A stretch of DNA of 41,175 nucleotides from Acidimicrobiales bacterium (GTDB lineage: Bacteria; Actinomycetota; Acidimicrobiia; Acidimicrobiales; JACCXE01). The stretch lies in NCBI GenBank assembly GCA_035546775.1, contig DASZWD010000037.1:1-41175 (forward strand), written 5' to 3'. Within the stretch, counting starts at the first letter, position 1. The number at the start of each line of letters is the position of its first letter. Shown one piece after another: positions 1 to 41,175 of this stretch. Position numbers and translations under genes: made by a program. The notes under the pieces were generated by a model. The model searched no databases. It saw only the letters and a list, made by a program, of their open reading frames with translations, and had not been told where the DNA came from.

Positions 1-1
1 C

Positions 2-28
2 GAGATCTATTTCCCAAAGCCGCGCTGA
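2..28 (+). CDS. Possible 3' end of an upstream gene (partial)
   Basis: An open frame enters from the left edge and ends at TGA 26-28, coding about eight residues (EIYFPKPR). Its stop lies 17 nt before the glycosyltransferase start, a spacing typical of co-transcribed genes. Too little is present to name a family, and it may be chance. Confidence 0.25.
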   Translation, partial: EIYFPKPR

Positions 29-45
29 CAGGCCAGACTGGGGGA

Positions 46-1155
46 GTGTCGTGTCGGTTCGGCATTCTGGGAAGCCGAGGTTTTCCGAGCACGTACGGGG
101 GTTTCGAGACGCTCGTTCGACACCTCGCGCCCTATCTCGTAGAGAAGGGCCACGACGTCACGGTGTACGGGCGTGATTGGCACCTTGGCGAGGGCGAGAT
201 CTTCGTGGAGGGCGTGCGGGTGGTCAACACGCCGGGGCTCGGGCTGAAGTCAGCGTCGACGTTCACCCACGGGTTTACCGGCGCGATGCATGCGGGCCGC
301 AAGCGGCTCGATGCCGTGCTCACGTTGAACGTGGCCAACGGGATCGCGTTGCCGTTCCTGCGCGCTCGCGGCGTACCCGTGGTCGTGAACGTCGACGGTG
401 TCGAGTGGGAACGCGGCAAGTGGGGCTTTGCTGCCCGCACGGCATTTCGTACCGGCGCCGCTGCGACGGCGCGCTTCGCGAACACCCTTGTGTCGGACTC
501 GGTCGAGATCCAGCGCATCTGGCGTGACAGGTTCAGCCGCGACAGCACGTTCATCGCCTACGGCGCCGATGTCATCGACGACGCGCCGACGGATCGCATC
601 GAAGCCCTGGGCCTCACGCCCGGCGGCTACGCCCTCGCCGTGGCGCGGTTGGCACCCGAGAACAACGTTGAGTTGTTCGTCGACGCCTGTCTGGCGCGGC
701 CTGCCATTCGAGCGGTCGTCGTCGGCGACGCCAACTACAAGAACCCGCTCGTGCAACGCCTGCACCGGCTGCACGCGGACGGAAAGATCACGTGGCTCGG
801 TCACGTCTCGGATCCTCAGCTGCTCGAACAGCTCTGGGCGCACTGTGGCATGTACTTCCACGGCCACTCGGTCGGCGGGACGAACCCCGCGCTCTTGCAG
901 GCACTCGGCGCGGGCGCTCCAACAATCGCGGTCGACACGCCGTTCAACGAAGAAGTGCTCGGCCACCGCGACCAACTCGTGCCCGTCGATCGTGGTGTCG
1001 TCAGCGCCCGGATCGAATCGTTGCTCGGCGACGAGGCGCGCCGCCACGAGTTCGCCGCGCGCGGCCGCAAGATCGTCGCCGCTCGCTACCAGTGGCCAGC
1101 GGTCTGCGCGGCGTACGAGGAAACGCTGATCGCCGCCGCGCGAAGCGCCGCTTAG
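46..1155 (+). CDS. Glycosyltransferase, DUF1972 / GT4-like
   Basis: A 369-residue GT-B-type glycosyltransferase. The N-terminus (GILGSRGFPSTYGGFETLVR, about residues 6-25) is the hallmark of the DUF1972 domain found on rhamnosyl- and other sugar transferases of capsule or exopolysaccharide clusters. The C-terminal half carries a GT4-type donor site: GYALAVARLAPENN near 190-205, then GHSVGGTNPALLQALGAGAP and a conserved Glu (NEEVLG). It most likely adds a sugar from a nucleotide-sugar donor to a lipid-linked glycan at the cytoplasmic membrane face. The start is GTG at 46; a purine-rich GGGGGA lies just upstream. The gene converges on the tyrosine autokinase and the two stops overlap by 4 nt. 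The family is secure; the sugar and acceptor cannot be read from sequence. Confidence 0.87.
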   Translation: MSCRFGILGSRGFPSTYGGFETLVRHLAPYLVEKGHDVTVYGRDWHLGEGEIFVEGVRVVNTPGLGLKSASTFTHGFTGAMHAGRKRLDAVLTLNVANGIALPFLRARGVPVVVNVDGVEWERGKWGFAARTAFRTGAAATARFANTLVSDSVEIQRIWRDRFSRDSTFIAYGADVIDDAPTDRIEALGLTPGGYALAVARLAPENNVELFVDACLARPAIRAVVVGDANYKNPLVQRLHRLHADGKITWLGHVSDPQLLEQLWAHCGMYFHGHSVGGTNPALLQALGAGAPTIAVDTPFNEEVLGHRDQLVPVDRGVVSARIESLLGDEARRHEFAARGRKIVAARYQWPAVCAAYEETLIAAARSAA

Positions 1156-2780
1156 CGGTTCGTCGGTTGGCGGCGCCGGTGCCGGCCGCCTTGGCCGTTC
1201 TCGTCGCTGCCGTAGCCGTAGCCGTAGCCGTATCCGTAGCCGTTTCCGTAACCACCGGTGCCGTGCGTGACGCCGTTGAGCACGGTGCCGATGACGGGCG
1301 CGTGCACCTGTTCGAGCAACTCGAGCGAGCGACCGAGGGCGCGGCGTGACGTTTCGTTGGCCGATGCGACCACCACGACGCTGTCGACCCAGCGCGACAG
1401 CACCAGGGAATCGGTGACGGGCAGGACCGGCGGCGAGTCGATCAGGACGATGTCGGCGCTGGCGGCCAGCGCCCTCATGAGGTCACCGGTGCGCGACACC
1501 GACAGCAGCTCGGAAGGGTTCGGCGGCGGCGGGCCCGAGGCCAAGAGGCGCAGCGACGGCAAGTTGGGCACGCTCTGCAGCGCCTGGGCCATGGGCACGT
1601 CGCCCAGCAGCACCGACGTGAAGCCGACCTTGTTGCTCTTGCCGAAGAGTTCGTGGATGCGCGGGCGGCGCAGGTCGCAACACACCAGGATCACGCTCGA
1701 GCCCGCCGACGCCATGGCGACGGCCAAGTTCGCCAGCGTGGTCGTCTTGCCCTCGCTCTGCGACGGGCTCGTCATCTGCAGGAGCTTCGACGCGCCGGCG
1801 AGGTTGGCGAACTGCACCGACGTGCGCAGGCCGCGGTAGGCCTCGGCCACCTGCGAGCTCGGTTCTTCGAGCGCCACGACCCCGCCCTGCTGCGTCTTCT
1901 CCGACCGCGGGATCAACGCCAGCACCGGCAGCTTGCTGACGAACTCGATGTCCTCCTTCGAACGGATGGAGTCGTCGAACTGTTCACGCAGGAACGCCAG
2001 CGCCACGCCGAGCATGAGGCCGAGGAAGATGCCGAGCAGCGTGTTGCGCTTCGGCCGGGGTGAGGACGGCGACGTCGGCGGCTCGGCCGAGGTGACGACC
2101 TGGGCGCCGCCTTCCTTGAGCCGCGACTGCACCTGCACCTCGTCGAGCTGCTGGCGGAACGTGCCGATCTGCTGGATCAGCGAGTCGCGCTGCGCTTTGA
2201 GGTCGCTGGCACTCGGGGTGTTGGCGATGTGACTGTCGAGGTCGTTGACCTGCGCCTGCAGCTGGTCGATCTGCGAGGTGATCTCCTTGGCCGCTTCGAG
2301 CAAGGAGTTGACGGCGCGCTGCTGCTTGTAGGTGACGTACTGCTGGGCGTACTGGTTGGCGACGTCGGCGGCGCGCTTCGGGTCCTTGTCGGTCACCTGG
2401 ACGCTGATGACGTCGGTCTGGCCGACCGACGACGCTGACACCTTGGGCACGTCGCCCAGCTTCTTTTCGACCATGTCCTGGACCGGTCGGCTCTCGATGA
2501 TCTGGATCTCGGTGTCGACGACCCGTTCGGGGTCGTTGCGCTGCCCGGTGTTCGGGTTGAACACGGTGTCGGCCGGGTCCTGTTGCAGCACGACGCGCGC
2601 CTCGGCGGTGTACACCTTCGTCTGCACCAACGACAGGCCCAGCGCCACCGCGGCCGTCGCCGCGACGGCGATCACGATCGTCCACCGGTGACGGCTCAGG
2701 ACGTGGACGTAATGGCGGACGTCGAGTTGGTCGTCCGCGGGCTGTTCGGGATCCACGACCGGCAGCGTACTTAGAGCCAT
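1152..2780 (-). CDS. Polysaccharide chain-length determinant / bacterial tyrosine autokinase (Wzz-BY-kinase)
   Basis: A 542-residue fusion typical of exopolysaccharide co-polymerases. There is a Wzz domain with a membrane helix at about 34-52, a periplasmic coiled-coil-rich segment at about 150-220 and a second helix near 247-263. A BY-kinase domain follows: Walker A SQSEGKTTT with Lys345, Walker A' VCCDLRRP with Asp369, Walker B VLIDSPP with Asp448. The C-terminal tail has six tyrosines (511, 515, 517, 519, 521, 523) in a Gly-Tyr run, the usual trans-autophosphorylation cluster, then a basic end. By family knowledge, phosphorylation cycling of the tail controls polymer export and length. The gene is divergent from the DUF4012 gene at 2832, with 51 bp between starts. 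ATG at 2780 is chosen because the Wzz domain begins soon after it. Confidence 0.93.
   Translation of the reverse strand: MALSTLPVVDPEQPADDQLDVRHYVHVLSRHRWTIVIAVAATAAVALGLSLVQTKVYTAEARVVLQQDPADTVFNPNTGQRNDPERVVDTEIQIIESRPVQDMVEKKLGDVPKVSASSVGQTDVISVQVTDKDPKRAADVANQYAQQYVTYKQQRAVNSLLEAAKEITSQIDQLQAQVNDLDSHIANTPSASDLKAQRDSLIQQIGTFRQQLDEVQVQSRLKEGGAQVVTSAEPPTSPSSPRPKRNTLLGIFLGLMLGVALAFLREQFDDSIRSKEDIEFVSKLPVLALIPRSEKTQQGGVVALEEPSSQVAEAYRGLRTSVQFANLAGASKLLQMTSPSQSEGKTTTLANLAVAMASAGSSVILVCCDLRRPRIHELFGKSNKVGFTSVLLGDVPMAQALQSVPNLPSLRLLASGPPPPNPSELLSVSRTGDLMRALAASADIVLIDSPPVLPVTDSLVLSRWVDSVVVVASANETSRRALGRSLELLEQVHAPVIGTVLNGVTHGTGGYGNGYGYGYGYGYGSDENGQGGRHRRRQPTNR
1211..1253 (-). repeat. Hexanucleotide-like repeat encoding the Gly-Tyr tail
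   Basis: About seven near-identical 6-bp units (CCGTAG with CCGTAT and CCGTTT variants on the + strand) read on the minus strand as alternating Gly-Tyr codons. They encode the phospho-acceptor tail of the BY-kinase. A tract like this can gain or lose units by slippage, which would change the number of tyrosines without shifting frame. Confidence 0.8.
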
Positions 2781-2831
2781 CCGCCGCGAAGCGTTCGCTC
2801 GGCGCGGCGGCGCTTAGCCTGATGCCTCCGT

Positions 2832-4943
2832 ATGCCGTCGCCCGCGTCCCACATGCTGCGCCGCGGGCGGGTTGCGCCGGATGTAACCGTCGTCGCGGCG
2901 TGCGCGGCCGTCGCGTTGGTCGGGCGCCTGGCTCCCACGGGTGTGTTCGTCGTCGACGCCCTCGAGCGCGCTGCGCTGGTGGCGATCGCCGGTGCGTCGC
3001 AGGTGGCGACGCCGCCGCGTGAGCTGTGGCGCGTCGCCGCCGGGTGCGCCGCGGCGTTGGCCGTGGTGTTGCTGCCCTTTACGAACACCACGGCGCCGCT
3101 CATCGGCGCCGGCTGGATGGTCCTGGCCTTCATGGTGCTCTCGACGCCTCGCGGCCGGCGCATCGCCGCCGTCGCCGCCGCGGCGTGCGTCGTGGTGTCC
3201 TTGCCCGGGGGTGTCGCCGTGCTCAAGGCGCGCGCCGCCGCCAACGCCGCCCAGGCGCGTTTCGACGCCGTCGGCGCTCTCGGTCTGTCGCAGGCCGACG
3301 CGGCGCGCACCGTCGGCGCCATCCACCACGACACGGCGCGGGCGCGGGCGGCGCTGGTGGCGCCGTGGGCAATGCCGAGCCGGGTCGTGCCTGTCGTCGG
3401 CAACCAGCTGCGGGTGGCGAACAACGTGGCGACCGGGGTCAACCGCCTGATGGCGGTGGCGGCGCGCCGCGTCGACGACCTCGACCCGGCGCGCTTCGCC
3501 ATCCGCGACCGGCGCATCCCCGTCGACGCCATCGCCTCGGCGCGGCCCGCCGCCGTCGAGGTGGCCCGCGCGGCGCGGGTGGCGGCGGACGCCGCCGACG
3601 GCGCCCGGGGCTCGTGGTTGGTGCCACCGCTCCAGCACGCCGTCGACGATGTGGCGCGCCGCGCCCGCGACGCGGCAAACACGGCGTCGCTCGCCGCCGA
3701 CGCCACCGGCCACCTGCCGGCGATTCTCGGCGGCACCGCGCCCCGCACCTACTTCTTGATGGTGCAGAACCCGGCCGAGGCGCGGGCGTCGGGCGGCATC
3801 CTCGGCTCCTACGCCGAGGTGCACGCCCAAGGCGGGAAGCTCACGTTGGGCACCGTCGGGCGCGACAGCGACCTCAACGCCATGTCCGAAGGCAAGCCGC
3901 GCGCCACCGGCCCCGGGTTCGCCCACGAGCTCGCCATCAACCCCGGCCGCTTCTGGCAGAACGAAACGCTGTCGCCCGACTTTCCGTCGGTGGCGTCGCA
4001 GGTGCTGAGCGACTACACGAACACCGGTCACCACGCCGACGGGGTGATCAGCGTCGACCCCGACGCCCTCGCCGCCATCCTGGACGTGACCGGACCCGTG
4101 AGCGTGAACGACTGGCCCGAACCACTCACCACGGACAACATCACGGCGGTCCTCGAGCACGACCAGTACGTGCGCTTCCCCGAGAACCAGGGCGACGCCG
4201 CGACGAGCGCGATGCACGCCCGCCGTGACGCGTTTCTCGCCGGCGCGGTGTCGACCATCTGGACCCACCTGCTCGACAACCCGAACCTCGACGTGACGAA
4301 GCTGTTGCGCGTGCTCGGCGACGCGGGGCGCCACGGTCATCTACAGATGTTCAGCGCCACCGACGCCGAACAGTCGCTGTTCGTGCGCAGCGGCCTCGCC
4401 GGTAATTTCCCGGCCGCCCGCGGCGACCTCGTGGCGGTGGTGACGCAGAACGCGTCGGCCAGCAAGATCGACTGGTACCTGCACCGCAGCGTCACCTACC
4501 GCCCGACGATCGACGCCGCGGGCGGCTTGCGGGCGACGGTCACGATCCGGTTGCGCAACGACGCGCCCGCCAGCGGGGTGTCGGACTACGTGCTCGGATT
4601 GGCCGACGGCGAGCGGTCACCGGGCAAGGAGATCGTCCACCTCGGCGTGTACACGCCCTGGGCCGTGCAGGCCGTTTCGGTGGACGGCACGGCCGCGCAG
4701 GCCACGAGCGACCGTGAACTGGGTGTGAACGTTCATTCGCTCCTCGTCTCCGTCGGGCCGGGCCAGAGCCGCACCGTGCGGTTCACGCTGACGGGTAAAT
4801 GGCCAGGTCACCAGCCCTATTCGCTCGTCGTGCGCCAGCAGGTGCTCATCCACGGCGACGCGGTGACCGTCTTCGATCCGTCCGGCCGCGGCCGGCTCCA
4901 CCTCAAGGGGCCATTCCAGGGCCACACGCTTTGGTATCCTTAG
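2832..4943 (+). CDS. DUF4012 domain membrane protein (first copy)
   Basis: A 703-residue protein. The N-terminal ~130 residues hold about four hydrophobic segments (roughly 16-32, 66-82, 88-104, 110-130), followed by an Ala-rich helical stretch. The DUF4012 core starts near residue 306 (TYFLMVQNPAEARASGGILG), with the family's N-P-A-E-x-R-x-S/G-G-G signature. The remainder appears extracytoplasmic. The biochemical role of DUF4012 proteins is, to my knowledge, unknown; they recur in polysaccharide and cell-envelope gene clusters of actinobacteria, as here. The ATG at 2832 is the first in frame after the divergent kinase start. A paralogue lies at 6605-8464, also beside glycan genes. The family call is firm; any function in glycan export or attachment is inference. 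Confidence 0.85.
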   Translation: MPSPASHMLRRGRVAPDVTVVAACAAVALVGRLAPTGVFVVDALERAALVAIAGASQVATPPRELWRVAAGCAAALAVVLLPFTNTTAPLIGAGWMVLAFMVLSTPRGRRIAAVAAAACVVVSLPGGVAVLKARAAANAAQARFDAVGALGLSQADAARTVGAIHHDTARARAALVAPWAMPSRVVPVVGNQLRVANNVATGVNRLMAVAARRVDDLDPARFAIRDRRIPVDAIASARPAAVEVARAARVAADAADGARGSWLVPPLQHAVDDVARRARDAANTASLAADATGHLPAILGGTAPRTYFLMVQNPAEARASGGILGSYAEVHAQGGKLTLGTVGRDSDLNAMSEGKPRATGPGFAHELAINPGRFWQNETLSPDFPSVASQVLSDYTNTGHHADGVISVDPDALAAILDVTGPVSVNDWPEPLTTDNITAVLEHDQYVRFPENQGDAATSAMHARRDAFLAGAVSTIWTHLLDNPNLDVTKLLRVLGDAGRHGHLQMFSATDAEQSLFVRSGLAGNFPAARGDLVAVVTQNASASKIDWYLHRSVTYRPTIDAAGGLRATVTIRLRNDAPASGVSDYVLGLADGERSPGKEIVHLGVYTPWAVQAVSVDGTAAQATSDRELGVNVHSLLVSVGPGQSRTVRFTLTGKWPGHQPYSLVVRQQVLIHGDAVTVFDPSGRGRLHLKGPFQGHTLWYP

Positions 4944-4976
4944 AGGACTCGTTCTCCTTGGGATAGTGGGGTTTCC

Positions 4977-5465
4977 ATGTTTCGTCGACTTGCTCTCTTT
5001 GTTGCCGTGCTGGGCGCGACCGTTTTCGCGCTCGCCGGAACGGCGGCGGCCGACTACGCCACGCTGACCGTCAACGCGGCCGGCGTCACCGTCACCTGCG
5101 ACGCCGACGGGTTCGCGGCGAACTCGCCCGTCACCTGCACGGTGCACTCCGAGCCGTTCGTGCTCGGCACGTTCACGGCGAACGCGCAGGGTCACGTGCA
5201 CGGTTCGGGCACGCTGCCGGCCAACTTCGCGTCGGGCGTCCACACGGTGACCGCCAGCGGTACCGATCCGGCCGGTCACGCCCGTGAAGTCACGGTCGGC
5301 ACGATCACCGTGCCCGCCAGTGCGACTCAGGGCACCGTCACCACGCCGGCGCGCACCGGTCTCGCCCACACGATCCAGCTCACGGCCGTGGGTGCCGGTC
5401 TGGTCGCCCTCGGTGGTGCGATGGTGCTGGTCGTGCGTCGCCGCACCGCTCCCGCCGCCGCCTAA
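4977..5465 (+). CDS. Small secreted, C-terminally anchored surface protein
   Basis: A 162-residue protein with a clear signal peptide (MFRRLALFVAVLGATVFALA, cleavage near the Ala-Ala-Ala before DYATL) and a beta-rich middle containing two cysteines (TCDADGF, VTCTVHS). The C-terminus has PARTG, a 20-residue hydrophobic segment (about 131-152) and an Arg-rich tail (RRR). That order matches a cell-wall sorting signal, with PARTG as a variant of LPxTG, so sortase anchoring is possible but unproven. The gene follows the DUF4012 gene by 33 nt on the same strand. It converges on the VanZ-like gene with a 4-nt stop overlap. No enzymatic motif is visible; a structural or adhesive role is only a guess. 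Confidence 0.72.
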   Translation: MFRRLALFVAVLGATVFALAGTAAADYATLTVNAAGVTVTCDADGFAANSPVTCTVHSEPFVLGTFTANAQGHVHGSGTLPANFASGVHTVTASGTDPAGHAREVTVGTITVPASATQGTVTTPARTGLAHTIQLTAVGAGLVALGGAMVLVVRRRTAPAAA

Positions 5466-5908
5466 GTCCGCACCGCCGCCGTGCGCCGGCGTGCGGCAGC
5501 TAGCACCACGATCGCGGCCGCCATCCCGGCGTAGTGACCCGTCGAGTTGGTGAAGACGTCGCCGAGCGTGGCGTGACGATGCGGCAGGTAGCCCATCTGG
5601 AACGTCTCGATCGCGCCCGACAGCAGCGGCCCGGCGACGGCGATCGCCTTCCGGTGCTGGGGGAAGGCCACGACGGCCAGGAAGCCCAGCGGGACGAACA
5701 GCAAGACGTTGCCGATCAGGTCGGTTTCGCGTGCCTGGATGCGCGATGGCAGCTTCGGCGTCGGGAGGTCGACCTGGTGGCGCACGCTCTTGGCGGCGGC
5801 CACGGCGCGGTCCCCGCGGGCTTGCGTGTTCGTGTTGTGCGGCGACAGCGTGATGGCGAACACGATGGCGAGCCAGCCCAGCGCTGCGAGACGGGCCGCG
5901 GTGCGCAT
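5462..5908 (-). CDS. VanZ-like family membrane protein
   Basis: A 148-residue protein with about four hydrophobic helices. VanZ-family landmarks are present: N-terminal FAITLSP, central DLIGNVLLFVPLGFLA (about 63-78), then AIETFQMGYLPHRHATLGDVF with the conserved IE-x-x-Q...R...D-V pattern, and N-S-T-G before the last helix. VanZ proteins give low-level teicoplanin resistance in enterococci, but most homologues have no assigned role; many sit in envelope clusters as here. A perfect 24-bp palindrome lies between this gene and the upstream minus-strand gene, so it probably has its own promoter. Confidence 0.82.
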   Translation of the reverse strand: MRTAARLAALGWLAIVFAITLSPHNTNTQARGDRAVAAAKSVRHQVDLPTPKLPSRIQARETDLIGNVLLFVPLGFLAVVAFPQHRKAIAVAGPLLSGAIETFQMGYLPHRHATLGDVFTNSTGHYAGMAAAIVVLAAARRRTAAVRT

Positions 5909-5934
5909 GCTCGTTGGTCTAGTGCGTCATACAA

Positions 5935-5958
5935 CGGTTACCGCCGCGGCGGTAACCG
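5935..5958. terminator. Perfect 24-bp palindrome, probable terminator
   Basis: CGGTTACCGCCG (5935-5946) is followed directly by its exact reverse complement (5947-5958). It lies 6 nt beyond the stop of the minus-strand secreted protein and upstream of the VanZ-like start. A short TTGT follows on the minus strand but there is no long U tract. Terminator is the simplest reading; a dimeric regulator site ahead of the VanZ gene is the alternative. Confidence 0.6.
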
Positions 5959-5964
5959 AGCGCC

Positions 5965-6591
5965 TTAGCGGCGCGCCAGGCGACGACGCGAGTAGGTGAT
6001 CCCACCGCCGGCGATCACCGCGATGCCGAGCAGCTCGAGCAGGTCAGTCGAGCTGACCGGATTGGCGGAGGTTGCCGCCGCCTGCTGGCTGCCGGAGAGG
6101 TCAAGCGAGATCGGGGCCAGCTTCGGCTTCTTGGGCAGCGACGCCGTCGCCACCTTCGACGCGGGCACGTGCGACAGGTGGGTCGGCACGAGCTGGTGCA
6201 GCGGCGCGGTCACCGAGGCCGTGTTGGCCAGCGGCGTGGTCTGGAGCGGAAGCGGCAGGTTGTGCAGGATCGTCGAGACGTTGGCCGGCAGATTGGGCAG
6301 GTTCGGCAGGGTCGGCGCCGTAGGGCCGGTGCTGGGCTGGGTGGTGACGCCCGTGGGGAACGGGAAGATCCGCGGCAGGTTGAGGCTGCGCAGGATCTGC
6401 TGGATGGCGTTTTGCAGACACGTGAGGAGGTTTGCCTGCGGTGCGGACAGGCACGTGACGATGTAGCCGACACTGGCGGTCGGCGGCGCCGGGGCGGCCG
6501 CCGCCGGAGTTGCCGTGGCGAGACCGGTGCCCACGACACTCGCAATCGTCAGAGCGGTGACACCGAGAAGCAGCATTACGCGGTTTTTCAT
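5965..6591 (-). CDS. Secreted Pro/Ala/Leu-rich protein with C-terminal anchor
   Basis: A 208-residue protein with a signal peptide (MKNRVMLLLGVTALTIASVV..., cleavage near ATPAAAA) and two cysteines (TCLSAPQ, TCLQNAI). A low-complexity Pro/Thr/Leu middle includes a TLPNLPNLPANV repeat. A C-terminal hydrophobic helix (LLELLGIAVIAGGGI) and basic tail (SRRRLARR) complete it. I do not recognise a family. The layout resembles the surface protein at 4977-5465, suggesting both are displayed on the envelope. It is the last gene of a minus-strand run with the sugar transferase and second DUF4012 gene (gaps of 12 and 13 nt), so it is likely made together with them. Confidence 0.7.
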   Translation of the reverse strand: MKNRVMLLLGVTALTIASVVGTGLATATPAAAAPAPPTASVGYIVTCLSAPQANLLTCLQNAIQQILRSLNLPRIFPFPTGVTTQPSTGPTAPTLPNLPNLPANVSTILHNLPLPLQTTPLANTASVTAPLHQLVPTHLSHVPASKVATASLPKKPKLAPISLDLSGSQQAAATSANPVSSTDLLELLGIAVIAGGGITYSRRRLARR

Positions 6592-6604
6592 GGGTTTTTC
6601 ACAC

Positions 6605-8464
6605 CTACCAATGTATTACGCGGCCATTTGTGTCGTACCACGAGATTTGTCCGATGTGCCAGAGAATAGACGGTTGTCGCGCCGACGGCGCAACGAACAG
6701 CGAACGCGTACCCGGTGGCAGGCGGAACGAGAGACGAAGCCGCCGCGTCTTTCCGGGATCGATGCGCACCCATTGCGACACCACCTGCGTGTTGCCGTCG
6801 GGCCCGTTCACCAGTGCGTAGTCGCCGCCGCTGAAGCGCACGTGGGTCGCCGCTTTGGGCAGGTTGACCGATGCGATGCCGACGTACACGCCCGGCTGGT
6901 CGACGATGGAGCCCGGCTGGGGTCCCACGATGTACGCCGGCTCGTTGGTCGGCGCGGCGTTTCGAATGGCGAACTCCATCGTGACGTCGCTGCCGGCGCG
7001 GCTGATGGTGGCGCGCGCCGTCGCCGCGATCGACTGGAAGTAGTCGAGTTTGTTGCCGCCGCGGTTCTGGAGCGCAAACGCGACCGACTGATCGGGCAGC
7101 GTGCCCGACACGCCGAGCGCGTCCCAGCCGCGTTCGACCTTGTTGTCTGCCGCCCACGCCAGCACGTGGCGCCCACTGGCGGCTGCGCCGAGCGCCTGGC
7201 CGAGGTCCTGCTGGCTCGTCTTGGCCGAGTTGACCTGTTCGAAGACCTGCTGCACCACGTCGTCCAGGAAGTCGCGGCGCACCGCGTTGTTCTGCTTCGT
7301 CTCGGTCGGAAACGTCAGGTACTGGTCGTGCAGGAACAGGCCCAACGCATTGCCGGCACTGACGGTGTGGCCGCCGGTGCTCACGTCGCCCGTCACCTTC
7401 ATGAGATCGACGACGGCGACCGGGTCGAGCACGAGCACGCCGTCGACGGGCCCTGCGCCCGAAGCGGCCCACATGCGCTGGAGCAGCGCGGCCGACGTCG
7501 GGAAGCGCGGCGTCATGTTGACGAAGCGGTAGTCCGACCCCGGCGCCTGCGTTCCCCACAGCCGCAGGAAGTCGTATTCGAGCGGCACGTCGTTCGGCGC
7601 CGGCGGCAGGTCGTAGATCGACTTCATCGGCCCGAGGTGGAACTCGCCGTTGGCCACGTCGAGGGTGGCGGCCTGGAGATACATGCCCGATCCGGCCCGC
7701 ATTTCGGAGTTGTTGGCGGCGAAGACGGCGTAATGCGCCGGGCCCTTGAGGAACGCCGCCAGACCGGACGTGCCCGTATCGGTGCGTTCGAGCAAGTCGC
7801 CGATGCGGTTGAGTTCGGCGGCGAACTTGGCCCGCGTGTCGGCCAGCGGCCTGATGAGGTGATCCGACGGACCCAGGTCGACCTTCGACAGGCGCTGCAC
7901 GCTGTCGTGGGCGATGCGCTGGGTGGCCGCCAGCACGCGCAGCCGCGAGGCGCCGTCTTGCGTGCTCTCGGCGGCCACCGGTTTGGCGGCGTTGCGGGCG
8001 TCGATGCCCACGCGCACGACGAGCTCGCCGGCGCGCGACAGCTTGTCCACGACCCGCAGCTGCCGTCCGACCACCGGAAGCAACCGGAGCGGCCACACGA
8101 CCGGCGAGGCGAACATCGTGTGCGCCCGGTGCATCGAGTCGGCGGCGGCTTCAGCGCCGGGGAGGTCGTCGGCGCCCAGATTGGCGATGCTCAACTCGGT
8201 CTTGGTGGCCGAGATGTGCGCTTGGGCGTTGCTCAGCGCCTCGAATCCGCTGACGAGCACGAAGGCGAGGGCCAGGAGGTACGCGCCCAGCGCACCGAGA
8301 AGGATGCGGCGACGCCAGTTCGGCCGGAACTCCTGGGCGGCGGCGGGGAGCGACGTGGTGAGTACCGGCGGAAGCTCGTCGGGCGCCGGCGCCGTTTCGA
8401 ACGACGTGGGCGCGGGATCCTGCGGCTCCCAGTCCTCGAAGAAGGTTTCCGTGTTGTCGGACAT
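6605..8464 (-). CDS. DUF4012 domain membrane protein (second copy)
   Basis: A 619-residue protein. The first ~50 residues are acidic and proline-rich and predicted cytoplasmic. One membrane helix follows at about 54-74, then a helical stretch, then the DUF4012 core from about residue 240 (HYAVFAANNSEMRAGSGM), whose N-x-E-x-R-x-G-x-G pattern parallels the first copy. The first copy has several N-terminal helices whereas this one has a single anchor. It sits 12 nt downstream of a polyprenyl-phosphate sugar transferase and 13 nt upstream of a secreted protein, so the three probably form one transcript. A glycan assembly or surface attachment role is inferred from neighbours only. Confidence 0.85.
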   Translation of the reverse strand: MSDNTETFFEDWEPQDPAPTSFETAPAPDELPPVLTTSLPAAAQEFRPNWRRRILLGALGAYLLALAFVLVSGFEALSNAQAHISATKTELSIANLGADDLPGAEAAADSMHRAHTMFASPVVWPLRLLPVVGRQLRVVDKLSRAGELVVRVGIDARNAAKPVAAESTQDGASRLRVLAATQRIAHDSVQRLSKVDLGPSDHLIRPLADTRAKFAAELNRIGDLLERTDTGTSGLAAFLKGPAHYAVFAANNSEMRAGSGMYLQAATLDVANGEFHLGPMKSIYDLPPAPNDVPLEYDFLRLWGTQAPGSDYRFVNMTPRFPTSAALLQRMWAASGAGPVDGVLVLDPVAVVDLMKVTGDVSTGGHTVSAGNALGLFLHDQYLTFPTETKQNNAVRRDFLDDVVQQVFEQVNSAKTSQQDLGQALGAAASGRHVLAWAADNKVERGWDALGVSGTLPDQSVAFALQNRGGNKLDYFQSIAATARATISRAGSDVTMEFAIRNAAPTNEPAYIVGPQPGSIVDQPGVYVGIASVNLPKAATHVRFSGGDYALVNGPDGNTQVVSQWVRIDPGKTRRLRLSFRLPPGTRSLFVAPSARQPSILWHIGQISWYDTNGRVIHW

Positions 8465-8476
8465 GAGGTACGGCGG

Positions 8477-9145
8477 CTACGCGTTGGCGCGCTGGTGCGA
8501 CTCCTTACCCGGCGTGAGGTCGAGCACCGGTGCGTTCCGGCGTGTCGCCCCTTGGCGCAGCGTCCACGCCGGCACGTCGTCGAGCGTGATGAGGTTCGTG
8601 AGGCGCAGCCCGTGCATGAGAGTGCGCCAGAGGATCCACAGGTCGAGACGCAGCGACTGGTGCTCGACGTAGAACAGGTCGTACTCCGGATGGTCCTTGG
8701 GTAGCAGCGACTTGGCCGTGCTTATTTGCCACAGGCCGGTGCATCCCTGGCGAACGCGGACGCGAGCGGCGCCGTACGCCGCGTCGACGGGTTCGACGGC
8801 GTCGGGCATCTTCGGGCGCGGTCCCACGAGCGACAGCGCCCCGGTCACGACGAGGAACAGCTGGGGCAGTTCGTCGATATGCATGCGGCGCAGGAACTTC
8901 ATCGGCCGCGGGAGATGATCGAAGGACACTTCGGTCTTGAGCGCGTACGCCGGCATGGAGCGCGGCATCGTGCGCAGCTTGGGGAAGCGCAGCTCGCGCC
9001 CGTTGCGGCCGATGCGCGTCTGGGTGAAGAACGGCGAGGTGGTGCGCAGGGTCACCATCACGACCACCGTTCCCACTGCGATCAGCGGGACGGCGGCGAG
9101 ACTGAGGAGGGCGCCTCCAACGATGTCCACCGATCGTTTCACCAT
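8477..9145 (-). CDS. Polyprenyl-phosphate sugar-1-phosphate transferase (catalytic domain type)
   Basis: A 222-residue bacterial sugar transferase (Bac_transf, PF02397 type). One N-terminal membrane segment (about 9-31) is followed by family motifs: F-P-K-L-R-T-M (54-60), RRMHIDELPQL (about 86-96), SLVGPRP (105-111) and a C-terminal L-D-L-W-I-L-W-R-T helix. Enzymes of this group transfer a sugar-1-phosphate from a nucleotide sugar to undecaprenyl (or decaprenyl) phosphate, the committed step of exopolysaccharide repeat-unit synthesis. It is the short monotopic form, lacking the multi-helix N-terminal part of WbaP/WcaJ. It heads the minus-strand operon with the DUF4012 and secreted genes. Sugar identity cannot be predicted. 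Confidence 0.9.
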   Translation of the reverse strand: MVKRSVDIVGGALLSLAAVPLIAVGTVVVMVTLRTTSPFFTQTRIGRNGRELRFPKLRTMPRSMPAYALKTEVSFDHLPRPMKFLRRMHIDELPQLFLVVTGALSLVGPRPKMPDAVEPVDAAYGAARVRVRQGCTGLWQISTAKSLLPKDHPEYDLFYVEHQSLRLDLWILWRTLMHGLRLTNLITLDDVPAWTLRQGATRRNAPVLDLTPGKESHQRANA

Positions 9146-9193
9146 GCGAGCCGGGGGGAGTCTACGGCGCTCGCGGCGCGGGGCGGCGCCGGG

Positions 9194-10510
9194 TCAGTCG
9201 AGCCCCAGGTCAGAGGCCAGGAGCGACCGGCGGATCTTGCCGTTGGGCGAGCGCGGAATGTCCGCGACCCGGTGGATCTCTTTCGGGTTCTTGTAGCCCG
9301 CGAGGTTGGCGCGCAGTTCGCTGACGACGAGGTCGACGGGCGCGGCACCGGCGTAGGCCGCGCACACCCGCTGGCCCCAGTCGTCGTCCTCGCGGGGGAA
9401 CACGGCCGCGTCGTCGACGCCGTCGATGGCCAGCAGCACGCGCTCGATCTCGGCGGGGTAGACGTTCACGCCACCCGACAGGATGAGGTCGTCGCGGCGG
9501 CCTTCGAGGAAGAGGTAGCCGTCGTCGCTCAAGCGGCCGAGGTCGCCGACGGTGAAGGCGTCGCCGTCCCAGGCCGCCGCCGTCTTCACCGGGTCGTTCC
9601 AGTAGGTGAAGCGGGCGTAGGCGGGCGGCGTGCACCAGATGACACCGTCCTCGGCGATGCGCAGGGTGCGGCCGGGACGGGCACGACCGACGGTGCCGGG
9701 GTGCGCCAACCAGTCGTCGGTCGAGCAGGCGGTGAACTGGCACTCGGTGGCGCCGTAGAACTCCCACACGCTGCCGGAGGGCAGCGTGGCGATGGCGCGG
9801 CGCTTGACGGCGTCGCTCGTGGGCGCGCCGGCGTGGGCGAGGAGGCGGAAGCGCTTGAACGGCGTCGGATCGTCGCCCGCCAAGTCGATGAGGCGATGGA
9901 GGTGGACGGGCGCCATGAAGCTCGACGTGGGCGCGAACTGCTCGATGGCACGCAGCTGCGTGGCGGCGTCGAACTTGCCGGGCAACACCACGGTGCCCCC
10001 GGCGAGCAGCGTGCCGCTGGCGTAGCGCAGCGGCGCCGAGTGGTGGACGTTGCCGCACACGAGGTGCACGTCGTCGGCGACGAAGCCCCACTGCGCGTTC
10101 TCTTCGCCCTGCAGCGCCCGGGCGTCGGACTCCGACAGCACGCCGCTCCACACGCCCTTGGGCACGCCGGTCGTGCCCGACGTGTAGAGCATCGGGCGCC
10201 CGAGCGGCACGTCGGCCAGGTCGACAGGAGGCCCGGCGACGAGGTCGGCGTCGGTGAGCACGCGCGCCGCGTCGGCATCGGCGAGCAGTTCGGCGCGCTC
10301 GCGTTCGGTGAGCAACGCGTTGAGGACGACGGGGATGATCCCGGCGCGCAGCGCGCCGAGCACGAAACAGAGGCGCTCGGCGGTGAGGCCGGGGTCACCG
10401 GGCACGAACGCCACGCGGTCGCCGGGGCGCACGCCGTCGCGCACCAGGGCGCCGGCGAGGCCGGCTTGGAGTCGTTCCGCGTCGGCGGAAGTGAGGACTA
10501 CCGCGTCCAC
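9194..10510 (-). CDS. AMP-forming acyl-CoA synthetase / ligase
   Basis: ANL-superfamily adenylating enzyme, 438 residues from GTG 10510. Motifs in order: MLYTSGTTGVPKGVW (P-loop-like A3), VWEFYGATECQF (A5), YLFLEGRRDDLILSGGVNVY (A7/A8 hinge) and RSPNGKIRRSLL with the C-terminal catalytic Lys. It activates a carboxylic acid as acyl-AMP and then transfers it to CoA; the substrate is unknown. The N-terminus is short for the family, beginning almost directly at VRPGDRVAF. GTG 10510 overlaps the upstream aldehyde dehydrogenase stop by 13 nt, implying translational coupling. The open frame continues upstream as a shadow of the dehydrogenase gene, which I do not count as a fusion. Aldehyde oxidation followed by CoA activation of the acid is a sensible two-step pathway. 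Confidence 0.88.
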   Translation of the reverse strand: MDAVVLTSADAERLQAGLAGALVRDGVRPGDRVAFVPGDPGLTAERLCFVLGALRAGIIPVVLNALLTERERAELLADADAARVLTDADLVAGPPVDLADVPLGRPMLYTSGTTGVPKGVWSGVLSESDARALQGEENAQWGFVADDVHLVCGNVHHSAPLRYASGTLLAGGTVVLPGKFDAATQLRAIEQFAPTSSFMAPVHLHRLIDLAGDDPTPFKRFRLLAHAGAPTSDAVKRRAIATLPSGSVWEFYGATECQFTACSTDDWLAHPGTVGRARPGRTLRIAEDGVIWCTPPAYARFTYWNDPVKTAAAWDGDAFTVGDLGRLSDDGYLFLEGRRDDLILSGGVNVYPAEIERVLLAIDGVDDAAVFPREDDDWGQRVCAAYAGAAPVDLVVSELRANLAGYKNPKEIHRVADIPRSPNGKIRRSLLASDLGLD

Positions 10511-11877
10511 TCGGTGGCGATGAGTTTCGCTTCGGTGAACGTCAGCACGCCTTCGTGGGCGCCCTCGCGGCCGATGCCCGATCCCTTCACGCCGCCGAAG
10601 GGCGTCGAGGGGTCCGACACGATGCCGCGGTTGACTCCGACCATGCCGACCTCGAGGCGCTCGGCCACGGAGAGGCAGCGGGCGAAGTCGCCACCGGCGA
10701 CGTAGCCGGCGAGGCCGACGTCGGAGTCGTTGGCGAGGGCGAGCATGCGGGCGTCGTCGTCGGGCACGGCGACGATCGGGGCGACCGGCCCGAAGATCTC
10801 CTCGCGCAGGATCGGGTTGTCGGGCGCCACCCCCGTCAGCACCGTCGGTGCGTAGAAGGTGCCGTCCAGGCGTTTGCCGCCCGTCGCTGCGATCGCGCCG
10901 GCGTCGACCGCGCTGCGCACCAACTCGTCGACTTTTTCGAACGACTTCTGGTCGATGAGCGGGCCGACCTCGGTGTCGGGGTCGATGCCGTTGCCGACCA
11001 CGAGCTTCTCGAAGCGGGCGACGAGCGCGTCGGTGAAGGCGTCGAGCACGGGTTCGGCGACGTAGAAGCGGTTGGCGGCGGTGCACGTCTGGCTGTTGTG
11101 GCGCAGCTTGGCCACCAGTGCGGCTTCGATGGCGGCGTCGACGTCGGCGTCGCCCAGCACGAGGAACGGCGCGTTGCCGCCCAGTTCCATGGCACAGCTC
11201 ACGACGCGGGGCGCCGCGAGTTCGAGCAGCGTGGCGCCGACGGGTGTGGAGCCGGTGAAGGACAGCTTGCGCACCGGGTCCTGGTCGAGAAACGCCTTGA
11301 CGATGCCGCCGGTGTTGGTCGTGGGCACGACCTGGAAGACGTCGGCGGGCAGGCCGGTGTCCTTGAAGATGTCGGCGAGGCGCACCGCGGTGATCGGCGT
11401 CAGCGACGCCGGCTTGGCGATGACGGAACAACCGGCGGCGAGCGCAGGTGCGAGCTTGCGGGTCAGCATGGCGGCAGGGAAGTTCCACGGCGTGACCGCC
11501 AGCACGACGCCGATCGGTTGGCGCAGCACGATCTTGCGCCCGGTGCCGTTGGGCAGCGAACCGACCTCGCCGTCGATGCGCACCGCCTCTTCGGAGTTCC
11601 AGCGGAAGAACTCGGCCGCGTACTTGACCTCGGCGTGGCCATCGGCGATCGGCTTGCCGTTCTCCGACGTGATCAGGCGCGCCAGGTAGTCCTCGTTGTC
11701 GAGCATCGCCTGCCAGCACGCCCGGAGGATCTCGGCGCGCTCGCGCGGCGCCACCTTGGCCCAGTCCTTTTGCGCCGCGTCGGCGCGGGCGACGATCGCC
11801 GGCACGTCGTCGACGTCGAAGGTGGCGACCTCCGTCAACTGCTCGCCGGTGGCCGGGTTGTGCACTGCGAGGGGCAT
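10498..11877 (-). CDS. NAD(P)-dependent aldehyde dehydrogenase, succinate-semialdehyde dehydrogenase-like
   Basis: A 459-residue ALDH-superfamily enzyme. The cofactor region has VLAVTPWNFPAAMLTRK and AKPASLTP; the conserved Glu is in AMELGGNAPF; the nucleophile is Cys265 in NSQTCTAANRF. EEIFGPVAP and STPFGGVKGSGIGREG complete the signature. The NSQTCTAANR and GGVKGSGIGREG versions resemble the GabD/SSADH branch, so succinate semialdehyde or a related short acyl aldehyde is the likely substrate. The gene overlaps the acyl-CoA synthetase by 13 nt. Directly upstream lies the first palindromic repeat of the DUF559 cassette, so the cassette separates this operon from the kinase operon at 13003. 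Confidence 0.9.
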   Translation of the reverse strand: MPLAVHNPATGEQLTEVATFDVDDVPAIVARADAAQKDWAKVAPRERAEILRACWQAMLDNEDYLARLITSENGKPIADGHAEVKYAAEFFRWNSEEAVRIDGEVGSLPNGTGRKIVLRQPIGVVLAVTPWNFPAAMLTRKLAPALAAGCSVIAKPASLTPITAVRLADIFKDTGLPADVFQVVPTTNTGGIVKAFLDQDPVRKLSFTGSTPVGATLLELAAPRVVSCAMELGGNAPFLVLGDADVDAAIEAALVAKLRHNSQTCTAANRFYVAEPVLDAFTDALVARFEKLVVGNGIDPDTEVGPLIDQKSFEKVDELVRSAVDAGAIAATGGKRLDGTFYAPTVLTGVAPDNPILREEIFGPVAPIVAVPDDDARMLALANDSDVGLAGYVAGGDFARCLSVAERLEVGMVGVNRGIVSDPSTPFGGVKGSGIGREGAHEGVLTFTEAKLIATEWTR

Positions 11878-11894
11878 GCCCCGAGGCTACGTCC

Positions 11895-11957
11895 GCTTCT
11901 GGTGTCGCCAGGAAAGAAAGACCCGTCTGTGGCGACACCAGAAGCGGCGGGGCGGGG
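11895..11957. repeat. Cassette 1, palindromic repeat copy A
   Basis: This 63-bp unit is repeated at 12929-12991 with three substitutions. It contains a perfect 18-bp inverted repeat (CCGCTTCTGGTGTCGCCA at 11893-11910 against 11930-11947) around a 19-nt purine-rich loop beginning GGAAAGAAAGACCC. The last base of the unit abuts the stop codon of the DUF559 gene. There is no U tract, so it does not look like an ordinary intrinsic terminator. Confidence 0.9.
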
Positions 11958-12878
11958 CTACGTCGGTAATCCGAGCGTGTCGCGGACGATGCGGAGGAAC
12001 GTGCGCGGCTCGTCGATCGGGATGCGCCACCAGATTCGGCGAACCGTCCAGCCGTAGACGACGCGCAATTCGTGATCGCGGGCTTCGTCCTTCACCTTCA
12101 CTTCGGGACGGAGGTGCACCGGTCCGTCGATCTCGAAGTTGACCTTCTTGTCGACGTACGCGTAGTCCATCTTCGCGACGTACCGGCCGTCGTCGGACCA
12201 GATGCGATGTTGCAACGTCGGCTCCGGCAGGCCGTGTTCGCGAATGAGCACGAGACCGAGCAACTCGCTGTCGGTGTCGGTGATGCCGTCGTTGACGGAA
12301 CCGGCGGCGATCGCTTCGCGCAGCCGGGTGACGCCGGCCCGTCCCTTGCGCGCGTGCTGGGCGAGACACACGATCAGCGCGTGCCAGTCGAACAGACCGA
12401 GGCGGCGGCCCTCTTCGATTGCGCTCCGGAGGTTGGTGCCTCGGAGGTAGCGGGCGAGGTCGAGGACGGTGCGCCTCGCGTCTGTCGTCGCAATGCCGTT
12501 GACTTCGACGGTCTCGCACTTGTCGAGGTCGCGGCTGGAGTGAACCGTGACGCCGGCGAGCTCAACGCGGCGGCCGCGCGGCACCGTGATCTCCACCGGA
12601 GCGTTCGCAAAACCGATTCCGTGCAGGCGGGCCGCACATTGGTGTGACGCGGCGGCGCCTTTCCCACCCGCCTTGACGGCGGCGTACACGCGGCCTTCCC
12701 ACGTCCACGGCGCTCCGGCGAGTCGGTAGACGTCGCGGTGCACCAAGATCCACCGTCCCGCGGCAACGCGCGCGTCGGCATGGTGACGCTTGCCGCCGGC
12801 GGCGTTCACGTCCTGCAACGTGATGACGGAGTGATGGTCGAGCGCGACCGCGGCGAGGTCTTCGTCCAATGTGGACAC
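11958..12878 (-). CDS. AbiEi-like winged-helix plus DUF559 (Vsr-fold nuclease-like) protein, cassette 1
   Basis: Predicted 306 residues from GTG 12878. The N-terminus resembles the AbiEi antitoxin DNA-binding region: a short helix-turn-helix, then VAAGRWILVHRDVYRLAGAP and AAASHQCAARLHG. The C-terminus is DUF559-like, related to Vsr mismatch endonucleases: KMDYAY with Asp238, then NFEIDGPVHL with Glu249 and Asp251, the acidic set expected of a PD-(D/E)XK core. GTG 12878 is preferred over GTG 12923 because AGGGG lies 6 nt upstream and because it aligns with the paralogue's N-terminus. The gene lies between two copies of a palindromic repeat and separates two unrelated operons. Known AbiEi proteins bind inverted repeats, so binding its flanks is plausible but untested. 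No AbiEii toxin gene is adjacent, so a classical type IV toxin-antitoxin pair is not supported. Confidence 0.8.
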   Translation of the reverse strand: MSTLDEDLAAVALDHHSVITLQDVNAAGGKRHHADARVAAGRWILVHRDVYRLAGAPWTWEGRVYAAVKAGGKGAAASHQCAARLHGIGFANAPVEITVPRGRRVELAGVTVHSSRDLDKCETVEVNGIATTDARRTVLDLARYLRGTNLRSAIEEGRRLGLFDWHALIVCLAQHARKGRAGVTRLREAIAAGSVNDGITDTDSELLGLVLIREHGLPEPTLQHRIWSDDGRYVAKMDYAYVDKKVNFEIDGPVHLRPEVKVKDEARDHELRVVYGWTVRRIWWRIPIDEPRTFLRIVRDTLGLPT

Positions 12879-12882
12879 GACG

Positions 12883-12911
12883 TTCCCCTTCTGTAGACAT
12901 CCGAAGGGGAA
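12883..12911 (-). promoter_or_regulatory. Hairpin that would sequester the DUF559 ribosome-binding site
   Basis: On the minus strand, TTCCCCTTC (from 12911) pairs perfectly with GAAGGGGAA (to 12883) around an 11-nt loop. The downstream arm contains the AGGGG Shine-Dalgarno of the GTG start at 12878. Folding the leader would hide the ribosome-binding site, giving low or conditional translation. This is read directly from the sequence; function is inferred. Confidence 0.55.
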
Positions 12912-12928
12912 GCGGACGTTCACATTCT

Positions 12929-12991
12929 GCTTCTGGTGTCTCCAGGAAAGAAAGACCCTTCTGTGGCGACACCAGAAGCGGTGGGGCGGGG
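12929..12991. repeat. Cassette 1, palindromic repeat copy B
   Basis: Direct copy of 11895-11957 with 60 of 63 bases identical. The arms 12929-12944 and 12964-12979 pair over 16 bp with one mismatch; the loop is GGAAAGAAAGACCC plus TTCTG. It lies 11 nt downstream of the ABC1-kinase stop and upstream of the DUF559 start. With copy A it brackets exactly one gene. Confidence 0.9.
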
Positions 12992-13002
12992 GCGGCGGAC
13001 GG

Positions 13003-14397
13003 TTAGGTCGGGAAGGTGACGCCGCGGGCTTCGGCGACGGCCTTGGCCTCCGGGATGACGTTCTTCGTGAGATAGAGGTCCGTCATCATCTGGTACTCGG
13101 GGGCAAGGCCCTTGACGTAGCGCTCGAAGTAGAAGACCTGCTTCGACACCAGCATCAGTTCCTGCGGCGCAGTGGCGCCCATCGACTCGGCGAGTTCGAT
13201 CTGCTGCTTCATCACCGTGCCGAGGTCGACCTCCGCGGCGCCGAGCGTGAGCATCGGGCCCATCACCATCTGCAGGCGGGCGCCGACTTCTTCGTCGGAG
13301 CCGACGTCTTCGGAGAGGACGCCGACGTCCTTGTAGTTCCGCACGACGCGCGCCCAGTCATCGTCGATCTGGATCGTCTTGAGGAGGTCGGTCATCAGCG
13401 ACTTCCAGCGGTCGGGCAACTCGCCCATGAGGCCGAAGTCGAGGAACGCGGCGCGCCCGTCGTCGAGCACCCAGATGTTGCCGGCGTGCACGTCGCCGTG
13501 GAACGGACCGTGCACGAGCATGGCTTCGAACGCGACCTTCAGTCCCTTGCGCAACAGCAACTCGCCGTCGATGCCGCGCTGTTCGAACACGTCGAACGAG
13601 TCGATCGGGACGCCGTACATGCGCTCCATGCAGATGACCCGCGGGCCGCAGTAGTCCCAGTACACCTCGGGCGCGGTGATGTCGGGGTTGTCGCCGTAGT
13701 CGTCGATGTGAGCGCGGTAGCGCGCCTGGCGGTGTGCTTCGAGTGCGCAGTTCACCTCCTGGTTCGAAACCAGGTGCATGTCGGCGACGAACTTCGTCGG
13801 CTGCAGCCGCTTGCCGAGCTTGGTGTGCTCCGCCAGGCGCGCCAGGAAGTAGAGGTTGCGCAGGTCGCTGTTCATGGTGTGGCGCACGCCCGGGCGCTGG
13901 ATCTTGAGTACCGCCTCCCGGCCGTCGGGCAGCACGACGGCGTGCACCTGGGCGATCGACGCGCTCGCCAACGGCGACTCGTCGAACTTGAGGAACAGGG
14001 CGTGCGGTTCGTGACCGAGGTCCTCGCTGATGACCTTGCGCACTTCCTCGGACGGGAAGGGCGGCACCTCGTCGAGGCAGCGCTTGCACGCGTCCGCCAG
14101 CGGCGCCGGGAACACCCCGGGCGACGAGGTGATGAGTTGGCCCGCTTTGACGAACGTCGGCCCGAGCCGCTCGAAGGCGTCGACGAGGCCGTCGCACGCG
14201 GCGCGCACGACGGTGCGGCCGCGACGGGCGAATACCCACACCACCACGGCCCGGGTGACGCACCACACGATGGTGAACTGGACCACGACGGCGCGCAGCA
14301 GGTCACGGGCGCCGATGTGGGTGACGTCGGGCGCGTCGATCTCGAGCGCGGCGGGCGGCGGGCCGTCGGCGAACGGGCCGCGGAAGTCGTCGATCAT
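13003..14397 (-). CDS. ABC1/AarF/UbiB-family atypical kinase
   Basis: A 464-residue protein of the ABC1 (UbiB/COQ8) atypical kinase family. The signature KAGQLITSSPGVFP near residues 90-105 is the KxGQ motif. It is followed by ASASIAQVHAVVLPDG, then VLKIQRPG with Lys165 (ATP), HGDVHAGN with Asp302, and FLDFGLMG with Asp320 (metal). An N-terminal hydrophobic helix (about 35-55) suggests membrane association. Family members act in quinone and isoprenoid-lipid metabolism in other organisms; here the partner is an MpaB-type oxygenase whose stop overlaps this start (ATGA). A longer open frame continues upstream, but ATG 14397 fits the coupling and the domain start. The exact substrate is unknown. 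Confidence 0.9.
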   Translation of the reverse strand: MIDDFRGPFADGPPPAALEIDAPDVTHIGARDLLRAVVVQFTIVWCVTRAVVVWVFARRGRTVVRAACDGLVDAFERLGPTFVKAGQLITSSPGVFPAPLADACKRCLDEVPPFPSEEVRKVISEDLGHEPHALFLKFDESPLASASIAQVHAVVLPDGREAVLKIQRPGVRHTMNSDLRNLYFLARLAEHTKLGKRLQPTKFVADMHLVSNQEVNCALEAHRQARYRAHIDDYGDNPDITAPEVYWDYCGPRVICMERMYGVPIDSFDVFEQRGIDGELLLRKGLKVAFEAMLVHGPFHGDVHAGNIWVLDDGRAAFLDFGLMGELPDRWKSLMTDLLKTIQIDDDWARVVRNYKDVGVLSEDVGSDEEVGARLQMVMGPMLTLGAAEVDLGTVMKQQIELAESMGATAPQELMLVSKQVFYFERYVKGLAPEYQMMTDLYLTKNVIPEAKAVAEARGVTFPT

Positions 14398-15221
14398 GCG
14401 AAGGGTCCTTTGGTGATCTCGCGCCGGCGCAGTTTGAGCGCCAGCGGGCCGGCGTGGCGCAACGGCGGCAGCATCACCGGGCGCGCCCGGCGCGAGAGCG
14501 CGGCGATGCTCTCGAAGCGCTGCTGTTGGGCGCGGCTCCACGGGATGTCGAACTTGGCGCGCAACTCGGGTCCCATCGTGCCGCGGGCGAGGAACGCGCC
14601 CAGCTTGCCGAGCGGGCGCCCGGCATAGCCCCACACCCGCGGGGGGATCCACGGCATGGGCGAACCACCGACGGCGTCGGCCGCCTTCGACTGCACGGCG
14701 TCGATCACGTCGGTGTGCACGAGCACGTCGTCGATCATGGTGCGCAGGTAGCCCTGGAAGCCGTCCCACGTGTCGGGCAGGTCGCCCTCGCGCACGCCCA
14801 TGAGCGCGCCGAGGCGCAGCCACTCCGTCCAGAAGTCCTGCTTCTCGCCGGGCCGCAGCCGGCTGCCGAACACGTCGTGGCCCCGCACGATTGCTTCGGC
14901 GAGCGTGGCGTGCACCCACGCGTAGGCGGACGGCTCGAGCGCCGAGTACTTCGTGCCGTCGAGGTCGGTACCGCGGATGCGCTTGTGCATCTCGCGCAAG
15001 CCGCGGGTCGCGGCGGTCACCTGCTCCGACCGCCCGTACACCAGCAGGTTGACGAAGTCGGCGGTGCCGACGAAGCGGCCCCACGGATCCGTCACGTAGT
15101 TCGAGTGGTCGCGCACCCCGGCGGCGATCGTGGGATGCGCCACCTGCAAGCACAGCGCGTAGCCGGCGGCGCCATAGATGCGCACGTCGGTGGCGCGGCG
15201 CTGGACGATCGTCTTCGTCAT
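14394..15221 (-). CDS. Oxygenase, MpaB family (DUF2236)
   Basis: A 275-residue protein matching the MpaB/latex-clearing-protein (DUF2236) family. Landmarks are AGYALCLQVAHPTIAAGVRDHS (about 18-38), the LVYGRSEQV region, SAYAWVHATLAEA and FQGYLRTMIDDVL. Characterised relatives bind heme b and oxidise isoprenoid or polyketide substrates; the fungal MpaB cleaves a farnesyl chain. The histidines in AHPT, RDHS and WVHAT are candidate heme ligands. It overlaps its neighbours by 4 nt on both sides (TetR upstream, ABC1 kinase downstream), so all three are translationally coupled. Together they suggest a regulated isoprenoid/quinone oxidation module, which is inference. Confidence 0.83.
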   Translation of the reverse strand: MTKTIVQRRATDVRIYGAAGYALCLQVAHPTIAAGVRDHSNYVTDPWGRFVGTADFVNLLVYGRSEQVTAATRGLREMHKRIRGTDLDGTKYSALEPSAYAWVHATLAEAIVRGHDVFGSRLRPGEKQDFWTEWLRLGALMGVREGDLPDTWDGFQGYLRTMIDDVLVHTDVIDAVQSKAADAVGGSPMPWIPPRVWGYAGRPLGKLGAFLARGTMGPELRAKFDIPWSRAQQQRFESIAALSRRARPVMLPPLRHAGPLALKLRRREITKGPFA

Positions 15222-15808
15222 GGCGTCACCAACGGCACGAGGTAGGTGCGGGCGAACGTGCGAATGTCGGCGGCGGTCTTGAGCTTGATCACGCTGTCGG
15301 GCAGCAACACGAAGGACGCGCCGAGGCGGACTATCAGCTCGGCGACGGGCCGGGCGTCGAGTTCGGGTCGGCGCTGCGCCAGATGCGCCGCGATGTAGTC
15401 ACGCGGGAGCGCCACGATGGCGGCCGTCTCGGTGGAGAGGAACCCCGTCACGAGTTCGGGCTCGCGCGTCAGCATCCGCTTGACGATCGGGTGGTTGCGG
15501 ATCGCCTGGAACGCCACCGTGAAGCCTTCGACCACTTGCTCTTCCACGCTGGCGTGCTCGTCGAGGGCGGCGTCGACGCGGGCCAACAACCGCTGGCCTT
15601 CGCGCAGGGCGACGGCCGCGAGCAGCGCGTCCTTGTTGGCGAAGCGGCGGTAGATCGTCACCCGGGCGACGCCGACGCGCTTGGCGATGTCCTCGACGCT
15701 GACGCCCTTGACCCCGAAGTGGAGCAGCTCGTCGTAGGCGGCGTCGAGGATGCGATCGGTGGTGATGTCGGCCGGTGCCGACGCGTCTGACGATGTAACA
15801 GTGAGCAT
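15218..15808 (-). CDS. TetR-family transcriptional regulator
   Basis: A 196-residue regulator. The N-terminal TetR helix-turn-helix runs from about 18 to 64 (RILDAAYDELLHFGVKGVSVEDIAKRVGVARVTIYRRFANKDALL). The C-terminal ligand domain is divergent. It is the first gene of an operon with the MpaB oxygenase and ABC1 kinase, joined by an ATGA overlap. Only 19 bp separate its ATG from the divergent lipoprotein ATG, and two TGTAACA repeats lie there, one just inside its own coding region. Autoregulation and control of the oxygenase are likely; the ligand is unknown. Confidence 0.9.
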   Translation of the reverse strand: MLTVTSSDASAPADITTDRILDAAYDELLHFGVKGVSVEDIAKRVGVARVTIYRRFANKDALLAAVALREGQRLLARVDAALDEHASVEEQVVEGFTVAFQAIRNHPIVKRMLTREPELVTGFLSTETAAIVALPRDYIAAHLAQRRPELDARPVAELIVRLGASFVLLPDSVIKLKTAADIRTFARTYLVPLVTP

Positions 15809-15821
15809 CTATCTGTAACAT
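15794..15821. promoter_or_regulatory. Direct TGTAACA repeats and probable leaderless -10 between divergent genes
   Basis: TGTAACA occurs at 15794-15800 and again at 15814-15820, two DNA turns apart (20 bp), across the TetR start. The second copy overlaps TAACAT (15816-15821), a TAnnnT -10 element lying exactly 6 nt before the lipoprotein ATG. A regulator bound here would occlude both promoters; the neighbouring TetR is the natural candidate. Confidence 0.5.
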
Positions 15822-15827
15822 TGCCAC

Positions 15828-16673
15828 ATGCACCGGAGAGTTGTCATGGTCGCGGCCGCCCTGGTTCTCGTGGCCGGCGCGTGCGGCAAGGGCGCGGCCG
15901 ACGACAAGGCGGGCACGATCGCGCACGCACGCCGCACGACGACGACGTCGTCGACCACGCCGTCCACCGACGCCCCGACGTCCACCACCACCGCCGCCGG
16001 CGGCGCGTCGAAGACCACCGTGGCGGGGGCCACGGCAACCACCGCCAAGGCCGCGCCGGCCGCCGCGGGCGCGCCCACGGCGACCACCGCCGATCCCAAC
16101 GCCGTGCCGGGCCCGGCGGCGCCCGGCACCTACACCTACGCCCAATCGGGCTCGACCTCGCAGGGCAACCCGCCGGCCACGGGCACACTCGTCGTGTCGG
16201 GTGGCGGCCCGTCGCAGGTGTTCGCCCGCCACGTCGACGGCAGCAACGAGGGCGATCTCTACTTCACCTTCACCGCGCACGGGCCCGTCATCACCAAGGT
16301 GGTGCTGAAGCAGAGCGGTATCGCCATCAGCTGCTCGTTCGCGTCGCCCGTTCCGGCGCCCCCGTGGCCGCCGACCGCGGGCAGCCACTTCAGCGGCCAC
16401 GCCACGTGCGACAACGGGTTCACCGCCGACTTTTCCGGCTCCGTCGGCGGCCACGTGACCGATCACGTCGGTGGCACTTCGGTCGACGCCGTCGTCATCT
16501 CCTCGACGCTGCACGCCAGCGGCCAGGTCCTCGGCCAGCCCGTCGAGGTGACGGTGACCGACACCCAGCACTGGGCGCCGTCGCTGCGCGTGCCGACCTA
16601 CAGCCACGAAGTCGTCAGCGGACAGGTGTCGGGCGACGTCACGAGCAACCTGCTGAACACGTCTCCGCACTAG
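15828..16673 (+). CDS. Predicted lipoprotein with Thr/Ala-rich linker
   Basis: A 281-residue protein with a signal peptide and lipobox ending at Cys19 (LVAGAC), so it should be lipid-anchored on the outer face of the membrane. A long Thr/Ala-rich linker (about 30-95) leads to a folded domain from about 100 (PGTYTYAQSGSTS) containing two cysteines (ISCSFAS, ATCDNGF). The domain looks beta-rich and I do not recognise it. ATG 15846 is an alternative start. It is divergent from the TetR operon with just 19 bp between starts and has a probable leaderless promoter. Lipoprotein status is well supported; function is unknown. Confidence 0.75.
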   Translation: MHRRVVMVAAALVLVAGACGKGAADDKAGTIAHARRTTTTSSTTPSTDAPTSTTTAAGGASKTTVAGATATTAKAAPAAAGAPTATTADPNAVPGPAAPGTYTYAQSGSTSQGNPPATGTLVVSGGGPSQVFARHVDGSNEGDLYFTFTAHGPVITKVVLKQSGIAISCSFASPVPAPPWPPTAGSHFSGHATCDNGFTADFSGSVGGHVTDHVGGTSVDAVVISSTLHASGQVLGQPVEVTVTDTQHWAPSLRVPTYSHEVVSGQVSGDVTSNLLNTSPH

Positions 16674-16695
16674 CGCCTCCACGAGTGGGTATGGC

Positions 16696-17088
16696 ATGCC
16701 CGTGTCCACAATGAAAACCCGTGAGAAGAAGCCGGGCCCGCTGCGGCGGTTGTTCGGCACCAAGCCCGAATCGACGGAGTCGCCCGGCGAAGCGACCGCG
16801 CCGCCGATCGAAGCGCTGCGCGCCGCCGCCGCACCGGCCGAAGGCGTGACCGCACCGTCGCAGCCCGAGTCGCGGCCGCGTGCCACGAGCACCAAGGTGT
16901 CGGCGAAGCCGGCGGCGAGCGCCAAGCGACCGGCGGCGACGAAGAAGGCGGCGGCGAAGAAGGCGACACCGGCGAAGAAGACGACGGCGGCGAAGAAAGC
17001 CCCGGCCAAGAAGACGACGGCGGCGAAGAAAGCCCCGGCCAAGAAGGCGACCGCAAAGAAGGCGACCGCAAAGAAGGCGACCCGATGA
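16696..17088 (+). CDS. Histone H1-like Lys/Ala-rich DNA-binding protein
   Basis: A 130-residue protein. The first ~60 residues are mixed and proline-rich; from about 70 to the end it is almost pure Lys/Ala/Thr/Pro in PAKK and AKKAT units, like the C-terminal tails of bacterial H1-like and mycobacterial HupB proteins. The tail should be disordered, strongly basic and able to bind DNA or RNA non-specifically. No globular HU domain is present, so it is a tail-only version. The gene ends in an ATGA overlap with the small gene at 17085, suggesting the two products work together. The tail is encoded by tandem DNA repeats. A nucleoid role is inferred from composition. Confidence 0.65.
   Translation: MPVSTMKTREKKPGPLRRLFGTKPESTESPGEATAPPIEALRAAAAPAEGVTAPSQPESRPRATSTKVSAKPAASAKRPAATKKAAAKKATPAKKTTAAKKAPAKKTTAAKKAPAKKATAKKATAKKATR
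16981..17076 (+). repeat. Tandem repeats encoding the basic tail
   Basis: Two exact 33-bp units (16981-17013 and 17014-17046) are followed by two exact 15-bp units (GCGACCGCAAAGAAG at 17047-17061 and 17062-17076). All lie in frame inside the H1-like gene. Exact identity, including third codon positions, implies recent duplication and likely length variation between strains. Confidence 0.9.
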
Positions 17089-17354
17089 CCGAGCGCAACG
17101 TCGAAGAACCCGAAAACACGCCGGCCGGCGAGATCTTGGCGCCGATGGTCGAAGGTGACGACGACGCGCGGGAGCGGCCGCCGGTGGCACCGCCGAGCGC
17201 CCCGAAGCGGGACGAGCCGATCAACGTCCCGGACGACGTCGACACGGAGAACTCGCCTGCCGGGCAGATCCTGCGCCCGATGATGCCCCTCGCCGAGGAG
17301 CGCCGGCGAGACCTCGAAACGGTGAAGCGCGTCGAGGAGGAGCGCCGGCGCTAG
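17085..17354 (+). CDS. Small charged protein with two ENxPAGxILxPM repeats
   Basis: An 89-residue protein made of two related halves: ENTPAGEILAPMVEGDDDARE (about 9-29) and ENSPAGQILRPMMPLAEERRR (about 54-74), joined by a Pro-rich linker. It ends in a charged helix (VKRVEEERRR). I know no named family. The ATG overlaps the H1-like gene's stop (ATGA), so the two are coupled. The repeated PAGxILxPM could be a short docking motif. A strong hairpin terminator follows directly. Confidence 0.6.
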   Translation: MTERNVEEPENTPAGEILAPMVEGDDDARERPPVAPPSAPKRDEPINVPDDVDTENSPAGQILRPMMPLAEERRRDLETVKRVEEERRR

Positions 17355-17361
17355 CGAACCC

Positions 17362-17400
17362 GTATGCGGATCGTGCCCCGTCAGGGCACGATCCGCATAC
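17362..17400. terminator. Bidirectional hairpin terminator
   Basis: GTATGCGGATCGTGCCC (17362-17378) pairs perfectly with 17384-17400 around the loop CGTCA. It fills the gap between two convergent genes (stops at 17354 and 17410). There is no U tract on either side, as is common in high-GC actinobacteria. Confidence 0.8.
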
Positions 17401-17409
17401 CGGTTGCGG

Positions 17410-17850
17410 CTACGCCCGGTCGATCAACCGTGACAAGACGATGACGGTCTTGGTCCGGTCGACGTGGGAGTTCGCCCGGATCGCCTCGAGCGTCTCCTCG
17501 AACTCGGCCATGTCGCGGGTGCGCAGCATCAACAGGGCGTCGGCCTCGCCGCTGACGGTGAACGCCTCGATCACCTGACCGAACGGCTCGACCAGGGCCT
17601 TGATGTCGGCGGGGGTCGTGCGGCCTGAGCAGAACAGCTCGACGAAGGTCTCGGTGACCTTGCCCTCGGCGTTGCGGTCGACGCGGGCGGCGTAGCCGAG
17701 GATCACGCCTGCATCCTCGAGCCGGTCGACCCGGCGCTTGACCGCGGGTGCCGACAACCCCACGTGCTCGCCGATGTCGGCGAAGCTCCGCCGGGCGTCT
17801 TGCACCAGCAACGCCACGATCTGGCGATCGATTTCGTCTCGTAGGGCCAC
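17410..17850 (-). CDS. Lrp/AsnC-family transcriptional regulator
   Basis: A 146-residue regulator from GTG 17850. The N-terminal helix-turn-helix (DEIDRQIVALLVQDARRSFADIGEHVGLSAPAVKRRVDRL) is followed by a RAM/AsnC ligand domain (AEGKVTETFVELF... to the end). An open frame runs far upstream, but GTG 17850 gives the normal family length and lies exactly 6 nt after a TATCGT -10, so the transcript is probably leaderless. An ACGCAA-N5-TTGCGT inverted repeat covers that -10, predicting autoregulation. The divergent operon degrades arginine/ornithine/proline. From memory, M. tuberculosis has a similar order of an AsnC regulator (Rv2324), an ADI-superfamily gene and rocD; that is recalled, not checked. 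Confidence 0.92.
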   Translation of the reverse strand: MALRDEIDRQIVALLVQDARRSFADIGEHVGLSAPAVKRRVDRLEDAGVILGYAARVDRNAEGKVTETFVELFCSGRTTPADIKALVEPFGQVIEAFTVSGEADALLMLRTRDMAEFEETLEAIRANSHVDRTKTVIVLSRLIDRA

Positions 17851-17851
17851 G

Positions 17852-17868
17852 ACGCAACGATATTGCGT
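17852..17868. promoter_or_regulatory. Lrp/AsnC operator overlapping the regulator's own -10
   Basis: ACGCAA (17852-17857) and TTGCGT (17863-17868) form a perfect inverted repeat with spacer CGATA. On the minus strand the centre includes TATCGT (17862-17857), a TAnnnT -10 placed 6 nt before the GTG start. The site is 20 bp from the -35 of the divergent promoter, so one bound regulator could affect both directions. Confidence 0.65.
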
Positions 17869-17887
17869 AGAACGCAGCGCGTACCCG

Positions 17888-17916
17888 TTGAGTGTGTCGC
17901 CCCGCGGCCGTACGTT
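17888..17916 (+). promoter_or_regulatory. Leaderless promoter of the arginine/proline operon
   Basis: TTGAGT (17888-17893), a 17-bp spacer and TACGTT (17911-17916) give good -35 and -10 elements. The ATG follows after exactly 6 nt, so transcription should begin at or next to the A of the start codon. No Shine-Dalgarno is present, consistent with leaderless translation. Confidence 0.65.
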
Positions 17917-17922
17917 CATTGC

Positions 17923-18777
17923 ATGGCAATGACTTCCACGGCTGCTCGCCACCCGCAGCCGGGCGACGCGTACCGCCCGCGGCGCGTGCTGATGTGCCGC
18001 CCCGACTATTTCGCCGTGTCCTACGAGATCAACCCGTGGATGCACACCGGCGTGCCCGTCGATCGCCGTCTCGCCATCCGCCAGTGGGAGTCGATCGTGC
18101 GCACCTACGAGGCGCTCGGCCACACCGTGGAGTTCGTCGAGCCGGTGCTCGGCCTGCCCGACATGGTCTTCGTCGCCAACGCCGGACTCGTGGTCGGCGG
18201 CTGCGTCTACCGCGCCAGGTTTCGCTACCGGCAGCGGCAGGGGGAAGAGGCGCCCTACACCGTGTGGTTCCGGCGCCACTTCGACCACGTGGTCCGGGCG
18301 ACGGAGGTCAACGAGGGCGAGGGCGATTTCGCCGTCGTGGGCGACACCGTGTTCGCCGGGTACGGCTTCCGCACCGACCTCGCGGCCCATGACGAGCTGC
18401 GCGCGCAACTGCACGTGCCCGTCGTCAGCCTGCGCCTGGTCGACCCGCGCTTCTACCACCTCGACACCGCGCTGGCCGTCCTGCGCGACGACCACGTCGC
18501 CTACTTCCCCGGGGCGTTCGACGCCGCGTCGCGCGCCGTGCTGGCGGAACGCTTTCCTGACGCCGTGCTTGTCGACGAACACGACGCCGAGGCGTTCGGG
18601 TGCAACGCGATGAGCGACGGCCACCACGTCGTCGTGTCCGCACAGGCGACGGGTTTCGTCGAGTCACTGCGGGCCGCGGGCTACGACCCGGTGCCGCTCG
18701 ACACCAGCGAGTTGCGCAAGGCGGGCGGCAGCGTGAAGTGCTGCACCCTGGAGCTTCGGGAGAACGACCATGAGTGA
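17923..18777 (+). CDS. Arginine deiminase-superfamily amidinohydrolase (dimethylargininase / arginine dihydrolase-like)
   Basis: A 284-residue beta/alpha-propeller guanidino-modifying enzyme. The expected catalytic set is visible: acidic residues in NEGEGDF (Glu131/Glu133/Asp135), His179 in RFYHLDTAL and the nucleophile Cys273 (or Cys274) in GGSVKCCTLEL. An N-terminal substrate segment has DMVFVANAGLVV. Such enzymes hydrolyse arginine or methylated arginine. It is followed directly by ornithine aminotransferase and PutA, so a product feeding ornithine is expected: either citrulline by a DDAH/ADI reaction, or ornithine directly as with the arginine dihydrolases ArgZ/AgrE. No ornithine carbamoyltransferase or carbamate kinase is nearby, which favours direct ornithine formation; that is inference. 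The stop overlaps rocD by 8 nt. Confidence 0.85.
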   Translation: MAMTSTAARHPQPGDAYRPRRVLMCRPDYFAVSYEINPWMHTGVPVDRRLAIRQWESIVRTYEALGHTVEFVEPVLGLPDMVFVANAGLVVGGCVYRARFRYRQRQGEEAPYTVWFRRHFDHVVRATEVNEGEGDFAVVGDTVFAGYGFRTDLAAHDELRAQLHVPVVSLRLVDPRFYHLDTALAVLRDDHVAYFPGAFDAASRAVLAERFPDAVLVDEHDAEAFGCNAMSDGHHVVVSAQATGFVESLRAAGYDPVPLDTSELRKAGGSVKCCTLELRENDHE

Positions 18778-20011
18778 TGTGCTGGCCCCGGCCACCGCCG
18801 GAGGCAACGTGCTGGCGACCGATCTCGAGTGGCAGCACGCGGCGCACAACTACAAGCCGCTGCCCGTCACGCTCAGCCGCGCCGAAGGCGCGTGGGTGTG
18901 GGACACCGACGGCCGCCGGTACCTCGACATGCTCGCCGGTTACTCGGCGCTCAACTTCGGCCATCGTCACCCGGCCCTCGTCGCCGCCGCGCACGCGCAG
19001 CTCGACAAGCTGACGCTCACGGCGCGCGCCTTTTCCAACGAAACCCTCGGCCCCTTCGCCGCCCAGCTGGCGGCGCTGTGTCGCAAGGACGCCGTCGTGC
19101 CGATGAACACCGGCGCCGAAGCGGTCGAGACGGCGATCAAGGTGGCGCGCCGGTGGGGCTACGAACGCAAGGGCATCGCCCCGAACGCGGCGACGATCAT
19201 CGTGTTCGACCACAACTTCCACGGTCGCACCACGACGATCATCGGGTTCTCCTCCGACGACGACACCAAGGACGGCTTCGGTCCGTTCACGCCTGGCTTC
19301 CGGCGGGTGCGCTACGGCGACATCGGCGCCGTCGCCGCCGCCATCGACGACACCGTCGCCGCCGTGCTGGTCGAGCCGATTCAGGGCGAGGCGGGCGTCG
19401 TCATCCCGCCCGACGGGTTCCTGCCAGCACTGCGCGACCTGTGCCGCACGTACAACATCTTGATGATCGCCGACGAGGTGCAGTCGGGCTTCGGGCGTAC
19501 CGGTCGGATGTTCGCCTGCGATCACGAAGACGTCGTGCCCGACATGTACATCCTCGGCAAGGCGCTCGGTGGCGGCATCGTCCCGCTGTCGGCCGTCGTC
19601 GCCGACTGGGACATCCTCAGCGTGCTCACGCCCGGTTCACACGGCTCGACCTTCGGCGGCAATCCGCTGGCGTGTGCGGTCGGATTGGCGGTGATCGACC
19701 TCGTGCGCGACGGAACGCTGTTTGCCCACGCGGCGGCGCTCGAACCCGTCCTGCGCGACGGGCTGCGCAACCTGCTCGGCTTCGGCATCGACGCCGTGCG
19801 CGTGCGCGGCTTGTGGGCCGGCGTCGATCTGTCCGCCGAGATGGGTACTGGTCGCGCGATGGCCGAACAACTCCTCGCCCGCGGGGTGCTGTCCAAGGAC
19901 ACGCACGGCCAGACGCTGCGGTTGTCGCCGCCCCTCACCATCAGTGCCGACGAGTTGGCGTGGGGGCTTGAGAGAATCGGCGAATCGTTAGCGCATCTGC
20001 GAAGAGCATGA
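18770..20011 (+). CDS. rocD: Ornithine aminotransferase
   Basis: A 413-residue class III PLP aminotransferase. Motifs include MLAGYSALNFGHRHP (about 44-58), MNTGAEAVETAIK, FDHNFHGRT, the PLP-binding Asp in MIADEVQSGFGRTG and the Schiff-base Lys264 in YILGKALGGG. MLAGYSALNFGH and FHGRTTTIIGFS are characteristic of ornithine delta-aminotransferase rather than acetylornithine aminotransferase. It converts ornithine and 2-oxoglutarate to glutamate-5-semialdehyde and glutamate, the substrate of the P5C dehydrogenase half of the next gene. It overlaps the upstream hydrolase by 8 nt and PutA by 4 nt (ATGA), so the three enzymes are made together. Confidence 0.93.
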   Translation: MSDVLAPATAGGNVLATDLEWQHAAHNYKPLPVTLSRAEGAWVWDTDGRRYLDMLAGYSALNFGHRHPALVAAAHAQLDKLTLTARAFSNETLGPFAAQLAALCRKDAVVPMNTGAEAVETAIKVARRWGYERKGIAPNAATIIVFDHNFHGRTTTIIGFSSDDDTKDGFGPFTPGFRRVRYGDIGAVAAAIDDTVAAVLVEPIQGEAGVVIPPDGFLPALRDLCRTYNILMIADEVQSGFGRTGRMFACDHEDVVPDMYILGKALGGGIVPLSAVVADWDILSVLTPGSHGSTFGGNPLACAVGLAVIDLVRDGTLFAHAAALEPVLRDGLRNLLGFGIDAVRVRGLWAGVDLSAEMGTGRAMAEQLLARGVLSKDTHGQTLRLSPPLTISADELAWGLERIGESLAHLRRA

Positions 20012-23000
20012 ACCGCGATCCGGTCCTCGTCGAGGAAGCCGTCGCGCTCGCCGCCACGTTGTTGGCAGCGGCGCAGCGCAACGAGAGCCGGGCCCAGCGC
20101 CGTCACCGCAAGCGCATGGCGCGCATGCTTGCCGACGAGGAATCCCGTCGCTTCACGCTGGAGCTGGCCGACGAGGTGCTGCGGATTCACGATGCCAAGC
20201 GCGCCGCGCAACGGCTGCGCGAAGTCCTCGCCGAAGGCGCGCCGCCCTTCCTCGGTCCGGTCGACCGGCTGCTGCTACGGACGGGGGCGACGGCGGCGCG
20301 GGTGCTACCGCGCGTCGTGATGCCGATGGTCGCGGATCGCGTGCGGCGCGAGACCGACTCGGTGCTGTTGCCCGCCGAGGAACCGAAGCTGGCGGCGCGG
20401 GTGCGTGGGCACGCGGCGCAGCACATTCACATGAACGTCAACCTGTTGGGCGAGGCGATCCTCGGGGAGGACGAGGCGCGCCAGCGCGTCGACGACGTTA
20501 GAGCCTTGCTCGACCGCGACCACGTGGACTACGTGTCGGTGAAGATCTCGGCGATCTGCTCGCAGCTCGACGTGCTGGCTTTCGACGCCAGCGTGCGCCG
20601 CATCACGGAGCGGTTGCGCGTGCTGTACCGCGCGGCGCGCACGCCGACGGGGGTCCCCGACAAGTTCGTGAACCTCGACATGGAGGAGTACCGCGACCTG
20701 CACCTCACGGTCGCGGCGTTCCGTACGGTGCTCGACGAAGACGAGTTCGCGTCGCTCGACGCCGGCATCGTGCTCCAGGCCTACCTCCCCGATTCGTACG
20801 CGGTGCTCGTCGAGTTGTGCGAGTGGGCGGCGCAGCGCCACGCCCGCGGCGGCGGTCGCATCAAGATCCGGATCGTCAAGGGGGCCAACCTGGCGATGGA
20901 GCACGTCGACGCCGAGATGCACGGCTGGGTGGCGGCGCCCTTCGACAACAAGGCCGACGTCGACGCCAACTACAAGCGCATGCTCGACGTCGTGCTGCGC
21001 CCGCAATATGCGGAGGCCGTGCGCGTCGGGGTGGCGTCGCACAACCTCTTCGACGTGGCGTGGGCCCTCACGCTGCGCAAGCACTACGGCGCCGAGGACC
21101 GTCTCGAAATCGAGATGCTCGAAGGCATGGCGCCGCCGCAGTCGGAGGCGGTCGCCGACGCAGCCGGCGGCCTGCTGCTCTACGGGCCGGCCACGCGCGC
21201 CGGCGACCTCGAACCGGCCGTCGCCTACCTGGCGCGCCGTCTCGACGAGAACGCCGCCCCCGAGAACTTCCTCCACGCGTTGTTCTCGATGACGCCGGGA
21301 TCCGAGTCGTGGCAGACCGAAGAGGCGCGCTTTCGCGAGGCCGTGCGCGCCCGCCATCTGGCGCCGCCCCGACCGCGCCGCCGTCAGGACCGGTTGGTGC
21401 CCCACGAGCGCAACGCCGCTCCCACGTCCTTCGCCAACGAACCCGACACTGACTTCACCTCCGCGGTCAACCGCCGCTGGATCAACGATCAATTGATGCA
21501 CTGGAGCGACACCTACAAGCCGGTGCACGTCGCCGTCGCCGACGTCGATGCCGCGGTGGCGCGCGCCCGTGCCGCCTCCGCCGCCTGGCGCGCCCGTGGC
21601 GATCGCGCCGACATCCTGCGCCGCGTCGCCGACGAGATGGCCGTGCATCGCGGCGAGACGATCGCGGCGATGGCCCACACCGCCGGCAAGACCGTCGCCG
21701 AGGGCGACACGGAAGTGTCCGAGGCCGTTGACTTCGCCCGCTACTACGCGGCGACGATCCCAGTCGTCCCGGGTGCGACGTTCGAGCCCTACGGCGTGGT
21801 GGCGGTGGCCTCGCCGTGGAACTTCCCCTACGCCATCCCGGCCGGCGGCGTGCTGGCGGCCTTGGCGGCGGGCGCGGCGGTGATCCTGAAGCCGGCACCG
21901 CAAACGCGGGCGATCGCCGCCCTCGTCGTCGAGCACTGCCATCGCGCCGGCGTGCCTGCCGATGTCGTGCAGTTCGTGCCCTGCGACGACGACGACGCCG
22001 GGAAGCGTCTCATCACCCACGACGACGTCGACGCGGTGGTGCTCACGGGATCGTGGGAGACGGCGCGCCTGTTCCGGTCGTGGAAGCCGCGCCTGGCGCT
22101 GCACGCGGAGACGAGCGGCAAGAACGCCATCGTTGTGACGGCGGCGGCCGACCTCGACGGCGCCATCCGCGACCTCGTGCGCAGCGCTTTCGGTCACGCC
22201 GGTCAGAAGTGCTCGGCCGCCAGCCTCGGCATTCTCGAGTCTTCGGTGTACGACGACGGGCGCTTCCTCGATCGCCTTGCCGATGCGGTGCGGTCGTTGC
22301 GCGTCGGCCCGGCGACCGACGTCGACTCGACGATCGGCCCGCTCATCGAACCCGCGAGTGGTCCGCTGCTACGCGCGTTCACCCAACTCGACGACGGCGA
22401 GTCCTGGCTCGTCGAGCCGCGCCAGATCGACGACCGCACGTGGACGCCGGGCGTGAAGCTGGGCGTCACCGACCGCTCCTGGTTCCACACGGCCGAATGC
22501 TTCGGCCCCGTGCTCGGCCTCATGCGGGCGCGCGACCTCGACTCGGCGATCCGGTTGCAGAACCACACGCCTTTCGGGCTGACCGCCGGGTTGCAGTCGC
22601 TCGACCCCGCCGAGATCGAGCGCTGGATCGACCGCGTCGACGCCGGCAACCTGTATGTCAACCGCGCCATCACCGGGGCCATCGTGCGCCGCCAGCCCTT
22701 CGGTGGGTGGAAGCGCTCGGCGATGGGTCCGGGAGCCAAGGCCGGTGGACCCAACTACGTAGCGTCGATGGGCCACTGGCGCGACGACGACGCCGACCGC
22801 ACGCCGGATTACGCGTCGGCGTGGGCGCTGCACTTCGCGGTGGAGCACGACCCGTCAGGTCTCGCGGCGGAGTCGAACGTCTTCCGCTACGTGCCGTACC
22901 ACCGCCCCGTCGTGGTGCGCGTCGGCGACGGTGCGAGCGAGCGCGACGTCCAACGCTGTCAGCTCGCGGCGCGCGTCGCCGGTGTCACCCTTGTCATCGC

Positions 23001-23247
23001 CCGCGACAGTGACGACGAGTTCATCGCTCGCGTGCGCAAGCTGCGCGCCGGCAAGGTGCGCGTCCTCGGGCGCGTCGCCGACGCGATCTACGCCGCGTGC
23101 GACGACGCCGGCATCCCGATCGACGACGCGCCGGTCTCCGCCGTCGGCCGTATCGAGATGCTGCGGTGGGTGCGCGAGCAGTCCGTCACGCAGACGATGC
23201 ACCGCTATGGCAACGTGCGTAGCCATGCCCAGCGACAATCCGTCTGA
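20008..23247 (+). CDS. putA: Bifunctional proline dehydrogenase / delta-1-pyrroline-5-carboxylate dehydrogenase
   Basis: A 1079-residue PutA. The N-terminal FAD-dependent proline dehydrogenase barrel spans about 95-450 (YVSVKISAICSQ, IRIVKGANLAMEH, LEIEMLEGMAPPQSEAV). The P5C dehydrogenase follows at about 500-930, with VVAVASPWNFPYAIP, LHAETSGKNAI and the nucleophile Cys735 in HAGQKCSAASL. The last ~100 residues form the conserved PutA C-terminal domain ending RIEMLRWVREQS...HRYGN. No ribbon-helix-helix DNA-binding domain is present, so it is not a self-regulating PutA; the AsnC regulator probably controls it. It oxidises proline to glutamate with channelled P5C and also takes glutamate semialdehyde from RocD. 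ATGA-coupled to rocD. Confidence 0.95.
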   Translation: MNRDPVLVEEAVALAATLLAAAQRNESRAQRRHRKRMARMLADEESRRFTLELADEVLRIHDAKRAAQRLREVLAEGAPPFLGPVDRLLLRTGATAARVLPRVVMPMVADRVRRETDSVLLPAEEPKLAARVRGHAAQHIHMNVNLLGEAILGEDEARQRVDDVRALLDRDHVDYVSVKISAICSQLDVLAFDASVRRITERLRVLYRAARTPTGVPDKFVNLDMEEYRDLHLTVAAFRTVLDEDEFASLDAGIVLQAYLPDSYAVLVELCEWAAQRHARGGGRIKIRIVKGANLAMEHVDAEMHGWVAAPFDNKADVDANYKRMLDVVLRPQYAEAVRVGVASHNLFDVAWALTLRKHYGAEDRLEIEMLEGMAPPQSEAVADAAGGLLLYGPATRAGDLEPAVAYLARRLDENAAPENFLHALFSMTPGSESWQTEEARFREAVRARHLAPPRPRRRQDRLVPHERNAAPTSFANEPDTDFTSAVNRRWINDQLMHWSDTYKPVHVAVADVDAAVARARAASAAWRARGDRADILRRVADEMAVHRGETIAAMAHTAGKTVAEGDTEVSEAVDFARYYAATIPVVPGATFEPYGVVAVASPWNFPYAIPAGGVLAALAAGAAVILKPAPQTRAIAALVVEHCHRAGVPADVVQFVPCDDDDAGKRLITHDDVDAVVLTGSWETARLFRSWKPRLALHAETSGKNAIVVTAAADLDGAIRDLVRSAFGHAGQKCSAASLGILESSVYDDGRFLDRLADAVRSLRVGPATDVDSTIGPLIEPASGPLLRAFTQLDDGESWLVEPRQIDDRTWTPGVKLGVTDRSWFHTAECFGPVLGLMRARDLDSAIRLQNHTPFGLTAGLQSLDPAEIERWIDRVDAGNLYVNRAITGAIVRRQPFGGWKRSAMGPGAKAGGPNYVASMGHWRDDDADRTPDYASAWALHFAVEHDPSGLAAESNVFRYVPYHRPVVVRVGDGASERDVQRCQLAARVAGVTLVIARDSDDEFIARVRKLRAGKVRVLGRVADAIYAACDDAGIPIDDAPVSAVGRIEMLRWVREQSVTQTMHRYGNVRSHAQRQSV

Positions 23248-24046
23248 CGTAGTTCTGCTCGACAAGCTGACCCCGGAGATCACGCAGCTCACGCTGAACC
23301 GCCCCGACAAGCTCAACGCCATGAACGACGCGCTCGTCAACCGCCTCTACGAGCGCTGCGACGAGATCGAAGACGACCCGGAGTGCCGCGTCGTCATCCT
23401 CACCGGCCAGGGCCGCGGCTTCTGCGCCGGGCTCGACCTCACCGGCTTCGGCGCCGCGCCGCGGCAAAAGGGGTGGGGCGGTCCGGGCGCGGGACTGGCG
23501 GTGCAGCAGCACATCGCGGGGCTCATCCCGCGGCTGCGGGCCCTGCGCCAGCCCGTAATCGCCGCGGTCAACGGTCCGTGCGCCGGCGGCGGCTTGGCGC
23601 TGGCGCTGGCGTCGGATGTGCGCGTGTGTTCGGAGAGCGCCCGCTTCAACGTGGCGTTCGTCCGCATCGGCCTGTCGGGTTGCGACGTCGGCGTGTCGTG
23701 GTTGCTGCCGCGGCTCATCGGCGCCTCGCGGGCGACCGAGATGATGCTGACCGGCCGGCTGATCACCGCGGCCGAAGCCGACAAGTACGGACTCGTGAGC
23801 GAAGTCGTCCCGGACGGCGAGACGGTGAACGCCGCCCTCAACGTCGCCACCCAGATCGTCGCCAACTCGCCCTTCGGCGTGTGGATGACGAAAGAGGCGT
23901 CGTGGGCCAGCCGCGAGATCCCGTCGCTCCAGGCCGCCATCGACCTGGAGAACCGCACGCAGATCCTGTCGTCGTTCAGCGAGGACCAGCGCGAGGCCAT
24001 CGGCGCCTTCTTGCAGAAGCGGCCTGCCAACTATCAGCGCCGCTAA
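23225..24046 (+). CDS. Enoyl-CoA hydratase/isomerase (crotonase) family protein
   Basis: A 273-residue crotonase. It has LTLNRPDKLNAMN, the oxyanion-hole segments GRGFCAGLDL and NGPCAGGGLALALASD, and the trimerisation-side FGVWMTKEA. The catalytic loop reads FNVAFVRIGLSGCDVGVSWLL: the position usually holding the first hydratase Glu (of PE) appears to be Phe/Val, and Asp in GCDVG is a candidate acid. This variant is common in actinobacterial EchA proteins, so the exact reaction (hydratase, isomerase or hydrolase) is uncertain. ATG 23225 overlaps PutA by 23 nt, linking it to the catabolic operon; longer upstream starts are PutA shadow. Confidence 0.87.
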   Translation: MPSDNPSDVVLLDKLTPEITQLTLNRPDKLNAMNDALVNRLYERCDEIEDDPECRVVILTGQGRGFCAGLDLTGFGAAPRQKGWGGPGAGLAVQQHIAGLIPRLRALRQPVIAAVNGPCAGGGLALALASDVRVCSESARFNVAFVRIGLSGCDVGVSWLLPRLIGASRATEMMLTGRLITAAEADKYGLVSEVVPDGETVNAALNVATQIVANSPFGVWMTKEASWASREIPSLQAAIDLENRTQILSSFSEDQREAIGAFLQKRPANYQRR

Positions 24047-24062
24047 GTGGTTCACTTTGCCT

Positions 24063-24881
24063 ATGCGGAAGATGCGGGCAGTCCTGGTAGCGGTCGCCAC
24101 GCTTTCGGTGGCTTTCGCCGCGTGCGGCAAGTCGAAGTCGCATGACAACGAACTCGTGATCGGGTCGGACATCGAATACGCCCCGATCGAGTTCTACAAA
24201 GAGGGCACGGAGGTCGCGCAGGGCGTCGACATCGACCTCGGCACGGCCTTGGCCAAACAGCTCGGCAAGAAGGTGAAGTTCGTCAACGACACCGACTTCG
24301 CCGGGATCATCAGCGCGCTCGACAACGGCCGGTTCGACATCGTGATGTCGGCAATGAGCGATACGGCCGAGCGCCAGAAGAAGGTCGACTTCGTCGACTA
24401 CTTCCAAGCGGGCTCGTCGATCCTCGTGCAGAAAGGCAACCCGAAGGCGATCAAGTCGATCGACGACCTGTGCGGGCAGTCGGTCGCCGTGCAGAAGGGC
24501 ACGATCCAGGACACCGACATCCTCACGCCGCAGATCGCGAAGTGTGGGAGCAAGACCCTGAACGTGTTGCGCTTCGAGAAGGACACAGATGCGCTTCAGC
24601 AGGTCAAGCTCGGTCGCGCCGTGGCGAACATGGAGGACTTCCCGGTGGCGGCCTACAACGCGCAGACCTCGGGTGACGGCAACGACTTCGAGGTCGTCGG
24701 CCAGCAGGTCGGCGCGGGGCCCTACGGCATCGCGGTGCCCAAGACGGACACGAAGCTGCGCGACCAGCTCAAGGCGGCGCTGCAACAGCTGATCGACAAC
24801 GGCGACTACGGCCGGATCCTTGCGAAGTGGAACGTATCGGCCGGTGCTGTTACCAGCGCCGAGCTGAACGGCGGGTCCTAA
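24063..24881 (+). CDS. Amino-acid ABC transporter substrate-binding lipoprotein
   Basis: A 272-residue family 3 solute-binding protein from ATG 24063; TTG 24057 is a less likely start. The signal peptide ends at a lipobox Cys21 (VAFAACGKS). The mature part follows the SBP_bac_3 pattern: VIGSDIEYAPIEFYKEG, QGVDIDLGTALAKQLG, DFAGIISALDNGRFDIVMSAM, then VAVQKGTIQDTD and QVGAGPYGIAVPK. Such proteins deliver polar amino acids to HisM/GlnP-type permeases. Position after the arginine/proline enzymes suggests arginine, ornithine or a related amino acid as ligand, which is inference. Permease and ATPase genes follow on the same strand. Confidence 0.92.
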   Translation: MRKMRAVLVAVATLSVAFAACGKSKSHDNELVIGSDIEYAPIEFYKEGTEVAQGVDIDLGTALAKQLGKKVKFVNDTDFAGIISALDNGRFDIVMSAMSDTAERQKKVDFVDYFQAGSSILVQKGNPKAIKSIDDLCGQSVAVQKGTIQDTDILTPQIAKCGSKTLNVLRFEKDTDALQQVKLGRAVANMEDFPVAAYNAQTSGDGNDFEVVGQQVGAGPYGIAVPKTDTKLRDQLKAALQQLIDNGDYGRILAKWNVSAGAVTSAELNGGS

Positions 24882-24990
24882 CACGCGCTACGAGGAGGGC
24901 GACCTCGTCGTCGCGCCGCGTCGGCGGTACGGCCGGTGGGCCTCGTCGGTCGTCATCGCGCTCATCGCGCTGTGGGTCGCGTCGGCCGCG

Positions 24991-25737
24991 GTGCAGTCGC
25001 ACTTCATCAAGGCAGCCGACGTCCGCCACTACCTGTTCAGCCGCCTGATCCTCCAGGGCGTGCGCAACACCATCGTGCTTGCCGTCGTCGCCCAAGCGGT
25101 CGGTCTCGTGCTCGGCTTGGTGTTCGCCGTCGGGCGCATGTCGCACAACCCGCCGGCGAAGGCGGTGTCGACCTTCTACATCTGGTTCTTCCGCGGCACG
25201 CCGGTACTGGTGCAACTCGTGCTCTGGTACAACGGCGTGCCGTCGGTGTTCAAGCATCTGACGATCGCCATTCCCTTCACGCACGTGGTGCTCTTCAGCG
25301 AGCGGATGGTCGACTTCATGACGCCGTTCAACGCCGCGCTGCTGGGCCTTGGGCTCAACGAGGGCGCGTACATGGCCGAGATCGTGCGCGCCGGCATCCT
25401 GTCGGTCGACCACGGACAGGTCGAAGCCGCCAGCGCGCTCGGCATGACGGGTGGGATGACGCTGCGGCGCATCGTGTTGCCCCAGGCGATGCGCGTGATC
25501 ATCCCGCCGACGGGCAACGAGTTCATCGGGATGCTCAAGACGACATCGCTCGCGAGCGTGGTCATCTACGAAGAGTTGCTGCGGCGCGCCAGCAGCATCT
25601 ACTCGACCAACCTGAAGGTGATGCCGCTCCTCGTCGTGGCGTCGATCTGGTACCTGGCGATGACGAGTGTGGCGTCGGTCGGTCAGCACTACATCGAGAA
25701 GCGCTACTCGCGCGGTCAGGCGGTGATCTATGCGTGA
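24991..25737 (+). CDS. Amino-acid ABC transporter permease (N-terminus lacks a usable start codon)
   Basis: HisM/GlnP-type permease, 248 residues from GTG 24991. The core has [20 protein letters not shown], the family segment [14 protein letters not shown] and the EAA loop [22 protein letters not shown] near residue 145. The same frame is open back to 24868 and encodes a convincing N-terminus: a basic stretch (VAPRRRYGRW), then the hydrophobic helix [17 protein letters not shown] that relatives normally have. No ATG, GTG or TTG exists in that extension. A strong GAGGAGGG lies at 24892-24899, 7 nt before an in-frame GTC (24907). Either a one-base change removed a start there, or a non-standard start is used. 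It overlaps the ATPase gene by 8 nt. Confidence 0.85.
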
Positions 25738-26500
25738 GGGCGAGCCGATGGTTCACGCCGCCGGCGTGTGCAAGCGCTTCGGCCGCAACGAGGTCCTCAA
25801 CGGCATCGACCTCGACGTGGCCGCGGGCGAAGTCGCCGTCATCATCGGACCTTCCGGCTCGGGCAAGTCGACCTTCCTCCGCTGCGTGAACCACCTCGAG
25901 CGCATCAACCGCGGCGTGCTCACCGTCGACGGGGAGATCATCGGCTATCGGCAGCAGGGCGACCGGCTCGTGGAGCTGCCCGAGAAGGAGGTGGCGCAAC
26001 AACGCTCCCGCATCGGGATGGTGTTCCAGCGCTTCAACTTGTTTCCCCACCTGACCGTCCTCGACAACGTGACGTGTGCGCCGATCCACGTCCGCCACCT
26101 CGACCGCCACGCGGCGGCGACCCGGGCTCAGCAACTGCTGGCGCAGGTCGGCCTGGCCGACAAGGCCGACGCCTATCCCGCGCAGCTCAGCGGCGGCCAG
26201 CAGCAGCGCGTCGCCATCGCCCGGGCCCTCGCGATGGACCCCAAGCTCATGCTCTTCGACGAGCCGACCTCCGCGCTCGACCCCGAACTCGTGGGCGAGG
26301 TCCTCGACGTCATGAAGCAGCTGGCCCGCGACGGCATGACGATGCTGTGCGTCACCCACGAGATGGGCTTTGCCCGCGAAGTGGGCGATCAGCTCGTGTT
26401 CATCGACGGCGGCGTCGTCGTCGAGCGCGGCGCCCCCAAAGAGGTCCTGGCGAACCCCCAGCACGACCGCACCAAGACCTTCCTCTCCAAAGTCCTCTAG
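25730..26500 (+). CDS. Amino-acid ABC transporter ATP-binding protein
   Basis: A 256-residue ABC ATPase of the polar amino-acid (GlnQ/HisP) type. It has Walker [10 protein letters not shown] with Lys46, a Q-loop in [12 protein letters not shown], signature LSGGQQQR near 152, Walker [15 protein letters not shown] and the switch His in VTHEMGFA. A slightly long Q-loop-proximal insert ([14 protein letters not shown]) is seen in relatives of this subgroup. The start overlaps the permease stop by 8 nt. Its stop is 2 nt before the 5' palindrome of the second DUF559 cassette, so that palindrome may also end this transcript. Confidence 0.95.
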
Positions 26501-26502
26501 CG

Positions 26503-26555
26503 CACTTCTGTGAAGGAATTTCCGTGTCCAACACGGACGATCCTTCACAGAAGTG
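26503..26555. repeat. Cassette 2, 5' nested palindrome
   Basis: The outer stem CACTTCTGTGAAGGA (26503-26517) pairs perfectly with 26541-26555. Inside it an inner stem TCCGTGT (26521-26527) pairs with ACACGGA (26531-26537) around CCA. A related palindrome follows the gene at 27524-27572. The ABC ATPase stop is 2 nt upstream. Confidence 0.9.
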
Positions 26556-26600
26556 GAGGGCCCGGTTGCGCGTTACACCCCCGCGGCATCATCGAGTGGC

Positions 26601-27575
26601 GTGGCGAACCTCGACGATTTGGTGGCTGAACTCGCAGCGTTGACGGACAACGTGATCGCGCGGCGGAATTTGCTTGCGCTTCGTGTTACGGACGAGTGGA
26701 TCGAAGCCAAGCGAACTCGGCGCGTTTTCCAAACCTTGTTCGACGGCGTATATCTGCACGGTGCGGCGGCGCCGACGCGGCGGCAGTGGATATGGGGCGC
26801 GCTCATGGCCGCGGGGGACGGAGCGGTGATCTCCCACGGCGCCAACCTCGCGGCGCGCAGTGTGCAAGGGGCGGAACCGGGAACGATCCACATCACGATC
26901 CCCGACGACCGCGACGTCGAGCTCAAGATCGTCGGACGCGAGCTTGTCGAGTTGCCCGCGATCAAGGTGTTTCGGTCGCGTCGCGGGACGGGCCCGAAGT
27001 CCTTCGCCGACGGGCTGCCGGCCACCTGCGTCGAGCGGACACTCGTCGACTACGCCGCGATCGCGAGTCCGCTGCTCGTCGAGCGGGCGGTCGAGGACGT
27101 GCTCAACCGGGGCCTTTCGACCGAGACCCGGGTGTGGGAGGGATTGATCCGATATGGCGGCCGTGGCGTCACCGGCACGAAGCGGCTGCGTCGCGTCCTC
27201 ATGCGGCGACCGTCGGGCCGCCCCGCCAAGAGCATCCTCGAAATACTCCTGGGGCCGGTCCTCGATCGAGCGGGTCTTCCGCCCAGCGTGCGCAACCACC
27301 CCGTCACCGTCGACGGCAAGAACTACGAGATCGACCGGGCGTGGGTGCGCGAGATGGTCGCTTTGGAGGCTGACAGCAAGGCCTGGCATGGGACGGCGAC
27401 GGCGAGCGCGAACGACCGTGAGAAAGCCAAGGCACTCGAGTCGATCGGCTTCGCGGTCGTGCGAACCAACTGGGACGAGGTCGTCAACCACCCCGAGCTG
27501 CTCGTCGCCAAGCTCGAACTGGCCTTCTGTGAAGGATCCCCCGTGCTCAACACGGAATTTCCTTCACAGAAGTGA
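26601..27575 (+). CDS. AbiEi-like winged-helix plus DUF559 (Vsr-fold nuclease-like) protein, cassette 2
   Basis: A 324-residue paralogue of the 11958-12878 product. The N-terminal DNA-binding half has VIARRNLLALRVTDEWIEAK, VFQTLFDGVYLHGAAAPTRR and AAGDGAVISHGANLAARS. The C-terminal half has YEIDRAW with Asp245 and VALEADSKAWH with Glu256 and Asp258, the same D-x10-E-x-D spacing as cassette 1. GTG 26601 is chosen because NLDDLVAELAAL aligns with the paralogue's N-terminus; GTG 26553, inside the 5' palindrome, is the other option. The last 17 codons and the stop lie in the 3' palindrome, so the repeat encodes the C-terminus (CEGSPVLNTEFPSQK). No toxin partner is adjacent. DNA binding and nuclease activity are predicted from family resemblance only. 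Confidence 0.78.
   Translation: MANLDDLVAELAALTDNVIARRNLLALRVTDEWIEAKRTRRVFQTLFDGVYLHGAAAPTRRQWIWGALMAAGDGAVISHGANLAARSVQGAEPGTIHITIPDDRDVELKIVGRELVELPAIKVFRSRRGTGPKSFADGLPATCVERTLVDYAAIASPLLVERAVEDVLNRGLSTETRVWEGLIRYGGRGVTGTKRLRRVLMRRPSGRPAKSILEILLGPVLDRAGLPPSVRNHPVTVDGKNYEIDRAWVREMVALEADSKAWHGTATASANDREKAKALESIGFAVVRTNWDEVVNHPELLVAKLELAFCEGSPVLNTEFPSQK
27524..27572. repeat. Cassette 2, 3' nested palindrome (inside the coding region)
   Basis: CTTCTGTGAAGGA (27524-27536) pairs perfectly with 27560-27572, and an inner CCGTG/CACGG stem (27541-27545, 27551-27555) repeats the layout of the 5' copy. The interior matches the 5' copy better when inverted (17 of 23) than directly (14 of 23), with GGATC facing the gene in both, so the two behave like terminal inverted repeats. 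Confidence 0.88.
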
Positions 27576-27653
27576 ACGGGTGCGGGCGGGTAGCACCACA
27601 CCATTCCGTAGGGTATGGTCCCGGTCTCCAACCGTCTCTTAGGGGGATACGAA

Positions 27654-28046
27654 ATGCCCAACCCATTCCTGTCCGATGCTTGGCTCGAGGAAGTCAAGGC
27701 CATCGCTGAAGAGGCCGGCGGCGGCGGCATGATGCCCCCCTCGGCCGAGATCAACATGGTCATCACCGGCGGCCCGGAGGGTGACAAGGAACTGCACGTC
27801 GCCGGCGGCGTGTTCAACAGCGGCCTGCTCGACAGCGCCCCGACCAAGCTGACCGTGCCGTTCGACGTGGCCAAGGACATGTTCATCAACGGCAACCAGC
27901 AGGCAGCCATGCAGGCGTTCATGAGCGGCAAGATCAAGGTCGAAGGCGACATGACCAAGCTCATGGCCATGCAGGGCGGCGCCAGCCCCGATCCCGCTGC
28001 GGCCGAGGCGCTGCAGAAGCGGATCAAGGAAATCACGTCGGACTGA
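27654..28046 (+). CDS. SCP2 sterol-binding domain protein
   Basis: A 130-residue single-domain SCP2-like protein. The hallmarks are a hydrophobic-cavity pattern ending in DVAKDMFINGNQQAAMQAFMSGKIKVEGDMTKLMAMQ. These proteins bind lipids or acyl-CoA and often sit beside fatty-acid or sterol oxidation genes. ATG 27654 is preferred over ATG 27615 because AGGGGG lies 7 nt upstream (27641-27646) and the domain begins at once. TATGGT at 27614-27619 could be its -10. A thiolase follows 9 nt downstream, supporting a role in presenting acyl-CoA substrates to it. Confidence 0.88.
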   Translation: MPNPFLSDAWLEEVKAIAEEAGGGGMMPPSAEINMVITGGPEGDKELHVAGGVFNSGLLDSAPTKLTVPFDVAKDMFINGNQQAAMQAFMSGKIKVEGDMTKLMAMQGGASPDPAAAEALQKRIKEITSD

Positions 28047-29228
<1,182 letters not shown>

Positions 29229-29296
29229 CTCTTGGCAGCCGGCGTGGGAGGTATCTGGGGGGGTTCCTCTCGCGCCGGCGCCAATTCCCTGTGCCT

Positions 29297-30151
29297 ATGA
29301 GTTATCCGCGCCCCGGCGATCTCGACCTCGTCCCGATTCAGTTCGACGAGTCCGGGCACGGCACGTTCGTGATCGAACGGCGTAACTGCCGGCCCGACGG
29401 CGCGCTCTACGGCGGTTGCGCCATCGCCGCCGCGGTTACCGCCATGGAGGTGGCGACGCAATCGCCGATCCTGTGGGCGACGACGCAGTTCGTGGCCTCA
29501 CCGCGCGAAGGCACGCGCATCTCGCTCGACACCACCATCCACGCTGCGGGCAAGCGCATCAAGCAGGTGCACGTCAACGGCGTCGACGAGTCGGGCGCGG
29601 TCATGTTCTCCACGATGGGCTCGACGGCGAACCCGCGCGAGAACGGCATCGAAGGCCAGTTCCAGCAGATGCCCAACGTGCCGGGTCCCGACGACGCCGC
29701 GGAGTTCTTCTTCGGCCCGCCGCAGCTCAAGGAAGTGCAGGTCGACTTCTTCGCGTCGCTCGTCGAGCACCGCCATGTGTCGCTGGCGCCCGACGAGGAA
29801 CGCGCCAAGGGCGCGATGGCGATGTGGGCCCGCTTGTCGACCCATCAACCGCCGACGCCCGCCGGCGTCGCGTTCATGGCCGACATGGCGCCGATTTCGA
29901 TCGCGTCGGGACTCGGCAAGCGCGGCGGCGGCATCAGCCTCGACAACTCGGTGCGCTTCGGCCCGCCCGCCGACAGCGAGTGGGTGCTGCTCGAGGTCCA
30001 CGGCCACCTCGCCATCGGTGGGTACGGTCATTGCACGATCCACGTGTGGTCCGAAGACGGAGTGCTGGTGGCAATAGGCGGTCAGTCATCCAACGTGCTG
30101 CACATCTTCGACGAGGGCATCGCCCCGCCAGGGTGGCCGAAGCGTGACTGA
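29297..30151 (+). CDS. Acyl-CoA thioesterase-like protein (double hotdog, TesB type)
   Basis: A 284-residue protein with two hotdog-like halves. The first has GALYGGCAIAAAVTAMEVATQSPILWATTQFVASPREG; the second ends SLDNSVRFGPPADSEWVLLEVHGHLAIGGYGHCTIHVWSEDG. The L-D-N-S-V-R-F...W-V-L-L-E pattern is typical of TesB-like acyl-CoA thioesterases, which hydrolyse acyl-CoA to free acid and CoA. ATG 29297 is used because the domain begins soon after; the longer open frame to 29180 overlaps thiolase codons. The TetR start overlaps this stop by 8 nt. Confidence 0.78.
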   Translation: MSYPRPGDLDLVPIQFDESGHGTFVIERRNCRPDGALYGGCAIAAAVTAMEVATQSPILWATTQFVASPREGTRISLDTTIHAAGKRIKQVHVNGVDESGAVMFSTMGSTANPRENGIEGQFQQMPNVPGPDDAAEFFFGPPQLKEVQVDFFASLVEHRHVSLAPDEERAKGAMAMWARLSTHQPPTPAGVAFMADMAPISIASGLGKRGGGISLDNSVRFGPPADSEWVLLEVHGHLAIGGYGHCTIHVWSEDGVLVAIGGQSSNVLHIFDEGIAPPGWPKRD

Positions 30152-30704
30152 ATCAACCTCAACGCGTCTGTCGGTGACGGACTGGATCAGCGCCGGGCTG
30201 GAACTGCTGGGTGAAGACGGCATCGGCGGCGTGAAGATCCAGAAGCTGTGCGACCGCCTCGGCGTGACCAAGGGCAGCTTCTACTGGCATTTCACCGACC
30301 TTGACGCCTTCCTCGGGGCTATGGCGAAGCACTACGAGGACGGTGCCCGCATCTTCCGCGACCAGTTCACCGCCATGGCGCGCCAGGACCCGGACAAGAC
30401 GCTGTCGGAAGCGGTGCGCGCTTCATATGACAATCATCTCGGTCGCATCGAGCGCGCCATGCGCGACTGGGCCCGCAGCGACGAGCGCGCCCGCGCCGCC
30501 ATCGAGGCAAGTGATCGCCTGGGGTTCGCCGCCATCGCCGAGAGCTTCGAGCTGCTCGGCTTCACCCCCGAAGAGGCCGACATCCGAGCCAAAACGCTCT
30601 TCTACGCCGGTGTCGGCTTCGGCGACGTCGGTCCGGGGCTCGGCAACCAGCGTGACCCGCACAAACAGCTCACGGCGATGATGGAGTTGCTCACCCGGCG
30701 CTGA
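30144..30704 (+). CDS. TetR-family transcriptional regulator
   Basis: A 186-residue regulator starting at GTG 30144. The helix-turn-helix spans about 10-58 (DWISAGLELLGEDGIGGVKIQKLCDRLGVTKGSFYWHFTDLDAFLGAM). The C-terminal domain has MRDWARSDERARAAIEASDR, seen in a widespread actinobacterial TetR subgroup. It overlaps the thioesterase by 8 nt and is probably the last gene of the SCP2-thiolase-thioesterase transcript, which it may regulate. An acyl-CoA ligand would fit the context but is a guess. Confidence 0.9.
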   Translation: MTESTSTRLSVTDWISAGLELLGEDGIGGVKIQKLCDRLGVTKGSFYWHFTDLDAFLGAMAKHYEDGARIFRDQFTAMARQDPDKTLSEAVRASYDNHLGRIERAMRDWARSDERARAAIEASDRLGFAAIAESFELLGFTPEEADIRAKTLFYAGVGFGDVGPGLGNQRDPHKQLTAMMELLTRR

Positions 30705-30757
30705 TTTGCGCCGCCCGACTGTGACAATTGCCACTATCGGTATTTGCACGAAGTCGC

Positions 30758-30763
30758 TACATT
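30758..30763 (+). promoter_or_regulatory. Probable -10 of a leaderless promoter for the ROK operon
   Basis: TACATT ends exactly 6 nt before ATG 30770, the same spacing as at 17911 and 15816. No convincing -35 is visible at 16-18 bp and there is no Shine-Dalgarno. Confidence 0.4.
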
Positions 30764-30769
30764 CGACCT

Positions 30770-31948
30770 ATGCCGCGGTCTCAAACGATGGGACCGAACT
30801 CAGGGCTGCTATCGCCGCGGCGCATTGGCGACCTGAACCGCTCGCGCGTGCTGCGCGCCCTCAGCGCCCACGGCCCGCTGTCGCGCGCCGACCTGGCCAA
30901 GGAAGCGGGCGTGACGCGAGCGACCATGGGCACGATCGTCCAGACCTTGATCGACGGCGGCATCCTCGAGGAGCGTGCTCCGCTGGCCCTCGGCGCCATC
31001 GGCAAGCCGGCGCGTCCGGTGTGGTTTGCCCGGGGCGCGGCCACGGCGGTGGCGGCGTCGATCACGATGCACGGCGTCGATGCCTGCCTCGTCGACTTCA
31101 GCGGCACCGTGCGCGAGCGCCACACGGAGGCGTTGAAAGACCGCGACAGCACCACGACCGTCGCCCGAGCGGTGGCCGACGCGGTGTCGCGCGTGCGCAT
31201 GCGCACCAACGAAGTCGTTGGCGTGGGCGTGGCCGTGCCCGCCACGTGTGACACCGAGCACGGCGAGGTCCTCGGCTCCGGCCAGATCCCCGGCGCCCGC
31301 GGCCGCACCATCGCCGAGCGCGTCGCGGCGCGCACGTCGCTGCCGGTGCACATCGACAACGACTCGCGAGCGCACGCCCTTGCCGAAAAGTGGTTCGGCG
31401 CCGGTCGGGGCCTTGACACCTACGCCGCGCTGCAAACCGGTGAGGGCTTGGGTGCCGGCATCGTGCTCAACGGCGAGATCGTGCGCGGGCGCATGGGCAT
31501 CGCCGGCGAGATCGGTCACACCGCCGTCGTGCCCGACGGCGAACGCTGCACGTGTGGCCTGCGCGGGTGCTGGGAGACGATCGCGGCGCTGCGGTGGCTG
31601 CGGCGCGAGGCCCGCGCGCGTGGCCTGCGCGGCGCCAACCACGTGACCTGCGCGCGGCTAGCGGCACTGGCGGAAACCGACGACGACGCCGCGGCGTTGC
31701 TCGACACCTACGCCGCCAACCTCGCCATCGGCATCGCCAACCTCAACCAGACGCTGAGCCTGGAAGTGTTCGTCGTCCACGGTGACGCCCTCGGCGGCGG
31801 CGAAGCCTTCCGGGCGCGCCTCGAGCGCTACGCCCGCCGGCGCTCACTGTCCCGGCTGTCGATCGCGAACTCGACGCTGGGCGACGAAGTGTCGTTGCTG
31901 GGTGCCGGAGCGCTGGTGCTCGCCGAGACGTTCCGCGTGGTCGCATGA
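30770..31948 (+). CDS. ROK-family transcriptional regulator
   Basis: A 392-residue ROK repressor. The N-terminal MarR-like helix-turn-helix (NRSRVLRALSAHGPLSRADLAKEAGVTRATMGTIVQTLI) is followed by a ROK sugar-binding fold: VGVGVAVPATCD, HIDNDSRAHALAEKWFG with the catalytic-type Asp, GEGLGAGIVLNGEI and the zinc motif CTCGLRGCWE. NagC/Mlc/XylR-type proteins of this kind sense sugars or sugar phosphates. ATG 30770 fits a leaderless promoter; ATG 30788 is also possible. It shares an ATGA overlap with a compact ROK kinase, so regulator and kinase are co-translated. Confidence 0.9.
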   Translation: MPRSQTMGPNSGLLSPRRIGDLNRSRVLRALSAHGPLSRADLAKEAGVTRATMGTIVQTLIDGGILEERAPLALGAIGKPARPVWFARGAATAVAASITMHGVDACLVDFSGTVRERHTEALKDRDSTTTVARAVADAVSRVRMRTNEVVGVGVAVPATCDTEHGEVLGSGQIPGARGRTIAERVAARTSLPVHIDNDSRAHALAEKWFGAGRGLDTYAALQTGEGLGAGIVLNGEIVRGRMGIAGEIGHTAVVPDGERCTCGLRGCWETIAALRWLRREARARGLRGANHVTCARLAALAETDDDAAALLDTYAANLAIGIANLNQTLSLEVFVVHGDALGGGEAFRARLERYARRRSLSRLSIANSTLGDEVSLLGAGALVLAETFRVVA

Positions 31949-32661
31949 CCCTGCTCGACTGCATCGAGGTCGGCGGCAGCAGCGTCGAGACGGTGACGTT
32001 CGCGCTCGACGGCACGACCGTGCGCGCGCCGGGGGCGCGTCACCACCTCGGGGCGACGCTCGCCATCGCGACGCCGGGAATCGTCGGCGCCAGCCGCGTC
32101 ATCGCGGCGTCGAACATCGGGTGGTACGACGTCGATCCGGCGGTGGAACTCGGCGTCGGCGTCAACGCCGACATCGTGCTCAACGACGCCGAGGCCGCCG
32201 CGCTCGGCGAAGTCGCCCTGCGCGACGACACCGACGACGCCGTGTTCGTGTGCCTCGGTACCGGCGTGGGCGGTGCCGTCGTCGTCGACGGCGCCGTCGT
32301 GGCCTCGAACCTGTTCGGTCACGCGACGGGCTACAGCGACATGGCGTGCGTGTGCGGCCGCGTCGGATGCCTCGAAACGATCGCCGGCGGGTGGGCGCTG
32401 CCCGAGAGGCTCGGCGATCACGAAGTGGCGATCATCGGCCGCGCGGTGGCCGACGCGGTCGAGCGCGAGCCGCTGGCGACGCCCGACCTCGTCGTGGTCG
32501 GGGGCGGCTTGGCGCGCCGCTACCCCGCGGTGATCGACGCCGTCGCCGCGGCCGTCGATCCCTGGCGCCTCGTCGAACCCAGCGCCGCGCCGGCCGGCTT
32601 CAAGTCGGCGGCGGCGTGGGGCTTGCGCGCCGCTCTGCGGCGTGCTGCGATGCGCGCGTGA
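31945..32661 (+). CDS. Compact ROK-family sugar kinase
   Basis: A 238-residue ROK protein without a DNA-binding domain, shorter than the usual ~300. It keeps the phosphate loop as IEVGGSSVETVTF (Glu in place of the usual Asp), ATPGIVG, the catalytic Asp in VLNDAEAAALGEV, GTGVGGAVVVDG and the zinc motif CVCGRVGCLE. The segment between the first loop and ATPGIVG is trimmed, and the C-terminal helices are short. It may phosphorylate a hexose or amino sugar, but the changed first Asp leaves activity uncertain. ATGA overlap upstream and GTGA overlap downstream (DegT aminotransferase) place it in a tight three-gene unit. Confidence 0.82.
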   Translation: MTLLDCIEVGGSSVETVTFALDGTTVRAPGARHHLGATLAIATPGIVGASRVIAASNIGWYDVDPAVELGVGVNADIVLNDAEAAALGEVALRDDTDDAVFVCLGTGVGGAVVVDGAVVASNLFGHATGYSDMACVCGRVGCLETIAGGWALPERLGDHEVAIIGRAVADAVEREPLATPDLVVVGGGLARRYPAVIDAVAAAVDPWRLVEPSAAPAGFKSAAAWGLRAALRRAAMRA

Positions 32662-33869
32662 AGCGCTTACGGCTCGGCCGCGGCGTCGGCGTCCTCGACG
32701 ACGCTGAGCTGGCGGCGGTCACCGCCGTCCTCACGGGCCGCAAGCTGTTCCGCTACGACGTCGGCCGCGACGCCAGTACCGTCGCCGCCTTCGAGGACGC
32801 GCTGGCGGCGCGTCTCGGCGTGCGCCACGCCGTCGCGGTGTCGAGCGGCACCGCCGCGCTGCGCACCGCCCTGGCGGCGCTCGGTGTCGGCTGCGGCGAC
32901 GAAGTGATCGTGCCCGCCTTCACGTTCATCGCGACGGTGAACGCGGTGGTGACGATGGGGGCGGTGCCCGTGTTCTGCGAGATCGACGACACGCTCACCA
33001 TGGACGCGCGCGACCTGGCGACCAAGATCACGCCGCGCACCACCGCGATCGTGCCCGTGCACCTCGAGAACGTCGCGGCGGACATGGACGCGATCCTGGC
33101 GGTCACCGGCGGCATCCCGGTGCTCGAAGATGCCGCGCAGGCCCTCGGTGCCACCTATCACGGCCGACCGGTCGGCTCGCTCGGCACGGTCGGCGCGTTC
33201 TCGCTCCAGGTGCAGAAGAACATCACCTCGGGCGAGGGCGGCGCCGTCGTCACGGACGACGCCACCATCGGTGTGCGCGCCGCCCGCTACCAGGACCAGG
33301 GCGGCCAGTTCGTCACGCAGTACGGCAACACGCGCGGCGGCGAACTCGGCGCCGCGTTCGTCGGCGAGAACCTGCGCATGACCGAGATCGCTGGCGCCGT
33401 CGCCGGGGTGCAGCTGGCCAAGCTCGACGGGATCGTCACACGCCTGCGGGCCAACGCCGCCGCCATCGAGAACGCCGTCGGCACGATCGACGGGTTGGCG
33501 CCGCGGCGCCGTCCCGATCCGGCCGGCGCGGTCGGCTCGAGCCTGTCGTGGTTCGCGCCGACGTGCGACCTGGCGCGCGAGTTCGTGCGTGCCCTGCAGT
33601 CCGAAGGTGTGCCGAGCGCCCAGATGTACGACGGCCAGCCGGTGTACACCGCGCCGGCGATCCTCGAGCGCCGAACCGCCAGCGGCAAGGGCGGGCCGTG
33701 GAACTGCACCGAGCACCCGACCGACGTCACCTACGCCCTCGGCCTGTGTCCGCAGACCGAAGACCTGGCGGCGCGTTCGATCACCGTGGGCATCGGGCCG
33801 GCGTTCGACGCCGAAGACTGCGAGTACGTCGCCGCCGCCATCACGACGGTGGCGGCGAAGCTGCTCTAG
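32658..33869 (+). CDS. DegT/DnrJ/EryC1/StrS-family PLP aminotransferase
   Basis: A 403-residue sugar aminotransferase-like protein. It shows VAVSSGTAALRTALAALGVGCGDEVIVPAFTFIATVNAV, VLEDAAQALGATYHG with the PLP Asp, and SLQVQKNITSGEGG with Lys187 as the Schiff-base residue. Members transaminate keto-sugars to amino sugars, using glutamate or glutamine. Coupling to two ROK genes (GTGA overlap) suggests amino-sugar metabolism; the ROK kanosamine kinase RifN and DegT-type NtdA are precedents for each family acting on 3-amino-sugars, but identity here is a guess. GTG 32658 is chosen for the coupling and domain start. The stop overlaps the convergent dioxygenase by 4 nt. Confidence 0.88.
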   Translation: MKRLRLGRGVGVLDDAELAAVTAVLTGRKLFRYDVGRDASTVAAFEDALAARLGVRHAVAVSSGTAALRTALAALGVGCGDEVIVPAFTFIATVNAVVTMGAVPVFCEIDDTLTMDARDLATKITPRTTAIVPVHLENVAADMDAILAVTGGIPVLEDAAQALGATYHGRPVGSLGTVGAFSLQVQKNITSGEGGAVVTDDATIGVRAARYQDQGGQFVTQYGNTRGGELGAAFVGENLRMTEIAGAVAGVQLAKLDGIVTRLRANAAAIENAVGTIDGLAPRRRPDPAGAVGSSLSWFAPTCDLAREFVRALQSEGVPSAQMYDGQPVYTAPAILERRTASGKGGPWNCTEHPTDVTYALGLCPQTEDLAARSITVGIGPAFDAEDCEYVAAAITTVAAKLL

Positions 33870-34660
33870 CGGTTCGAGAGCTTCTCGACGAACGCCCGCG
33901 TCGTCGTGCGTGACTGCGGTTGGCCCGCCTGCTGGTAGGTGTAGAGCAGGGCGCGCCGGTCGCGGTCCGACGTGTTGGCCGCCGAGCGGTGCACGAGATA
34001 TGGGCCGAAGAAGATGGCGTCGCCGGCCCGCACCTCCACGTGGATCATGCCGCTGGTGTCGAAGGTTTCCGGGTCGATCTCGTTGCGTTCGAAGTCGGTG
34101 CCACCGACCTTGCCGGGCACGTGGCCGAGCTTGTGCGAGCCTGGGATGACTTCGAGGCAGGCGTTCTCGCGGTCGGCGTCGTCGAGGGCGAGCCACACCG
34201 TGACCTTGTCGTCCGGGTTCGGCTGGTCGAGCCAGTACGGGTAGTCCTGGTGCAGCGCGTACTTGCCGCCCCTGCGTGCCCGCTTGTAGTTGAGCTTCTC
34301 GGTGAACAGGTTGACGTCGTCGGGCGCGTGGCCGAGCAACTCGGCGCAGGGGATGGTGAAGCGGTCGTCGAGCTCGTACTTCATGAACGTCGGGTGCAGA
34401 TCGGCGAAGGGTTCGAGCCCCTGCACGACGGGCTCGTCCCCCGGCTCCCACTTGACGAAGATGCCGGTGAGCGCGTCGGGTTGGAACACGTAGTCGGTCG
34501 ACACGACGAACTTGTGGCCCTGCGCATTGGCCGACACCGAGGCGCACAGCTCTTCGGTCGCGACGCGCAGCTCTTCGATCACGTCGGGCGGGAACAGCTG
34601 CTCGCGCACGATGAAGCCGTCGCGCTCCCAGCCGGCGCGCTCGTCGTCAGTCAGATGCAA
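33866..34660 (-). CDS. Phytanoyl-CoA dioxygenase (PhyH) family protein, copy 1
   Basis: A 264-residue Fe(II)/2-oxoglutarate-dependent oxygenase of the PhyH family. The N-terminal ERDGFIVREQLFP is typical. Iron ligands are His137 and Asp139 in LHQDYPYW and the distal His224 in YLVHRSAANTS, with the 2-oxoglutarate Arg in DRDRRALLYTY. LEVIPGSHKLG is the usual strand before the distal His. Members hydroxylate aliphatic carbons in lipids, amino acids and secondary metabolites; the substrate is unknown. Its start overlaps copy 2 by 14 nt, so the two are one transcript. Confidence 0.9.
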   Translation of the reverse strand: MHLTDDERAGWERDGFIVREQLFPPDVIEELRVATEELCASVSANAQGHKFVVSTDYVFQPDALTGIFVKWEPGDEPVVQGLEPFADLHPTFMKYELDDRFTIPCAELLGHAPDDVNLFTEKLNYKRARRGGKYALHQDYPYWLDQPNPDDKVTVWLALDDADRENACLEVIPGSHKLGHVPGKVGGTDFERNEIDPETFDTSGMIHVEVRAGDAIFFGPYLVHRSAANTSDRDRRALLYTYQQAGQPQSRTTTRAFVEKLSNR

Positions 34661-35528
34661 GCGGCACCGCCCCGGAGTTGGCGACCACCGACGTGACTTC
34701 GAAGCCGACCGCCGGCCGCGGCGGGATTGGCGCGTCGGCGGGACGGGGCCAGGCGATCGGCGTGGCGTCGCTGTCGATCTTGTGGCCGACTTCGATGCCG
34801 CCGCGGTCGACGGAGAAGTGCGGGAACGGGTAGCCGCGCGTCGAGCCGTCGGGGAAGAAGATGATCGTGTGCACGGCGCGGTCGACGTCGGTCGTGTTGG
34901 CGCCGGCGAGGTGGACCGTCAGGCCATGGTGAAACGCAACTGATCCCGGCGCCACTTCGACGAACACGGGCTCGATGGCGCGGAACTCGGGTTCCTCGAG
35001 GATCTTTTCCGGCTCGCCGAAGAAGATGTTGACGAACTTGCGCTTGCCGATGGCGTGGCTGCCCGGGAGATAGCCGAGGGCGCCGTTGGCGAGGGTCGAC
35101 TGCACGAACGGGATCCACGCCGTGATCGAGTTCGTCTCCTTGATCGGCCAGTACGGATGGTCCTGGTGGGCGTCGGTCTCGCGGCCGTGCGCCTCCTTGA
35201 ACAGCGCCTGGTCGTGCCACACGCGGCAGGCGTCGACCTCCATCAGCTCCGCGGCGGTCTGGCACACCCGCGGGTGGAACGTGAGCGGCGCGACGTCGGG
35301 GCGGTCCTCCCACAGGTTCATGCACTGCAAGAACGACTGCTGGTAGTTGCTGCGCTCCTCGAGCGGGACGGTGTGGTCCTTCGTGCGCCATTTCACGCCG
35401 GCGGTCACCGCCGCGCCGAAGCGCTCGACCTCGTCGGGCGTCAGGAGGTCGGGGATGACGATGAAGCCGTCGCGGCGATACTGCGCCAGCTGCTCGTCGG
35501 AGACGACGCGGGTGGTAATGGTGTCCAT
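34647..35528 (-). CDS. Phytanoyl-CoA dioxygenase (PhyH) family protein, copy 2
   Basis: A 293-residue PhyH-family oxygenase. It starts YRRDGFIVIPDLLTPDEVERF; iron ligands are His121 and Asp123 in DAHQDHPYW and distal His206 in LTVHLAGANTT, with LGYLPGSHAIG before it and an Arg in DRAVHTIIFF. It is clearly related to copy 1 but diverged, with a longer C-terminal tail (PRPADAPIPPRPAVGFE). Upstream lies a 41-bp divergent region shared with the adenylate cyclase and carrying a TetR-like operator, so transcription of both is probably controlled together. Confidence 0.9.
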   Translation of the reverse strand: MDTITTRVVSDEQLAQYRRDGFIVIPDLLTPDEVERFGAAVTAGVKWRTKDHTVPLEERSNYQQSFLQCMNLWEDRPDVAPLTFHPRVCQTAAELMEVDACRVWHDQALFKEAHGRETDAHQDHPYWPIKETNSITAWIPFVQSTLANGALGYLPGSHAIGKRKFVNIFFGEPEKILEEPEFRAIEPVFVEVAPGSVAFHHGLTVHLAGANTTDVDRAVHTIIFFPDGSTRGYPFPHFSVDRGGIEVGHKIDSDATPIAWPRPADAPIPPRPAVGFEVTSVVANSGAVPLASD

Positions 35529-35529
35529 C

Positions 35530-35556
35530 GGTATCCAGATACTAACGGAATCTGGA
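35530..35556. promoter_or_regulatory. Probable TetR operator between PhyH copy 2 and the cyclase
   Basis: GATACTAACGGAATC (35538-35552) matches GATACCGTCGGTATC at 37858-37872 in 11 of 15 positions, including both outer half-sites. An extra half-site GGTATC lies at 35530-35535, and a wider inverted repeat TCCAGAT/ATCTGGA spans 35534-35556. On the minus strand the site overlaps TAGTAT, a candidate -10 for the PhyH gene. Confidence 0.55.
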
Positions 35557-35569
35557 CGATGATGCCCGT

Positions 35570-37288
35570 GTGCTGTGGCGCCGGGCGGTGATGTTCACTG
35601 GTATCGCCGTCGTCGCGGTCGTGCTCGCAGCGATGCAGGCAACCCAGTACGGCTGGCGCGCCGCGGCGGTCCTCCAAATCCCGGGTGTCGTCATGGGGTT
35701 CGTGGCCGTGGTGTTCTACGACCGCTACCGCGATCGCAACGTCGCGGCGCTCTTCGCTGCCGCGAGCTTCAGCTGGCTCATGGGTGCGCTTGGCCTCCAG
35801 AACCGTCATCCGCTGCTGCGCGACATCCTGCTCATGGCCCAGGACGTGCCCTACGCCTTTCTCGCGCACCTCGTCGTCGCGGTGCCCGGTGGCCGGTTGC
35901 GCACGCGCAACGCCAAGTGGCTGGTCAGGGCAGCGTACGCCGGTTCGTTCGTGATCGCGCCGCTGCAGATCCTGCTTGCTCCGCCGTGCGCCGACTGCAC
36001 TGTGCAGTTCGTGCTGCACGTCGACTCGCCCCTGCTGCGCGGTCTCGTGTACCCGAGCGCTTTCGTCCTTCCACTCACGTACGGCACGGGTATCGCCGTC
36101 TACCAGTTCGCCCGATTTCGTCGCGCTACGACGGCTGGACGTCGACTGCTCGGTCCGGTGGCCATCGCCTCTGGTCTGGCAGCGTTGGTCTTCGGGTTGA
36201 GCGGGTTGTTCGTGTACGACAACTACGTTCCAACGCTTCGGTTCACGCCACGGCACTGGATCGAAGACCTCATGACGGTTGTATTCATGACGGCGATGAC
36301 GCTGGCGGCGTTGAGCTTTCTCGTCGGTATGCAACGAGCCAACCGCGGGGCGCGCCGGGTGGGCGCGATTATGCCGGACCTGTTCCTCGCGGCCGAGTCG
36401 GATCTTGGCGGTCTCGTCGGCGACGCCATCGGCGATCCGACACTGACGCTCGACCTCGACCCGGCGCAGTCACTGCCGGCGACGAGCGGGCGGGCCGTGA
36501 CCAACGTCGAGGTCGACGGACGAGTGGTCGCCCGGATGAATCACGACGCGGCGCTGCTCGACCAGCGGGCGTTGCTCGATGCGGCGCGGAATGCCCTTGC
36601 CGCGTTGTTCGGCGAACGCCTGCGCACGGGAGACGCCGAGTTGGCGCGCCAGGTGCGCGAGCTGCGCCACGCGTTCGCGTCGTATGTCGATCCGTCGCTG
36701 GCCGACGAGATCGCGGAAGGGCGCCACGCGGCCGACAGCGCCGAGGCCGACGTGACGCTGCTGTTCCTCGACGTGCGCGGCTTCACCGCGTATTCGGACG
36801 GGCGCGACCCCGGTGAGGTGGTGGCGCGCCTGAACGCGCTATGGGACCGCGTCGTCCCAGTGATCACCAACCACCACGGAAGGGCGAACAAGTTCGTGGG
36901 CGACGGACTGCTCGCGGTGTTCGGTCTCGACGACCCGGCACGCAACCACGCCGATGACGGAGTCGCCGCGGCGCGGGAGTTGGTGCAGCTGCTGGCGACA
37001 GGCGAGAGCTCGTTGTCCTTCGGCATCGGGCTCAACACCGGTCTCGTGATTGTCGGCGCCGTCGGCGGTGGCGGACGCCTCGACTTCACGGTGATCGGTG
37101 ACGCGGTGAATACGGCGTCGCGCGTGGAAGCCGTCACCCGCGAAACCGGTGACGCCGTCCTGCTGTCCGACGCCACACGTGCGCGCTTGACGCGCGCTGA
37201 GGGCTTGTTGCAGCGCGGTCTGTTCGAGTTGAAGGGGAAAGCCGAGCCGGTGAGGCTCTACACCTTGAGCGCGGCGAGCAGTTCGTAG
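35570..37288 (+). CDS. Membrane-bound class III adenylate cyclase
   Basis: A 572-residue protein. About seven hydrophobic helices fill residues 1-260, followed by a ~110-residue linker and a class III nucleotidyl cyclase domain from about 390. Metal ligands are Asp401 in LFLDVRGFTAYSD and Asp445 in FVGDGLLAVFG. Lys441 (NKFVGDG) and Asp in DFTVIGDAVNTASRVE match adenylate rather than guanylate specificity, and Asn/Arg in VNTASR stabilise the transition state. It should make cAMP in response to a membrane or ligand signal. Start GTG 35570; ATG 35591 is possible. It is divergent from PhyH copy 2 and overlaps the convergent TetR by 31 nt. Confidence 0.9.
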   Translation: MLWRRAVMFTGIAVVAVVLAAMQATQYGWRAAAVLQIPGVVMGFVAVVFYDRYRDRNVAALFAAASFSWLMGALGLQNRHPLLRDILLMAQDVPYAFLAHLVVAVPGGRLRTRNAKWLVRAAYAGSFVIAPLQILLAPPCADCTVQFVLHVDSPLLRGLVYPSAFVLPLTYGTGIAVYQFARFRRATTAGRRLLGPVAIASGLAALVFGLSGLFVYDNYVPTLRFTPRHWIEDLMTVVFMTAMTLAALSFLVGMQRANRGARRVGAIMPDLFLAAESDLGGLVGDAIGDPTLTLDLDPAQSLPATSGRAVTNVEVDGRVVARMNHDAALLDQRALLDAARNALAALFGERLRTGDAELARQVRELRHAFASYVDPSLADEIAEGRHAADSAEADVTLLFLDVRGFTAYSDGRDPGEVVARLNALWDRVVPVITNHHGRANKFVGDGLLAVFGLDDPARNHADDGVAAARELVQLLATGESSLSFGIGLNTGLVIVGAVGGGGRLDFTVIGDAVNTASRVEAVTRETGDAVLLSDATRARLTRAEGLLQRGLFELKGKAEPVRLYTLSAASSS

Positions 37289-37845
37289 GCGCGTTCGAAA
37301 AGGTCGGCGTCCGTCGCCTCGTTGAAGCCGCTGTGCATCAGCAGCCCGACGTAGAGCGACTGGGCGATGAAGCCGAGTTCACGAGCGTCGACGTCGGGCA
37401 GGTCGAGCTCGCGGCGCAGGCGCTCGCCGAGTTGCTCGAAGAACTCGTCGTTGTGGTTCGCCACCCACTTGCGGGTGCGGTCGCTGCGCAGGGCGACGGC
37501 GTTCATCTCGAGGAAGAGCGCCAAGTGGCGCCGGCTCGGGATCTGCGACACGGCGTAGCGACCAAAGGCCCGCGCCCGCTCAGCGCGCGTGTCGCCCTCG
37601 AGGCCCTCGACCTCGTGGGGGCCGGTCCACTCGGGGTCGGGCTCCTGGAGCAGCGCCAGAAACAGCTCTTCCTTGCTCTCGAAGTTCGAATACACCGCGC
37701 CCTTGGTGAGGGCGGCCTCTTCGGCGATGTTGGCCAGCGACGTCTGCGTGTAGCCGTTGCGCAGGAACAGCCGATTGGCGGCGCGCAGCAACTCCTGGCG
37801 CGTCTTGGCCTTGCTCTCTTCGCGGGTCAGCCGCTTGCGCGCCAT
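37258..37845 (-). CDS. TetR-family transcriptional regulator, proposed controller of the PhyH genes
   Basis: A 195-residue regulator with a clear helix-turn-helix at about 14-62 (TRQELLRAANRLFLRNGYTQTSLANIAEEAALTKGAVYSNFESKEELFLALL) and a divergent ligand domain. Its 3' end overlaps the cyclase by 31 nt in the convergent direction. A palindrome GATACCGACGGTATC (minus strand) lies 12 bp upstream of its ATG, followed by TAACAT exactly 6 nt before the ATG, so a leaderless, autoregulated promoter is likely. The same operator type occurs at 35538, which suggests a local regulon. Confidence 0.9.
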   Translation of the reverse strand: MARKRLTREESKAKTRQELLRAANRLFLRNGYTQTSLANIAEEAALTKGAVYSNFESKEELFLALLQEPDPEWTGPHEVEGLEGDTRAERARAFGRYAVSQIPSRRHLALFLEMNAVALRSDRTRKWVANHNDEFFEQLGERLRRELDLPDVDARELGFIAQSLYVGLLMHSGFNEATDADLFERAYELLAALKV

Positions 37846-37851
37846 CCGGCA

Positions 37852-37872
37852 ATGTTAGATACCGTCGGTATC
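37852..37872. promoter_or_regulatory. TetR operator and -10 in the TetR/PhyH divergent region
   Basis: GATACC-GTC-GGTATC (37858-37872) is a perfect 6-bp inverted repeat with a 3-bp spacer, typical of TetR sites. It abuts ATGTTA (37852-37857), which reads TAACAT on the minus strand, 6 nt before the TetR ATG. Only 28 bp separate the two divergent start codons, so binding would block both. Confidence 0.7.
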
Positions 37873-37873
37873 G

Positions 37874-38662
37874 ATGTCGTACCCCGAGCCCGACGCCGAC
37901 GCCATCGCGTTCTTTCAGCAGCACGGCTATCTCGTCGTGCGCGACGCCGTCCCGCAGGCCGACCTCGACGAACTCGAAGCCCGCATGGACACCATCGTCG
38001 AGGATCCGACGAAGATGAAGGCATTCGACTGGGCGTGGAGCGCGGACGAGTCACGGGAGGACCGATCGTTCAAGATCATCCAGGCCATCCCCGAACGCGC
38101 GTGGCCCGAGATCGACCGGGCGCGATTTCGCGCCTGGGCCGTCGAGTTCGGCTCCGCATTGCTCGGCAAGCGTGTTGAGTTCTGGTACGGCCAGTTCCTC
38201 GCCAAGCCGCCGGGGCGCAGCGTGCCGACGTACTGGCATCAGGACGAGGGCTACTGGGGCCGCAACCTCGACGACAAGGGGATCACCTGCTGGTTCCCGC
38301 TCCAGGACGTCGACGAGCGCAACGGCTGCATGCACTTCGTCGACGGCGGCCACCGCGACGGCGTGCTCGAGCACACGCTCGTCGAAGGGGTGCAGAGCGA
38401 CCTGCTCACGTGCCAGCACCAGGTCGACGCGGCGCGGGCGGTGGCGTGCCCGATCCGTCGCGGCGACGTCACGTTCCATCACAGCGCCACACCGCACATG
38501 ACGACGGCCAACACCGGTACGAGCTACCGCAAGGCGCTCACCCAGCACATGCAGACGCCCGACGCCGGCGGCGAGGGCGACCACTACCCGTGGAAGATCT
38601 GGGTCGACCAGCGCGACGGCCAGTCATACGTCCCCGAAGACTTCGGCCAAGTTCGCCGTTAG
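37874..38662 (+). CDS. Phytanoyl-CoA dioxygenase (PhyH) family protein, copy 3
   Basis: A 262-residue PhyH-family oxygenase. It begins FFQQHGYLVVRDAVPQADLDELEARMD; iron ligands are His122 and Asp124 in YWHQDEGYW and distal His208 in SATPHMTTANTG, with Arg in YRKALTQHM for 2-oxoglutarate. GCMHFVDGGHRDG replaces the PGSH strand. It differs from copies 1 and 2 by the HQDE motif and by the C-terminal WVDQRDGQSYVPEDFGQ. It shares a 28-bp divergent promoter with the TetR gene. Substrate unknown; regulation by that TetR is likely. Confidence 0.9.
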   Translation: MSYPEPDADAIAFFQQHGYLVVRDAVPQADLDELEARMDTIVEDPTKMKAFDWAWSADESREDRSFKIIQAIPERAWPEIDRARFRAWAVEFGSALLGKRVEFWYGQFLAKPPGRSVPTYWHQDEGYWGRNLDDKGITCWFPLQDVDERNGCMHFVDGGHRDGVLEHTLVEGVQSDLLTCQHQVDAARAVACPIRRGDVTFHHSATPHMTTANTGTSYRKALTQHMQTPDAGGEGDHYPWKIWVDQRDGQSYVPEDFGQVRR

Positions 38663-38690
38663 GCACGGAGCCGGCCCGCCGGTGAAAAGC

Positions 38691-38724
38691 AAGAAGGGAC
38701 GCCCAGAGGTAAGCGTCCCTTCTT
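38691..38724. terminator. Intrinsic terminator hairpin
   Basis: AAGAAGGGACGC (38691-38702) pairs perfectly with GCGTCCCTTCTT (38713-38724) around a 10-nt loop. On the minus strand GCTTTTCAC follows, giving a short U-run, so it can work in both directions. It lies 28 bp after the PhyH copy 3 stop. Confidence 0.78.
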
Positions 38725-38829
38725 GAAGTACTTGCTTGGGGTTGCCTCGCCGAATGCCGTCGACGAGGTGCTACCCGCCAGTCTGCGCGACCCGCGCGCA
38801 CGGCACTATCCCTCGATCGGGGGTTTCGC

Positions 38830-38851
38830 CTGTCCCCCGAATGGGGGACAG
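38830..38851. terminator. Terminator directly after the response-regulator stop
   Basis: CTGTCCCCC (38830-38838) and GGGGGACAG (38843-38851) form a perfect 9-bp stem with a GAAT loop, abutting the minus-strand TAG at 38854-38852. Between it and the terminator at 38724 (38725-38829) I see no gene. Confidence 0.75.
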
Positions 38852-39472
38852 CTAGAGGAGCCGCAAGTCCTTGGCGCGGGCGACCGCGGCGGCGCGATCG
38901 CTGACGCCGAGTTTGGCGTACACGCGGTCGAGGTGGGTCTTGACCGTGCTCGTCGCCACGAACAGCGCCGCGCCGATGTCGGGGTTGGACTTGCCCTGCG
39001 CGACCAGGCGCAGCACCTCCAGCTCGCGCGCCGAGAGCGCGTCGACCGGAGACGGGTCGCGCAAACGTGCCGCCACCGCCGCCGCCGACCGCGCGTCGAG
39101 TACCACCTTGCCGGCGGCCGCGTCCCGCACGTGCGTGGCGAGGTCGTCGGCGTCGGTCTCTTTCGACAGGAACCCCGCCGCGCCGCGTTCGAGCGCCGTC
39201 GTCACCGCCGCGGGGTCGTCCGTGGCGGACAGCAACAGCACGTGCGCCGCCGGCGCGACGGCGCGGAGTTCGGTCAGCGCGTCGAGGACCGAGCCGTCAC
39301 CCATGGTCACGTCGGCGACGATGACGTCGGGCGCGAGTGTGGCGGCGACGGCGAGCAACTCTTGGCAGGACGCGGCGCGTCCGACCACTTCGATGTCGCC
39401 TTCGACCGACAGGCGCGCCACGACGCCCGTCAGCATCAGCGGATGGTCGTCGGCGACGATTACGCGCAGCAC
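38852..39472 (-). CDS. NarL/LuxR-family response regulator
   Basis: A 206-residue response regulator. The receiver domain (1-120) has the acidic pair Asp8/Asp9, phospho-acceptor Asp54 in VIVADVTM, a conserved Ser/Thr in LLLSATD and Lys in FLSKETD. A LuxR-type helix-turn-helix follows at about 145-200 (LSARELEVLRLVAQGKSNPDIGAALFVATSTVKTHLDRVYAKLG). Phosphorylation should promote dimerisation and DNA binding. The start overlaps the upstream histidine kinase by 13 nt, so they are a cognate pair. A tight terminator follows the stop. Confidence 0.94.
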   Translation of the reverse strand: MLRVIVADDHPLMLTGVVARLSVEGDIEVVGRAASCQELLAVAATLAPDVIVADVTMGDGSVLDALTELRAVAPAAHVLLLSATDDPAAVTTALERGAAGFLSKETDADDLATHVRDAAAGKVVLDARSAAAVAARLRDPSPVDALSARELEVLRLVAQGKSNPDIGAALFVATSTVKTHLDRVYAKLGVSDRAAAVARAKDLRLL

Positions 39473-41118
39473 GGCAACCGCACTACGAACGTGGCGCCCC
39501 CGCCGGGCGTCGGGAGGTGATCGACGGTGCCGTCGTGGGCGTGCACGACTTGCCGCGTGATGAACAGGCCGAGGCCGGTGCCCTGCGGGCGCGGCCCGTC
39601 GCCCGTCGGCGCGATGCGGACGAAGCGCTCGAAGAGCCGGTGCGTCTGGTCGGCGGGGATGCCGGGGCCGTGATCGCTCACCTTCAGGAGTGCGTTCGTG
39701 CCCTCACGAGTGAGACACACCTCCACGGGACCGGCCGAGTACTTCAACGCGTTGGTCACAAGGTTGGTGACGACCTGCCCGATACGGTCGGCGTCGCCGC
39801 GCAGGTCGACGCCCGGCTCCACCGCGATGCACACCCGCTCGCACTGCGCGCCGGCGGCGGCACCGGCCGCCGACGCGACGACGGCACCCACGTCGCTGAT
39901 CCGACGCATCTCGCACGGGAACGTGCCGTGACCGCCGCGGCTGGCGTCGACGAGGTCGCTGGTGAGGCGCCCGAGGCGGCGCGCGTCCTGGGCGATTCCC
40001 GCCGCCAGCTCGCGCGCCTCGTCGGGGTCCATGGTGGTGCCGTGGTCGCGCAGCACCGCGGCCGCGGTGCCGATCGCGCCGAGGGGCGAGCGCACCTCGT
40101 GGCCCACTTGGGCGAAGAAGCCGTCGCGCACGTCGTCGAGTTCCTGCAGACGCGTGCTCGTGTTCTCGAGTTCGGTGACGAGCTGCTCGTTGCGCAGTGC
40201 CTGGCGCAACAGGCGGGCCGCCACGAACGCCAGCAGGAGGATGCGCAGCAACAGCCGCACCACGGGTTCGTACGACCCCGACGCCGACGGGTCGTCGAGA
40301 CCGAAGTCGATCGGCAGCGCGACGAGAGCGGCCATCACGAGGACGGTCGCGGCGATAGCGCGCGGTCGCCGGCGCGGCGCGGGCTGGGCGTCGGCCGCGG
40401 TGTCGAGCCACGGACTGGCGGCGAGCAGGAAGACGCCGGCGACGAGCAGGGCACGGCTGAAGCCGTCGGTGGCGAGGTCGCCGGTGCTCGACAACACGAG
40501 GTGCGTCAGGTCGGCGATGAACAGCGCGCCGCCGCCGCCGAGCAGCAGCATCGTCGACTGCGCCGTGCGCCGCGCCCCGACCAGGATGGCGGCGAAGCCG
40601 ACGAGCACGACGTCGAAGACCGGGTAGGCGCCTGCCACGAGCGACCCGGCGAGGCTGCGGCCCGACCCCACGAGCAGCGGTTCCCACACCAGCAGCGCCA
40701 TGGCCATCGCCAGGGTCCCGACGTCGAGGGCGGCACCGACCCGGTCCGCGGCGGTGCGCGTCCGCACGAGGTGGAGGAGGCCGACCAGCAGCAGGGGATA
40801 GGCGGCGAGGGAGAAGGCGTCGGCGACCGAGGGCAGCGGCGCCGAGCGGTGCAGCGCGTGGATGTAGATGTCGCGGATCACGTCGCCCCCGAAGAGCAGC
40901 GTCACGGCCACCGGCATGAACCACCAGTCGCGCCGGCGCTCGGCCGGGAGGCGCAGCGCACCGGCCAGCGCGAACGTCGCGGAGGCCAGCACCGCCGCGT
41001 CGTACATCAGCGCAGTGCCGAGCGAGCGCGGCGCCGCCGATGGCGCGATGCCGCCCGCGAGTACGGCGATAGCGACGATGGCGAGCGTGACGCGCTCGCT
41101 GCGTGAGAGTTGATTCAA
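39460..41118 (-). CDS. Membrane sensor histidine kinase
   Basis: A 552-residue kinase starting at TTG 41118, supported by AGGGG 6 nt upstream and no earlier in-frame start in the window. The N-terminal ~290 residues form about eight to nine hydrophobic helices with little extracellular sequence, implying sensing within the membrane. A short coiled segment (RNEQLVTELENTSTRLQELDDV) leads to the HisKA box FFAQVGHEVRSPLG with His340. The HATPase follows, with NALKYS, VSDHGPGIP and GTGLGLFITRQ. The kinase overlaps a NarL-type response regulator by 13 nt. HisKA (not HisKA_3) kinases more often partner OmpR-type regulators, so the pairing is unusual. The signal is unknown. Confidence 0.93.
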   Translation of the reverse strand: MNQLSRSERVTLAIVAIAVLAGGIAPSAAPRSLGTALMYDAAVLASATFALAGALRLPAERRRDWWFMPVAVTLLFGGDVIRDIYIHALHRSAPLPSVADAFSLAAYPLLLVGLLHLVRTRTAADRVGAALDVGTLAMAMALLVWEPLLVGSGRSLAGSLVAGAYPVFDVVLVGFAAILVGARRTAQSTMLLLGGGGALFIADLTHLVLSSTGDLATDGFSRALLVAGVFLLAASPWLDTAADAQPAPRRRPRAIAATVLVMAALVALPIDFGLDDPSASGSYEPVVRLLLRILLLAFVAARLLRQALRNEQLVTELENTSTRLQELDDVRDGFFAQVGHEVRSPLGAIGTAAAVLRDHGTTMDPDEARELAAGIAQDARRLGRLTSDLVDASRGGHGTFPCEMRRISDVGAVVASAAGAAAGAQCERVCIAVEPGVDLRGDADRIGQVVTNLVTNALKYSAGPVEVCLTREGTNALLKVSDHGPGIPADQTHRLFERFVRIAPTGDGPRPQGTGLGLFITRQVVHAHDGTVDHLPTPGGGATFVVRLPCCA

Positions 41119-41175
41119 AGTGCGCCCCTGGAACGGTCCGCGGCACCGGACCCGCGCCGAAACGCTACTGCGAGG

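Follow-up and report, generated by a model that had tools for sequence, protein, structure and literature searches.

The locus described here lies in a 41,175-nt stretch of an Acidimicrobiales genome (contig DASZWD010000037.1; the whole stretch is referred to as the window) and consists of a single gene for a putative nuclease bracketed by two palindromic repeats, an arrangement designated cassette 1 (Table 1). The initial annotation had reported near-identical 63-bp direct repeats at 11895-11957 and 12929-12991, and the two copies do differ at only 3 of 63 positions (60 of 63 the same), each forming a near-perfect palindrome around a 19-nt loop; over a slightly longer span, 11892-11957 against 12926-12991, they are 94% identical across 66 nt. 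Its further observations that copy A ends at the base preceding the stop codon of the gene (11957, for the minus-strand gene at 11958-12923), and that the Aldedh, ABC1 kinase, MPAB and TetR neighbours share one strand, hold as well. The flank pair of cassette 1 scores 56, against a maximum of 27 among 4000 draws of pairs taken from different homologues, and on this basis a chance match between the repeats is excluded.

Table 1. Positions of the two palindrome-flanked cassettes and of the genes adjoining cassette 1 in the window.
Feature	Position	Strand	Remarks
Aldedh (ALDH) neighbour	10498-11877	-	
Entire inserted unit, palindrome-gene-palindrome	11878..13002	-	About 10 bp between the two flanking genes in congener G001
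Palindrome copy A, cassette 1	11893..11947	.	18-bp perfect stem, 19-nt loop; conserved repeat extends to 11957
Nuclease gene, cassette 1	11958..12923	-	Sole gene between both palindromes
Palindrome copy B, cassette 1	12929..12979	.	16-bp stem with one mismatch, loop the same as in copy A; conserved repeat extends to 12991
ABC1 kinase neighbour	from 13003	-	MPAB and TetR likewise on the minus strand
Upstream palindrome, second cassette	26503..26553	.	CACTTCTGTGAAGGA...TCCTTCACAGAAG
Homologous nuclease gene P0002, second cassette	26553..27575	+	3' terminus, with the stop codon, inside the downstream palindrome or at its edge
Downstream palindrome, second cassette	27524..27574	.	Inverted match 88%, direct match 80%

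Counted from the GTG at 12923 the cassette 1 nuclease is 321 residues long, and its true start is probably the GTG near 12878. NCBIfam offers no name for the protein, and Pfam returns weak matches to AbiEi_4 at the N terminus and to DUF559 and MTES_1575 at the C terminus, families that recur across 15 relatives (AbiEi_4 in 13, DUF559 in 12 and MTES_1575 in 14). An AlphaFold2 model based on alignment A1 has a mean pLDDT of 91; in it residues 18-209 superpose on the AbiEi antitoxin of S. agalactiae (6y8q, Z 13.4, with 183 residues aligned), and the structural matches for residues 217-320 are Vsr (1cw0, Z 10.3) and the catalytic domain of I-Bth0305I, an EDxHD homing endonuclease (3r3p, Z 12.3). 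Sequence profiles match 3hrl and 3r3p, and 6y8q weakly, and the AbiEi models of the PADLOC defence library match at E 3.8e-29. The presumed catalytic residues are widely retained among 131 homologues (E220 in 90%, D253 in 99%, E264 in 99%, H270 in 82% and D279 in 95%). As modelled, the gene product is an AbiEi-antitoxin-like DNA-binding region fused to a Vsr/EDxHD homing-endonuclease-like domain. No AbiEii toxin gene adjoins it, as the nuclease gene is alone between the palindromes and the genes beyond them are those for Aldedh and the ABC1 kinase. Searches by tblastn with protein P0001 or the close alignment A2 returned no homologues on phages, plasmids or viral contigs, and the closest relatives of the nuclease therefore appear to be chromosomal.

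The same plan recurs within the window and across the phylum. The second unit (26503-27575) is built like cassette 1 with a different palindrome, a distantly related gene and inverted copies. Among 131 homologues from this order and the wider phylum (a first set of 84, to which a phylum set was added), the upstream flank of a gene matches its own downstream flank with a score of at least 20 in 73, spanning many genera and several classes; the corresponding figures are 0.075% for cross-gene pairs and 0.15% when the positions within these loci are shifted. The matched stretches are mostly palindromes of 45-60 nt that abut the gene, sometimes doubled, and the two copies are in direct orientation in 49 of these cassettes and inverted in 24. 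About 40% of the homologues are without matched flanks, which counts against the explanation favoured below; we regard these as decayed, divergent or palindrome-free. The nuclease family itself was found in 33 of the 59 relatives searched and in 38 of 100 genomes from the phylum. Within a single genus, three species (G095, G131 and G152, with genomes of about 6 Mb each) carry 10 to 14 homologues per genome, some with matched palindromes (L242, L245, L247). In cassettes of several other genomes (L099, L088, L103, L122, L125, L036) a tandem pair of palindromes spaced by about 10-20 bp stands on each side, resembling BIME/REPIN doublets. The present genome (G000) also encodes shorter (about 300 aa), more divergent paralogues (L013, L016, L017, L019), some of which have their own, less perfect matched flanks and which possibly form a second branch of the same system.

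Comparison with one congener, G001 (about 75-80% identical, 77% complete), bears on how cassette 1 came to occupy its position. There the stop codon of the ABC1 kinase gene and the start of the ALDH gene lie about 10 bp apart, with neither the nuclease gene nor the palindrome, which bears out the earlier suggestion that the cassette entered between two gene blocks. Conversely, G001 has a nuclease relative of its own (56% identical) with its own palindrome pair and 5 solitary palindrome copies, contained in a 1.2-kb insert, and G000 has two directly adjacent genes at the corresponding place. Mobility of the unit between congeners is evident from this reciprocal pattern. The comparison covers one congener and does not formally polarise gain and loss, but it is unlikely that each genome lost an entire unit so precisely that only a tight stop-start junction was left. 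Because the congener is only about 75-80% identical, the insertion boundaries given here are approximate and target duplications are unreadable. Both empty sites, one per congener, lack the palindrome, and the recognition site of the nuclease here is a predicted one. The turnover extends to the solitary palindromes ("solos"): four sites with solos in G000 have orthologous sites without them in G001 (L004/L184, L163/L182, L159/L183, L164/L174), palindromes of families A, B, C and 2 were not found in G001 at its 77% completeness, and the two G001 families queried were not found in G000. At one further place, the position of a family B solo in G000 (L149), G001 has about 1.26 kb with one or two unrelated genes (L177:211-1474), so that this gap appears to be a site of repeated change.

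In this genome 10 further copies of the cassette 1 palindrome (family A), unaccompanied by the gene and mostly near the 3' ends of genes, lie outside the window and so escaped the initial annotation; the palindrome of the second cassette has 11 solos, and those of a 71%-identical and a 58%-identical paralogue have 3 and 4, respectively, giving 28 solos in four families. These counts, obtained by BLAST-type searching, are minimum values. They share exactly the palindrome, with sharp 49-bp boundaries and unrelated flanks. For a query set of 24 cassettes nearly all palindrome copies were in the genome of the cognate gene. In the G042 family a single gene is accompanied by about 20-40 solos, and 24 other genomes yielded nothing of its palindrome except one partial match of 39 nt (E=2e-4). 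Throughout the families examined the gene is present once and solos number from 3 to about 40, and no additional gene copies of high identity were found; the palindromes have multiplied and the gene has not.

One way to account for the solos is by analogy with solo LTRs: the whole palindrome-gene-palindrome unit would be the mobile entity, and each solo would mark a place from which direct-repeat recombination has removed the gene. The direct orientation of flank copies in 49 of 73 cassettes and the identical 49-bp boundaries of solos and flanking copies would be expected from such a process, and the initial annotation had envisaged an excision of this kind that leaves one repeat behind. The recovered empty sites, however, hold no repeat rather than one, recombination cannot excise the gene from the 24 inverted cassettes, and solos far outnumber the single gene copies from which they would have to derive; we consider this explanation unlikely. 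The one congener compared did not show the gene at the cassette 1 site with a single repeat or with none. A second possibility is that the nuclease is a free-standing homing endonuclease for which the palindrome is the empty target, break repair copying cassettes into solos. Its fold is that of EDxHD homing endonucleases, and the matching target length fits, yet neither of the two empty cassette sites contains a palindrome, solos spread without the gene, and hybrid palindromes, which are expected if cassettes home into solos, received no support from a comparison of arm mismatches. This account seems to us very unlikely.

The placement of the solos raises the question of whether the palindromes are mainly functional signals, either bidirectional terminators or operators for an AbiEi-like autorepressor, on which the nuclease does not act. 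With coding frames called by a simple codon model and not a gene finder, only 3 of the 28 solos in this genome fall inside a single coding frame; 13 sit in gaps between convergent genes, and the majority of the rest come just after a stop codon. Such positions would suit a terminator, and inverted repeats are known to be bound by AbiEi antitoxins (PMC7319586). However, solos occur at the ends of genes and not at their starts, and the run of T required of an intrinsic terminator follows neither cassette 1 palindrome on either strand. The initial annotation had already judged the repeats to exceed what a terminator needs, and this view is strengthened by the private sequence of the palindrome of each nuclease gene, the second copy downstream of the gene and the complete turnover within the genus, none of which a terminator would lead one to expect. 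A predominantly signalling role is therefore highly doubtful, and the preference of solos for gene gaps may reflect target choice or selection.

The pattern of variation within palindrome families is instructive about what is recognised. Family A keeps its asymmetric centre, GGGTCTTTCT, without change, while its mid-stem drifts and loses pairing; the outer arms are conserved in sequence within palindrome families. Compensatory changes in two solo families were in no excess over shuffles, and the RNA hairpin was rejected as the signal on these grounds, a result that likewise weighs against the reading of the palindromes as mainly functional signals. Judged by sequence conservation, a protein-binding site with inverted half-sites fits better than an RNA hairpin, and conserved half-sites around the core GGGTCTTTCT are the pattern to be expected if a protein dimer binds there. 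Three related families in this genome all retain AGGGTCTTTCT (or its complement) centrally. Proteins of about 50-70% identity are paired with palindromes that are almost unrelated to one another. Cores are shared in 8 of 31 pairs with a relative protein score of at least 0.4, a cut-off picked after inspection of the data, as against 17 of 1922 other pairs (Fisher p=1e-9), and this speaks for the mechanism proposed below. Against it, there is no overall correlation of palindrome with protein similarity (Mantel r=-0.05); the sharing of cores is confined to close proteins.

This private pairing is also relevant to the proposal that some other enzyme moves the palindromes and that the nuclease gene is a passenger or a defence gene. 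In its favour are the match to defence-library AbiEi models and the fact that mobilisation by the nuclease is itself inferred. A search of this genome for a Y1 transposase (Y1_Tnp, PF01797) gave no match, although the same search was positive in control genomes; the toxin partner that a defence reading would call for is absent from the cassette; and a common outside enzyme could hardly explain why, throughout the phylum, each palindrome family is paired with one nuclease gene. Mobilisation by another enzyme is thus extremely improbable.

The correct explanation is probably a REP-like system: the nuclease would recognise the palindrome that belongs to it, and cutting by the nuclease, together with host repair, would spread that palindrome. 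The cognate site would be the palindrome of about 50 bp, bound by a dimer of the protein, and the nuclease would both bind and cut it. Cutting followed by host repair would establish the palindrome in further intergenic gaps, for the most part immediately after a stop codon, and the whole palindrome-gene-palindrome unit would occasionally move by the same route. Each palindrome family would thereby keep a single gene copy as its palindromes multiply into solos, and divergence of the protein would give rise to a palindrome family private to the new variant. For I-Bth0305I a dimer bound to a target of nearly 60 bp has been described (PMC3943268), and the similar length of the palindromes here, like the binding of inverted repeats by AbiEi (PMC7319586), may be counted in favour of the proposed pairing of nuclease and palindrome. 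A point against the mechanism is the harm that unrestrained cutting would do at 10-40 chromosomal sites, and we infer that self-damage is avoided by some restriction of cutting.

REP-like palindromes have long been puzzling; of the enzymes associated with them, the HUH transposase RAYT has been studied best. REP/RAYT systems comprise dispersed extragenic palindromes and a single-copy cognate gene flanked by the same palindromes, with many repeats and co-diversification of enzyme and repeat (PMC8266576, PMC3733652). The likeness to these systems (TnpA-REP, REPtrons, REPINs) lies in the dispersed palindrome family and in the cognate single-copy gene flanked by its repeats, both of which are found here. 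The enzyme, on the other hand, is an AbiEi-Vsr/EDxHD nuclease (Pfam AbiEi_4/DUF559/MTES_1575) and not an HUH Y1 transposase; the palindromes are longer (about 49-60 bp), have a sequence of their own for each nuclease gene and are without a GTAG tag, none being common to the flanks of the 28 solos; and the unit is itself present or absent between congeners. Since the HUH Y1 transposase and the GTAG tag are lacking, the system is REPtron-like in its working but is not a REPtron. EDxHD homing endonucleases such as I-Bth0305I share with it the nuclease fold, the catalytic residues and a target or palindrome length of about 50-60 bp, and differ in that the system described here has an AbiEi-like DNA-binding part, no intron or intein, flanking palindromes and empty sites without the palindrome. 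From the type IV toxin-antitoxin system AbiE it shares the antitoxin fold, which makes up the N-terminal two thirds of the protein, but there is no AbiEii toxin gene in the cassette and a C-terminal nuclease domain has been added. Solo LTRs, MITEs and other non-autonomous repeats are similar as short repeats left behind or multiplied apart from a coding copy, whereas the repeat here is one full palindrome and not the terminal repeat of a longer element.

Within the open-licence PMC literature no paper links DUF559, AbiEi or Vsr-like genes to flanking palindromes, and judged against that literature the evidence points to a new kind of system, in which an unrelated enzyme follows a plan analogous to that of REPtrons. 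More broadly, and with somewhat less assurance than for the mechanism at this locus, we favour the view that these cassettes belong to a phylum-wide class of selfish or domesticated palindrome dispersal, in which an AbiEi-EDxHD nuclease recognises a private palindrome of about 50 bp and drives its spread, as an independent counterpart of REP/RAYT whose specificity is rapidly re-invented. If so, a second, unrelated enzyme would have palindromes of its own, and the REP way of life would have arisen more than once. A large set of Actinomycetota genes, at present annotated as DUF559 or 'AbiEi antitoxin', would gain a role, and dozens of natural pairs of nuclease and target site, with very different specificities, could be read straight from the genome. 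The window also contains, at 16901-17048, an array of imperfect 15-18 bp repeats that apparently encodes an Ala/Lys-rich tail, which we take to resemble those of histone-like proteins of Actinomycetota.
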